Below the pieces are notes generated by a model, which was given only the letters and a program-made list of their open reading frames with translations, made no database searches and had not been told where the DNA came from. From contig NZ_BCWP01000030.1 in NCBI RefSeq assembly GCF_001592265.1, forward strand, positions 1 to 42,643: DNA of 42,643 bases, given 5' to 3'. This DNA comes from Curvibacter delicatus NBRC 14919. GTDB lineage: Bacteria; Pseudomonadota; Gammaproteobacteria; Burkholderiales; Burkholderiaceae_C. Position 1 is the stretch's first letter, and every line of letters begins with the position of its first letter. Position numbers and translations under genes: made by a program. This document shows, piece by piece, positions 1 through 42,643 of the stretch.

Positions 1-302
1 CGCGGCCCGAGCACCTTGCCGAACTCCAGTGGGTCATAACCTGGCCCCACCGGGCCCACACCACCGCCCCAGCGCACGTTGTTGCGGTCCATGGCTGCAC
101 GTAGCTCCTCAGGCGTGAGCCCGCGGTACAGATGCATGTGCACATCGGCAATCGGCACGCTGGCGGCTAGGCTGGCGCTTTCGGCCTCGTTGGCGCGCAC
201 CGGCGCCGCCAGGGACAGCCAGGTGGCGAGCATCGCGCCCAGCGCCAGGCCGTGGCACAACCGTCTGACATTCAGGTGCCGGATCAGGCTCAGGGGCTTC
301 AT
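1..302 (-). CDS. Secreted amidohydrolase-like protein, N-terminal part only
   Basis: Reading leftward from an ATG at 302 there is an open frame of 100 codons that runs off the window edge with no stop. An AGGAG ribosome site lies about 7 bases before the ATG. The first ~38 residues look like a signal peptide: Arg-rich start, a hydrophobic stretch (LALGAMLATWLSLAA) and an Ala-x-Ala-type end (VRANEA). Shortly after comes IADVHMHLYRG, which resembles the first strand of amidohydrolase/TIM-barrel metal enzymes, where the D-x-H-x-H type motif binds metal. The likely product is a periplasmic metal-dependent hydrolase. The family name rests on this one motif because the rest lies outside the window. 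Confidence 0.6.
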   Translation of the reverse strand, partial: MKPLSLIRHLNVRRLCHGLALGAMLATWLSLAAPVRANEAESASLAASVPIADVHMHLYRGLTPEELRAAMDRNNVRWGGGVGPVGPGYDPLEFGKVLGP

Positions 303-351
303 GCAGTCTCCTCTTGGGCTTGGATGTGAGTGAGACCCATGATAGGCAGGT

Positions 352-756
352 TCAGAGCTTGATCTGCTCGGCGTATACCCTGAGCTTCTCCAGCCCCGGC
401 TCCTTGCGCGGCCAGACCAACTCCGCGCCGTCTCCCACGTAGCGCGGCAACACGTGAATGTGCACATGCGGCACGGTCTGCCAGCCCGCCGGTTTATTGG
501 TCTGCAGCAGTGTCATACCCTCGGGCTTGAAGGCGGCCTGCACCGCCCGCGCGATGCGGTGGGCCACGGCAAACAGGTGGGCTGCCTCAGCCTCCTCCAA
601 CTCGATCAGTGTCTCGACCTGGCGCTTGGTGGCCACCAGCACGTGACCGGGGTTGACTTGGCCAGCGTCCATGAAGGCAATGACCTGCTCGTCCTCGAAG
701 ACGATGACGGCCGGGATCTCGCGGCGGATGATGCGGGTAAAGACGGTGTCGGTCAT
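352..756 (-). CDS. HIT family nucleotide-binding hydrolase
   Basis: A 134-residue histidine-triad protein. The triad HVHIH is at residues 97-101, followed by VLPRY. The N-terminus (TDTVFTRIIRREIPA) and the NPGHVLVATKR segment at 35-45 are typical of the HinT/FHIT-like group, cytosolic enzymes that hydrolyse nucleoside phosphoramidates or dinucleotides. The frame is open 20 codons further upstream, but the ATG at 756 gives the normal family N-terminus and length, so I chose it. It faces away from the exporter gene across about 110 bp. The exact substrate cannot be read from the sequence. Confidence 0.85.
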   Translation of the reverse strand: MTDTVFTRIIRREIPAVIVFEDEQVIAFMDAGQVNPGHVLVATKRQVETLIELEEAEAAHLFAVAHRIARAVQAAFKPEGMTLLQTNKPAGWQTVPHVHIHVLPRYVGDGAELVWPRKEPGLEKLRVYAEQIKL

Positions 757-804
757 GGCAGTCGGATGAAGGCTGTGCGTTGCGCATTCTGCAGGGAACG
801 GTTG

Positions 805-819
805 CCCTTGTTGCAAGGG
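805..819. promoter_or_regulatory. Small palindrome in a divergent promoter region
   Basis: CCCTTG-TTG-CAAGGG is a perfect inverted repeat with 6-base arms, placed between the starts of the HIT gene (756) and the exporter gene (866). Its position suits an operator. It is short enough to be chance, and no regulator for it is visible nearby. Confidence 0.25.
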
Positions 820-865
820 GCCGCAAACGCCTTAGGGTATTCACCGATCTGGTAGTCTTGGCCGA

Positions 866-2101
866 ATGTCTGCTCCCGTTTCCGTCTCTGCTGCCCCTCC
901 TGTCAGCGCCATGTCTCCCGCGCTGGTTGTGCTACTCCTGTCCCTGCTGCTGGGCCTGCAGCCCATCACCACCGATCTCTACCTGCCCGCCCTGCCTGCC
1001 CTAACCGAGGGCTTTGGCGCCACGCTGGCGCAAGCCCAGCTCACGCTCACCGGGCTGATGCTGTCCTTCGGTCTCTCGCAACTGGTGTGGGGCCCGCTGT
1101 CCGACCGTTTCGGCCGTCGCCCCATCCTGCTGTGGGGCATGGGCGCCTATGTGCTGGCGTCGCTGGCCAGCGCGCTGGCACCCAGCATGGAACTGCTGAT
1201 CATCGCGCGCATCGTGCAAGGCGCGGCCATGGGCGCCGGCGTCATGTGCGCGCGGGCCATCGTGCGCGACCTCTACCGCCCGGCAGAAGGCCCGCGCGTG
1301 ATGTCCAAGGGCCTGACCGGCCTGGGTGTCGCTGCCTGCATGAGCGCGCCGCTGGGTGGCCTGCTGTCGGACTGGATGAACTGGCGCGTGGCCATGCTGG
1401 CGCTCACCGTCTTCAGCGTCGCCACGCTGGTCCTGGTGGCCTGGCGCTTCGAGGAAAGCCTGACCCAGAAGAACCCGCAGGCACTGCAGCCCGCCAAACT
1501 GCTGGCCACCTGGCGCGTCATCCTGTCCAACCCCACTTTCTGGACCTATTCGGTGCTGTCCACCGCCACCTACGGCGGGCTGTTCACCTTCCTGGCCTCG
1601 TCGTCCTTCATCTTCATCAAGGTGCTGCACATCTCCAAGCCGACCTATGGCCTGCTGATGTTCACGGTCTCGTTCGTCTACATCATGGGCACCGTGATCT
1701 GCCGCCGCCTGGTGCCGCGCCTGGGCGTGCGCCGCGCCGTGGCGCTGGCCGGCGGCTTCTCGCTGGCCGGTGGCACGCTGATGGGTATGCTCGCGCTGGC
1801 CGGCCTGCACAGCGTCTGGTCCCTCATGCTGCCGTTCTACCTCTTCATGCTGGGACACGGCGTGCACCAGCCCTGCAGCCAGAGCGGTGCCATCGGCCCC
1901 TTCCCCTATGCAGCCGGTGCCGCTGCCGCGCTCAACGGCTTCCTGATGATGGTGGCCGCCTTCGCTGTGGGCGGCTGGCTGGGCACCCACATGGACGGCA
2001 CCGTCATGCCGCTGGCATATGGCGTGTGGTTCTGGGGCGTGGTTGTCGCCCTCTCCAGCTGGACCCTGGTGCAAAAGCATGGCAAAGCCAGCGAACACTG
2101 A
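866..2101 (+). CDS. Bcr/CflA-type MFS drug exporter
   Basis: A 411-residue, 12-helix major facilitator transporter. TDLYLPALP at residues 36-44, in the first helix, is a hallmark of the Bcr/CflA drug-resistance subfamily, and [16 protein letters not shown] at 76-91 is the conserved loop motif A between helices 2 and 3. The likely role is proton-driven export of small drugs or metabolites across the inner membrane. An in-frame ATG at 911 is an alternative start that would remove a weakly conserved 15-residue leader; neither start has a strong ribosome site. The last 23 bases overlap miaA, suggesting translational coupling. The substrate is unknown. Confidence 0.85.
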
Positions 2102-3043
2102 GTTCCCCGTCTGCCTGGCCATCGCCGGCCCGACTGCCAGCGGCAAGACTGCGGCGGCACTCGCCATTGCACGCGAAATGGCGGTGGAGATCATCAGCGT
2201 CGACTCGGCGCTGGTCTACCGCGGCATGGACATCGGCACCGCCAAACCCAGCGCACAGGAACTGGCCGCCGTGCCGCACCACCTGATCGACATCCGCGAC
2301 CCGCTGCAGGCCTACAGCGCCGCCGAGTTCGTGCGTGATGCCACGCAGTTGATCCACGAGATCCATGCGCGCGGCAAACTGCCGTTGCTGGTGGGCGGCA
2401 CCATGCTGTACTTCAAGGCCTTGTTCGACGGCCTGGACGATATGCCGAAAGCCGACGCGCAGGTGCGTGCCGCCCTGGAAGCCGAGGCACAGGCCAAGGG
2501 CTGGCCGGCACTGCATGCCGAGCTAGCGCAGGTTGACCCGGTTACTGCGGCACGGCTGGCGCCCGGTGATTCGCAACGCATCCAGCGCGCGCTGGAGGTG
2601 TTCCGCGTTTCAGGCCGCCCGCTCTCCAGTTTTCACACTACAAAAACCATAGCTACCGGCGCAGATGCAGCAAGGGCTACCACCCTGATTTCCCTGGAAC
2701 CGTCAGACCGTGCCTGGTTGCACGCGCGCATTGCCCAGCGCTTCGACGCCATGCTGGCAGCGGGTTTTCTCGATGAAGTGAAAACCTTGCGCGCCCGCGG
2801 CGACCTGAACCCCGACCTACCCTCGATGCGCTGCGTTGGCTACCGCCAGGCCTGGGAGGCCCTGGAGGGTCTGTTCCCCATGAGCGAACTGCGCGACCGC
2901 GGCATCTTCGCCACGCGCCAGCTTGCCAAGCGGCAGATCACCTGGCTGCGTTCCATGCCGCAGCGCCGCGTGGTGCACTGCGACGCGCCGGACGCGCTGC
3001 AGCAGGTACTGCAGATCGCGCGCACGTTGGCCAAGGAGCGCGC

Positions 3044-3047
<4 letters not shown>
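2079..3047 (+). CDS. miaA: tRNA dimethylallyltransferase
   Basis: A 322-residue MiaA, which adds a dimethylallyl group to A37 of tRNAs reading UNN codons, the first step of (ms2)i6A37 formation. The P-loop GPTASGKT is at residues 17-24, followed by the family blocks [19 protein letters not shown] and HHLIDIRDP. The ATG at 2079 places the P-loop at the usual distance and overlaps the exporter stop. Residues ~185-205 hold an odd segment ([19 protein letters not shown]) encoded by one of the AT-richer repeats described separately; it lies in a variable part of the protein and keeps the frame. The 3' end overlaps the next gene by 4 bases (ATGA). Confidence 0.95.
2631..2693 (+). repeat. Intragenic family repeat, copy 1 (in miaA)
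   Basis: A stretch of about 63 bp containing ACTACAAAAACCATAGCTAC followed by CGGCGC is AT-richer than its surroundings and resembles copies 2 and 3 inside the permease gene. The shared core is (n)TACAAAAAnnnTAGCTnnnGGCGC. It reads through in frame within miaA. From memory, similar elements are abundant in Comamonadaceae genomes; that is recall, not a search. Confidence 0.5.
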
Positions 3048-3708
<661 letters not shown>

Positions 3709-3709
<1 letters not shown>

Positions 3710-5436
3710 TGCAAGCCCTGATCGATTTCTGCCCGGTGCAGCCCGGCCAGGCCGGTGCCTTGCGTTGCGCCTTCGACCAACCCTTGCAGACGCTGGTGGC
3801 ACACACACTGGCCGAGGTCCGCCCTGTGCTGGACAGCGTGGACCGGCTGGCACGGCAAGGCCGCTGGTGCGTGGGTTATGTACGTTATGAGGCGGCACCG
3901 GCCTTCGATGCCGCGCTGACCGTGCATGCGGCGCAGGGGCCGTTGGCCTGGTTTGGCGTCTACGACAAGGCGCTCGACTGGCCGGCAGAAGAAACGCATG
4001 AAACCGCCGTGGCGACGTGGCACGACAGCCTGACGCGCAAGGCGTTCAATCGCAACATGGACACCATCCACCAGGCCATTGGCGCCGGGGATCTCTACCA
4101 GATCAACTACACGGCACCCCTGCTGGGCCAGCTGCAAGGCTCGCCGCAGGCCTTGTTCCAGGCGCTGCAGCGCGCCCAACCGGGCGGTTATGCGGCCTTC
4201 ATCGACAACGGCCTTGAGCAGGTACTGTCGGTGTCGCCCGAGCTGTTCTTCGACTGGCACGGCCAGCAGATCCTGGCCCGCCCCATGAAGGGCACGGCCC
4301 CGCGCGGCGCCAATGCCGAACAGGATGCGCAGCAAATGGCGCAGCTGCGCGCCTCGCCCAAGGAGCAGGCCGAGAACGTGATGATTGTCGACCTGCTGCG
4401 CAACGACCTGTCGCGCATCGCCGAGCCGTTCTCGGTGCAGGTGCCCGAGCTGTTCCGCATCGAGGCATTGCCTACCGTGTTCCAGATGAGTTCGGACGTG
4501 ACGGCCACCACCCGCACCGGCACCACGCTGACCGACGTCTTCACGGCCCTCTTCCCCTGCGGCTCGGTCACCGGCGCGCCCAAGGTGCAAGCCATGCGGT
4601 TGATCCACGCGCTCGAGACGCAACCGCGCGGCATCTACTGTGGTGCCATCGGTGTGGTGCGCCCGGGTGGACATGCCACCTTCAACGTCGCCATCCGCAC
4701 CGTCACCGTGAAGGACGGTGCCACGCGCTGCGGCATCGGCAGCGGCATCACCTATGACGCCACCGCCGAAGGTGAGTGGCAGGAGTGGCGCAACAAGCAA
4801 GCTTTCCTGGCGCGCGCCAGCCAGCCTTTTGAATTGCTGGAGACACTGCGGCTGGAAGACGGCGTGCTGCGCGACGCCGCACGCCATCTGGCCCGCATGG
4901 CACGCGCCGCACGGCATTTCGGCTACCCCTTTCCGATCACAGTACTGGACCAGGCCTTGGCGCAGCAGGCACAGACGCACCCGCAAGGCGTGTGGCGCGT
5001 GCGCCTGCTGCTCGATGCCGGCGGCAAGGTCACGGCACAGGCCTTTGCCATGGAGACCACGCCCTCGCGTGTGCGGCTGCGCCTGGCACCCAGCGCGTTT
5101 GATGCGGCCCACGGCGAGTTCGTGCGTTTCAAGACCACGCAACGCGCGCACTACGACGCCGCCGCCCCGGCCGATCCGGGCGTGTTCGACACCCTGCTGT
5201 GGAACGCGCAAGGCGAACTGACCGAATGCACACGCAGCAACATCGCCGTGCGGCTGGACGGGCGCTGGCGCACGCCACCGCTGGCCTGTGGCCTGCTCGA
5301 TGGCGTGGCGCGAGCGCGCTACCTGGAGGAAGGCCGCATCGAAGAAGGTGTGGTGCGCGTGGAAGACCTGCCCCGGGCGCAGGGGCTGGCGGTGTTCAAC
5401 AGCCTGCGCGGCTGGATCGAGGCCGAACTGGTCTGA
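3709..5436 (+). CDS. pabB: Fused aminodeoxychorismate synthase component I and lyase
   Basis: A 575-residue bifunctional enzyme for p-aminobenzoate synthesis (folate pathway). The N-terminal ~360 residues are PabB: DLYQINYTAPL, the ARPMKGTAPRG block with the PabB-type lysine near residue 194, ENVMIVDLLRNDLSRIA, CGSVTGAPK and GIGSGITYDATAEGEW. The C-terminal ~200 residues are a class IV PLP lyase (PabC-like), with FKTTQRAHYDAA carrying the probable PLP lysine at ~475 and ELTECTRSNIAVRLDG near the end. PabB aminates chorismate using ammonia from a glutaminase (PabA, not in this window), and the lyase part releases pyruvate to give PABA. The ATG overlaps the ATPase stop by one base. Such fusions are common in beta-proteobacteria. 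Confidence 0.93.
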
Positions 5437-5546
5437 GCCCCGGTCAGCATTCCTGTGCGGCCCTGTACGTCGCTGGTGCGACCCAGCTGCCAGTACCCCG
5501 ACAGGTCATTGCGGTAAAGTTGCGCTATTAACCAGAAAGGCAAGTC

Positions 5547-6248
5547 ATGAGCGAAACGCGGCAGGAATCGGCAGTGGTGTACGGGACCGAAGATATCCTG
5601 ACAAGCTTGTGCAATTCAGTGACCCGGGTGCTGTCGGTGGCCACCCAGAGCCGGCTGCATTACTCCGGCATGGTCCAGCGCATCACCAAGACCAGCCTCA
5701 AGCCGGACATCGGTTGTTTTGTGCTGTTTGACGGCGGCTTCTCCGGCCTGGTCGTGCTCAACTTCTCGGCCGCCGCGGCCATGGAGATCTACGAAAGCTA
5801 CATGCTCACCATGGGCATGCCCAAGAGCGCACTGTCGCATTCGCACACCTCGGACGAAGTGAGCAACATCATGGGCGAGCTGATGAACCAGATCGTCGGC
5901 GACTTCACCGGCAAGGTGCGGCGCGAGCTGCAGACCAACATCACCCAGAACCAGCCCAAGATGCTGGTGCTCAATAAACAGGTGGTGCTGAGCGTGGACG
6001 CCCAGCTGGACCAGCCCGAGGTGCGGCGCGTGACCTTCTACACCGACAAGAGCAACATCTTCTACCTGGAACTGGCGATCGACCGCACCGAGTTCATCCG
6101 CCTGGGCGACTTCGCGGCCGAGGAGGAGGTCAACCCCGACGAGGTGATCGCCCAGGCCCAAGCCCAGACGCCGGCCCCGGCCAGCGCCACCGCACCCAAG
6201 GCGGAGCAGGACGACCACGAGGCCCTGCTGAAGTCACTCGGCATGTAA
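5547..6248 (+). CDS. DUF3334 / CheX-like protein
   Basis: A 233-residue soluble protein. The core (residues ~10-190) has a CheX/CheC-like layout: the segment TSDEVSNIMGELMNQIVGDF near 100-120 resembles the D/E-x-x-N-x-x-G helix of CheC/CheX phosphatases. MVQRITKTSLKPDIGCFVLF and QTNITQNQPKMLVLNKQVVL match what I recall of the DUF3334 family of Vibrio and Shewanella. The C-terminal ~45 residues are an acidic, Ala/Pro/Gln-rich linker ending in a short DHEALLKSLGM tail that could be a docking peptide. AGAAAGG precedes the ATG. The role is unknown; CheY-P phosphatase or adaptor activity is inferred from fold only. Confidence 0.7.
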   Translation: MSETRQESAVVYGTEDILTSLCNSVTRVLSVATQSRLHYSGMVQRITKTSLKPDIGCFVLFDGGFSGLVVLNFSAAAAMEIYESYMLTMGMPKSALSHSHTSDEVSNIMGELMNQIVGDFTGKVRRELQTNITQNQPKMLVLNKQVVLSVDAQLDQPEVRRVTFYTDKSNIFYLELAIDRTEFIRLGDFAAEEEVNPDEVIAQAQAQTPAPASATAPKAEQDDHEALLKSLGM

Positions 6249-6305
6249 GCCGGCCCCCGGTGGCAGGGGCCCCAAACCCTCTGCCGTGCCGGGCAGCACC
6301 CAGCC

Positions 6306-6337
6306 GTCCGTCACCCCGGTTCACCGGCATGACGGAC
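6306..6337. terminator. Hairpin between convergent genes, no T-tract
   Basis: GTCCGTCA and TGACGGAC form an 8-bp stem around an inner CCGG-TTCA-CCGG hairpin. It lies just after the DUF3334-like gene and before the stop of the convergent nitroreductase gene. No T-run follows on either strand, so it may only slow polymerase or protect mRNA ends. Confidence 0.4.
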
Positions 6338-6344
6338 ACCTACA

Positions 6345-7007
6345 TCACACCTCGCTCACGAACTGCTCGCGCGGGCGACGCACCTTCTTCAGGTTGACCA
6401 GCCAGTCCTTGTCTTCCTGGCGGTAGCCAATGGGCATGATGGCGACGCTGCGCAGACCGCGAGCACGCAACTTCAGGATCTCATCGAGCGCATCAGCATC
6501 AAAGCCTTCCATGGGCGTGGCATCCACCTCTTCGAAGGCGGCGGAAATCAGGGCCGCACTCAGGCCGATGTAGGCCTGCCGCGCCGCATGCTGGAAGTTC
6601 ACCTCGGCCTCGCGCGGCGGGTACAGCGCCAGCAGTTTCTGGCGGTAGTTCTCCCAGCCCTCGTTCTTGAAGCCACGCACTTCGTTGGTGTAGTCGAACA
6701 TCTGGTTGATGCGCTCGGGCGTGTAGTTGTCCCAGGCCGCGAACACCAGCAGGTGCGAGCCGTCGGTGATCTGCGCCTGGTTCCAGGCAATGGCCTTGAT
6801 CTGCTCGCGCACCGCGGCATTGCTGACGACGATGATCTCGAACGGCTGCAGGCCGCTGGAGGTCGGCGCCAGGCGGGCGGCCTCCAGAATGCGCTCCAGC
6901 TTGTCCTTCGGCACCGCCTTGGTGGGGTTCATGCTCTTGGTGGCGTAGCGCCACTGGAGTTGCTGGATCAGCGGTTGGGTGGAGGTGGATTGTTGGTTGG
7001 CACTCAT
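6345..7007 (-). CDS. Nitroreductase family FMN oxidoreductase (NfsB-like)
   Basis: A 220-residue nitroreductase. RYATKSMNPTKAV at residues 20-32 and APTSSGLQPFEIIVV at 47-61 are FMN-binding blocks of the NfsB/DrgA-type group, and the C-terminal GLRSVAIMPIGYRQEDKDW block matches the usual GY.ED end. It likely reduces nitroaromatics or quinones with NAD(P)H in the cytosol. Transcription is divergent from a LysR gene across 137 bp that contains a T-N11-A palindrome, the classic arrangement in which the LysR protein controls both itself and the enzyme. The physiological substrate is not evident. Confidence 0.88.
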   Translation of the reverse strand: MSANQQSTSTQPLIQQLQWRYATKSMNPTKAVPKDKLERILEAARLAPTSSGLQPFEIIVVSNAAVREQIKAIAWNQAQITDGSHLLVFAAWDNYTPERINQMFDYTNEVRGFKNEGWENYRQKLLALYPPREAEVNFQHAARQAYIGLSAALISAAFEEVDATPMEGFDADALDEILKLRARGLRSVAIMPIGYRQEDKDWLVNLKKVRRPREQFVSEV

Positions 7008-7062
7008 GGGAAATTCTCTGGGTCAATGGAGTGGCTTGCACGGGACGTGTGGCCTGACTCAA

Positions 7063-7077
7063 ATTTAAGGATTAAAT
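7063..7077. promoter_or_regulatory. Candidate LysR operator (ATTTA-N5-TAAAT)
   Basis: ATTTA-AGGAT-TAAAT is a T-N11-A inverted repeat in the AT-rich gap between the nitroreductase (start 7007) and LysR (start 7145) genes, the expected site for a LysR recognition box. It is AT-rich, so chance is a real alternative. Confidence 0.4.
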
Positions 7078-7144
7078 AGTTCCATGAAAAGCCACAATGA
7101 TGCAAAATTAAGTTTCCAATTCATCAACAATCAAACCAACGCCC

Positions 7145-8035
7145 ATGCTGAGCCCCCAACACCTGGCCACTTTTTCGGCCATCGTCAGTGCCGGCAGCAT
7201 CAGCAAGGCCGCCACCCGGCTGGGCTGCGGCAAGTCGGTGGTGTCACGCCAGCTCGCCAAACTGGAAGCCGACCTGGGCGCCCGGCTGATCCAGCGCACC
7301 ACCCGCCGCCTCACGCTCACCGAAGTCGGTGAAGCGGTGCTGCTGGAGGCCCAGCAGATCGACCGCTCGCTGGCCAATGTCGAGCAGATCAGCGGCCAGT
7401 TCCAGCAGGAGGTGCGCGGCCGCCTGCGCGTGGCCTGCCCGCGGCCCTTGGGGCAGCGTTACCTGGTGCCCTTGTTGACGGCGTTCACGCAACAGCATCC
7501 GCTGGTTGAGATCACGCTGGTGGTGGAAGACCGGCTGACCGATCTGGTGGCCGAGCAGATCGATGTCGCCATCCGCGTCGCGCACATGGAAGACTCCACC
7601 CTGGTCGCCCGCAAACTCGCGCCCAACCCGCGGGTGCTGGTGGCGGCCCCGGCCTATCTGGCGCGCGCCGGCACCCCCAGGACACCGGCCGATCTGGCGC
7701 AGCACAACTGCCTGCTCTACATCAGCGGCACCACGGTGCGGGATGAATGGACCTTCCGCAAAGGCACGGCCACCACCCTGATTCGGGCCACCGGCAACAT
7801 CAGGATGAACGATGGCATGGCCCTGGCCGCCAGCGCCTGTGCCGGTGCCGGCATCACGGTGCTGGACCGCCTTCTGGTCGAGCCCGAACTGGCCAGCGGC
7901 GTCCTGGTGGAGCTGCTGCCGGACTACCGCCTCGCTGCCGGACCACCGGTCTGCGCCGTCTACCCGGCACGCAAATGGCTGCCCTTGAAGACCAAGACCT
8001 TCGTCGCGTTTCTGCAGGAGCGCCTGTTCAACTAA
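7145..8035 (+). CDS. LysR family transcriptional regulator
   Basis: A 296-residue LysR protein. The winged helix-turn-helix lies at ~2-62 (AGSISKAATRLGCGKSVVSR with an RRLTLTEVGEAVL wing), followed by the two-lobed effector domain with VEDRLTDLVAEQIDVAIRV. The RTTRRLTLTEVG form is typical of the DsdC/AaeR-like subgroup. It is divergent from the nitroreductase gene and probably controls it. The ATG has no clear ribosome site. Confidence 0.9.
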   Translation: MLSPQHLATFSAIVSAGSISKAATRLGCGKSVVSRQLAKLEADLGARLIQRTTRRLTLTEVGEAVLLEAQQIDRSLANVEQISGQFQQEVRGRLRVACPRPLGQRYLVPLLTAFTQQHPLVEITLVVEDRLTDLVAEQIDVAIRVAHMEDSTLVARKLAPNPRVLVAAPAYLARAGTPRTPADLAQHNCLLYISGTTVRDEWTFRKGTATTLIRATGNIRMNDGMALAASACAGAGITVLDRLLVEPELASGVLVELLPDYRLAAGPPVCAVYPARKWLPLKTKTFVAFLQERLFN

Positions 8036-8095
8036 GCACCCAGGGCCGGTGGGCGGGAACCGCCCCAGGTCCTGAGGTTCGGCAGATGGGTCGCC

Positions 8096-8995
8096 TCAGT
8101 GTCTGGCTGCGCTGATGTGCTGCACCAGCAGCCGTGCCACCGGCGACAGCGCGGCCAGGTCGCGCACCGCCACCACCAGCTTGCGTGCTGCCCAGGGCTC
8201 AGACAGCGTGATGCACTGGATCTTGAGTGACGGCATGAACAGTTGCGCACTCAGGCGCGGCATGACGCCGATGCCCAGCCCCGAGGCCACCATCAGGCAC
8301 AGCGCGTCGTAGCTGCTGACCTGGATGCGCAGGCGCAGCGGGCGGCCCAGCTCGGCGGCCGCCTTGGTCAGCAGGTGGTTCATCACGCTGCCCGGGTGGG
8401 CGCCCACCACGTCATGGTCCAGCACCTGCGCCATGCGCACGCTCTTCTTGCGCGTGAGCGGGTGCCCCTGCGGGGCAATCACCACCAACTCGTCGTCGTG
8501 GTAAGGCAGCAGCGTGAGCTGCTCACCGTAATTGCCGGCGTTCAGGATGCCGATGTCGGCCGCGTTGTCGGCCACCGCCTTGGCAATCACCGAGCTGATG
8601 CGCTCCTGCAGATGGATCTGCACCTGCGGGTACTGCGCCATGAAGGACTTGAGCTCGGCCGGCAGGAACTGCGTGATGGCCGAGATGTTGGCGTACACCC
8701 GCACATGGCCACGTACGCCGCTGGCGTATTCGCGCATCTGGGCGTAGATGTCGTCCAGGTCGTTGAGTACGCCGCGCGCCAGGTTCAGCAACGCAAAGGC
8801 GGCCGCGGTCGGCTCGGTACCCTTGTTGCTGCGCACGAAGAGTTCGGTGGCCAGCTGCTGCTCCAGTTCGCTCAGGCGCTTGCTCACCGCCGAGGCGGCA
8901 ATGTGCTCGCGCGCGGCGGCATTGGCAATCGTGCCTTCCTCCATGACGGCGACGAACAGGCGCAAGGAGACGGGATCGAGCTTCATGGCGGCCAT
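8096..8995 (-). CDS. LysR family transcriptional regulator of the CaiB/HMGL operon
   Basis: A 299-residue LysR regulator. The N-terminal helix-turn-helix is EEGTIANAAAREHIAASAVSKR with LSELEQQLATELFVR after it, and the effector-binding domain runs from ~90 to the end. ATGs at 8995 and 8986 are both possible; the second gives the common MKLDPVSLRLFV start. It is divergent from the CoA-transferase, lyase and receptor operon, and a perfect 8-bp inverted repeat lies directly upstream of its start, so it is probably the autoregulated controller of that operon, responding to the transported acid or its CoA ester. Confidence 0.9.
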   Translation of the reverse strand: MAAMKLDPVSLRLFVAVMEEGTIANAAAREHIAASAVSKRLSELEQQLATELFVRSNKGTEPTAAAFALLNLARGVLNDLDDIYAQMREYASGVRGHVRVYANISAITQFLPAELKSFMAQYPQVQIHLQERISSVIAKAVADNAADIGILNAGNYGEQLTLLPYHDDELVVIAPQGHPLTRKKSVRMAQVLDHDVVGAHPGSVMNHLLTKAAAELGRPLRLRIQVSSYDALCLMVASGLGIGVMPRLSAQLFMPSLKIQCITLSEPWAARKLVVAVRDLAALSPVARLLVQHISAARH

Positions 8996-8998
8996 TCT

Positions 8999-9019
8999 GC
9001 CATCTCATTTGGAGATGGC
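8999..9019. promoter_or_regulatory. Probable LysR operator (GCCATCTC-N5-GAGATGGC)
   Basis: A perfect inverted repeat with 8-base arms and a 5-base spacer, containing a T-N11-A core (ATCTC-N5-GAGAT). It lies between the divergent LysR (8995) and CaiB (9089) starts. Size, symmetry and place all fit a LysR activation/autoregulation box. Confidence 0.65.
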
Positions 9020-9088
9020 AAGCTGCCGAATGGTTGATTTACCAAAGGAACCAGTCTTACCATCATCGCCAACCGAGAAGGAGACAGC

Positions 9089-10303
9089 ATGACCACCACG
9101 CCCCCCACCCTCACGCCCGCAGCCCTGCAGGGCGTGCGCGTCATCGAGATGGGCCAGCTGATCGCGGGCCCGTTTGCCGGCAAGACGCTGGGCGAATTCG
9201 GTGCCGACGTCATCAAGATCGAGGCCCCCGGCGCCGGCGACCCGCTGCGCAACTGGCGCCTGATCCAGAAAGGCACCTCGGTCTGGTGGCAGGTGCAGTC
9301 GCGCAACAAGCGCTCCATCGCGCTGGACCTGCGCAGCCCCGAGGGCCAGGACATCGCCCGCCAGCTGATCGCCGAGGCCGACGTGCTGATCGAGAACTTC
9401 CGCCCCGGCACCCTGGAGGACTGGGGCATGGGCTGGGAAGAACTGCGAAAACTCAACCCCGGCCTGGTGATGCTGCGCATCAGCGGCTACGGCCAGACCG
9501 GCCCCTACCGTGACATGCCGGGCTTTGGTGTCATCGGCGAGGCCATGGGCGGCCTGCGCCACCTCACCGCCGAGCCGGGCCGTGTGCCGGTGCGCGTGGG
9601 CGTGTCCATCGGCGACACACTGGCCGCGCTGCACGGCGTCATCGGCGTGATGATGGCGCTCTACCACCGCAAGGTGAACGGCGGCGCCGGCCAGGTGATC
9701 GATGTGGCACTGCATGAAGCCGTGTTCAACGTGATGGAAAGTTTGATTCCCGAGTACAGCGCCTTCGGTGCCGTGCGCGAGGCCGCTGGCAGCGCGCTGC
9801 CTGGCATCGCCCCCAGCAACGCCTATCCCTGCCGCGACGGTTATGTGCTGGTGGCCGGCAACGGCGACAGCATCTTCAAGCGCCTGATGGAGACCATCGG
9901 CCGCAGCGACCTGGGCAACGCCCCGGATCTGGCAAACAACGCCGGGCGCGTCAAGCGCGTGGCCGAGATTGATGCTGCCATCGGCGCCTGGACGCAGACA
10001 CGCAGCATCCAGGAGGTGCTCGATGCGCTGAACGCGGCACGCGTGCCGGTGGGCCGCGTCTACACCGCCAAGGATATTTTTGAAGACCCGCACTACAAGG
10101 CGCGCGACATGATCCTGACGCAGCACACCCGTGATGGTGATGACATCGCCGTGCCGGGCATCGTGCCCAAGCTCTCGGCCACGCCGGGCCAGATCCGCAG
10201 CAGTGCACCCCATCTGGGCGACGACACCGACAGCGTGCTGCAGCAGATGGGCCTGTCGGCGGACAACATTGCAACCCTGCGTCAGAAAGGCATCGTGGCA
10301 TGA
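9089..10303 (+). CDS. CaiB/BaiF family CoA-transferase
   Basis: A 404-residue class III (formyl-CoA-transferase-like) enzyme. GVRVIEMGQLIAGPFAGKTL and GEFGADVIKIEAPGAGDPLR near residues 13-55, the NKRSIALDLRSPEGQ block and RISGYGQTGPYRDMPGF are standard for the family. It moves CoA between an acyl-CoA donor and a free carboxylic acid. The preceding AGAAGGAGA is a good ribosome site. It overlaps the lyase gene by 4 bases and shares an operon with a Bug receptor. That context suggests the transported acid is converted to its CoA thioester here and then cleaved by the lyase. Confidence 0.92.
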   Translation: MTTTPPTLTPAALQGVRVIEMGQLIAGPFAGKTLGEFGADVIKIEAPGAGDPLRNWRLIQKGTSVWWQVQSRNKRSIALDLRSPEGQDIARQLIAEADVLIENFRPGTLEDWGMGWEELRKLNPGLVMLRISGYGQTGPYRDMPGFGVIGEAMGGLRHLTAEPGRVPVRVGVSIGDTLAALHGVIGVMMALYHRKVNGGAGQVIDVALHEAVFNVMESLIPEYSAFGAVREAAGSALPGIAPSNAYPCRDGYVLVAGNGDSIFKRLMETIGRSDLGNAPDLANNAGRVKRVAEIDAAIGAWTQTRSIQEVLDALNAARVPVGRVYTAKDIFEDPHYKARDMILTQHTRDGDDIAVPGIVPKLSATPGQIRSSAPHLGDDTDSVLQQMGLSADNIATLRQKGIVA

Positions 10304-11301
10304 CCCTCAGCAAACTCCCCATCTGGTTCGGCAATGGCCGGCGCATCCACCTGCAGGAAGTCGGCACACGCGACGGCCTGCAGGCCGAGTGCACCTTTGT
10401 GCCGACCGAAGACAAGATCGCCCTCGTCAACGAACTCTCGGCAACCGGCCTGTCCAAGATCGAGGTCACCTCGTTCACCTCGCCCACCGCCATCCCGGCG
10501 CTGCGCGACGCGGAAATCGTCATGCGCGAGATCGAGCGCCAGCCCGGTGTGGTCTACAGCGCCCTGGTGCCGAACATGCGCGGCGCCGAGCGCGCCATCG
10601 ACGCCCGCGCGGATGAGCTCAACCTGGTGATGTCCGCCAGCGAAACACACAACCTGGCCAACCTGCGCATGACGCGCGAACAGTCGTTCGCGGCACTCTC
10701 ACAGGTGATCGGCCTGGCCCAGCGCGAAGGCGTGGCCGTGAACGTGTCGCTCTCGTGCAGCTTCGGCTGCCCGATGGAGGGCGATGTGTCCGAGTCCACC
10801 GTGCTGGCCTGGGCGCAGCGTTTTGCGGACCTCGGCGTGCACGGCCTCACGCTGTGCGACACCACCGGCATGGCCTACCCGACGCAGGTGGCCACGCTCA
10901 CGCGTGCCGCCCGCCTGCGCTGGCCCGGTACCGAACTCACCCTGCACTTTCACAACACGCGCGGCATGGGCCTGGCCAATGTGCTGGCCGGCATCGATGC
11001 CGGCGCCGACCGCTTCGACGCCTCGCTCGGCGGCATCGGCGGCTGTCCGTATGCGCCGGGCGCCACCGGCAATGTGTGCACCGAGGAGGTCGCCCACGCC
11101 CTGGCGCTGATGGACTTCGACACCGGCGTCGACCTGCCGCGCCTGATCGCTGCTTCGAAGCGCCTGCCCGCCCTGATCGGCCACGACACGCCGAGCCAGA
11201 TCACCAAGGCCGGCCAGCGCCTGGACCTGCACCCGGTGCCGGCCGATTTCAACGCCATCCGCGCGCGCGCGCTGGCGCGCAACGCCGAGCCCGTACACTG
11301 A
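10300..11301 (+). CDS. Hydroxymethylglutaryl-CoA lyase family enzyme
   Basis: A 333-residue lyase of the HMGL-like TIM-barrel group. The catalytic Arg-Asp pair is in EVGTRDGLQ (R24, D25), the metal histidines are in LHFHNTRGMGLAN, and GGIGGCPYAPGATGN carries the conserved active-site cysteine and metal-ligand asparagine. All key residues of true HMG-CoA lyases are present. Members cleave HMG-CoA to acetyl-CoA and acetoacetate, or act on related 3-hydroxy-3-methylacyl-CoAs such as citramalyl-CoA. Pairing with a CaiB transferase fits degradation of a branched hydroxydicarboxylic acid; which acid is not clear. Confidence 0.92.
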   Translation: MTLSKLPIWFGNGRRIHLQEVGTRDGLQAECTFVPTEDKIALVNELSATGLSKIEVTSFTSPTAIPALRDAEIVMREIERQPGVVYSALVPNMRGAERAIDARADELNLVMSASETHNLANLRMTREQSFAALSQVIGLAQREGVAVNVSLSCSFGCPMEGDVSESTVLAWAQRFADLGVHGLTLCDTTGMAYPTQVATLTRAARLRWPGTELTLHFHNTRGMGLANVLAGIDAGADRFDASLGGIGGCPYAPGATGNVCTEEVAHALALMDFDTGVDLPRLIAASKRLPALIGHDTPSQITKAGQRLDLHPVPADFNAIRARALARNAEPVH

Positions 11302-11325
11302 CTTTCATTCCACAAGGAGACTTTG

Positions 11326-12324
11326 ATGACCCCACAACAACATCGGCGCACCCTGACGCTGGCCGCCGCCGTCTTCACCACGCTGGCCACCTTCAGCGGC
11401 CTGGCCCAGGCGCAAGGCAGCGGCAACTACCCCAGCCGCCCGATCACCCTGGTGGTACCCACCGCCACCGGTGGCACCACCGACTTCTCCGCCCGCATGC
11501 TGGCGCAGCCGCTGGGCACCGCGCTCGGCCAGTCAGTGGTGGTGGACAACAAGGGCGGCGGCAACGGCTCCATTGCGGCCATCCAGGTCAAGCGTGCCGA
11601 GGCTGACGGCTACACGCTGCTGATGCAGTACTCGGGTTACCACGTCATCTCGCCGGCAGTCAGCAAAACGCCGCTGCAGTGGGATGCCAAGGACTTCCAG
11701 CCGGTGGCCAACGTGATCTCGGCGCCGCAGGTGATCGTGGTGCGCGCCAGCCTGCCGGTGAAGAACATGGCCGAACTGGTCGCCTACGCCAAGGCCAACC
11801 CGGGCAAGCTGAACTACGCCTCCAGCGGCAACGGTTCGCTGCAGCACGTCACCGGCGCCATGCTGGAACAGCAGGCCGGCATCGACATGATGCACGTGCC
11901 CTACAAGGGTACCGGTCCGGCCCTGCAGGACCTGCTGGGCAACCAGGTGGACCTGACCTTCGGCACCCCGCCGCCCTTCGTGCCGCACATCCAGAGCGGC
12001 AAGCTGCGCGCCCTGGCCGTCACCGGCAAGAAGCGCCTGCCCAGCCTGCCGGACGTGCCGACCACCGCCGAGGCCGGCTTCCCGAAGCTCGACGCCACCT
12101 CCTGGTTTGCCGTCTTCGCCCCGGCCAAGACGCCCAAGCCCATCATCGACAAGCTGACCGCCGAGATCGCCAAGATCACGGCCACACCGGCCTTCAAGCA
12201 GAAGGCGGTGGAACTCGGCGCCGAGGCCGACTACATGAGCCCGCAGCAGTTGGGGGACTTCACCAAGGCCGAACTGGCACGCTGGGCCCAGGTGGTCAAG
12301 ACCTCGAAGATCGAAGCAGACTGA
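11326..12324 (+). CDS. Bug/TctC-type periplasmic solute receptor
   Basis: A 332-residue tripartite-tricarboxylate-transporter receptor. The signal peptide ends about residue 29 (LAQA-QG), followed by the family start YPSRPITLVVPTATGGTTD. Other blocks are VVDNKGGGNGSIAAIQVKRA and the central LNYASSGNGSLQHVTGAMLE. These proteins bind carboxylated ligands in the periplasm. The ATG at 11326 has AAGGAG 8 bases upstream. There is no TctA/TctB membrane partner in the window, as is usual for the many orphan Bug genes of Burkholderiales. It is the last gene of the CaiB-HMGL operon, followed by a strong terminator. Confidence 0.92.
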   Translation: MTPQQHRRTLTLAAAVFTTLATFSGLAQAQGSGNYPSRPITLVVPTATGGTTDFSARMLAQPLGTALGQSVVVDNKGGGNGSIAAIQVKRAEADGYTLLMQYSGYHVISPAVSKTPLQWDAKDFQPVANVISAPQVIVVRASLPVKNMAELVAYAKANPGKLNYASSGNGSLQHVTGAMLEQQAGIDMMHVPYKGTGPALQDLLGNQVDLTFGTPPPFVPHIQSGKLRALAVTGKKRLPSLPDVPTTAEAGFPKLDATSWFAVFAPAKTPKPIIDKLTAEIAKITATPAFKQKAVELGAEADYMSPQQLGDFTKAELARWAQVVKTSKIEAD

Positions 12325-12347
12325 GCACGGCTTCCTGAACAAAAAAA

Positions 12348-12380
12348 GCCCGGCAATCACGAAGATTGCCGGGCTTTTTT
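12348..12380. terminator. Strong bidirectional rho-independent terminator
   Basis: GCCCGGCAATC and GATTGCCGGGC form a perfect 11-bp stem with a 5-base loop (ACGAA). It is flanked by seven A on the left and six T on the right, so it works for both strands. It separates the converging Bug receptor and hsp20 genes. Confidence 0.93.
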
Positions 12381-12395
12381 GTGGGCGTCGGGTTC

Positions 12396-12821
12396 TTACT
12401 CGATGCGCAGCTTCTGCGAACCGTTGCCCTGCTTCTTGGGCAAGGTGAGTGTGAGAACGCCGTTGTCGTACTTGGCCTTGGCCTGCGCCTGGTCCACGTC
12501 CTGCGGCAACTGGATGCCGCGCGACACCGAGCCGAAATAACGTTCGTTGCGCAACTGCTTGTCGTCCTTGTGCGCGTCTTCCTGCTTCACTTCAGCACGC
12601 ACCATCACCATGCCGCCTTCGATGGTCACGTGGATGTCTTCCTTGCGCACCCCCGGAATCTCGGCCGACACGGTGTAGCTGTTGCCGTTTTCCTTCACAT
12701 CGATCTTGATCTGCCCCGGGCTGGGCAGCGGGTCACCATGCAGCGGCTTGACGTAAAAACCCGGTGCAACATCACGGAAAAAATCATCGAACAGGCTGCC
12801 GCGTGTGATCAGTGAACTCAT
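12396..12821 (-). CDS. Hsp20 / alpha-crystallin family small heat-shock protein
   Basis: A 141-residue chaperone. The alpha-crystallin domain spans ~37-130, with the conserved AEIPGVRKEDIHVTIEGG strand pair and the YDNGVLTLTLPK block near the end; the C-terminal LRIE resembles the I/L-x-I/L tail used for oligomer contacts. It holds unfolding proteins in the cytosol. A strong AGGAGG precedes the ATG. The next gene upstream on the same strand encodes a CBS-pair protein. The 155-bp gap between them holds an FNR/ANR-like box, which suggests induction at low oxygen rather than, or in addition to, heat; no CIRCE or ROSE-like element was seen. Confidence 0.93.
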   Translation of the reverse strand: MSSLITRGSLFDDFFRDVAPGFYVKPLHGDPLPSPGQIKIDVKENGNSYTVSAEIPGVRKEDIHVTIEGGMVMVRAEVKQEDAHKDDKQLRNERYFGSVSRGIQLPQDVDQAQAKAKYDNGVLTLTLPKKQGNGSQKLRIE

Positions 12822-12935
12822 GTCATTCCTCCTAAGGTTGGGTCATGTTTCATGGTCATGGCGCAGACAGCCATGGCCATCGGTTCAAAGTATGTGGTTC
12901 ACACCGGGGCTATTCAAGGGGGAGGTGCTTCAAAT

Positions 12936-12949
12936 TTGATGCACGTCAA
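12936..12949 (-). promoter_or_regulatory. FNR/ANR-like box upstream of hsp20
   Basis: On the minus strand this reads TTGAC-GTGC-ATCAA, one base from the FNR/ANR consensus TTGAT-N4-ATCAA and a common natural variant. It lies about 120 bases before the hsp20 ATG in the gap after the CBS gene. I see no good -10 at the ideal class II spacing, so activity is uncertain. Confidence 0.5.
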
Positions 12950-12976
12950 AATCCCCCTGCCCACGCGGCAGGTGGC

Positions 12977-13441
12977 TCAGCGGCGCAACTGGCGCTCGCG
13001 CTGGCCCTCGTGCTCGATCGCAGCCACCAGCAGCGACAGCTCCTCCGACAGAATGGCCAGCACATCGTCCAGCGTTGCAATGCCGATGAGTTCGCCCTGC
13101 GCCCCCACCACCGGTATGCGCCGCACGCCCTTGGCGCGCATGGCCCGCATCAGGTCGATCAGCGAGTCGTCCTCACCCACCGTCACCGGGTCGGCGCTCA
13201 TGACATCGCCCACGCGCAGGGTGTGGAGGTCCAGGCCGGGCGCGACCACGGCCGTCACGATGTCGCGGTCGGTCAGCAGGCCGACCACCGTGCGCCGGCC
13301 GGCCACGCCATCCTCCACCACGACCAGGCAGCCGACATGCTCGGCACGCATCAAACGCGCGGCATCCAGCAGAGGGGTGTCCCGGAAGGCGATGGTTACA
13401 CTGCGCGTGCACACTTCACCGGTTGTCAACCGCTCACCCAT
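12977..13441 (-). CDS. Two-CBS-domain protein
   Basis: A 154-residue protein made of two CBS domains (~10-62 and ~79-135), each ending in the usual G-x-x-T/L-D-x-D type motif (VVGLLTDRDIVTAV; LIGIATLDDVLAIL). Such stand-alone CBS pairs bind adenine nucleotides and act as energy-state sensors in the cytosol. The frame is open further upstream, but AAGGAG 7 bases before the ATG at 13441 decides the start. It lies upstream of hsp20 on the same strand; hsp20 and CBS genes often occur together among oxygen-limitation stress genes. It is divergent from the FtsX-type permease. Confidence 0.9.
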   Translation of the reverse strand: MGERLTTGEVCTRSVTIAFRDTPLLDAARLMRAEHVGCLVVVEDGVAGRRTVVGLLTDRDIVTAVVAPGLDLHTLRVGDVMSADPVTVGEDDSLIDLMRAMRAKGVRRIPVVGAQGELIGIATLDDVLAILSEELSLLVAAIEHEGQRERQLRR

Positions 13442-13572
13442 GGTGTTCTCCTTGCCATCGTGTCCATGTCGATGCTTTCCATACTGAACTCTCATGGCCG
13501 GCCTGTAAAGACCCGACTGCGGACAAGCCAGCGTTGTGCTGAACCACGCCCTGCCCGCCTGACCCACCCGCC

Positions 13573-16131
13573 ATGCGCCAACTGCTGCTGACCTTCTCCT
13601 GGCAGGAACTGCGCCACCACCCCTGGCGCCATGCCGCCGCCGTGCTGGCGGTGATGCTGGGCGTGGCGCTGGCGTTCTCGGTCCACCTGATCAACGCCTC
13701 GGCACTGGACGAGTTCTCGCACGCGGTGCGCGCCGTGGGTGGCCAGCCCGACCTGACACTGCGGGCCGCACAAGGCAGTTTCGATGAGGCCCTCTATGGC
13801 CGCCTGGCCCGCCACCCGCAGGTGGCGCAGGCCAGCCCGGTGCTGGAGTTCAGCAGCCAGGCCCTCAGCGCCGGCGGCCAGCGCGTGCCGCTGCGCGTAC
13901 TGGGCATCGACGCCTTGCAGGTGGCCACCACCGCCCCCGACTTGCTGCCGCGGCCGGCCGCGGATGCAGACCGCCTGGCCCTGTTCGCACCCGCCACCGT
14001 CTTCCTCAACCCGGCGGCCCGGCAGCAGATCACCAGCCCCACGTTCTTCTTGCAAAGCGGCCTGCGGCTGGCCAGCGTGAAGGTGGCCGGCACCGTCAGC
14101 GCCAGCGGCCCGGCCCTGGCCGTGATGGACATTGCTGCCGCGCAGGAGTTGTTCGGCAAGCTGGGCCAGCTCAGCCGCCTCGACCTGCGCCTGCAACCCG
14201 GCGTGGACCGCAGCGCCTTCGTGCGCGCCCTGCAGGCCGCGCCCGACTGGCCCAGTGGCCTGAGCCTGAGCGAGCCCGGCGACGCAGCGCAACGCATCAG
14301 CCATCTGTCGCGTGCCTACCGCGTCAACCTCACGGTGCTGGCGCTGGTGGCGCTGTTCACTGGCGCCTTCCTGGTGTTCTCGGTGCTGGCCTTGAGCGTG
14401 GCCAAGCGCGCGCAGCAGTTGGCCCTGCTGGGCGTGCTGGGCCTCACCGGCCGCGAGCGGCTGGCCCTGGTGTTGTGGGAGTCGCTGGCATTGGGCACGC
14501 TCGGCAGCGCGGCCGGCATCGCCCTGGGCACGGCGCTGGCGGCATTGGCCCTGCACCTGCTGGGCGGCGACCTGGGCGGCGGCTTCTTCACCGGCGTGGC
14601 GCCCCGCCTGCAGTGGGACGGCGCGGCCGCGCTGGGTTACGGCCTGCTGGGTGTGCTGGCCGCTCTGGCCGGCGGCTGGTGGCCGGCGCGACAGGCGCAG
14701 CGGCTGCCGCTGGCGCAAACCCTCAAGGGGCTCGGCGCCACCGGAACGCACGCCTCACATCGCTGGATTGCTCTGCTTTTGATAGCTGCCGGCGCAATAT
14801 TGGCGAGGGCGCCAACCATTTTCGACATCCCACTGGCGGCCTATGTGTCAATCGCCCTGCTGCTGGTGGGCGGCATCATGGCCCTGCCCTGGCTCATCGC
14901 CGTGCTGCTGGACCGCCTTGCCCCGCTGGTGGCGCGGCACACGCTGCCGCTGCTGGCGGTGGAGCGCGCACGCCGCCAGCGCGAGAGCGCCGCGGTGGCG
15001 GTCAGCGGTGTGGTGGCCGCGCTCAGCCTGGCCGTTGCCCTGACCGTGATGGTGGCCAGCTTCCGCGATTCGGTGACGCAATGGCTCGCGCAGGTGCTGC
15101 CGGCCGACCTCTACGTGCGCAGCGCCAGCACCGTGGGTGCGGCCGACACGCAGTACTTCACGCCTGAATTCGTGCAAGCGGTGGCGCGGTTGCCCGGCGT
15201 GCAGCGCGTGCAGGCGCAACGCCAGCTGGCCTTGTTGCTGGCGCCGGAGCGCCCGGCGGTGGCGCTGCTGGCACGTGAACTCGACGACCCGGCGCGCGAC
15301 CTGCCGCTGCTGGGCGAACCACTGCCGGTGCCGGCGGGGCAGATCGGCATCTATGTCAGCGAAGCCATGCTCGACCTGCATGGCGCCCGGCCGGGCCAGG
15401 TGTTTGCCCCAATTTCACAGTCTTTCATGCCTCTGGCCCTTGACCGACGAGCGCCACCAGCTACGTTTTTTGTAGCAGGCGTGTGGCGCGACTATGCGCG
15501 CCAGAGCGGCACCATCGCCATGGCGCGGCGCAGCTACGAGCAATTGACCGGCGACACGCGCAGCAACGACCTCGCCTTGTGGCTTGATGCGGCGGTGCCA
15601 CTGGACGCGATGCAACAGGCCATCCGCACCCTGGCCGACCAGGCCAGCCCCGGCAGCGGCGCCCTGCTGGACTTCGGCAGCGCCAGCCAGATCCGCGCCA
15701 CCTCGCTGCGCATCTTCGACCGCAGCTTTGCCGTCACCTACTGGCTGCAGGCAGTGGCCATCGGCATCGGCCTGTTCGGCATCGCGGCCAGCTTCAGCGC
15801 GCAGGTGCTGGCGCGGCGCAAGGAGTTCGGCCTGCTGGTGCACCTGGGCTTGACGCGCCGGCAGATCCTGGCCGTGGTGGCCGGTGAAGGCGCGGCCTGG
15901 ACCGGCGTCGGCGCCATTGCCGGCCTCGGGCTCGGCCTGGCCGTGGCCGTGGTGCTGGTGCACGTGGTCAACCCGCAGAGCTTTCACTGGAGCATGGAGC
16001 TGATGCTGCCCTGGGGCCGTCTGCTGCTGCTGTGCGCCGCCGTGGTGCTGGCCGGCACGCTGACGGCCTGGCTCGCCGGCCGTGCCGCTGCCGGGCGCGA
16101 TGCAGTGCTGGCCGTGAAGGAAGACTGGTGA
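13573..16131 (+). CDS. Large FtsX-type ABC permease (YbbP/AttFG-like)
   Basis: An 852-residue inner-membrane protein. One N-terminal helix (~22-42) precedes a ~200-residue periplasmic domain. Further helices fall near 253-275, 290-330, 355-375 and 395-450, another near 478-498 starts the second periplasmic domain, and three more lie near 725-835. This is a fused double FtsX permease, about the size of E. coli YbbP or of AttF plus AttG joined. It needs an ATPase of the LolD class; none is adjacent, but one lies at 3044. The AttH-like partner lies at 30269. Two AT-richer repeats (14770 and 15412) are read in frame. The likely role is moving lipids or lipoproteins at the membrane; the substrate is unknown. 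Confidence 0.87.
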   Translation: MRQLLLTFSWQELRHHPWRHAAAVLAVMLGVALAFSVHLINASALDEFSHAVRAVGGQPDLTLRAAQGSFDEALYGRLARHPQVAQASPVLEFSSQALSAGGQRVPLRVLGIDALQVATTAPDLLPRPAADADRLALFAPATVFLNPAARQQITSPTFFLQSGLRLASVKVAGTVSASGPALAVMDIAAAQELFGKLGQLSRLDLRLQPGVDRSAFVRALQAAPDWPSGLSLSEPGDAAQRISHLSRAYRVNLTVLALVALFTGAFLVFSVLALSVAKRAQQLALLGVLGLTGRERLALVLWESLALGTLGSAAGIALGTALAALALHLLGGDLGGGFFTGVAPRLQWDGAAALGYGLLGVLAALAGGWWPARQAQRLPLAQTLKGLGATGTHASHRWIALLLIAAGAILARAPTIFDIPLAAYVSIALLLVGGIMALPWLIAVLLDRLAPLVARHTLPLLAVERARRQRESAAVAVSGVVAALSLAVALTVMVASFRDSVTQWLAQVLPADLYVRSASTVGAADTQYFTPEFVQAVARLPGVQRVQAQRQLALLLAPERPAVALLARELDDPARDLPLLGEPLPVPAGQIGIYVSEAMLDLHGARPGQVFAPISQSFMPLALDRRAPPATFFVAGVWRDYARQSGTIAMARRSYEQLTGDTRSNDLALWLDAAVPLDAMQQAIRTLADQASPGSGALLDFGSASQIRATSLRIFDRSFAVTYWLQAVAIGIGLFGIAASFSAQVLARRKEFGLLVHLGLTRRQILAVVAGEGAAWTGVGAIAGLGLGLAVAVVLVHVVNPQSFHWSMELMLPWGRLLLLCAAVVLAGTLTAWLAGRAAAGRDAVLAVKEDW
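14770..14823 (+). repeat. Intragenic family repeat, copy 2 (in permease gene)
   Basis: GCTTTTGATAGCTGCCGGCG and the following CAATATTGGCGAGGGCG form an AT-richer block of about 54 bp matching copy 1 in its TAGCTnnnGGCGC core. It encodes part of a membrane helix (residues ~400-416, ALLLIAAGAILA), so the insert was absorbed as hydrophobic sequence. Confidence 0.45.
15412..15480 (-). repeat. Intragenic family repeat, copy 3, inverted (in permease gene)
   Basis: On the minus strand this begins GCCTGCTACAAAAAACGTAG and continues CTGGTGGCGC, matching the core of copy 1 closely. It is about 69 bp, opposite in orientation to the other two copies, and in frame within the second periplasmic domain (residues ~614-636). 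Confidence 0.5.
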
Positions 16132-16160
16132 ATCCCGCACCGGAAGACGAGCCAAAGTGA

Positions 16161-16169
16161 TGCTAGAAT
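16161..16169 (+). promoter_or_regulatory. Extended -10 promoter of tRNA-Lys
   Basis: TGCTAGAAT combines an extended -10 (TGC) with TAGAAT, 23 bases before the mature tRNA 5' end. No clear -35 hexamer is seen, which is usual for extended -10 promoters. Confidence 0.65.
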
Positions 16170-16192
16170 TCGACCCATTGCTTCAATGCAGC

Positions 16193-16268
16193 GGGTTCTT
16201 AGCTCAGTTGGTAGAGCAGCGGACTCTTAATCCGTAGGTCGAGTGTTCGAGTCACTCAGGACCCACCA
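16193..16268 (+). tRNA. tRNA-Lys (anticodon CUU)
   Basis: 76 bases with encoded CCA. The acceptor stem GGGTTCT/AGGACCC (one T-G pair), D-arm GCTC/GAGC, anticodon stem GCGGA/TCCGT with loop CTCTTAA, and T-arm GAGTG/CACTC all pair. The loop places CTT at 34-36, so it reads AAG lysine codons. It is transcribed from its own extended -10 promoter, and a GAAA-loop terminator follows 21 bases after the CCA. Confidence 0.97.
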
Positions 16269-16283
16269 GAAATTAAGAATAGA

Positions 16284-16329
16284 AATCAAGGACTTGACCG
16301 AAAGGTCAGGTCCTTTTTCTTTGCCCGGC
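16284..16329 (+). repeat. Left 46-bp direct repeat (candidate attL)
   Basis: It begins AATCAAGGACTTGACC and ends TTTGCCCGGC, identical over 46 bp to 18015-18060. The match stops abruptly at both ends (A versus C before; C versus G after). It starts 15 bases after the tRNA CCA. Confidence 0.9.
16290..16323 (+). terminator. tRNA-Lys terminator (left copy)
   Basis: GGACTTGACC-GAAA-GGTCAGGTCC is a 10-bp stem with one T-G pair and a stable GNRA tetraloop, followed by TTTTTCTTT. It is a standard intrinsic terminator for the tRNA and lies wholly inside the left repeat. Confidence 0.9.
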
Positions 16330-16694
16330 CGTGACAAGAACGTGACGATATAGCCCACATTTTCAGCACGTTGCCGCTCTATTCTCATGGCGGCATCAGC
16401 TAAATGACTGGTTGCGTACTTGGCGTATCCATCGTCAGACTCTGTTGCTTGAGCCCTCATTCCCTCTCGGGAACGATCCTTGGAATCAAGGTGACTGCAA
16501 TTGCGTGGTCGAGCAACTCCATTTTTAGTCCCCTCCTTGTCGAAAACTTCATTCTGTAAAAAGTAAGCACTAAACACACCTCGAATCCAACAACCTGGGA
16601 AACGGGAAGAAGCCCAAGGTGCTGGCTCCGTTGGTCTAAGATGCAATTAGCAGTACATAGAGCCTTCCTTCATACAAGACTTGAAGGGTTTTTT

Positions 16695-17900
16695 ATGAAC
16701 AAGCCCATTCGTGTCTACCTAGACAGTAGCGACTTTTCCAGCCTGTCTAACTCCACGGACTCCGCCACTTGGGGTGAAACAACTAGCCAGCTTCAAGAGT
16801 GGGCTGATTCTGGTGTCGTTCAGTTTCTTTTTTCTGCTGTCCATCTCACAGAAATGGCACCGCTAGAGGCCAAGTTCACCCCGGCAGCGGCAGCAAGGGC
16901 AGATCTTGTTGTCCGTCTATGTGGACGCAATGCCCTCATATCTTTTGATCGCCTTGCGGAGTTAGAGCTCAGGAACTTAATTGACCCTCTCTCCTCATTG
17001 CCATCCGTAGTCTCTAGCGAAGCGGAATGGTATCCAAAGTGGGGGAACCTGATTTCTCCCGTGCAATGGGCCGAAACAGTCAACCAGGTGGATCTCACCG
17101 GCAAAGAGCAGGGTTTGAACAGAGAACAACGCCGCAGCCTGAAGCGACAGATGTTCAAGCGCGGGCTCCCCAAGAAAGCCACCCGTGAATTATTGTTCTC
17201 CAATGAAGAAAATATCGATTACTCAGATCTGCTGAAGCTTTATCCGATGCGTCTTCAAGATGCCCAGGTACTAGGTAGATACATGATTGGAAAGGCCTCT
17301 TCGGAGGAGGCCAATGCTGCGTTTCTAGAGAGTCTGCGTGACCCCCGTTGGATGATGCGGTGGTTTGCAGAACATCATGACAAGATGAGCCCTTTCATCT
17401 TTTGGCTTAGAAAGCCCGCTCAAGACCTTAATGAGGCAGTGAAGTCCATTGCAAACAAATCGCAGGAATTGCACAGACTTCAATCAACATTAGGACCAAA
17501 TTTCAAGCCAGATGTTCTCACGTCACAGTGGTGGACTAGTACCCAAGAAGAAATGCTGCAAAACTTCGCCAACAGAATGATCCGCGTTCTACTTCAGGAC
17601 ACGGAGACCACAGTAACTAGTCAGCAAGTTCGCGCACATTGTCCAGGCATAACGTCGTTTCTGCTTTCGGCAGTTTCTTTCGCCAAGGACTCCGTAACTG
17701 AAAACCCCCGTCAGCCAAAGGAGAGCGACTTCGCTGATGTGCTACATGCTATGTACGCGCCGTACGTTGATGTGTATAGGACTGATTCGTACATGGCAAA
17801 TCATGTTCGACGTCAGGTGGAGACTTATCCAACAACCGTTGTTCCAAAGTTGTCGCTATTAGTGCCCCTGCTTAGGGATAAGCTGGCTCGCCTAACTTAG
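16695..17900 (+). CDS. PIN-like domain protein, island cargo
   Basis: A 401-residue protein I do not recognise as a named family. The first strand VYLDSSDFSSLS (D10, D13), then AVHLTEMAPLE (E53, E58), then near the C-terminus SDFADVLHAMYAPYVDVYRT followed by D364 give the acidic layout of PIN ribonucleases. However, about 290 residues separate the second and third acidic motifs, where classic PIN domains have ~50. The middle is helical and charged. GAAGGG before the ATG at 16695 decides the start; the frame is open 18 codons earlier. Base and codon use are AT-richer than the neighbours, fitting transfer. No antitoxin gene is adjacent, so it is not a typical VapBC pair. A nuclease role, perhaps in phage defence, is inference. 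Confidence 0.7.
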   Translation: MNKPIRVYLDSSDFSSLSNSTDSATWGETTSQLQEWADSGVVQFLFSAVHLTEMAPLEAKFTPAAAARADLVVRLCGRNALISFDRLAELELRNLIDPLSSLPSVVSSEAEWYPKWGNLISPVQWAETVNQVDLTGKEQGLNREQRRSLKRQMFKRGLPKKATRELLFSNEENIDYSDLLKLYPMRLQDAQVLGRYMIGKASSEEANAAFLESLRDPRWMMRWFAEHHDKMSPFIFWLRKPAQDLNEAVKSIANKSQELHRLQSTLGPNFKPDVLTSQWWTSTQEEMLQNFANRMIRVLLQDTETTVTSQQVRAHCPGITSFLLSAVSFAKDSVTENPRQPKESDFADVLHAMYAPYVDVYRTDSYMANHVRRQVETYPTTVVPKLSLLVPLLRDKLARLT

Positions 17901-18014
17901 CTCAAGCTTTTGCTGAGAGCCATTCCTTGGTCACACTATACGCAAAAGGCACCGACTACAACCCAGTACCGCGCATCAGACCAAGTCGATGCCCACGGAG
18001 ACAGCAGTAGCTCC

Positions 18015-18060
18015 AATCAAGGACTTGACCGAAAGGTCAGGTCCTTTTTCTTTGCCCGGC
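18015..18060 (+). repeat. Right 46-bp direct repeat (candidate attR)
   Basis: Identical over 46 bp to 16284-16329. It closes the AT-richer block and ends 43 bases before the GGDEF-EAL start codon. The 114 bases between the PIN-like stop and this repeat hold no gene that I can see. Confidence 0.9.
18021..18054 (+). terminator. Duplicated tRNA-type terminator (right copy)
   Basis: The same GAAA-loop hairpin and T-tract as after the tRNA. Here it ends transcripts of the PIN-like gene and insulates the downstream GGDEF-EAL gene from the island. Confidence 0.85.
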
Positions 18061-18103
18061 GTTTCCTCACAGATACGGGTATCGGTTTTGCTAAAGTGCA
18101 CCG

Positions 18104-21034
18104 ATGTCAAAGGGCGAAACCACCTCCAACCGTGCGCTGCTGATTCCCGGCATTTTTCTGCTCCTGGGTTTGACGCTGACCTACTTTCTGCAGGGCAGCG
18201 CCCGCGAGGCAGCGCGGGAAACGCTGCACGACGAGTTCAAATTCCGTGTCAGCGAAGTCCTCGGAAACATTGACCGGCGTCTGCAGAGCTACGAACAGAT
18301 CCTCGAGAGTACCGCCGGTCTGTTCGCCGCATCAGACCAGGTGGCGCACGGCGACTTCGTTGAATACGTTCACGCACTGAGGCTGGAAGGGAAATACCCA
18401 GGCATTCAGGGTGTCGGGTTTGCCAAGCTCGTGCCGCACAAGGACAAAACCAGGCACATCAGCGAGATGCGGGCCAGCGGCCGGGCGGACTACGACATCC
18501 GACCGGCAGGGCAGCGCGATGTCTACACCCCCATCGTTTACCTGGAGCCGTCCACCTCGCGCAACCATCGCGCCATCGGGTACGACATGTATTCCGAGCC
18601 GGTGCGCCGTGCCGCGCTGGAACAAGCACGGGATGAAGAAAAAACCAGAATCAGCGGCAAGGTGCGGCTGGTGCAGGAAACCGACCAGGATCTGCAAGCT
18701 GGCTTTCTGATGTACCTGCCGGTTTATCAGCGCAAGACCACGCATCAAACCCTCGAAGAGCGCCGCACAAACCTGATCGGCTGGGTCTACGCGCCCTTCC
18801 GCATGAATGACCTGATGGCAGGCATCCTGGGCGAACGTTTTGGTGAAGCCAACGCGGTGCTGAACCTTGAAATCTTTGATGGCGACTCGCTCCAGGCCAG
18901 CCAGCAGATGTTCAACTCGAACGGCCAAGGCCATGAAAACGCCCAATTTCATGCCGTCCAGCGCATCGCGCTGTTTGGGCACCAATGGACCGTGGTCATC
19001 GACTCGCTTGCCCCTTTCGAGGCCCGGATGCGGAGCGACAAGGCCAACATCATTGCCTTGGCCGGCACCATTGCCAGCCTGCTGCTGGCCTTGGTGGGTT
19101 GGCTGCTTGCAACGGCGCGGGCACGCGCGCTGGCCATCGCGCACCGGATGACCGAGGAGTTGCAGCAAAGCGAAGCCGCACAAAAGCGGCTCAATCGCGC
19201 CCTGCGTCTGCTCAGTGACTGCAACATGGCCTTGGTGCACGCGGAAGAAGAATATAAGCTGCTGTCCGAGATTTTCCGCCTGTGTGTCGAGCGCGGTGGC
19301 TACCTCATGGCCTGGGTTGGTTACGCGGAGCAGGATGCCCAGAAGAGCGTGCGGCCGATCGCGCAGTCCGGCTACGAAAGCGGCTACCTGGAAAAGATCA
19401 ACATCTCCTGGGCCGACGACGAACACGGACGGGGCCCGACAGGCACCGCCATTCGCAGCGGGCGGCCGAATGTCAACCAGAACATCCTGACCAACCCGGC
19501 CATGGCGCCGTGGCGCGAAGCAGCCAGCCAGCGCGGCTATCAGTCCAGCGTGGCACTGCCCCTGATCTGCGAGGCCCGGGTGCTGGGCGCCCTCAACGTC
19601 TATGCCCATGACCCGGGGGCTTTCGACCCCGAAGAACTGCACCTGCTGGAGGAGCTGGCGAATGATCTGGCCTACGGCATCGTGGCCTTGCGCACCCGCG
19701 AGGAACACGCCGCCGCCAAGGACCGCCTCACGTTCCTGGACCACTTCGACCCCCTGACCCACCTGCCCAATCGCCTGCTGCTGCGCGACCGCTTCGAGCG
19801 TGCCGCGCTGAGCGCCAAGAGCGAGCAAAAGACCGTTTGTCTGTTGTACCTCGACCTGGACCAGTTCAAGCAGGTCAACGACAGCCTGGGTTATGCGGTG
19901 GGCGACCGGGTGCTGGTCGGCGTCGTGGAGCGGTTGCGTCAGTGCGTCCCTCCGGCTGCCACCATCAGCCGCCTGAGCGGAGACGAGTTCGTCGTGCTGC
20001 TGACGGGTAACTACGATGCCACCGGCATTGCAGTTGTCGCCAACACCATCCGTGATGTCTTTGCCGAGCCTCTGGCCATTGACACGCATGTGCTGAACCT
20101 GTCCTTCTCCATCGGCATCAGCCTGTACCCGAACGATGGCGAGGATTTCGACACCCTGCTCAAGCACGCCCACACGGCCATTGGCAGCGCCAAGGAGGCC
20201 GGGCGCAATACCTATCGCTTCTTCACGCGCGAAATGAATGCGGGCCTGGCTGAGCAGATCCGCCTCACCGGCGGCCTCAGCAACGCTGTTCGCCATGGCG
20301 AGTTCCTGCTCCACTACCAACCCCAGATCGACATTCAAAGCGGCCGGATCACCGGCGCCGAGGCCCTGGTACGCTGGCAACACCCGACCGACGGACTGGT
20401 GCCGCCGGGCAAGTTCATCAGCCTGGCGGAACGCAGCGGCCACATCGTGCAGATTGGCGAATGGGTGCTGAATGAAACCTGCCGCCAGGGCAAGCTCTGG
20501 ATGGACCGGTACCCGCAGGCGCCGGTGGTGGCCGTCAACCTTTCAGCCTTGCAGTTCAAGCGCGGCAATGTACTGGAGATGGTGAGCAAAGCGCTCACCA
20601 CGTCCGGCTTGCGCCCGGACCGCCTGGAGCTGGAGCTGACCGAATCCATCCTGCTGCAGGATGTGGAGGCCACCATGAAAACCTTGCAAGGCCTGAAGGC
20701 CTTGGGCGTCAAGCTGTCCATCGATGATTTCGGCACCGGCTATTCCAGCCTGTCCTACCTCAAGCAGCTGGCCATCGACAAGCTCAAGATCGACCAATCG
20801 TTCGTGGGAGACATGCTGACCGATGAAGACGGCGCCTCGATCGTCAAGGCCATCATCCAGCTGGGGCATACCCTGCAACTGACGGTCATCGCCGAGGGCG
20901 TGGAGACCGATGCCCAACTGGCGTTCCTCAACACCGCAGGCTGTGATGAAGCGCAAGGTTATCTGTTCAGCCGCCCTGTCCCGGCCGATCAGTTTGCCAA
21001 GCTGCTGGAGAAGAAAGAAGCCGAGCGGGCTTGA
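18104..21034 (+). CDS. CHASE-GAF-GGDEF-EAL cyclic-di-GMP enzyme
   Basis: A 976-residue membrane sensor. One N-terminal helix (~11-29), a periplasmic CHASE-type domain (~70-290, with LEGKYPGIQGVGFAKLVP) and a second helix (~308-330) precede a GAF domain (~365-525). GGDEF (~535-690) has the variant SGDEF at 625-629. EAL (~710-960) has EALVRW at 753, ELTES, DDFGTGYSSLSYLK and EGVETDAQ. The EAL residues for c-di-GMP hydrolysis look complete. The SGDEF form still keeps the two acidic residues, so cyclase activity is possible. The start has no good ribosome site, and TGCTAAAGT at 18089-18097 could give a nearly leaderless transcript. It lies directly after the island. Confidence 0.9.
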   Translation: MSKGETTSNRALLIPGIFLLLGLTLTYFLQGSAREAARETLHDEFKFRVSEVLGNIDRRLQSYEQILESTAGLFAASDQVAHGDFVEYVHALRLEGKYPGIQGVGFAKLVPHKDKTRHISEMRASGRADYDIRPAGQRDVYTPIVYLEPSTSRNHRAIGYDMYSEPVRRAALEQARDEEKTRISGKVRLVQETDQDLQAGFLMYLPVYQRKTTHQTLEERRTNLIGWVYAPFRMNDLMAGILGERFGEANAVLNLEIFDGDSLQASQQMFNSNGQGHENAQFHAVQRIALFGHQWTVVIDSLAPFEARMRSDKANIIALAGTIASLLLALVGWLLATARARALAIAHRMTEELQQSEAAQKRLNRALRLLSDCNMALVHAEEEYKLLSEIFRLCVERGGYLMAWVGYAEQDAQKSVRPIAQSGYESGYLEKINISWADDEHGRGPTGTAIRSGRPNVNQNILTNPAMAPWREAASQRGYQSSVALPLICEARVLGALNVYAHDPGAFDPEELHLLEELANDLAYGIVALRTREEHAAAKDRLTFLDHFDPLTHLPNRLLLRDRFERAALSAKSEQKTVCLLYLDLDQFKQVNDSLGYAVGDRVLVGVVERLRQCVPPAATISRLSGDEFVVLLTGNYDATGIAVVANTIRDVFAEPLAIDTHVLNLSFSIGISLYPNDGEDFDTLLKHAHTAIGSAKEAGRNTYRFFTREMNAGLAEQIRLTGGLSNAVRHGEFLLHYQPQIDIQSGRITGAEALVRWQHPTDGLVPPGKFISLAERSGHIVQIGEWVLNETCRQGKLWMDRYPQAPVVAVNLSALQFKRGNVLEMVSKALTTSGLRPDRLELELTESILLQDVEATMKTLQGLKALGVKLSIDDFGTGYSSLSYLKQLAIDKLKIDQSFVGDMLTDEDGASIVKAIIQLGHTLQLTVIAEGVETDAQLAFLNTAGCDEAQGYLFSRPVPADQFAKLLEKKEAERA

Positions 21035-21067
21035 ACGGCTCACCGCCGGCACGGCACGGGCCGCGCT

Positions 21068-21403
21068 TCACGTGCGGGCTGCAACGCAGATCGTCACGAG
21101 TGCGGACGAGTCAACCAGCGCCCGCAGGGCATGCGGCTCGTTGCGCCGCAGGTGGATAAAACCGCCGGGCTCCAGCAGTTGTGTCCCCTGCGGGGTGTCG
21201 AACTCGATGCGGCCCTCGATGCACTGCACGGTGATTTCACCAGGCGCACTGTGCTCATGCAGCGCCATGCCGGCGCGCAGCACGATACGCACAACTTCCA
21301 GTTGATCGGCCTTGAGCAGTGCCATCGTTTTGGCATGGGCCAACTGCTCGCCCAGCGGCAGCACACTCACCACCTGGCCCGACTGCACATGTTGTTGTGC
21401 CAT
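21068..21403 (-). CDS. Small cupin-domain protein
   Basis: A 111-residue single-domain cupin. The two conserved cupin strands are visible: LRAGMALHEHSAPGEITVQC (H49 and H51 as likely metal ligands, E56) and LEPGGFIHLRRNEPHAL. GGGAG precedes the ATG. Such small proteins bind a metal and a small ligand or act as sensors; the substrate is unknown. It converges on the GGDEF-EAL gene and is divergent from the ubiU operon, whose other members are anaerobic, so a low-oxygen role is possible but not shown. Confidence 0.8.
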   Translation of the reverse strand: MAQQHVQSGQVVSVLPLGEQLAHAKTMALLKADQLEVVRIVLRAGMALHEHSAPGEITVQCIEGRIEFDTPQGTQLLEPGGFIHLRRNEPHALRALVDSSALVTICVAART

Positions 21404-21717
21404 GGAACGCTCCCCGTCTGATGGCTGGGTGCACGCACCCGCTGGCGCCAGCGGCGCCTTGGCCTGGCGCGGCTTGCGCCGGCCTGAAGTGCGTGCATGC
21501 CAGATAGATATACAGAACAGACATCTTTTAGCATGGTCGCATGACGAACGTCAATTGACCGCAAGCGAAACGTGGGCATGGACCGGCATGTTGGGGCCGG
21601 CGCCAGTAGCCTCTGCGGAGTCTCTGATGCAGATCAACAGCGCTCTGGATCGGGCGGCGTATCGTGCAACCCAGTGCGACAAGGCCCTCCCGGCACCCGC
21701 ACCGGAAACCGAGTCAC
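21404..21717. other. Long intergenic region before ubiU
   Basis: 314 bases without a credible gene. It holds two small palindromes near the cupin start (GGGTGC-AC-GCACCC at 21427 and GCTGGCGCCAGC at 21441), a 10-base palindrome GTCAATTGAC at 21550, and an FNR-like box with a matching -10 described separately. The reading frames seen across it have no ribosome sites or family features. Confidence 0.6.
21624..21637 (+). promoter_or_regulatory. FNR/ANR-like box of the ubiU operon promoter
   Basis: CTGAT-GCAG-ATCAA differs from the FNR/ANR consensus TTGAT-N4-ATCAA at one base. A class II site centred here (21630.5) predicts a start near 21672 and a -10 at 21660-21665, where TATCGT (4 of 6 matches) is found. 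The start would lie 46 bases before the ubiU ATG. Confidence 0.55.
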
Positions 21718-22785
21718 ATGGAACCCTTGTCCCCTCTCGCTGATGCTGCCACGCTGGATGGATTGGCGACATCTGCAGCCCCTCCGTTGGAGCTGGTATG
21801 CCCAGCGGGCAGCCTGCCCGCCTTGAAGGCCGCTGTCGACAACGGCGCCAGTTGCGTTTACCTCGGCCTGCGCGATGCCACCAATGCGCGCAATTTCGCC
21901 GGCCTCAATTTCGATGAAGCCGCCATTGCCAACGGCATCGGCTACGCGCATGCGCGCGGCTGCAAGGTGTTCATGGCACTCAACACCTACCCGCAGGCGG
22001 CCAACCCCGGCCTTTGGCGCGAAGCCTTGGACAAGGCCGTCGACCTGGGTGTGGATGCTGTGATCCTGGCCGACCCGGGGCTGATGCAGTATGCGGCCAC
22101 GCGCCACCCTCAGTTGCGGTTGCACCTGTCGGTGCAGGGGTCGGCCACCAATTACGATGCCATCAACTTCTACCGCGAACAGTTCGGTATCGTGCGGGCC
22201 GTGCTGCCGCGCGTGCTGTCGCTGACACAGGTTCAACAGGTGATCGACAAGACCCCGGTGGAGATCGAGGTGTTCGGTTTCGGTAGCCTGTGCGTGATGG
22301 TCGAAGGGCGCTGCGCGCTTTCCAGCTACGTGACGGGCGAATCACCTAATACACACGGCGTGTGCTCACCAGCCAAGGCCGTGCGTTGGCAGGAAACGCC
22401 CAAGGGCCTGGAGTCGCGCCTGGGTGGTGTGCTGATCGACCGTTACGCCACCGGCGAAAACGCCGGCTACCCGACGCTGTGCAAGGGCCGTTTCGATGTC
22501 GATGACGAAGAGAACTACTACGCCATCGAGGAGCCCACCAGCCTGAACACGCTGGAACTGTTGCCGCAGCTCATGAAGATGGGCGTGCGCGCCATCAAGA
22601 TCGAAGGGCGCCAACGCAGCCCGGCCTATGTGGCGCAAGTGACCAAGGTGTGGCGCGAAGCCATTGACCAATGCAGGGTTGCACCGCACCGCTACGCGCC
22701 CAGGACGGGCTGGATGGCCAGCCTGGACCAGGTGGCCGAAGGCCAGCAGCACACCCTGGGCGCCTACCACCGGCCCTGGAAATGA
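21718..22785 (+). CDS. ubiU: Oxygen-independent ubiquinone hydroxylation protein UbiU
   Basis: A 355-residue U32-family protein. The four Fe-S cysteines are at 192, 199, 216 and 255; their spacing (7, 17, 39) equals that of E. coli UbiU (169, 176, 193, 232). Family blocks include [19 protein letters not shown] and [14 protein letters not shown]. With UbiV it forms a [4Fe-4S] heterodimer that hydroxylates the ubiquinone ring without O2, with prephenate as the probable oxygen source. The ATG at 21718 gives a ~23-residue extension before the domain; open frame further upstream is not needed. It overlaps ubiV by 4 bases (ATGA). Confidence 0.95.
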
Positions 22786-23699
22786 CAAAGTCCCGCACCA
22801 TGAAAATCGCCCTCGGGCCGCTGCTGTACTACTGGCCGCGCGATACTGTTTTCAACTTCTACGACCGCATGGCTGCAACAAAGGTCGACATCGTCTACCT
22901 GGGCGAGACCGTGTGCTCGCGCCGCCATGAACTTCGCCTGGCCGACTGGCTGGCCATTGCGGCCCGCCTGCGCGAGGCCGGCAAGGAAGTGGTTCTCTCC
23001 ACCCAGGTGTTGCTCGAATCGGGCTCCGACGTGAGTGTGATGCACAAGATTGCCGACAACGGCGAGTTCGCGGTGGAGGCCAACGACATGGGTGCCGTGC
23101 AACGCCTGGCCGGCAAGCTGCCGTTCGTGGCCGGCCCGCACCTCAACCTCTACAACCTGCCCACACTGCAGTGGATGGCTTCGCTGGGCGCCAGCCGCTG
23201 GGTCATGCCGCTGGAGATGAAGCAGGACGATCTGGCCCTGCTGCAGCAAGGCCGCCCCAGCGGGCTGCAAACCGAGGTGTTTGCCTATGGCCGCCTGCCG
23301 CTGGCCTATTCGGCGCGTTGTTTCACGGCGCGGCACAACAACCTTCCCAAGGACGATTGCCGCTTCAGCTGCCTGCAGCACCCGGATGGCCTGCTGCTCA
23401 AGACGCGTGAGAGCGAAGAGTTCCTGGTACTCAACGGCACACAAACTCAGTCAGCACGCGTCTACAACCTGGTGGATGCTTTGGACGATATGCAGGCACT
23501 GGGCGTGGATGTGATCCGGCTCAGCCCGCAGCCACAGCACATGGCCGAGGTGGTGGCCGTGTTCGATGCCGCACGTACACAGGGGCTGGCACTGCAGGCA
23601 GCACTGGCCCGCCTGCAGCCACTCATGCCCGCACAGGGCTGCAACGGCTACTGGCATGGCCGCCCAGGACTGGAACAGGTCTCACTCGCCACCGCCTGA
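22782..23699 (+). CDS. ubiV: Oxygen-independent ubiquinone hydroxylation protein UbiV
   Basis: A U32-family protein of 305 residues from the ATG overlapping the ubiU stop, or 299 from the next ATG at 22800 ([14 protein letters not shown]). Counted from the second start, its cysteines 39, 174, 187 and 191 match the E. coli UbiV pattern (39, 180, 193, 197), including the C-x12-C-x3-C cluster. It is the partner of UbiU in the cytosolic Fe-S hydroxylase. A HlyIII-family gene starts 5 bases after its stop. Confidence 0.95.
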
Positions 23700-23704
23700 A
23701 CGCC

Positions 23705-24322
23705 ATGTATTACACCGAACGCTTCAACGGCTACAGCCACCTGGCAGGCACGGCACTGGCCATGGCTGGCTCGGTCGTGCTGATCGTGCTGGCGGCACGC
23801 CTGGGTGACCCCTGGAAGATCGTCAGCTTCAGCATCTACGGCGCCATGCTGATGGCGCTGTACCTGTTTTCCACCCTGTACCACAGCGTGCGCGGCCGCG
23901 CCAAGGACGTGCTGCGCAAGTTCGACCATTGCAGCATCTACCTGCTGATCGCCGGCAGCTACACGCCGTTCACGCTGGTGTCGCTGCGCGGGGCCTGGGG
24001 CTGGTCGCTGCTGGGCGTGGTGTGGGGGCTGGCCCTGCTGGGCATCCTGCAGGAGATCTGGCTCGCCAAGGGCGCGCGCATGCTCTCGCTGGTCATTTAC
24101 GTGCTGATGGGCTGGTTGGCCCTGGTGGCGGCGGCACCGCTGTGGGACGCGCTCACGCCCGCCGGCTTTGCCTGGCTGGCCGCCGGGGGCGCCTGCTACA
24201 CCCTGGGCATCGTGTTTTACGCCACCGACCATAAGGTGCGCCACGGCCATGGCGTGTGGCACCTGTTTGTGTTGGGTGGCAGTTCCTGTCACTTTTTCAC
24301 CGTGTTGTTTTACGTCGCCTGA
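23705..24322 (+). CDS. HlyIII/PAQR-family membrane protein
   Basis: A 205-residue, seven-helix protein of the hemolysin III/CREST superfamily. The metal-site residues seen in this group are all here: S56 and H60 in LFSTLYHS, D74 in RKFDHCSIY, and H182-x3-H186 near the C-terminus. Relatives (PAQR receptors, alkaline ceramidases) are zinc-dependent membrane hydrolases of lipid amides; the bacterial members are poorly understood and hemolysis is probably not their function. It sits between ubiV (5-base gap) and ubiT (1-base overlap, TGATG), so it is co-expressed with anaerobic ubiquinone synthesis. A role in lipid handling for that pathway is inference. Confidence 0.88.
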   Translation: MYYTERFNGYSHLAGTALAMAGSVVLIVLAARLGDPWKIVSFSIYGAMLMALYLFSTLYHSVRGRAKDVLRKFDHCSIYLLIAGSYTPFTLVSLRGAWGWSLLGVVWGLALLGILQEIWLAKGARMLSLVIYVLMGWLALVAAAPLWDALTPAGFAWLAAGGACYTLGIVFYATDHKVRHGHGVWHLFVLGGSSCHFFTVLFYVA

Positions 24323-24867
24323 TGGCCTGGACCAATATGAGCCCCTCGACTCCCGCCGCCGACCGATCAACTCCGTTTGTGCTGCCCGCCGCAGCCGCCT
24401 CTCTCCTGGCACGGTTGCCGGCCTACCCGGGTTCGCTGCTGCTGGTGACGGCGCTCAACCTCGGCCTGGCACCACAATTGCCGGCTGACGTGCGCGCGCT
24501 GTTGGCTAGCAAGAAACTGCGCATCCATGTGCGCGATGCGCGTCTGACCTTTGACTTCACCTGGACTGGCCAGCGCTTCGCGGCTTGCGCCGCGCAGCAA
24601 GCCGCCGACCTGACCATCGCGGCCAGCGCCCACGATTTCCTGCGCTTGGCGCAACGCCAGGAAGACCCGGACACGCTGTTCTTCAGTCGCCGCCTCTCGA
24701 TGGAAGGCGATACTGAGCTTGGCCTGATGGTCAAGAACACGCTTGATGCACTGGAGCTGCCCATTCTCGACCTGCAGCAGCTGGCACCTCCCCGCATGTT
24801 GGCGCGCATCGCTGCCTGGCGATCCGCTGCGGCCGGACACCGTCATTCCGGAGGACTGCATGAGTGA
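24322..24867 (+). CDS. ubiT: SCP2-domain lipid-binding protein UbiT
   Basis: A 181-residue SCP2-domain protein (domain ~40-145). LTIAASAHDFLRLAQRQEDP and LFFSRRLSMEGDTELGLMVK are characteristic of UbiT, the anaerobic counterpart of UbiJ, which binds the lipid tail of ubiquinone precursors in the O2-independent pathway. The ATG overlaps the HlyIII stop (TGATG); another ATG lies at 24337. Its end overlaps the DGC-domain gene by 8 bases. UbiT, UbiU and UbiV are known to work together in E. coli and Pseudomonas aeruginosa, where they support denitrifying growth. Confidence 0.92.
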   Translation: MAWTNMSPSTPAADRSTPFVLPAAAASLLARLPAYPGSLLLVTALNLGLAPQLPADVRALLASKKLRIHVRDARLTFDFTWTGQRFAACAAQQAADLTIAASAHDFLRLAQRQEDPDTLFFSRRLSMEGDTELGLMVKNTLDALELPILDLQQLAPPRMLARIAAWRSAAAGHRHSGGLHE

Positions 24868-25234
24868 GCCGGCGCACAAGCACCCGCTGGTGTATTCATG
24901 CTCAGGCTGTTCCAGTGCTGCGCAGCTGGCCAACCATGTGGCCCTGCAGCTGGACCGGCGCGGCGTGGCCGAGATGTCCTGCATCGCCGGCGTGGGTGGC
25001 CATGTGCCGCAACTGATGAAGATCGTGCGTTCGGGCCGACCGATCCTGGCACTCGATGGCTGTCCGCTGGAGTGCGTGAAAAGCACCCTGGCTTGCCACA
25101 GCATCACGGCCGACCGGCATTACCAGCTGCAACAGTACGGCATCAAGAGGCGGCCACACGAAGACTTCGATCCCGGGCAAGCCACCATGGTGCTTGAGCG
25201 CGTCACGGCCGACCTGCAGGCAAACCCACTGTAG
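24860..25234 (+). CDS. DGC-domain putative zinc-binding protein
   Basis: A 124-residue protein of the DGC family. It has CSGC at 14-17, SCIAGVGGH near 40-48, ALDGCPLEC at 65-72 (D66-G67-C68 gives the family name) and C79. The cysteines suggest a bound zinc or Fe-S site. GGAGGA before the ATG decides the start. It overlaps ubiT and is followed 6 bases later by ubiX, so it is embedded in the ubiquinone operon. The function of the family is not established; a metal or sulfur carrier role for UbiU/UbiV is a guess from context. Confidence 0.82.
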   Translation: MSEPAHKHPLVYSCSGCSSAAQLANHVALQLDRRGVAEMSCIAGVGGHVPQLMKIVRSGRPILALDGCPLECVKSTLACHSITADRHYQLQQYGIKRRPHEDFDPGQATMVLERVTADLQANPL

Positions 25235-25240
25235 GCCACG

Positions 25241-25852
25241 ATGCGCCAACCCGCACCTGCCACCTTGCCAACGCCACGACGCATCATCGTGGCGATCTCG
25301 GGTGCCAGCGGTGCGGCCTATGGTGTGCGCTTGCTGCAGGTGCTGCACGACACGGCAGACATCGAGACCCATCTGGTGGTGTCCGATGCGGGCTGGCACA
25401 ACCTGCAGCAGGAGTTGCCCCTGAGCCGTTCTGCCATCGAAGCCCTGGCTGCCCAGGTGCACGACGTGAACAACATCGGGGCCACGCTGGCCAGCGGTTC
25501 TTTCCAGTGCAGCGGCATGGTGGTGGCGCCCTGCTCCATGCGCACGCTGGCCGCCGTGGCGCACGGCCTGGCGGACAACCTCATCACGCGCGCGGCCGAC
25601 GTCATTCTCAAGGAACGCCGGCGCCTGGTGCTGATGGTGCGCGAATCACCGCTGAGCCTGATCCACCTGCGCAACATGGTCTGCGTGACCGAGGCCGGCG
25701 GCATCATCTGCCCGCCGCTGCCGGCGTTCTACCTGCGCCCGCAATCGGTAGCCGACATTGTGGACCAGGGTGTGGCACGCGCGCTGGACCTGCTGGACAT
25801 TCCCCATGCACTGAGCGCACGCTGGGCCGGCCTCACCCCGATCAGCGCCTGA
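25241..25852 (+). CDS. ubiX: Flavin prenyltransferase UbiX
   Basis: A 203-residue UbiX. IIVAISGASGAAYGVRLLQV near residues 15-34 binds FMN; VVAPCSMRTLAAVAHGLADN and RRLVLMVRESPLSLIHLRNM are the standard active-site blocks. It makes prenylated FMN, the cofactor of UbiD. The start is 6 bases after the DGC gene stop. It is followed by ubiD after only 6 bases, an expected enzyme-cofactor pairing. Confidence 0.96.
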   Translation: MRQPAPATLPTPRRIIVAISGASGAAYGVRLLQVLHDTADIETHLVVSDAGWHNLQQELPLSRSAIEALAAQVHDVNNIGATLASGSFQCSGMVVAPCSMRTLAAVAHGLADNLITRAADVILKERRRLVLMVRESPLSLIHLRNMVCVTEAGGIICPPLPAFYLRPQSVADIVDQGVARALDLLDIPHALSARWAGLTPISA

Positions 25853-25858
25853 GTGCCC

Positions 25859-27343
25859 ATGCCCTACGCCGACCTGCGCGACTTCATGGCCCAGCTGGAA
25901 CAGGCGGGTGAGCTGCGGCGGATCACGACGCCGGTATCACCGCATCTGGAAATGACAGCGCTGTGCGACCGCGTGCTGCGTGCCGGTGGTCCCGCCCTCC
26001 TGTTCGAACAGCCCACCGGACACAGCATGCCGGTGCTGGGCAATCTGTTCGGCACACCGGCACGTGTGGCGCGCGCCATGGGTGTGGCCGACCTGCGTGC
26101 GCTGCGTGACTTTGGCGAGGTGCTCGCCGCACTCAAGGAGCCCGAAGCACCCAAAGGTTTCAAGGACATGCTGGGCCTGGGTGGTCTGCTCAAGACGCTC
26201 TGGCACATGGCACCCAAGGAACTGCGCTCGGCACCATGCCAGGAGCTGGTGTGGGAAGGCGCTGAGGTTGACCTGGCACGCCTGCCCGTGCAACACTGCT
26301 GGCCCGGTGATGTGGCGCCGCTCATCACCTGGGGGCTGGTCATCACGCAGGGGCCGCACAAGCCACGGCAGAACCTGGGCATCTACCGCCAGCAGTTGCT
26401 CTCGCGCAACCAGCTCATCATGCGCTGGCTGGCACACCGCGGCGGCGCGCTGGATTTCCGCGACCATTGCGCCCTGCACCCGGGGCAGCCCTATCCGGTA
26501 GCGGTGGCACTGGGTGCCGACCCGGCCACGCTGCTGGGCGCCGTGGCACCGGTGCCGGACAGCCTGTCGGAATACCAGTTCGCCGGCCTGCTGCGCGGTG
26601 CGCGCACCGACGTGGTCCCGGCGCTGGGCGTTCCCCTGCGTGTACCGGCCACGGCCGAGATCGTGCTCGAAGGCCACATCTACCCCGATGCCAGCCACCC
26701 CAGCGGCTACCAGCACGCGCTGGAAGGACCGTATGGCGACCATACCGGTTACTACAACGAGCAGGCCGAATTCCCGGTGTTCACCGTGGACCGCATCACG
26801 CTGCGCCGCGATCCGATCTACCACTCCACCTACACCGGCAAGCCACCCGATGAACCGGCCGTGCTCGGCATGGCCATGAACGAGCTGTTCATCCCGCTGC
26901 TGCAGCGGCAGTTCCCCGAAGTCACCGACTTCTATCTGCCTCCCGAGGGCTGCAGCTACCGCATGGCCGTGGTGCAGATCCGCAAGGCCTACCCCGGTCA
27001 TGCGCGGCGCATCATGATGGGCGTGTGGAGCCATTTGCGCCAGTTCATGTACACCAAGTTCATCGTGGTGGTGGACGAGGATGTGAACGCGCGCGACTGG
27101 CGCGAGGTGGTCTGGGCCCTGACCACGCGCATGGACCCGGCGCGCGACACGATGATGATCGAGAACACCCCGATCGACTACCTCGACTTCGCCTCACCCG
27201 TCAGCGGGCTGGGCAGCAAGATGGGGCTGGACGCCACCAACAAATGGCCCGGTGAAACGCAGCGTGAGTGGGGGCGCCCGATCACCATGGACCCGGCGGT
27301 CACGGCGCGTGTTGATGCACTCTGCCAGTCACTCGGCCTGTGA
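25859..27343 (+). CDS. ubiD: UbiD family decarboxylase
   Basis: A 494-residue prenyl-FMN-dependent 4-hydroxy-3-polyprenylbenzoate decarboxylase, close to E. coli UbiD (~497). Clear blocks are [38 protein letters not shown] and [19 protein letters not shown]. It removes the ring carboxylate in ubiquinone synthesis, a step that needs no O2. A GTG at 25853 is possible, but the ATG at 25859 gives the normal [13 protein letters not shown] start. It ends the ubiU-to-ubiD gene run. Confidence 0.96.
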
Positions 27344-27412
27344 CCAGCGTACCGGCGCAGACCGGTGTCGCCTGTGTGCTGACAAAGCCAGGTCCGCGTC
27401 GCAGAATGGGGC

Positions 27413-28723
27413 ATGAACTTCGAACACACGCCCCGCGCGCAAGCCCTGCTGCACGCCCTCGAAGCGTTCATGCAGCGCTACCTGTTGCCCTACAACCCGG
27501 CCTGGCATCGTTCGGTACAGGACAAGGTGTATCCACCGCCTTTTCTCGAAGACCTCAAGACCCTGGCGCGTGAAGAAGGCTTGTGGAACCTGTTCCTGCC
27601 CGATCTGGATCACGACGAACCCGGCACCGCGCTGAGCCACCTCGACTACGCGCCGCTGGCGGAAGCCATGGGCCGCCTGCCTTGGGCAGCTGAAGTGTTC
27701 AACTGCAGCGCCCCCGACACCGGCAACATGGAGTTGCTGCACCGCTTTGCCACGCCCGAGCAGCGCACACAGTGGCTGATGCCTTTGCTGGAAGGCCGCA
27801 TCCGTTCTGCCTTTGCAATGTCCGAGCCGGATGTGGCGTCGTCCGACCCCACCAACCTGCAGACCATTGTGCGCCGCGACCACAATGAGCTGGTACTCAA
27901 CGGTCGCAAGTGGTTCATCACAGGCGCGGCGCACCCGCATTGCAAGCTACTGATCGTGATGTGCCGCAACGTGGAGTCGCCTGAGACGCCAGACGCATCC
28001 CAAGATAACGGTAGTCCGCGCCACCATCAGCACAGCATGGTGCTGGTACCGCTGGACACACCCGGCGTGCACGTGCTGCGCAACATTGCCGTCATGCACC
28101 ACCAGGCGCCGGAGGGTCACTGCGAGATTCTGCTGCGTGATGTGCGTGTGCCCATCAGCAACCTGCTGGGTCACTGGGGCGAGGGATTCGCCATGGCGCA
28201 GGCCCGCCTGGGGCCAGGGCGCGTGCATCACTGCATGCGGACCATCGGCCAGTGCGAACTGGCCCTCGAATTGACCAGCGAACGCACGCTGGAGCGTCAG
28301 GCCTTCGGCAAATACCTGTCGGACTTTGCCAATGTGCAGGACTGGATCGCGGAATCAAGAATCGAGATCGACCAGGCCCGCCTGCTGGTCCTGCAGACCG
28401 CCTGGCTGCTGGACCAGGGCAAGGTCGAACCGGGACAGTTGCGCGCCCAGGTGGCCGCCATCAAGGTGGTAGCGGCCCGGCTGCAGACCCGCGTGGTGGA
28501 TCGCGCCATGCAGGCCTTCGGCGCCATGGGCCTGTCTCCCGATACCCCGCTGGCCTACTTCTGGAGCTGGGGCCGTGCCCTGCACCTGATGGACGGCCCG
28601 GATGAAGTGCATCTGCGCACCGTTGCACGCAACGAACTGGCGCGAGCGCAAGCACGCATGGGTGCCAGCGCGGCCTACTTCACCACGCCCGAACAGCTGC
28701 AGGCGCCGGTGCGCCTGCGCTGA
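27413..28723 (+). CDS. Acyl-CoA dehydrogenase (ACAD10/11-like)
   Basis: A 436-residue flavin acyl-CoA dehydrogenase. SAFAMSEPDVASSDPTNLQT and LNGRKWFITGAAHP form the FAD/substrate region, LGPGRVHHCMRTIGQCELAL is typical of the ACAD11-like group, and LMDGPDEVHLRTVAR closes the domain. It oxidises an acyl-CoA at the alpha-beta position; chain preference is unknown. Residues ~185-205 carry an extra polar, His-rich loop (ESPETPDASQDNG...RHHQH) not expected in relatives. It follows ubiD by 69 bases and may be a separate unit. It converges on the DUF2249 gene. Confidence 0.9.
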   Translation: MNFEHTPRAQALLHALEAFMQRYLLPYNPAWHRSVQDKVYPPPFLEDLKTLAREEGLWNLFLPDLDHDEPGTALSHLDYAPLAEAMGRLPWAAEVFNCSAPDTGNMELLHRFATPEQRTQWLMPLLEGRIRSAFAMSEPDVASSDPTNLQTIVRRDHNELVLNGRKWFITGAAHPHCKLLIVMCRNVESPETPDASQDNGSPRHHQHSMVLVPLDTPGVHVLRNIAVMHHQAPEGHCEILLRDVRVPISNLLGHWGEGFAMAQARLGPGRVHHCMRTIGQCELALELTSERTLERQAFGKYLSDFANVQDWIAESRIEIDQARLLVLQTAWLLDQGKVEPGQLRAQVAAIKVVAARLQTRVVDRAMQAFGAMGLSPDTPLAYFWSWGRALHLMDGPDEVHLRTVARNELARAQARMGASAAYFTTPEQLQAPVRLR

Positions 28724-28741
28724 TCATCGACCTTGAATCTC

Positions 28742-29005
28742 TCAGCCCTGAATCTGGAAATCGATCACGATTTCGCCCGGCTGGCGGGCCACATAGGCCA
28801 TCTTGACCCGCGGTCCAAAGTACTGGTCAATCTGCGACAGCAGCGGCAGAGGATCATGGTCGTTGCAGAAGCGCATGGTCTCGCCGGACTCCAGCGCGTT
28901 GAGCGCACCAAAGATGGCCGCATGCCGGAAGCGTTTGGCGACGCCACGTGCATCGAAGGGATAGACGCCTTCGGCGACAAGGGGTTTTGAGCAGTCATGT
29001 GACAT
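28742..29005 (-). CDS. DUF2249 domain protein
   Basis: An 87-residue protein with the DUF2249 pattern: FDARGVAKRFRHAAIFGAL, LESGETMRFCNDHDPLPL and a QPGEIVIDF end. AAGGAG 7 bases before the ATG at 29005 decides the start. DUF2249 genes are often found with nitrite/NO metabolism and hemerythrin-like genes, as here downstream of ric, but the biochemical role is not known. Asp and His in NDHDP are the most conserved residues and could bind metal. Confidence 0.88.
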   Translation of the reverse strand: MSHDCSKPLVAEGVYPFDARGVAKRFRHAAIFGALNALESGETMRFCNDHDPLPLLSQIDQYFGPRVKMAYVARQPGEIVIDFQIQG

Positions 29006-29108
29006 GATGGATCTCCTTGAATAAAAACCGGCAAGAGACAAAGCAGCAGCCGATCTCTTGCGCAACGATGTCGGCGCGGCACCGAAGTCCCGAGCCGCTT
29101 GCCAGTGC

Positions 29109-29303
29109 TCAGTGCTTGACCGGTTTCAAGCCCCGGTCATCGAAGACGGTGCCGCAGTTCTCCAGGGCCCCCATCACCCGAGCGGCACCATCGTGCCCAT
29201 GGCCGTGAGCGGCCGGCTCGGCAGCGTATGAATACGCCGCCGCAAGCCCGAACGACAGAACGGCCACTGACAGAAGATTCGCGAATTGTTTCGGATGAAA
29301 CAT
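29109..29303 (-). CDS. Small secreted His-rich protein, unknown
   Basis: A 64-residue protein. A signal peptide (FANLLSVAVLSFGLAAAYSY-AAEP) gives a mature peptide of about 37 residues with HGHGHDGAARVMGALENCGT and a single cysteine. GGGAG precedes the ATG at 29303; the frame is open further upstream but would run into ric. It lies between ric and the DUF2249 gene on the same strand, 23 bases after ric. I do not recognise a family. The His cluster suggests metal binding in the periplasm; this is inference. Confidence 0.6.
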   Translation of the reverse strand: MFHPKQFANLLSVAVLSFGLAAAYSYAAEPAAHGHGHDGAARVMGALENCGTVFDDRGLKPVKH

Positions 29304-29326
29304 GGCTGCTCCCGTCATGAAAACAG

Positions 29327-30061
29327 TCAACCGCATCCACAGCCCGAAGTTCCGCAGCCTGACGAAACTGCTTCGGCCTCGAACTGAGGAAACAACACGT
29401 TGTTTTCCAGGTGGATGTGGTTGATCAGATCGTCATTGAGCTGGGCGATTCCCGCATAGAGTGCACGCCAGGTGTTGCAGGCATCCTCCGGCGGCTTGGC
29501 TTCGTTGGTAAGTTCGGCCAGTTTTTCCAAGGCGACACCATGGTCGACGTGCTCAAAACGCATCACCTTGATGGGCTGGCTGACAAAGGGGTTGCCGCCT
29601 TTTTTCAGGATCGGAAACAGGATGGTTTCCTCTTTTTGCATGTGCGACAGCAACTCTTCCTGCATGCTCTCCAGGAAATCACCCAGCCCTGCCGGGACCT
29701 GGGGATGCTCGCGGTGCACCGCTTCGACACGGTGCGCCATCCGGATCAGTTCGGGCAGCTGCGCCCGATGCACGTCATGGTAGCGCGCCAGAATATGGTC
29801 GATGAGCTCGGCCGGCTCGGTCAGCGCCGGTATATCGCTTGAGCGCTGCAAGGTCGCCAGCTCGGCCAGAATGGCATTCACGTCCAGCCCTTTGTCGGCC
29901 GCTGCCTGCTGCAGGCTGACCTGGCCACCGCAGCAGAAATCGAGCTTCAGACGCCGAAAGACGGCGGTGGCACCTGGCAGTTGAACAGCGATCTGGCCCA
30001 GGGCCTGCTTCTGGTTCAAGCCCGCGGCGCCGGGTTCTGTGGTTTCAAGGCGTGCATTCAT
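29327..30061 (-). CDS. ric: Iron-sulfur cluster repair di-iron protein (Ric/YtfE/ScdA)
   Basis: A 244-residue Ric protein. The N-terminal ScdA_N domain contains LKLDFCCGGQVSL with the CCGG motif at 43-46. The hemerythrin-like four-helix domain follows, with di-iron ligands in LIDHILARYHDVHR, LSHMQKEETILFP, MRFEHVDHG and LINHIHLENNVLFP. The last residues GCGTSGCGCG are an unusual Cys-rich tail. Ric restores Fe-S clusters damaged by NO or peroxide in the cytosol. Upstream lie two copies of ATCTAAAGCAA and a palindrome, likely regulator sites. It heads an operon with the small secreted protein and the DUF2249 gene. Confidence 0.93.
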   Translation of the reverse strand: MNARLETTEPGAAGLNQKQALGQIAVQLPGATAVFRRLKLDFCCGGQVSLQQAAADKGLDVNAILAELATLQRSSDIPALTEPAELIDHILARYHDVHRAQLPELIRMAHRVEAVHREHPQVPAGLGDFLESMQEELLSHMQKEETILFPILKKGGNPFVSQPIKVMRFEHVDHGVALEKLAELTNEAKPPEDACNTWRALYAGIAQLNDDLINHIHLENNVLFPQFEAEAVSSGCGTSGCGCG

Positions 30062-30077
30062 GGAAACGCTCCTTCAA

Positions 30078-30159
30078 ATCTAAAGCAATATATTTAATAC
30101 ATGTTTATTGTATCCAATAAAAATTATTCTTAATGAATCTTTTCTTGATCTAAAGCAAA
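30078..30159 (-). promoter_or_regulatory. Ric upstream region with paired repeats and FNR-like box
   Basis: ATCTAAAGCAA occurs at 30078-30088 and again at 30149-30159. The second copy lies within TTGAT-CTAA-AGCAA (30146-30159), one base from an FNR/DNR consensus box. Read on the ric strand it is TTGCT-TTAG-ATCAA; TTTTAT near 30117-30122 could be the -10, one base off ideal spacing. The region is very AT-rich. Confidence 0.45.
30097..30113. promoter_or_regulatory. Palindrome ATACA-N7-TGTAT upstream of ric
   Basis: A 17-base inverted repeat between the two ATCTAAAGCAA copies, close to the predicted ric transcription start. It could be a repressor site of the NsrR kind, but it does not clearly match that consensus. 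Confidence 0.3.
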
Positions 30160-30268
30160 CCATCCGCACACGTCCGCAGAGCCGCCGGCGTAGGGCATGC
30201 CCGGCCAAGCGATATCCCTCACCGGGTAGCTGTATTGCAGAATAGGCCGTTCTGTCGCCTGCACTGCC

Positions 30269-31381
30269 ATGCCCTTCAAGCCACCAACCCTCTTGCGTCG
30301 CAGCCTGCTGCTGGCCGGTCTGGGGCATGTCGCCGGTGTGCACGCCCTGGCGCCGCGCCAACTTGTCTTCCCGCGGGATTTTGGTGCGCACCCCGATCTG
30401 CGCACCGAGTGGTGGTACATCACCGGCCATGCCCACGCCGGTGACCGTCTGTTCGGCTTTCAGCTCACCTTCTTCCGCTCCCGCGTCGACGCCACACAGG
30501 GAATGGCTTCGCGGCTGGCTGCACGGCAATTGATCTTTGCCCACGCGGCCGTCACCGACGTCAAAAACAAGAAGCTGTGGCATGACCAGCGCATGACGCG
30601 CGTTTCGGGAGATGCCCGATTCGACCAGGCCCATGCCAGTGAACGCGACACCGACATCGCCCTGCGCGACTGGACACTCCAGCGCCGGGACAGCCCAGCT
30701 GGCGACGTTTACAACGCCCGGATTCCGGCCAACGACTTCCAGCTGGCACTGCAATTCAGCGCTCGCCAGCCCCTGCTGCTGCAAGGCTCACAAGGCCTGT
30801 CGCGTAAAGGTCCGGCACCGGAACAAGCGAGTTACTACTACAGCCAGCCGCAACTCGCGGTGCGCGGCCGTATCACCCTGAATGACCGGCACCACACGCT
30901 CGACACGAACACGCAGGCAGCAGCCTGGCTCGACCATGAATGGAGCGAGGCGCTGCTGCACCCACAGGCCGCTGGCTGGGACTGGATCGGCATCAACCTC
31001 TTTGACGGCAGTGCGCTCACCGCTTTTCGCCTGCGCGACCGCCGTGGTGACACGCTGTGGGATGGCGGTTCGTTTCGCAGCGGCACCCATGCCGGGCAGG
31101 CGCAAGCGCGCATCTTCCAGCGCGGCGAGGTCCGCATGACACCGCTGCGCCACTGGCGCAGCCCAGCCAGCCAGGCTGGCTATCCGGTGGAATGGACGGT
31201 GGAGACACCGAGCGGACGCTTCACCGTGAGAGCCATCATCGACAACCAGGAGCTCGATAGCCGCGCCTCTACCGGCGCCATCTACTGGGAAGGATTGAGC
31301 GACCTCTTTGACAGCCAGGGCCAACACATCGGGCGCGGCTACCTGGAGATGACCGGCTACGCTGGCGCCATACGGCTCTAG
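30269..31381 (+). CDS. AttH/CrtC-like lipocalin-fold protein
   Basis: A 370-residue protein of the AttH/carotenoid 1,2-hydratase-like family. TEWWYITGHAHAG at 46-58, ASYYYSQPQLAVRGRI and AAWLDHEWSEALLHP are typical blocks. The N-terminus LLRRSLLLAGLGHVAG has a twin-arginine-like signal, so it is probably exported or membrane-anchored. In many proteobacteria this gene directly follows genes for a LolD-like ATPase and a large FtsX permease (AttEFGH-type systems); here those two lie 27 kb and 14 kb upstream on the same strand. The family name from carotenoid enzymes does not imply a carotenoid role. It is divergent from ric. Confidence 0.85.
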   Translation: MPFKPPTLLRRSLLLAGLGHVAGVHALAPRQLVFPRDFGAHPDLRTEWWYITGHAHAGDRLFGFQLTFFRSRVDATQGMASRLAARQLIFAHAAVTDVKNKKLWHDQRMTRVSGDARFDQAHASERDTDIALRDWTLQRRDSPAGDVYNARIPANDFQLALQFSARQPLLLQGSQGLSRKGPAPEQASYYYSQPQLAVRGRITLNDRHHTLDTNTQAAAWLDHEWSEALLHPQAAGWDWIGINLFDGSALTAFRLRDRRGDTLWDGGSFRSGTHAGQAQARIFQRGEVRMTPLRHWRSPASQAGYPVEWTVETPSGRFTVRAIIDNQELDSRASTGAIYWEGLSDLFDSQGQHIGRGYLEMTGYAGAIRL

Positions 31382-31399
31382 ATGCGCCTGCGCCCGGTC

Positions 31400-32176
31400 T
31401 CAGCTGGCCAGCGCAATCACCACAGCCGACTCGTCGACACTTGCCACAGCCTGGCATCCCACCTTGAGGCCGCTGTCCGGGCCGGCAAAACCCACCAGAT
31501 GCAGACCGGTCGCCAAGGTCAGCGCCACCTCGCCACCGGCTGCCGCACGCGATACGCGCGTGGCCTGGCCGTGCAGCAGATTGCGCCCGTCTGCCGCCTT
31601 GCCCGCCGAGGCCACCGCCACGGCCGTGGCCTTGAACAGGGCCAGCACCGGCAATCCGGCACGCAGGCTCAGCAACTGGGCACTTTCGCGTGTGATGCGG
31701 GAAAACAGTGAGCGTCCATCAGGCAGAGCCAGTTCCACGCGAATTGCCGCCGCTTGGGGTCTGAGCGCTTTGATGCTGCAAGGCAACTGGTTCCGCATGC
31801 TGGTTCGCAGGCCAAGTGCTGCCAGCCCCGGCGCTTCCAACGGCTTGCCTTGACCTCCGGCCATCTGCTCCATCCGGGCCTGCACATGCGCCCTTGCCTC
31901 CTGCATCAGATCAGCGGCCTGCAACAGTTGCCGACCGGCTGGGGTGAGATGGGCACCGCCACCGCCGGAGCCGCCGACGGCACGCTCGACCAAAAGCGCA
32001 CCGGCCAGGTTGCTCAGGGTGTCGAGGGCCTGCCAGGCCGCCTTGTAGCTGACACCTGCAGCACGCGCAGCTTCAGAGATCGAGCCCACTTCGCCTATGC
32101 GGCGCAGGATATCGATGCGCTTGTCGGCCAGTTCATGGCCCAGAGCGCCAGCCAACTTGAGTTTGGAAGAGGTCAT
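31400..32176 (-). CDS. modE: Molybdate-responsive regulator ModE
   Basis: A 258-residue ModE, close to E. coli ModE (262). The N-terminal winged helix has GSISEAARAAGVSYKAAWQA, followed by two molybdate-binding (MOP/TOBE) repeats: SIRNQLPCSIKAL-type (~125-190) and GRNLLHGQATRVSRA to the end. With molybdate bound it represses modABC. The ATG at 32176 gives the standard start; the frame is open for 9 more codons. It is divergent from modABC across a gap containing an 11-bp-arm palindrome, the presumed ModE site, so autoregulation is possible. Confidence 0.93.
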   Translation of the reverse strand: MTSSKLKLAGALGHELADKRIDILRRIGEVGSISEAARAAGVSYKAAWQALDTLSNLAGALLVERAVGGSGGGGAHLTPAGRQLLQAADLMQEARAHVQARMEQMAGGQGKPLEAPGLAALGLRTSMRNQLPCSIKALRPQAAAIRVELALPDGRSLFSRITRESAQLLSLRAGLPVLALFKATAVAVASAGKAADGRNLLHGQATRVSRAAAGGEVALTLATGLHLVGFAGPDSGLKVGCQAVASVDESAVVIALAS

Positions 32177-32216
32177 GCGCACATTGTGCCGCCGGTGTGG
32201 CAAGACGGCGGCTATA

Positions 32217-33017
<801 letters not shown>

Positions 33018-33025
33018 TCACCCCC

Positions 33026-33709
33026 ATGCCCTTCAGTCCTGATGATCTGAGCGCCATCTGGCTCACGCTGAAACTGGCCACCCTGACCACTGCGTTGCTG
33101 CTGTTGCTGGCCACGCCGCTGGCTTGGTGGCTGGCGCGCACCACATCGCGCTGGCGCGCCCCGCTGGGTGCGGTGGTGACACTGCCGCTGGTGCTGCCCC
33201 CCACGGTGCTGGGCTTTTACCTGCTGGTGGTGCTCGGACCCCATGGCTGGATCGGCCAGCTGACGCAGTCCCTCGGGCTGGGCACGCTGCCCTTCACCTT
33301 CGGCGGCCTGCTGCTGGCGTCGCTGATCTACTCGCTGCCGTTTGCGGTACAGCCGCTGCAGAACGCGTTCGAGGCCATCGGCCCGCGCCCCCTGGAGGTG
33401 GCCGCCACCCTGCGCGCCACACCGCTGGATGCCTTCTTCACCGTGGTGTTGCCTCTTGCGCGTCGGGGTTTTGTCACCGCCGGCATCCTGACCTTCGCCC
33501 ATACCGTGGGGGAATTCGGTGTGGTGCTGATGATCGGCGGCAACATTCCTGACAAGACACGTGTGGTCTCGACGCAGATCTACGGCCATGTCGAAGCGCT
33601 GGAATACGCGCAAGCACATTGGCTGGCCGGCAGCATGGTGCTGTTCTCGTTCGTGGTGCTGCTGGGCCTGTCGCTGCTCAACCGCCGCCACACCGGGGTA
33701 CTGCCATGA
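33026..33709 (+). CDS. modB: Molybdate ABC permease ModB
   Basis: A 227-residue inner-membrane permease with about five to six helices. [19 protein letters not shown] and the cytoplasmic coupling region [20 protein letters not shown], followed by [17 protein letters not shown], are characteristic of ModB/CysT-type permeases. It starts 8 bases after modA and overlaps modC by 4 bases (ATGA). Confidence 0.95.
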
Positions 33710-34791
33710 ACACAGCAGACAACCGGGTCCAACTGTCGCTGGCACGGCCTGACTTCCAGCTGGAAGTCGATCTGGCATTGCCGACATACGGCATCACCGT
33801 GCTGTATGGCGCTTCCGGCTCCGGCAAGACCAGCGTGCTGCGCTGCGTGGCCGGCCTGGAGCGCGCCCGCAACGCCCTGGTTCGCATTGATGGCGCGGTC
33901 TGGCAGGACGACACAAGCGGTATCTTTCTGCCGCCGTGGCAGCGGCGACTGGGTTATGTGTTCCAGGAAGCGAGCCTGTTCGAGCATCTGGACGTGCGCG
34001 GCAACCTGAGCTACGGACAAAAACGTAGCCTCGCGGGCCGGCCAGCAATTGCACTGGATGCCGTGATCGAGCTGCTGGGCATCGGCCATCTGCTGCAGCG
34101 CCGGGTGCAGCAGCTCTCCGGTGGTGAGCGGCAGCGCGTCGCGATTGCACGCGCGCTGGCCACGCAGCCGCGGCTGCTGCTGCTCGACGAACCACTGGCG
34201 GCGCTCGACCAGGCACGCCGGCACGAAATCCTGCCTTGGCTGGAGCGCCTGCGGGATGAACTGCAGATCCCCATGCTCTATGTGACCCATGCGGCCGATG
34301 AGGTGGCGCGGCTGGCGGACTCTCTGGTCGTGCTTGACCAGGGCCATGTCAAGGCGGCCGGACCGACAGCGGAGGTGCTGGCCCGTATCAATACGCCCGT
34401 GGTGCTGGGCGACGACGCCGGTGCCCTGCTGCACGGCGCCGTGGTGGAGCACGACGCCCACTGGCACTTGATGCGCGTTGAATTCGACGGCGGCAGCCTG
34501 TGGCTGCGCGACAGCGGACTGGCCATCGGACAGCTGGTACGCCTGCGCGTACTGGCACGCGACGTCAGCCTGGCCACCGAAGCACCACACCACACCAGCA
34601 TCCAGAACCTGTTGCCCGCCACGGTCGACTCCATCGCGTCGGACACCCATCCGTCCCAGGCTCTGGTGCGTGTGGCCTGCGGTCATGCCATGCTGCTCTC
34701 CCGCATCACGAAGCGCGCTGTTGACACTCTGGGCCTCCACCCGGGCCAGGCGGTCTGGGCCCAGGTGAAGTCCGTCGCACTGATCGGATAG
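33706..34791 (+). CDS. modC: Molybdate ABC ATPase ModC
   Basis: A 361-residue ATPase. Walker A GASGSGKT is at 35-42, the signature is LSGGERQR, Walker [13 protein letters not shown], and the switch His is in [14 protein letters not shown]. The C-terminal ~120 residues form a MOP/TOBE domain ([12 protein letters not shown]), the molybdate-sensing part found in ModC. The ATG overlapping the modB stop is the natural start. It powers molybdate import through ModB and ends the modABC operon. Confidence 0.95.
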
Positions 34792-34799
34792 GTGTTGGC

Positions 34800-36473
34800 T
34801 CAGGCAGCCAGCTTGAGCTGCTGGCGATGCACCCCGCGCAGGATGTCGACCAGTTGCTCCGGCTTGACCGGCACCTGATCACCGCGCCAGACCACATGCT
34901 GATCTGAACGGCACAGCACCAGTTTGTGCTGGTAAGCCGCCGGCACGGCGGTCTGGCCCTGCAGATCGATCACCTGCAGCGGTAGCCGGGCCGCCTTGGC
35001 CGCAGCGACAAGGGGCGCCACATCCACCTTGCCATCGAAACGCAGCAGGGTGTAGCCCGTCCCCAGAACGTCGTAGAGGGAACGGCCATCATCGAGGCAG
35101 AAATGCGGCGCCCGGCAACCGGGCACCGTCGACGGCGTGAAGCCGCCCATCGTATAACCCGGTGGCGGCTCATCATCAGGCACCATGATCGGCGAGCCAC
35201 TGTAGAAATAGCCGAAGTTGAGTCCGGCACAGCAGAACTGCTGCACGTTGAGGTCATAGGCCTCCTGGCCGATGAGCGCGCGCGCCGCTGCGCCAGCGGC
35301 ATCCTCGGCCTCGATGTTGGGGGGTACCGCACGGCGCGCCTTGATCATCTTCTGCGCATGGTCCATCACGAAATAGGACACCTGCTCAGTGATCGGCTGA
35401 CGTTCGGCCTCGTAAGCATCGAGCATGCCCTCAGTCGCCCAGCCCTGCAACCGCGCCGCCAGCAGCCAGGCCAGATTGGTGGCATCAGCAATGCCGGCAT
35501 TCATGCCGTAGCCTGCATAGGGCACCCACAGGTGGGCAGCATCGCCGGCGATGAAGACATTGCGGTTACGGAAACGGTTGGCCACCAGGCGCCGGCCGAC
35601 CCAGTCCTCCTTGCTGATGACTTCGTACTCGAAGTCGGGGCCTACGCCCAGGATGTCGCGGATCGACTGGTCACGGTCCACCGAATCGAACTCGGGCTCC
35701 TCGGCGTTGAGGTGGTTGTGGACCAGCCAGGTGTCATGGCCATCGATGGCGAACACGGTGCCGCAGCGGCGCGGATTGACCGAGTAGTAACACCAGGCTG
35801 GCCGACCGGGCAACATGGCACGCAGTTTCGGCGCACGGATGAAGGTGGACTGCACACGCTGGATCACCGCAGTGCCTTCGAGCTTCGCCCCCATCTGCTT
35901 GCGCACGCCGGAACTGCCGCCGTCACACCCCACCAGGTAGCGGGCGCTGAGTTTGCGCTGGCTGTTGGTGTTGAGATCCAGCAAGGTGGCCTCAACACGG
36001 TCTGACGCCTGGCTGATGTCCAGCACCTGGGTGCGGTTGAGCAGCGTCACGCCAGGCTGCGCTGCCGCATGCTCCAGCAGGATCGGCTCCAGATAGATCT
36101 GATTGATGCGATGCGGTGGCTCGGGGGTCGGCCACCCGGTGTCCGGCCCTACGGTTTCGGTGTAGCGGTCGCGCCGGCAGGGGATCGGAATACGCGTGAG
36201 TTCGACACCGGTCATGCTCGTGCGAAACACCACATCGTTCGGGTAGTCTTCCGGCAAGCCGGCGTGGCGCAGCTTGCCCGCCACGCCCAGGCGGCGGAAC
36301 TGCTCCATGGTCCGCGCCGAGACGTGGTTGCATTTCACGTTCGGCGGTTCGGCATAACGGCGGATTTCGGCCACCGTCACCTTGATGCCGCGTTGCGCCA
36401 GGTCCATTGCCAGCGTCAGGCCAACCGGCCCGGCGCCGACGATCAGGACATCGGTATCCAATGTGTTTGTCAT
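34800..36473 (-). CDS. FAD-dependent aromatic monooxygenase (PheA/TfdB family)
   Basis: A 557-residue class A flavoprotein hydroxylase. DVLIVGAGPVGLTLAMDLAQ holds the N-terminal GxGxxG (13-18), VGCDGGSSGVRKQMG is the DG motif, and NVFIAGDAAHLWVPYAGYGM the GD motif. The C-terminal thioredoxin-like part is that of phenol hydroxylase-type enzymes. It uses NAD(P)H and O2 to hydroxylate an aromatic ring. The Bug receptor gene upstream is 9 bases away on the same strand, so the receptor may supply the aromatic acid substrate. It requires oxygen, unlike the anaerobic genes nearby. The substrate is unknown. Confidence 0.92.
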   Translation of the reverse strand: MTNTLDTDVLIVGAGPVGLTLAMDLAQRGIKVTVAEIRRYAEPPNVKCNHVSARTMEQFRRLGVAGKLRHAGLPEDYPNDVVFRTSMTGVELTRIPIPCRRDRYTETVGPDTGWPTPEPPHRINQIYLEPILLEHAAAQPGVTLLNRTQVLDISQASDRVEATLLDLNTNSQRKLSARYLVGCDGGSSGVRKQMGAKLEGTAVIQRVQSTFIRAPKLRAMLPGRPAWCYYSVNPRRCGTVFAIDGHDTWLVHNHLNAEEPEFDSVDRDQSIRDILGVGPDFEYEVISKEDWVGRRLVANRFRNRNVFIAGDAAHLWVPYAGYGMNAGIADATNLAWLLAARLQGWATEGMLDAYEAERQPITEQVSYFVMDHAQKMIKARRAVPPNIEAEDAAGAAARALIGQEAYDLNVQQFCCAGLNFGYFYSGSPIMVPDDEPPPGYTMGGFTPSTVPGCRAPHFCLDDGRSLYDVLGTGYTLLRFDGKVDVAPLVAAAKAARLPLQVIDLQGQTAVPAAYQHKLVLCRSDQHVVWRGDQVPVKPEQLVDILRGVHRQQLKLAA

Positions 36474-36482
36474 GTTGGAAGC

Positions 36483-37472
36483 TCAGTCGAGTTTGATGCG
36501 GGCCATCTTGATGACTTGGGCCCATTTTTGGGTTTCGGACTTGATGTAGGCCTCGAAAGCCTCCACCGTGCTGGGCGCCGGCTCCACGCCCAGGGAACGC
36601 ATGCTCGCCTTGATGACCTCGTCATTGAGTGCGGCCGTGATCTCGGCATTCAGCCGGGCAATGACCGGCGACGGTGTGCCGGCGGGCGCCACCACGCCAA
36701 ACCAGCCCGTGGAGTCGTACCCCGGCACGCCGGCTTCCGCCACCGTGGGCACATCGGGCAGCATGGGCAGGCGTTGCGGGCTGGTGACGGCAAAGGCCGT
36801 CAACTTGCCTGCCTTGATGTGCTGCAGGGCCGCCGGCAGATCGGCCACCGCCAGGGGAATCTGTCCCGACAAGACATCCAGCGTCGCCGGACCCGAACCA
36901 CGATAGGGCACTTCAACCAGCTTCACGTCCGCCATCTGCCCAAACAGGGCTGCCGTCAGGTGCATGGCTGTGCCGTTGCCGCCATGGGCAATCGCCAACT
37001 TGCCCGGCTGCGACTTGGCCAGCGCTATCAGCTGCTGCAAGTTCTTTGCAGGCAGCGAGGGATGGCCGATGATCACGAAGGGAATGGCAGCCAGCATGGT
37101 GACGGGCTTGAAATCACGGGCCACGTCGAACGGCATCTGCGCATAAAGGCTGGCATTGGCCGACAAGGCGCCGGCCGCGCCCACCCCCAGCGTGTAGCCA
37201 TCTGCCAGGGCCTTGGCCACGGCCGTCAGTCCAATATTGCCGCCCGCACCCGGCCGGTTGTCCACCACCACCTGCTGCCCCAACTTGTCTGTCAGGCGCG
37301 GTGACAGCAGGCGCACCATGGCATCCGCACTGCCCCCGGGCGGGAAGGTCACGATCATGCGAACCGGCTTGTTCGGGTAGTCCTGCTTTTGGGCCTGGGC
37401 AGGCAGGCACACGGCCAGCCCCAATGCGGCCAGTGCCGCAAATCCCGCCCACGGGCGGAAAAAATGAACCAT
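36483..37472 (-). CDS. Bug/TctC-type periplasmic solute receptor
   Basis: A 329-residue receptor with a signal peptide ending near residue 27 (CLPAQA-QK) and the family start DYPNKPVRMIVTFPPGGSAD. VVDNRPGAGGNIGLTAVAKA and LAIAHGGNGTAMHLTAALFG are the ligand-binding blocks. AAGGAGACAAC precedes the ATG. It is the first gene of a two-gene operon with the FAD monooxygenase and is divergent from a LysR gene, suggesting capture of an aromatic carboxylate. Confidence 0.92.
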   Translation of the reverse strand: MVHFFRPWAGFAALAALGLAVCLPAQAQKQDYPNKPVRMIVTFPPGGSADAMVRLLSPRLTDKLGQQVVVDNRPGAGGNIGLTAVAKALADGYTLGVGAAGALSANASLYAQMPFDVARDFKPVTMLAAIPFVIIGHPSLPAKNLQQLIALAKSQPGKLAIAHGGNGTAMHLTAALFGQMADVKLVEVPYRGSGPATLDVLSGQIPLAVADLPAALQHIKAGKLTAFAVTSPQRLPMLPDVPTVAEAGVPGYDSTGWFGVVAPAGTPSPVIARLNAEITAALNDEVIKASMRSLGVEPAPSTVEAFEAYIKSETQKWAQVIKMARIKLD

Positions 37473-37527
37473 GTTGTCTCCTTGGTATGTAGGCGTCCAT
37501 CAACGATGGCGCAGCGTTTGTCGCCCC

Positions 37528-37541
37528 TTGATTTGAATCAA
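37528..37541. promoter_or_regulatory. Perfect FNR-type palindrome / LysR box
   Basis: TTGAT-TTGA-ATCAA matches the FNR/ANR consensus exactly, and the palindrome extends one base each side. It also satisfies the LysR T-N11-A rule and lies in a LysR intergenic region (37473-37593), so it may be a LysR operator instead. For the LysR gene a -10-like AAAAAT occurs at class II spacing. Confidence 0.5.
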
Positions 37542-37546
37542 GTTTT

Positions 37547-37599
37547 ATTCATTCGTAAATCGAAAAAATATGAATGAATTATGATTTTCATTCATGAAT
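37547..37599. promoter_or_regulatory. Cluster of ATTCAT repeats over the LysR start
   Basis: ATTCATTC (37547) pairs with GAATGAAT (37572), and a third palindrome ATTCATGAAT (37590-37599) covers the LysR start codon at 37594. Repeated ATTCAT half-sites at regular places suggest autoregulation by the LysR protein. Confidence 0.45.
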
Positions 37600-38517
37600 A
37601 ACGAACGCAAATTCAGCCCCTCGCTGCGTCAGTTGCGCGCCTTTGTGACGGTCTATCAGTTGCGCAAACTGAGCGCTGCCGCCGAGCGGCTGTTCATCAC
37701 GCAATCCGCCGTGAGCGTGCTGATACGACAACTGGAAGAGGGCCTCGGCACCCGCCTGTTCGACCGCACCACACGGTCTCTGCAGCCCACACAAGCTGCG
37801 CAGGAAGCCCTGGCGGTGGCAGAACGCATACTGCGTGACGTGGACTCCCTGGGCGCCGGGCTGCAGGACCTGACCGGCTTGCGACGCGGCCGCGTGTGCG
37901 TGGCGATCACACCCACCTTGGCAGAAATTCTTTTGCCTTCGGTGATCCGCACGTTTACCGCACGCCATCCCGATATCCGTGTGGTCATCGACGATTGCGC
38001 TCCCGATCAGTTCGTTCCGCGCATCATTGGCGAGCAGGTCGATTTCGGCATCGGCACGCCAGAACGGGCCGGTGTCGACGTCGATGCCGAGACGCTCGTG
38101 CGCGATCATCTGAGTCTGGTCTGCACACACGACCATCCGCTGGCAAACCGCAAGACGGTACGCTGGCGCGACCTGGAAGGCCTGCCCTTGAGCACCGTGC
38201 GCCCCGGCTACGGCATTCGCCCTCTGATCGACCTGTCAGCGGCCAAGGCCGGTGTCTCGTTGAACGTGATCAATGAAGTCGCCTTCCTGTCCACGGCCTT
38301 GTGGATGACGGGCTGCGGGTTGGGCGTCGCCGTCATGCCGGCGGCCTATGTCACCTACTCACGCGATCCGGGTCTGGTGGCCAAGACATTGACGGCCCCC
38401 AAGGTATCGCGCGACATCTCGGTGGTCACCAAACGAGGACGCTCGTTGTCACCAGCCGCCCAATGTTTCATTGATGTGCTGCGCGCCGAACTGGCGCGCT
38501 CGCCAACGAAGCCCTGA
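37594..38517 (+). CDS. LysR family transcriptional regulator
   Basis: A 307-residue LysR protein. The helix-turn-helix lies at ~5-65 (LRQLRAFVTVYQLRKLSAAA, LFITQSAVSVLIRQLEEGLG, RTTRSLQPTQAAQEAL), followed by the effector domain with RRGRVCVAITPTLAEILLPS. It is divergent from the Bug-monooxygenase operon and probably activates it with the aromatic substrate as effector. The start codon lies inside a palindrome. Confidence 0.9.
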   Translation: MNNERKFSPSLRQLRAFVTVYQLRKLSAAAERLFITQSAVSVLIRQLEEGLGTRLFDRTTRSLQPTQAAQEALAVAERILRDVDSLGAGLQDLTGLRRGRVCVAITPTLAEILLPSVIRTFTARHPDIRVVIDDCAPDQFVPRIIGEQVDFGIGTPERAGVDVDAETLVRDHLSLVCTHDHPLANRKTVRWRDLEGLPLSTVRPGYGIRPLIDLSAAKAGVSLNVINEVAFLSTALWMTGCGLGVAVMPAAYVTYSRDPGLVAKTLTAPKVSRDISVVTKRGRSLSPAAQCFIDVLRAELARSPTKP

Positions 38518-38590
38518 TCGGCCCCTTCACGGTTCTGTCATGTTCGCTCCCTAGCATCCGTGGTACTTGTTCAACCAACCCAACAGCCCC

Positions 38591-39952
38591 ATGCGCCAAT
38601 CACCTCTGCTCTCGCTCCTCGCCTTGCTGGCCATTGCACCCGTGCAAGCCCAACAGGCCTTTCCCGCCACGCTGGTCGGCCATGCCGCGCTGCCGGCACG
38701 TACCTTCATCGCCGCACCGAAAGATGCACCGGCCAGCCTGCAGACCTCGGGCAAATACACCACGGCCGACGGCCACCGCGAAGACAAGCTGGAATCCATC
38801 GCCGGCAGCTCTTACCTGTCGGCCAAGGGGACACCGAAACCCACCGGCATCAACCTGCCCTTCAAGGGTCAGCCGGTGCAAGGCTTTTCCGGCATCAAGG
38901 CCATGAAAGACGGCAGCTACTGGGTGCTGACCGACAACGGTTTCGGCAGCAAGGCCAATTCGGCCGACGCCATGTTGATGTTCCACCGCGTCTTGCCCGA
39001 CTGGAAAACTGGCAGCGTGAAGCGCCTGCAAACCGTGTTCCTGCACGACCCGGACAAGAAAGTGCCGTTCCTGATCGTCAACGAGGGCACGAAACAACGC
39101 TACCTGACCGGTGCCGACCTCGACATCGAGTCCATGCAATTCATCGGCGACCACGTCTGGTTCGGTGACGAACTCGGCCCCTACCTCGTGAAAACCGACC
39201 GCCAGGGCAAGGTGCTCGCCGTCTTCAGCACCGAAGTGGACGGCAAGCTGGCCCGTTCGCCCGACCATTTCTCGGTGACCACTCCCGCCACGGCCGGCGC
39301 CTTCTCCACGCCGGTGCGCCGCTCACGCGGTTACGAAGGCATGGCCGCGTCGAAGGATGGCCAGTTCCTGTACCCGCTGCTGGAAGGCCCGCTGTGGAAT
39401 GAGGCCGACAAGAAGTGGGAGACCAAGGACGGCCGCGAGTACCTGCGTGTGCTGGAATTCAACGTGGCCAAGGGGGAATGGACCGGCCGCTCCTGGAAAT
39501 ACGCCTTGGAGCTCAACGGCAACAACATCGGCGACTTCAACATGATCGATGCCGACACCGGCCTGATCATCGAGCGCGACAACGGCGAAGGCCTGGAACA
39601 CACGGCCTGCAACGGCCCGGCCCGCCCGGACTGCCAGAACGTACCGGCCAAGTTCAAGCGCATCTACAAGATCAGCCTGAAGGATGCGGACGCCGACGGC
39701 TTCGTGCGCAAGATCGGCTACATCGACCTGCTCGACATCCAGGACCCGAAGGGCGTAGCCAAGGTCGGCGGCAAGGACGGCAAGTTCACCTTCCCCTTCG
39801 TCACCATCGAGGACGTGGACGTGGTCGATGCCGAGCACATCATCGTGGCCAACGACAACAACCTGCCCTACTCCTCAGGCCGCGAGTTGGGCAAGAACGA
39901 TGACAACGAGTTCATCCTGCTGCACGTGCCCGACCTGCTGTCGGCGCGCTGA
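38591..39952 (+). CDS. Secreted esterase-like-activity-of-phytase protein
   Basis: A 453-residue exported protein. The signal peptide ends near residue 20 (LAIAPVQA-QQ). GFSGIKAMKDGSYWVLTDNG and GYEGMAASKDGQFLYPLLEG are typical of the phytase-like beta-propeller family (Pfam Phytase-like), with acidic loops (DADADGFV) that could bind calcium. Members are predicted phosphatases or esterases in the periplasm; few have been tested. The ATG at 38591 starts the signal peptide; the 8 codons before it begin with TTG and are not needed. It follows the LysR gene by 73 bases and has no clear functional partner. Confidence 0.82.
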   Translation: MRQSPLLSLLALLAIAPVQAQQAFPATLVGHAALPARTFIAAPKDAPASLQTSGKYTTADGHREDKLESIAGSSYLSAKGTPKPTGINLPFKGQPVQGFSGIKAMKDGSYWVLTDNGFGSKANSADAMLMFHRVLPDWKTGSVKRLQTVFLHDPDKKVPFLIVNEGTKQRYLTGADLDIESMQFIGDHVWFGDELGPYLVKTDRQGKVLAVFSTEVDGKLARSPDHFSVTTPATAGAFSTPVRRSRGYEGMAASKDGQFLYPLLEGPLWNEADKKWETKDGREYLRVLEFNVAKGEWTGRSWKYALELNGNNIGDFNMIDADTGLIIERDNGEGLEHTACNGPARPDCQNVPAKFKRIYKISLKDADADGFVRKIGYIDLLDIQDPKGVAKVGGKDGKFTFPFVTIEDVDVVDAEHIIVANDNNLPYSSGRELGKNDDNEFILLHVPDLLSAR

Positions 39953-39972
39953 AACAGCCTCTCCAAGCTGCT

Positions 39973-40830
39973 TCATTCAGGCCGGGCTTCATGCTCGGCC
40001 TGCCCGGCCTCCCATGCCAGCAGGGCCATCTTGCGTCCGCTCCCCCAACGGTAGTGACCGAAGTCACCGGATTCGCGGATGACGCGGTGACAAGGAATCA
40101 GATAGGCAATGGTGTTGGCGGCCAGCGCGCTGCCAACCGCCCGCTGGGCCTGATGCGCGCCAGCCATCTGGGCAAGCTGGGTATAGGACACCACGCGTGA
40201 CGGCTCGACCTTGAGCAGGGCCTCCCACACCTTGATCTGGAAATTGGTGCCGCGCAGCACCAGGTGCAAGGTGCCCCGCTGCGGTGTGACGAGGAAGACC
40301 CGGTCCAGCCATTGCTGTGCCTGAACATCGTCGCGCTCACGCTGTGCTGCCGGCCACTGGCTTGCCAGCTCATCCTGACGCACCGCATCGTCCTCATCCA
40401 GAAAAGCCAGGTAACACAGGCCGCGCGCCGTCCACCCCACCAGCGCCTCGCCAAACGGCGTTGCGCCAAAGCCGAAGCCCAGCCTCACGCCAGCGCCCCC
40501 TTGCTTGATCTCGCCCGGCGTCATGGCCTCACAACTCACCAGCAGATCGTGCAGCCGACCAGGGCTGGACAACCCGCTGGCTTCCGTCACGCTGAGCAGA
40601 TCGGCCGACATGCGCAGGGCCTGCCGGGCATGTTCCTTGGTCAGGTACTGCAAAAAACGCTTGGGTGAAATGCCAACCCAGGCGGCAAACACGCGTTGCA
40701 AATGGAATTCGCTCATGTGCACCGCTGCCGCCACCTCGGCCAAGGTGGGCTGGCGCAGCGCATGGCAGCGAAGGTAGTCGATGGCACGTGCCACCACCAC
40801 GTAATGCCGGGCCGGATCGGGGTTGTTCAT
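39973..40830 (-). CDS. AraC-type HTH fused to O6-methylguanine methyltransferase (Ada-like)
   Basis: A 285-residue fusion. An AraC DNA-binding domain occupies ~5-105 (LAEVAAAVHMSEFHLQRVFA), and the MGMT ribonuclease-like and catalytic domains follow, with the active-site IPCHRVIRESGDFGHYRWG near residues 250-270. The N-terminal Cys-rich phosphotriester domain of E. coli Ada is missing, so it resembles the shorter Ada-like proteins that repair O6-alkylguanine but cannot sense methylphosphotriesters. The ATG at 40830 is chosen because the longer frame begins with TTG; its ribosome site is weak. Confidence 0.9.
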   Translation of the reverse strand: MNNPDPARHYVVVARAIDYLRCHALRQPTLAEVAAAVHMSEFHLQRVFAAWVGISPKRFLQYLTKEHARQALRMSADLLSVTEASGLSSPGRLHDLLVSCEAMTPGEIKQGGAGVRLGFGFGATPFGEALVGWTARGLCYLAFLDEDDAVRQDELASQWPAAQRERDDVQAQQWLDRVFLVTPQRGTLHLVLRGTNFQIKVWEALLKVEPSRVVSYTQLAQMAGAHQAQRAVGSALAANTIAYLIPCHRVIRESGDFGHYRWGSGRKMALLAWEAGQAEHEARPE

Positions 40831-40932
40831 GTCGAAGGAGTCTGCCTGATACTGGCCCCATTCTGGCCTCGACAAAAATGCAGCGCCACCCGATTCTTGC
40901 GGACATGGGGGTGTCCGCGTCAGGCCGACCGG

Positions 40933-42576
40933 TCAGGCAGCGCTGAGCGCCAGGGCTTTCATCTCCCGGCGCAACTCAACCGCATCGCGCTGCACAAAAC
41001 TGTCGTTGGCACTCAGACGGAACACCCCCACGGTATCAGCCAAGACCCGGGCCTGGCCATGCAGCGAGCTGGCAGCAGCTGCCATCTGCTCGACCATGGC
41101 CGCATTCTGCTGGGTGCCGCCGTCCATCTGGGCCACCGCTTCGTTGACCTGCGAAATGCTCTCCAGCTGCTCCTCGAAGGTAGCAGTGAAATCCCCCAGC
41201 ATGGAAGCCACCTTGTGCACGACATCCACCGTCTGCTCAATGCTGCTGTGCGCCTGCTGCGCCGTCTTGTTGCCGGCATGGATCTTGGCCGTGGAGTCCT
41301 CGATCAAACTGCGGACTTCCTTGGCCGCCTCCGAGGTGCGCTGCGCGAGTGCCCGCACTTCGCTGGCCACCACGGCAAAACCTCGCCCCTGCTCGCCGGC
41401 ACGTGCCGCTTCCACGGCGGCGTTGAGCGCCAGGATATTGGTCTGGAACGAGATGCCTTCAATTACCTGGATGATTTCTGAAATCTTGGCGGATGAAGTG
41501 CTGATGGCCTGCATCACCGTCGTCATCTCCTGCACGCGCACACCACTGGTCTGCGACACGGTGGCAGCCTCATCTGCCAGGGTGCTGGCACTGCGTGCGG
41601 ACTCGGTATTGGTCCGCACCACACTGGTGAGCTGCTCCATGGTGGAAGCGGTCTGCTCCAATGCGGCCGCCTGCGCTTCCGTACGGGCAGACAGGTCATG
41701 GTTGCCGGCGGCAATCTCATTCGAGGCAGACGTGATGGCAACAGCCTCGGTGCGTGTATCACCGACGATGGAGCGGAGGTTGACATTGAGCTGGTTCAAC
41801 GCCCGGTAGAACTGCCCCACTACATCGCTGCGATCGGTCTGGATCCTGGCGCTCAGGTCGCCAGCCGCCATGCGGTTGGCGAACAACAGCAGGTCGTTGA
41901 GTGGCCGGGTGGCCATGGCACGCAACCAGACGCCAACCGGCAGGCCGATCGCCAGGGCCGTGAACAATTCGACCAGCGTGGGCAGGTTGAGACCGAGCGT
42001 CCCCGTCAGGCTTCCCGCCGTCAACAGCACGGCCACAGGCGCCAGCACTGAAGCGGTCACGATCTGTCCCCCCAGGCCAAGACGGAAGGACTCACGCACA
42101 CGTCCCGGCACGGTCGTCGGCCGGAGCAAGCCCCCGGCCAGGCGATGGACCAGGACACCCGCCTCCTTTTCAGCACGCATGGTGGCGTACAGCGCCTCGG
42201 CGGCTGCCACCTGGTCACGGGTTGGTGGCGTGCGCACCGACAGATAACCCTGGACCACGTCGTCTTCAATCAGAGGCGTGACGTTGGCCATCACCCAATA
42301 GAAATCGCCGTTCTTGCGGCGGTTCTTCACCACGCCGGTCCAAGGCTTGCCGCGGTTCACGGTGTCCCACAGGTCGCGGAAGGCCTCCTCCGGCATGTCG
42401 GGGTGACGCACCAGATTGTGCGGCTGGCCCAGCAGTTCCTCGCGCAAGTAGCCGCTGGCTGCGATGAAGGCCGGATTGCAATAAGTGATGCGCCCTTTGG
42501 TATCGGTGGAGGACACGAGCATCTGCTCGGGGAGCATGATGTACTCGCGGTGGGAAACGGGCAGATTGATGCGCAT
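40933..42576 (-). CDS. PAS-containing methyl-accepting chemotaxis protein (Aer-like)
   Basis: A 547-residue chemoreceptor with no periplasmic domain. The N-terminal PAS domain (~15-115) has TDTKGRITYCNPAFIAASGY, HNLVRHPDMPEEAFRDLWDT and KNRRKNGDFYWVMANVTPL, matching the FAD-binding PAS of Aer. Two close helices (~170-220) anchor it, then HAMP (~220-275) and a long methyl-accepting coiled coil with the tip EGISFQTNILALNAAVEAAR. The C-terminus lacks a CheR-binding pentapeptide. By analogy with Aer it would sense redox or oxygen state and steer swimming through CheA/CheW. This fits a bacterium that shifts between oxygen and other electron acceptors. Confidence 0.92.
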   Translation of the reverse strand: MRINLPVSHREYIMLPEQMLVSSTDTKGRITYCNPAFIAASGYLREELLGQPHNLVRHPDMPEEAFRDLWDTVNRGKPWTGVVKNRRKNGDFYWVMANVTPLIEDDVVQGYLSVRTPPTRDQVAAAEALYATMRAEKEAGVLVHRLAGGLLRPTTVPGRVRESFRLGLGGQIVTASVLAPVAVLLTAGSLTGTLGLNLPTLVELFTALAIGLPVGVWLRAMATRPLNDLLLFANRMAAGDLSARIQTDRSDVVGQFYRALNQLNVNLRSIVGDTRTEAVAITSASNEIAAGNHDLSARTEAQAAALEQTASTMEQLTSVVRTNTESARSASTLADEAATVSQTSGVRVQEMTTVMQAISTSSAKISEIIQVIEGISFQTNILALNAAVEAARAGEQGRGFAVVASEVRALAQRTSEAAKEVRSLIEDSTAKIHAGNKTAQQAHSSIEQTVDVVHKVASMLGDFTATFEEQLESISQVNEAVAQMDGGTQQNAAMVEQMAAAASSLHGQARVLADTVGVFRLSANDSFVQRDAVELRREMKALALSAA

Positions 42577-42643
42577 GGCTGGCCTTCAGGCAGAAAAGTC
42601 CGGGAGAAGCGAAGAAAAGGGGGGATGCTTAAGGATTTGCTGA

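Follow-up and report, generated by a model that had tools for sequence, protein, structure and literature searches.

We interpret the DNA between two identical 46-bp repeats beside a tRNA-Lys(CUU) gene (segment 16330-18014 of the window, by which we mean the whole stretch of 42,643 bp that was analysed) as the relic of a tRNA island, a reading to which we give a probability of about 0.86. The repeats would be the rest of a longer duplication and not a new landing site. The feature is real but of an ordinary kind, a tRNA island that has decayed and kept a single gene. In favour of a relic, the left end of the segment holds an integrase stub related to the intact enzyme of a relative (G025), and the remaining gene, which encodes a PIN-like protein, is sporadic. 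Against it, the right side of the segment is without a surviving tRNA fragment, and the left tail of the window resembles the right tail of a second relative (G003) more than the left tails of G025 and G003.

Two copies of a tRNA terminator bound the segment

An earlier note on this DNA had reported two identical 46-bp copies with the complete tRNA-Lys terminator hairpin, a repeat start 15 bases after the CCA, and a drop in base composition between the copies. All three points proved exact. The direct copies at 16284-16329 and 18015-18060 are 100% identical. No other exact direct repeat of 46 occurs in the window, and 20 mononucleotide shuffles of the window gave exact repeats of at most 17; the identity of the two copies is far above the chance expectation. 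Each copy comprises a full terminator hairpin with a 12-bp stem, a GAAA loop and a T-rich tail, and is predicted to fold with -20.4 kcal/mol (z -4.17, none of 200 shuffles as good). The left copy begins 15 bases past the CCA of the intact tRNA-Lys gene, which lies at this one boundary of the segment (16193-16268), and its tail after the hairpin, TTTGCCCGGC, is also the tail of the right copy. The G+C content between the copies is 0.497 versus 0.643 for the whole window. Between the copies a single long forward ORF, 16641-17900 with a further ATG inside it at 16695, encodes the PIN-like protein. The earlier note missed the integrase stub on the minus strand. The features of the region are:

13573-16131, plus strand: FtsX/MacB-type permease gene (Pfam), the left host flank; conserved in three genus genomes (G024, G003 and G025) at 88-90% DNA identity
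16193-16268, plus strand: intact tRNA-Lys (CUU), the integration target (ARAGORN, tRNA-Lys(CTT))
16224-16329, plus strand: putative full left attachment core, from the anticodon loop (tRNA position 32) to the terminator tail, as judged from the left and right duplications in G025 and G003 and from loci L110, L111 and L113
16284-16329, plus strand: left copy of 46 bp, with the hairpin and tail of the tRNA terminator (repeat comparison, folding)
16290-16442, minus strand: C-terminal stub of a tyrosine integrase, remainder of the gene missing (tblastn; DNA identity to G025)
16443-16694, no strand assigned: low-G+C DNA between integrase stub and cargo gene; no blastn match in the relatives' loci compared
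16695-17900, plus strand: gene for the PIN-like protein, 401 aa, with a longer in-frame start at 16641 (ORF, homologues, conserved acidic residues, AlphaFold2 model)
17901-18014, no strand assigned: DNA between the PIN-like gene and the right copy; no blastn match for 17890-18014 in the relatives' loci compared
18015-18060, plus strand: right 46-bp copy, read as the leftover terminator end of the right attachment repeat (repeat comparison, folding)
18104-21034, plus strand: CHASE-GAF-GGDEF-EAL gene (Pfam), the right host flank; orthologue at the right junction in G024 and G003

A displaced tRNA 3' fragment was not found at the far (right) boundary of the window's segment. In G025 and G003 the displaced 3' half of the tRNA occupies the place equivalent to 17901-18014, immediately left of the terminator.

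A truncated integrase at the left end

The first 110 bp or so inside the left copy are filled by the minus-strand end of a tyrosine integrase gene, roughly 46 C-terminal codons, which can be recognised only through comparison with G025. A tblastn search with the G025 integrase against the whole window aligned 51 columns at 76% identity (E 1.5e-16, 16290-16442), and against the 1.8-kb piece 46 aa at 16314-16451 with 78% identity (E 3.5e-16). The convincing homology is that of the stub DNA, which is 94.9% identical to G025 over 98 bp (16330-16427) and stops upstream of it. The match to the final residues of the enzyme lies in another frame (16289-16321), and the stub is thus frame-shifted relative to G025. 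The minus-strand ORF 16227-16646 has no match in Pfam or PHROGs, and in NCBIfam two weak, unrelated ones. A PF00589 search of the window's own genome gave 17 matches, none of them on the contig with the window. With a truncated integrase, the segment is not expected to be mobile on its own, the 17 other integrase-family matches of the genome being kept in mind.

In the intact G025 integrase, the last codons (KKKDLTFRSSP) run antisense through the tRNA terminator (L034:14419-14454). One could imagine an attachment core that starts at the anticodon loop and includes the entire terminator, with the last integrase codons antisense in it, so that every integration leaves a terminator on both sides, the right one being selectively kept as an insulator of the GGDEF-EAL gene after loss of the tRNA fragment and the integrase. 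We consider this extension rather unlikely.

Relatives at the same tRNA-Lys(CUU)

The genus sample consists of 26 genomes including the window's own (G000), of which 15 have a completeness of 90% or more and a contamination of 5% or less. Three of the 26 (G024, G003 and G025) have the left flank of the window, at 88-92% identity. G025 (locus L034), a member of the same genus, carries a 7.5-kb island at the same tRNA-Lys(CUU). Its intact tyrosine integrase (360 aa, Pfam Phage_integrase E 6.1e-34) is encoded by a gene that converges on this tRNA, and the island further encodes a protein with an HTH_17 match just under the cut-off and other genes. This island, beside the tRNA-Lys and with an integrase of its own, also holds a KwaA/KwaB pair of the Kiwa defence system (L034:7295-8808). 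In G025 the alignment of the left with the right copy begins at tRNA position 31 and extends across the terminator tail (109 columns); in G003 it has the same start, also takes in the tail and spans 103 columns. The displaced tRNA half of G003 shows 6 mismatches over 46 bp and the 57 bp that follow show 1, which suggests that the tRNA part of the right copy decays first. The G003 contigs break between the integrase stub and the right copy, at ends that presumably belong to an insertion sequence, and the site is occupied as far as the contig ends show.

G024 has the same left junction as the window, with 54 bp identical (54 of 147 query bases matched) including 8 bp of island sequence beyond the junction. 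In place of the window's cargo it contains a gene of 405 aa, which may be host DNA rather than island cargo because its relatives occur in 24 of the 26 genus genomes. The right remnant of G024 is cut inside the hairpin, at a breakpoint different from that of the window. Its predicted fold is weak (-8.8 kcal/mol, z -1.39; 17 of 200 shuffles reached as good a fold). That one left junction is combined with two different right breakpoints points to deletion and not to a fixed site of attachment. The right boundaries in G024, G003 and G025 are all unlike that of the window, and the DNA at the site differs among the window, G024, G025 and, as far as contig ends show, G003.

None of the 26 genus genomes shows an empty site with one 46-bp copy between both flanks. 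The earlier note had named a lack of empty sites as a finding that would refute it, and as far as these genomes can be searched there are none: the right-flank gene (85-89% identical) lies beside the site only in the window's genome, G024 and G003, and all three are occupied. Likewise no intermediate between the full island and the window's relic was found. The tRNA-Lys(CUU) loci L037-L046, from 10 of the 22 other genus genomes, have neither an integrase relative (E <= 1e-3) nor a match to one of the flank genes (E <= 1e-20) on the pieces examined and are thus single-copy sites elsewhere, not orthologous empty sites.

The tails after the hairpin are the same on the left and right in the window and in G025, and differ in G003. 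In G005 and G009, which show no island, the tRNA is followed by similar hairpins, and the window's terminator may therefore be host-derived on both sides. The likeness of the window's left tail to right tails needs either an incoming site with a different tail or gene conversion; the pattern of tails and hairpins would be accounted for by gene conversion between the copies or by locally derived incoming sites. In the G025 attachment copies (left L034:14415-14547, right 6823-6926) the hairpin flanks agree and the hairpins differ.

The PIN-like gene

The PIN-like gene is present in one of the 26 genus genomes, the window's own, and in 6 of 399 family genomes including this one; it is not a core gene of all close relatives, a possibility that the earlier note had raised against an island. 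Homologues were found at 35 loci in a species-level genome collection, at least two of which (L129, L152) seem to stem from the genomes G119 and G149, and on 6 viral contigs. The plasmid and phage collections gave no match to the protein. A plasmid DNA search matched 320 records, the best 20 of which cover only query positions within 39-139, that is the tRNA region. At L120 (G394, about 9181-11569) the homologue appears split, with two matches about 1.2 kb apart, one of them with an internal stop.

In an alignment of 31 sequences, which leaves 11 of the 41 fetched loci aside, D10, D13, E53 and D348 are invariant (31/31) and D364 is found in 30 of 31. The AlphaFold2 model of the window's protein has a mean pLDDT of 87.7. 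Neither Pfam nor NCBIfam gave a match for this protein, and Foldseek with the model returned nothing at E <= 0.001 (best E 0.67 in the PDB and 1.7 in BFVD). Among the 31 homologues one has a weak PIN_12 match (E 0.0024), and other members match unrelated families equally weakly. The pattern of Asp and Glu residues together with the order of strands and helices would, we assume, agree with a PIN core into which a long helical stretch is inserted. The label "PIN-like" therefore rests on the residue pattern, on what is known of the fold and on the one weak PIN_12 match. The window's protein shares conserved acidic residues with PIN-domain nucleases; no match in Pfam, or in fold at E <= 0.001, was found for it.

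PADLOC gave no match for the protein and two weak single-member matches across the 31 homologues. No partner gene recurs in more than 3 of the 41 loci (ORFs of at least 80 aa within 6 kb). At L123 a type I restriction gene lies 206 bp from the homologue, and by clustering its near-identical neighbour L124 has one as well. In Pseudomonas sp. PSB18 (L131:5327-16000) the homologue is located between a Kiwa pair (about 3 kb away) and a type I restriction gene (1.7 kb). These neighbours at L123, L124 and L131, picked by eye from ORF lists and without a control, only hint at a defence role. We tentatively predict a nuclease-type defence function for the PIN-like gene, and its small and sporadic family is a candidate of interest for phage defence.

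The gene might also have come separately, by an illegitimate or homologous event, to a site that had already decayed, with gene conversion keeping the terminator copies alike, and would then never have been cargo of an integrase island. The identical tails of the two copies in the window and in G025 would fit this course of events, as would the different DNA at the site in the four genomes and the surroundings of the homologues in the 5 other family genomes, in none of which a Phage_integrase match lies within 20 kb. These homologues, none of whose loci holds a tRNA either, also count against the gene as a remnant of a tRNA island. However, the surroundings of the gene in the window gave no recognisable sign of another mobile element, and the original insertion at the anticodon loop would still be required, so that only the last step changes. 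We regard a separate arrival as improbable.

Site of recombination and origin of the segment

In the relatives the duplications begin within the tRNA. Seven further loci of the integrase family were aligned to their own downstream DNA. In three of them the duplicate starts at tRNA position 32 (L110, tRNA-Asn; L111, tRNA-Lys; L113, tRNA-Thr), and the close identity stops at or near the tRNA 3' end. The other four (L105, L106, L108, L114) show no duplicate within the DNA stretches compared; the genome of L106 has a tRNA-Lys fragment from position 28 on another contig (L107). Three more loci outside this alignment (L109, L112, L115) have weaker, short matches to tRNA positions 28-80. Because the duplicates start at position 31 in G025 and G003 or at position 32 in L110, L111 and L113, strand exchange most likely occurs at the anticodon loop, in agreement with the anticodon-centred class of Islander.

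The earlier note had seen a minimal element that carries one gene and uses the 46 bp of the tRNA terminator as its true attachment site for site-specific recombination; the window's repeat does cover the terminator without any tRNA sequence, and its left and right tails are identical, but the duplicates of the integrase family to which the adjoining stub belongs start, where found, at the anticodon loop, G024 has the same left junction with its right breakpoint elsewhere and a damaged hairpin, and no second insertion with the window's boundaries was seen among the 26 genus genomes, which makes this the least probable of the explanations considered. Its description of accessory, probably laterally acquired DNA beside a tRNA and bounded by a duplication stands. 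The terminator as attachment site does not, given the truncated integrase at the left end and the intact relative G025 that duplicates the tRNA from the anticodon loop, and the different right breakpoint of G024 points to deletion. A purpose-built carrier of one gene is not supported either. A new attachment mode is thus not needed, and the relatives argue against it. In the titles and abstract openings that were searched, terminator attachment sites are not described, which we do not take as their absence from the literature.

For the decayed island that we favour, the following course can be proposed from the sequence comparisons. An island would have entered the tRNA-Lys(CUU) gene with the help of a tyrosine integrase that recombines at the anticodon loop. 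This would have rebuilt the tRNA on the left and displaced its 3' half with the terminator to the right, an arrangement that is seen in G025 and G003 and that we infer for the window. Deletions would then have removed the integrase except for its last 46 or so codons, the island interior and the displaced tRNA half, the last of these losses being deduced since no tRNA fragment survives there. This would leave the left junction, a single accessory PIN-like gene and, of the right copy, the terminator end with its 46 identical bp that are predicted to fold.

Comparison with known tRNA islands

An apparently new attachment site can arise by decay of an ordinary tRNA island: the tRNA half, which has no function, is lost, the terminator stays, and a misleading repeat is the result. 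As described for Islander, this method requires an integrase gene and a tRNA fragment and rejects candidates below 2 kb (PMC4383910). Methods with such requirements, Islander as it is described there among them, are expected to miss relics of this kind.

In the Islander account, 2083 of 3919 islands are centred on the anticodon (site class A) (PMC4383910). These have an intact tRNA at one end, an adjoining tyrosine integrase and a displaced copy at the other end, and the same is found in the relatives of the window. In contrast, the integrase of the window is a stub, the displaced tRNA half is gone, and only the terminator part behind the tRNA is duplicated. Because the displaced tRNA fragment is absent here and present in G025 and G003, the segment is, as judged from these alignments, a relic of the anticodon-loop class and not an intact member. 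Another close comparison is the G025 island, which has the left junction and the integrase C-terminus in common with the window (94.9% DNA identity over 98 bp). Where G025 carries a full integrase, the near-cut-off HTH_17 protein, the Kiwa pair and other genes, the window carries the PIN-like gene.
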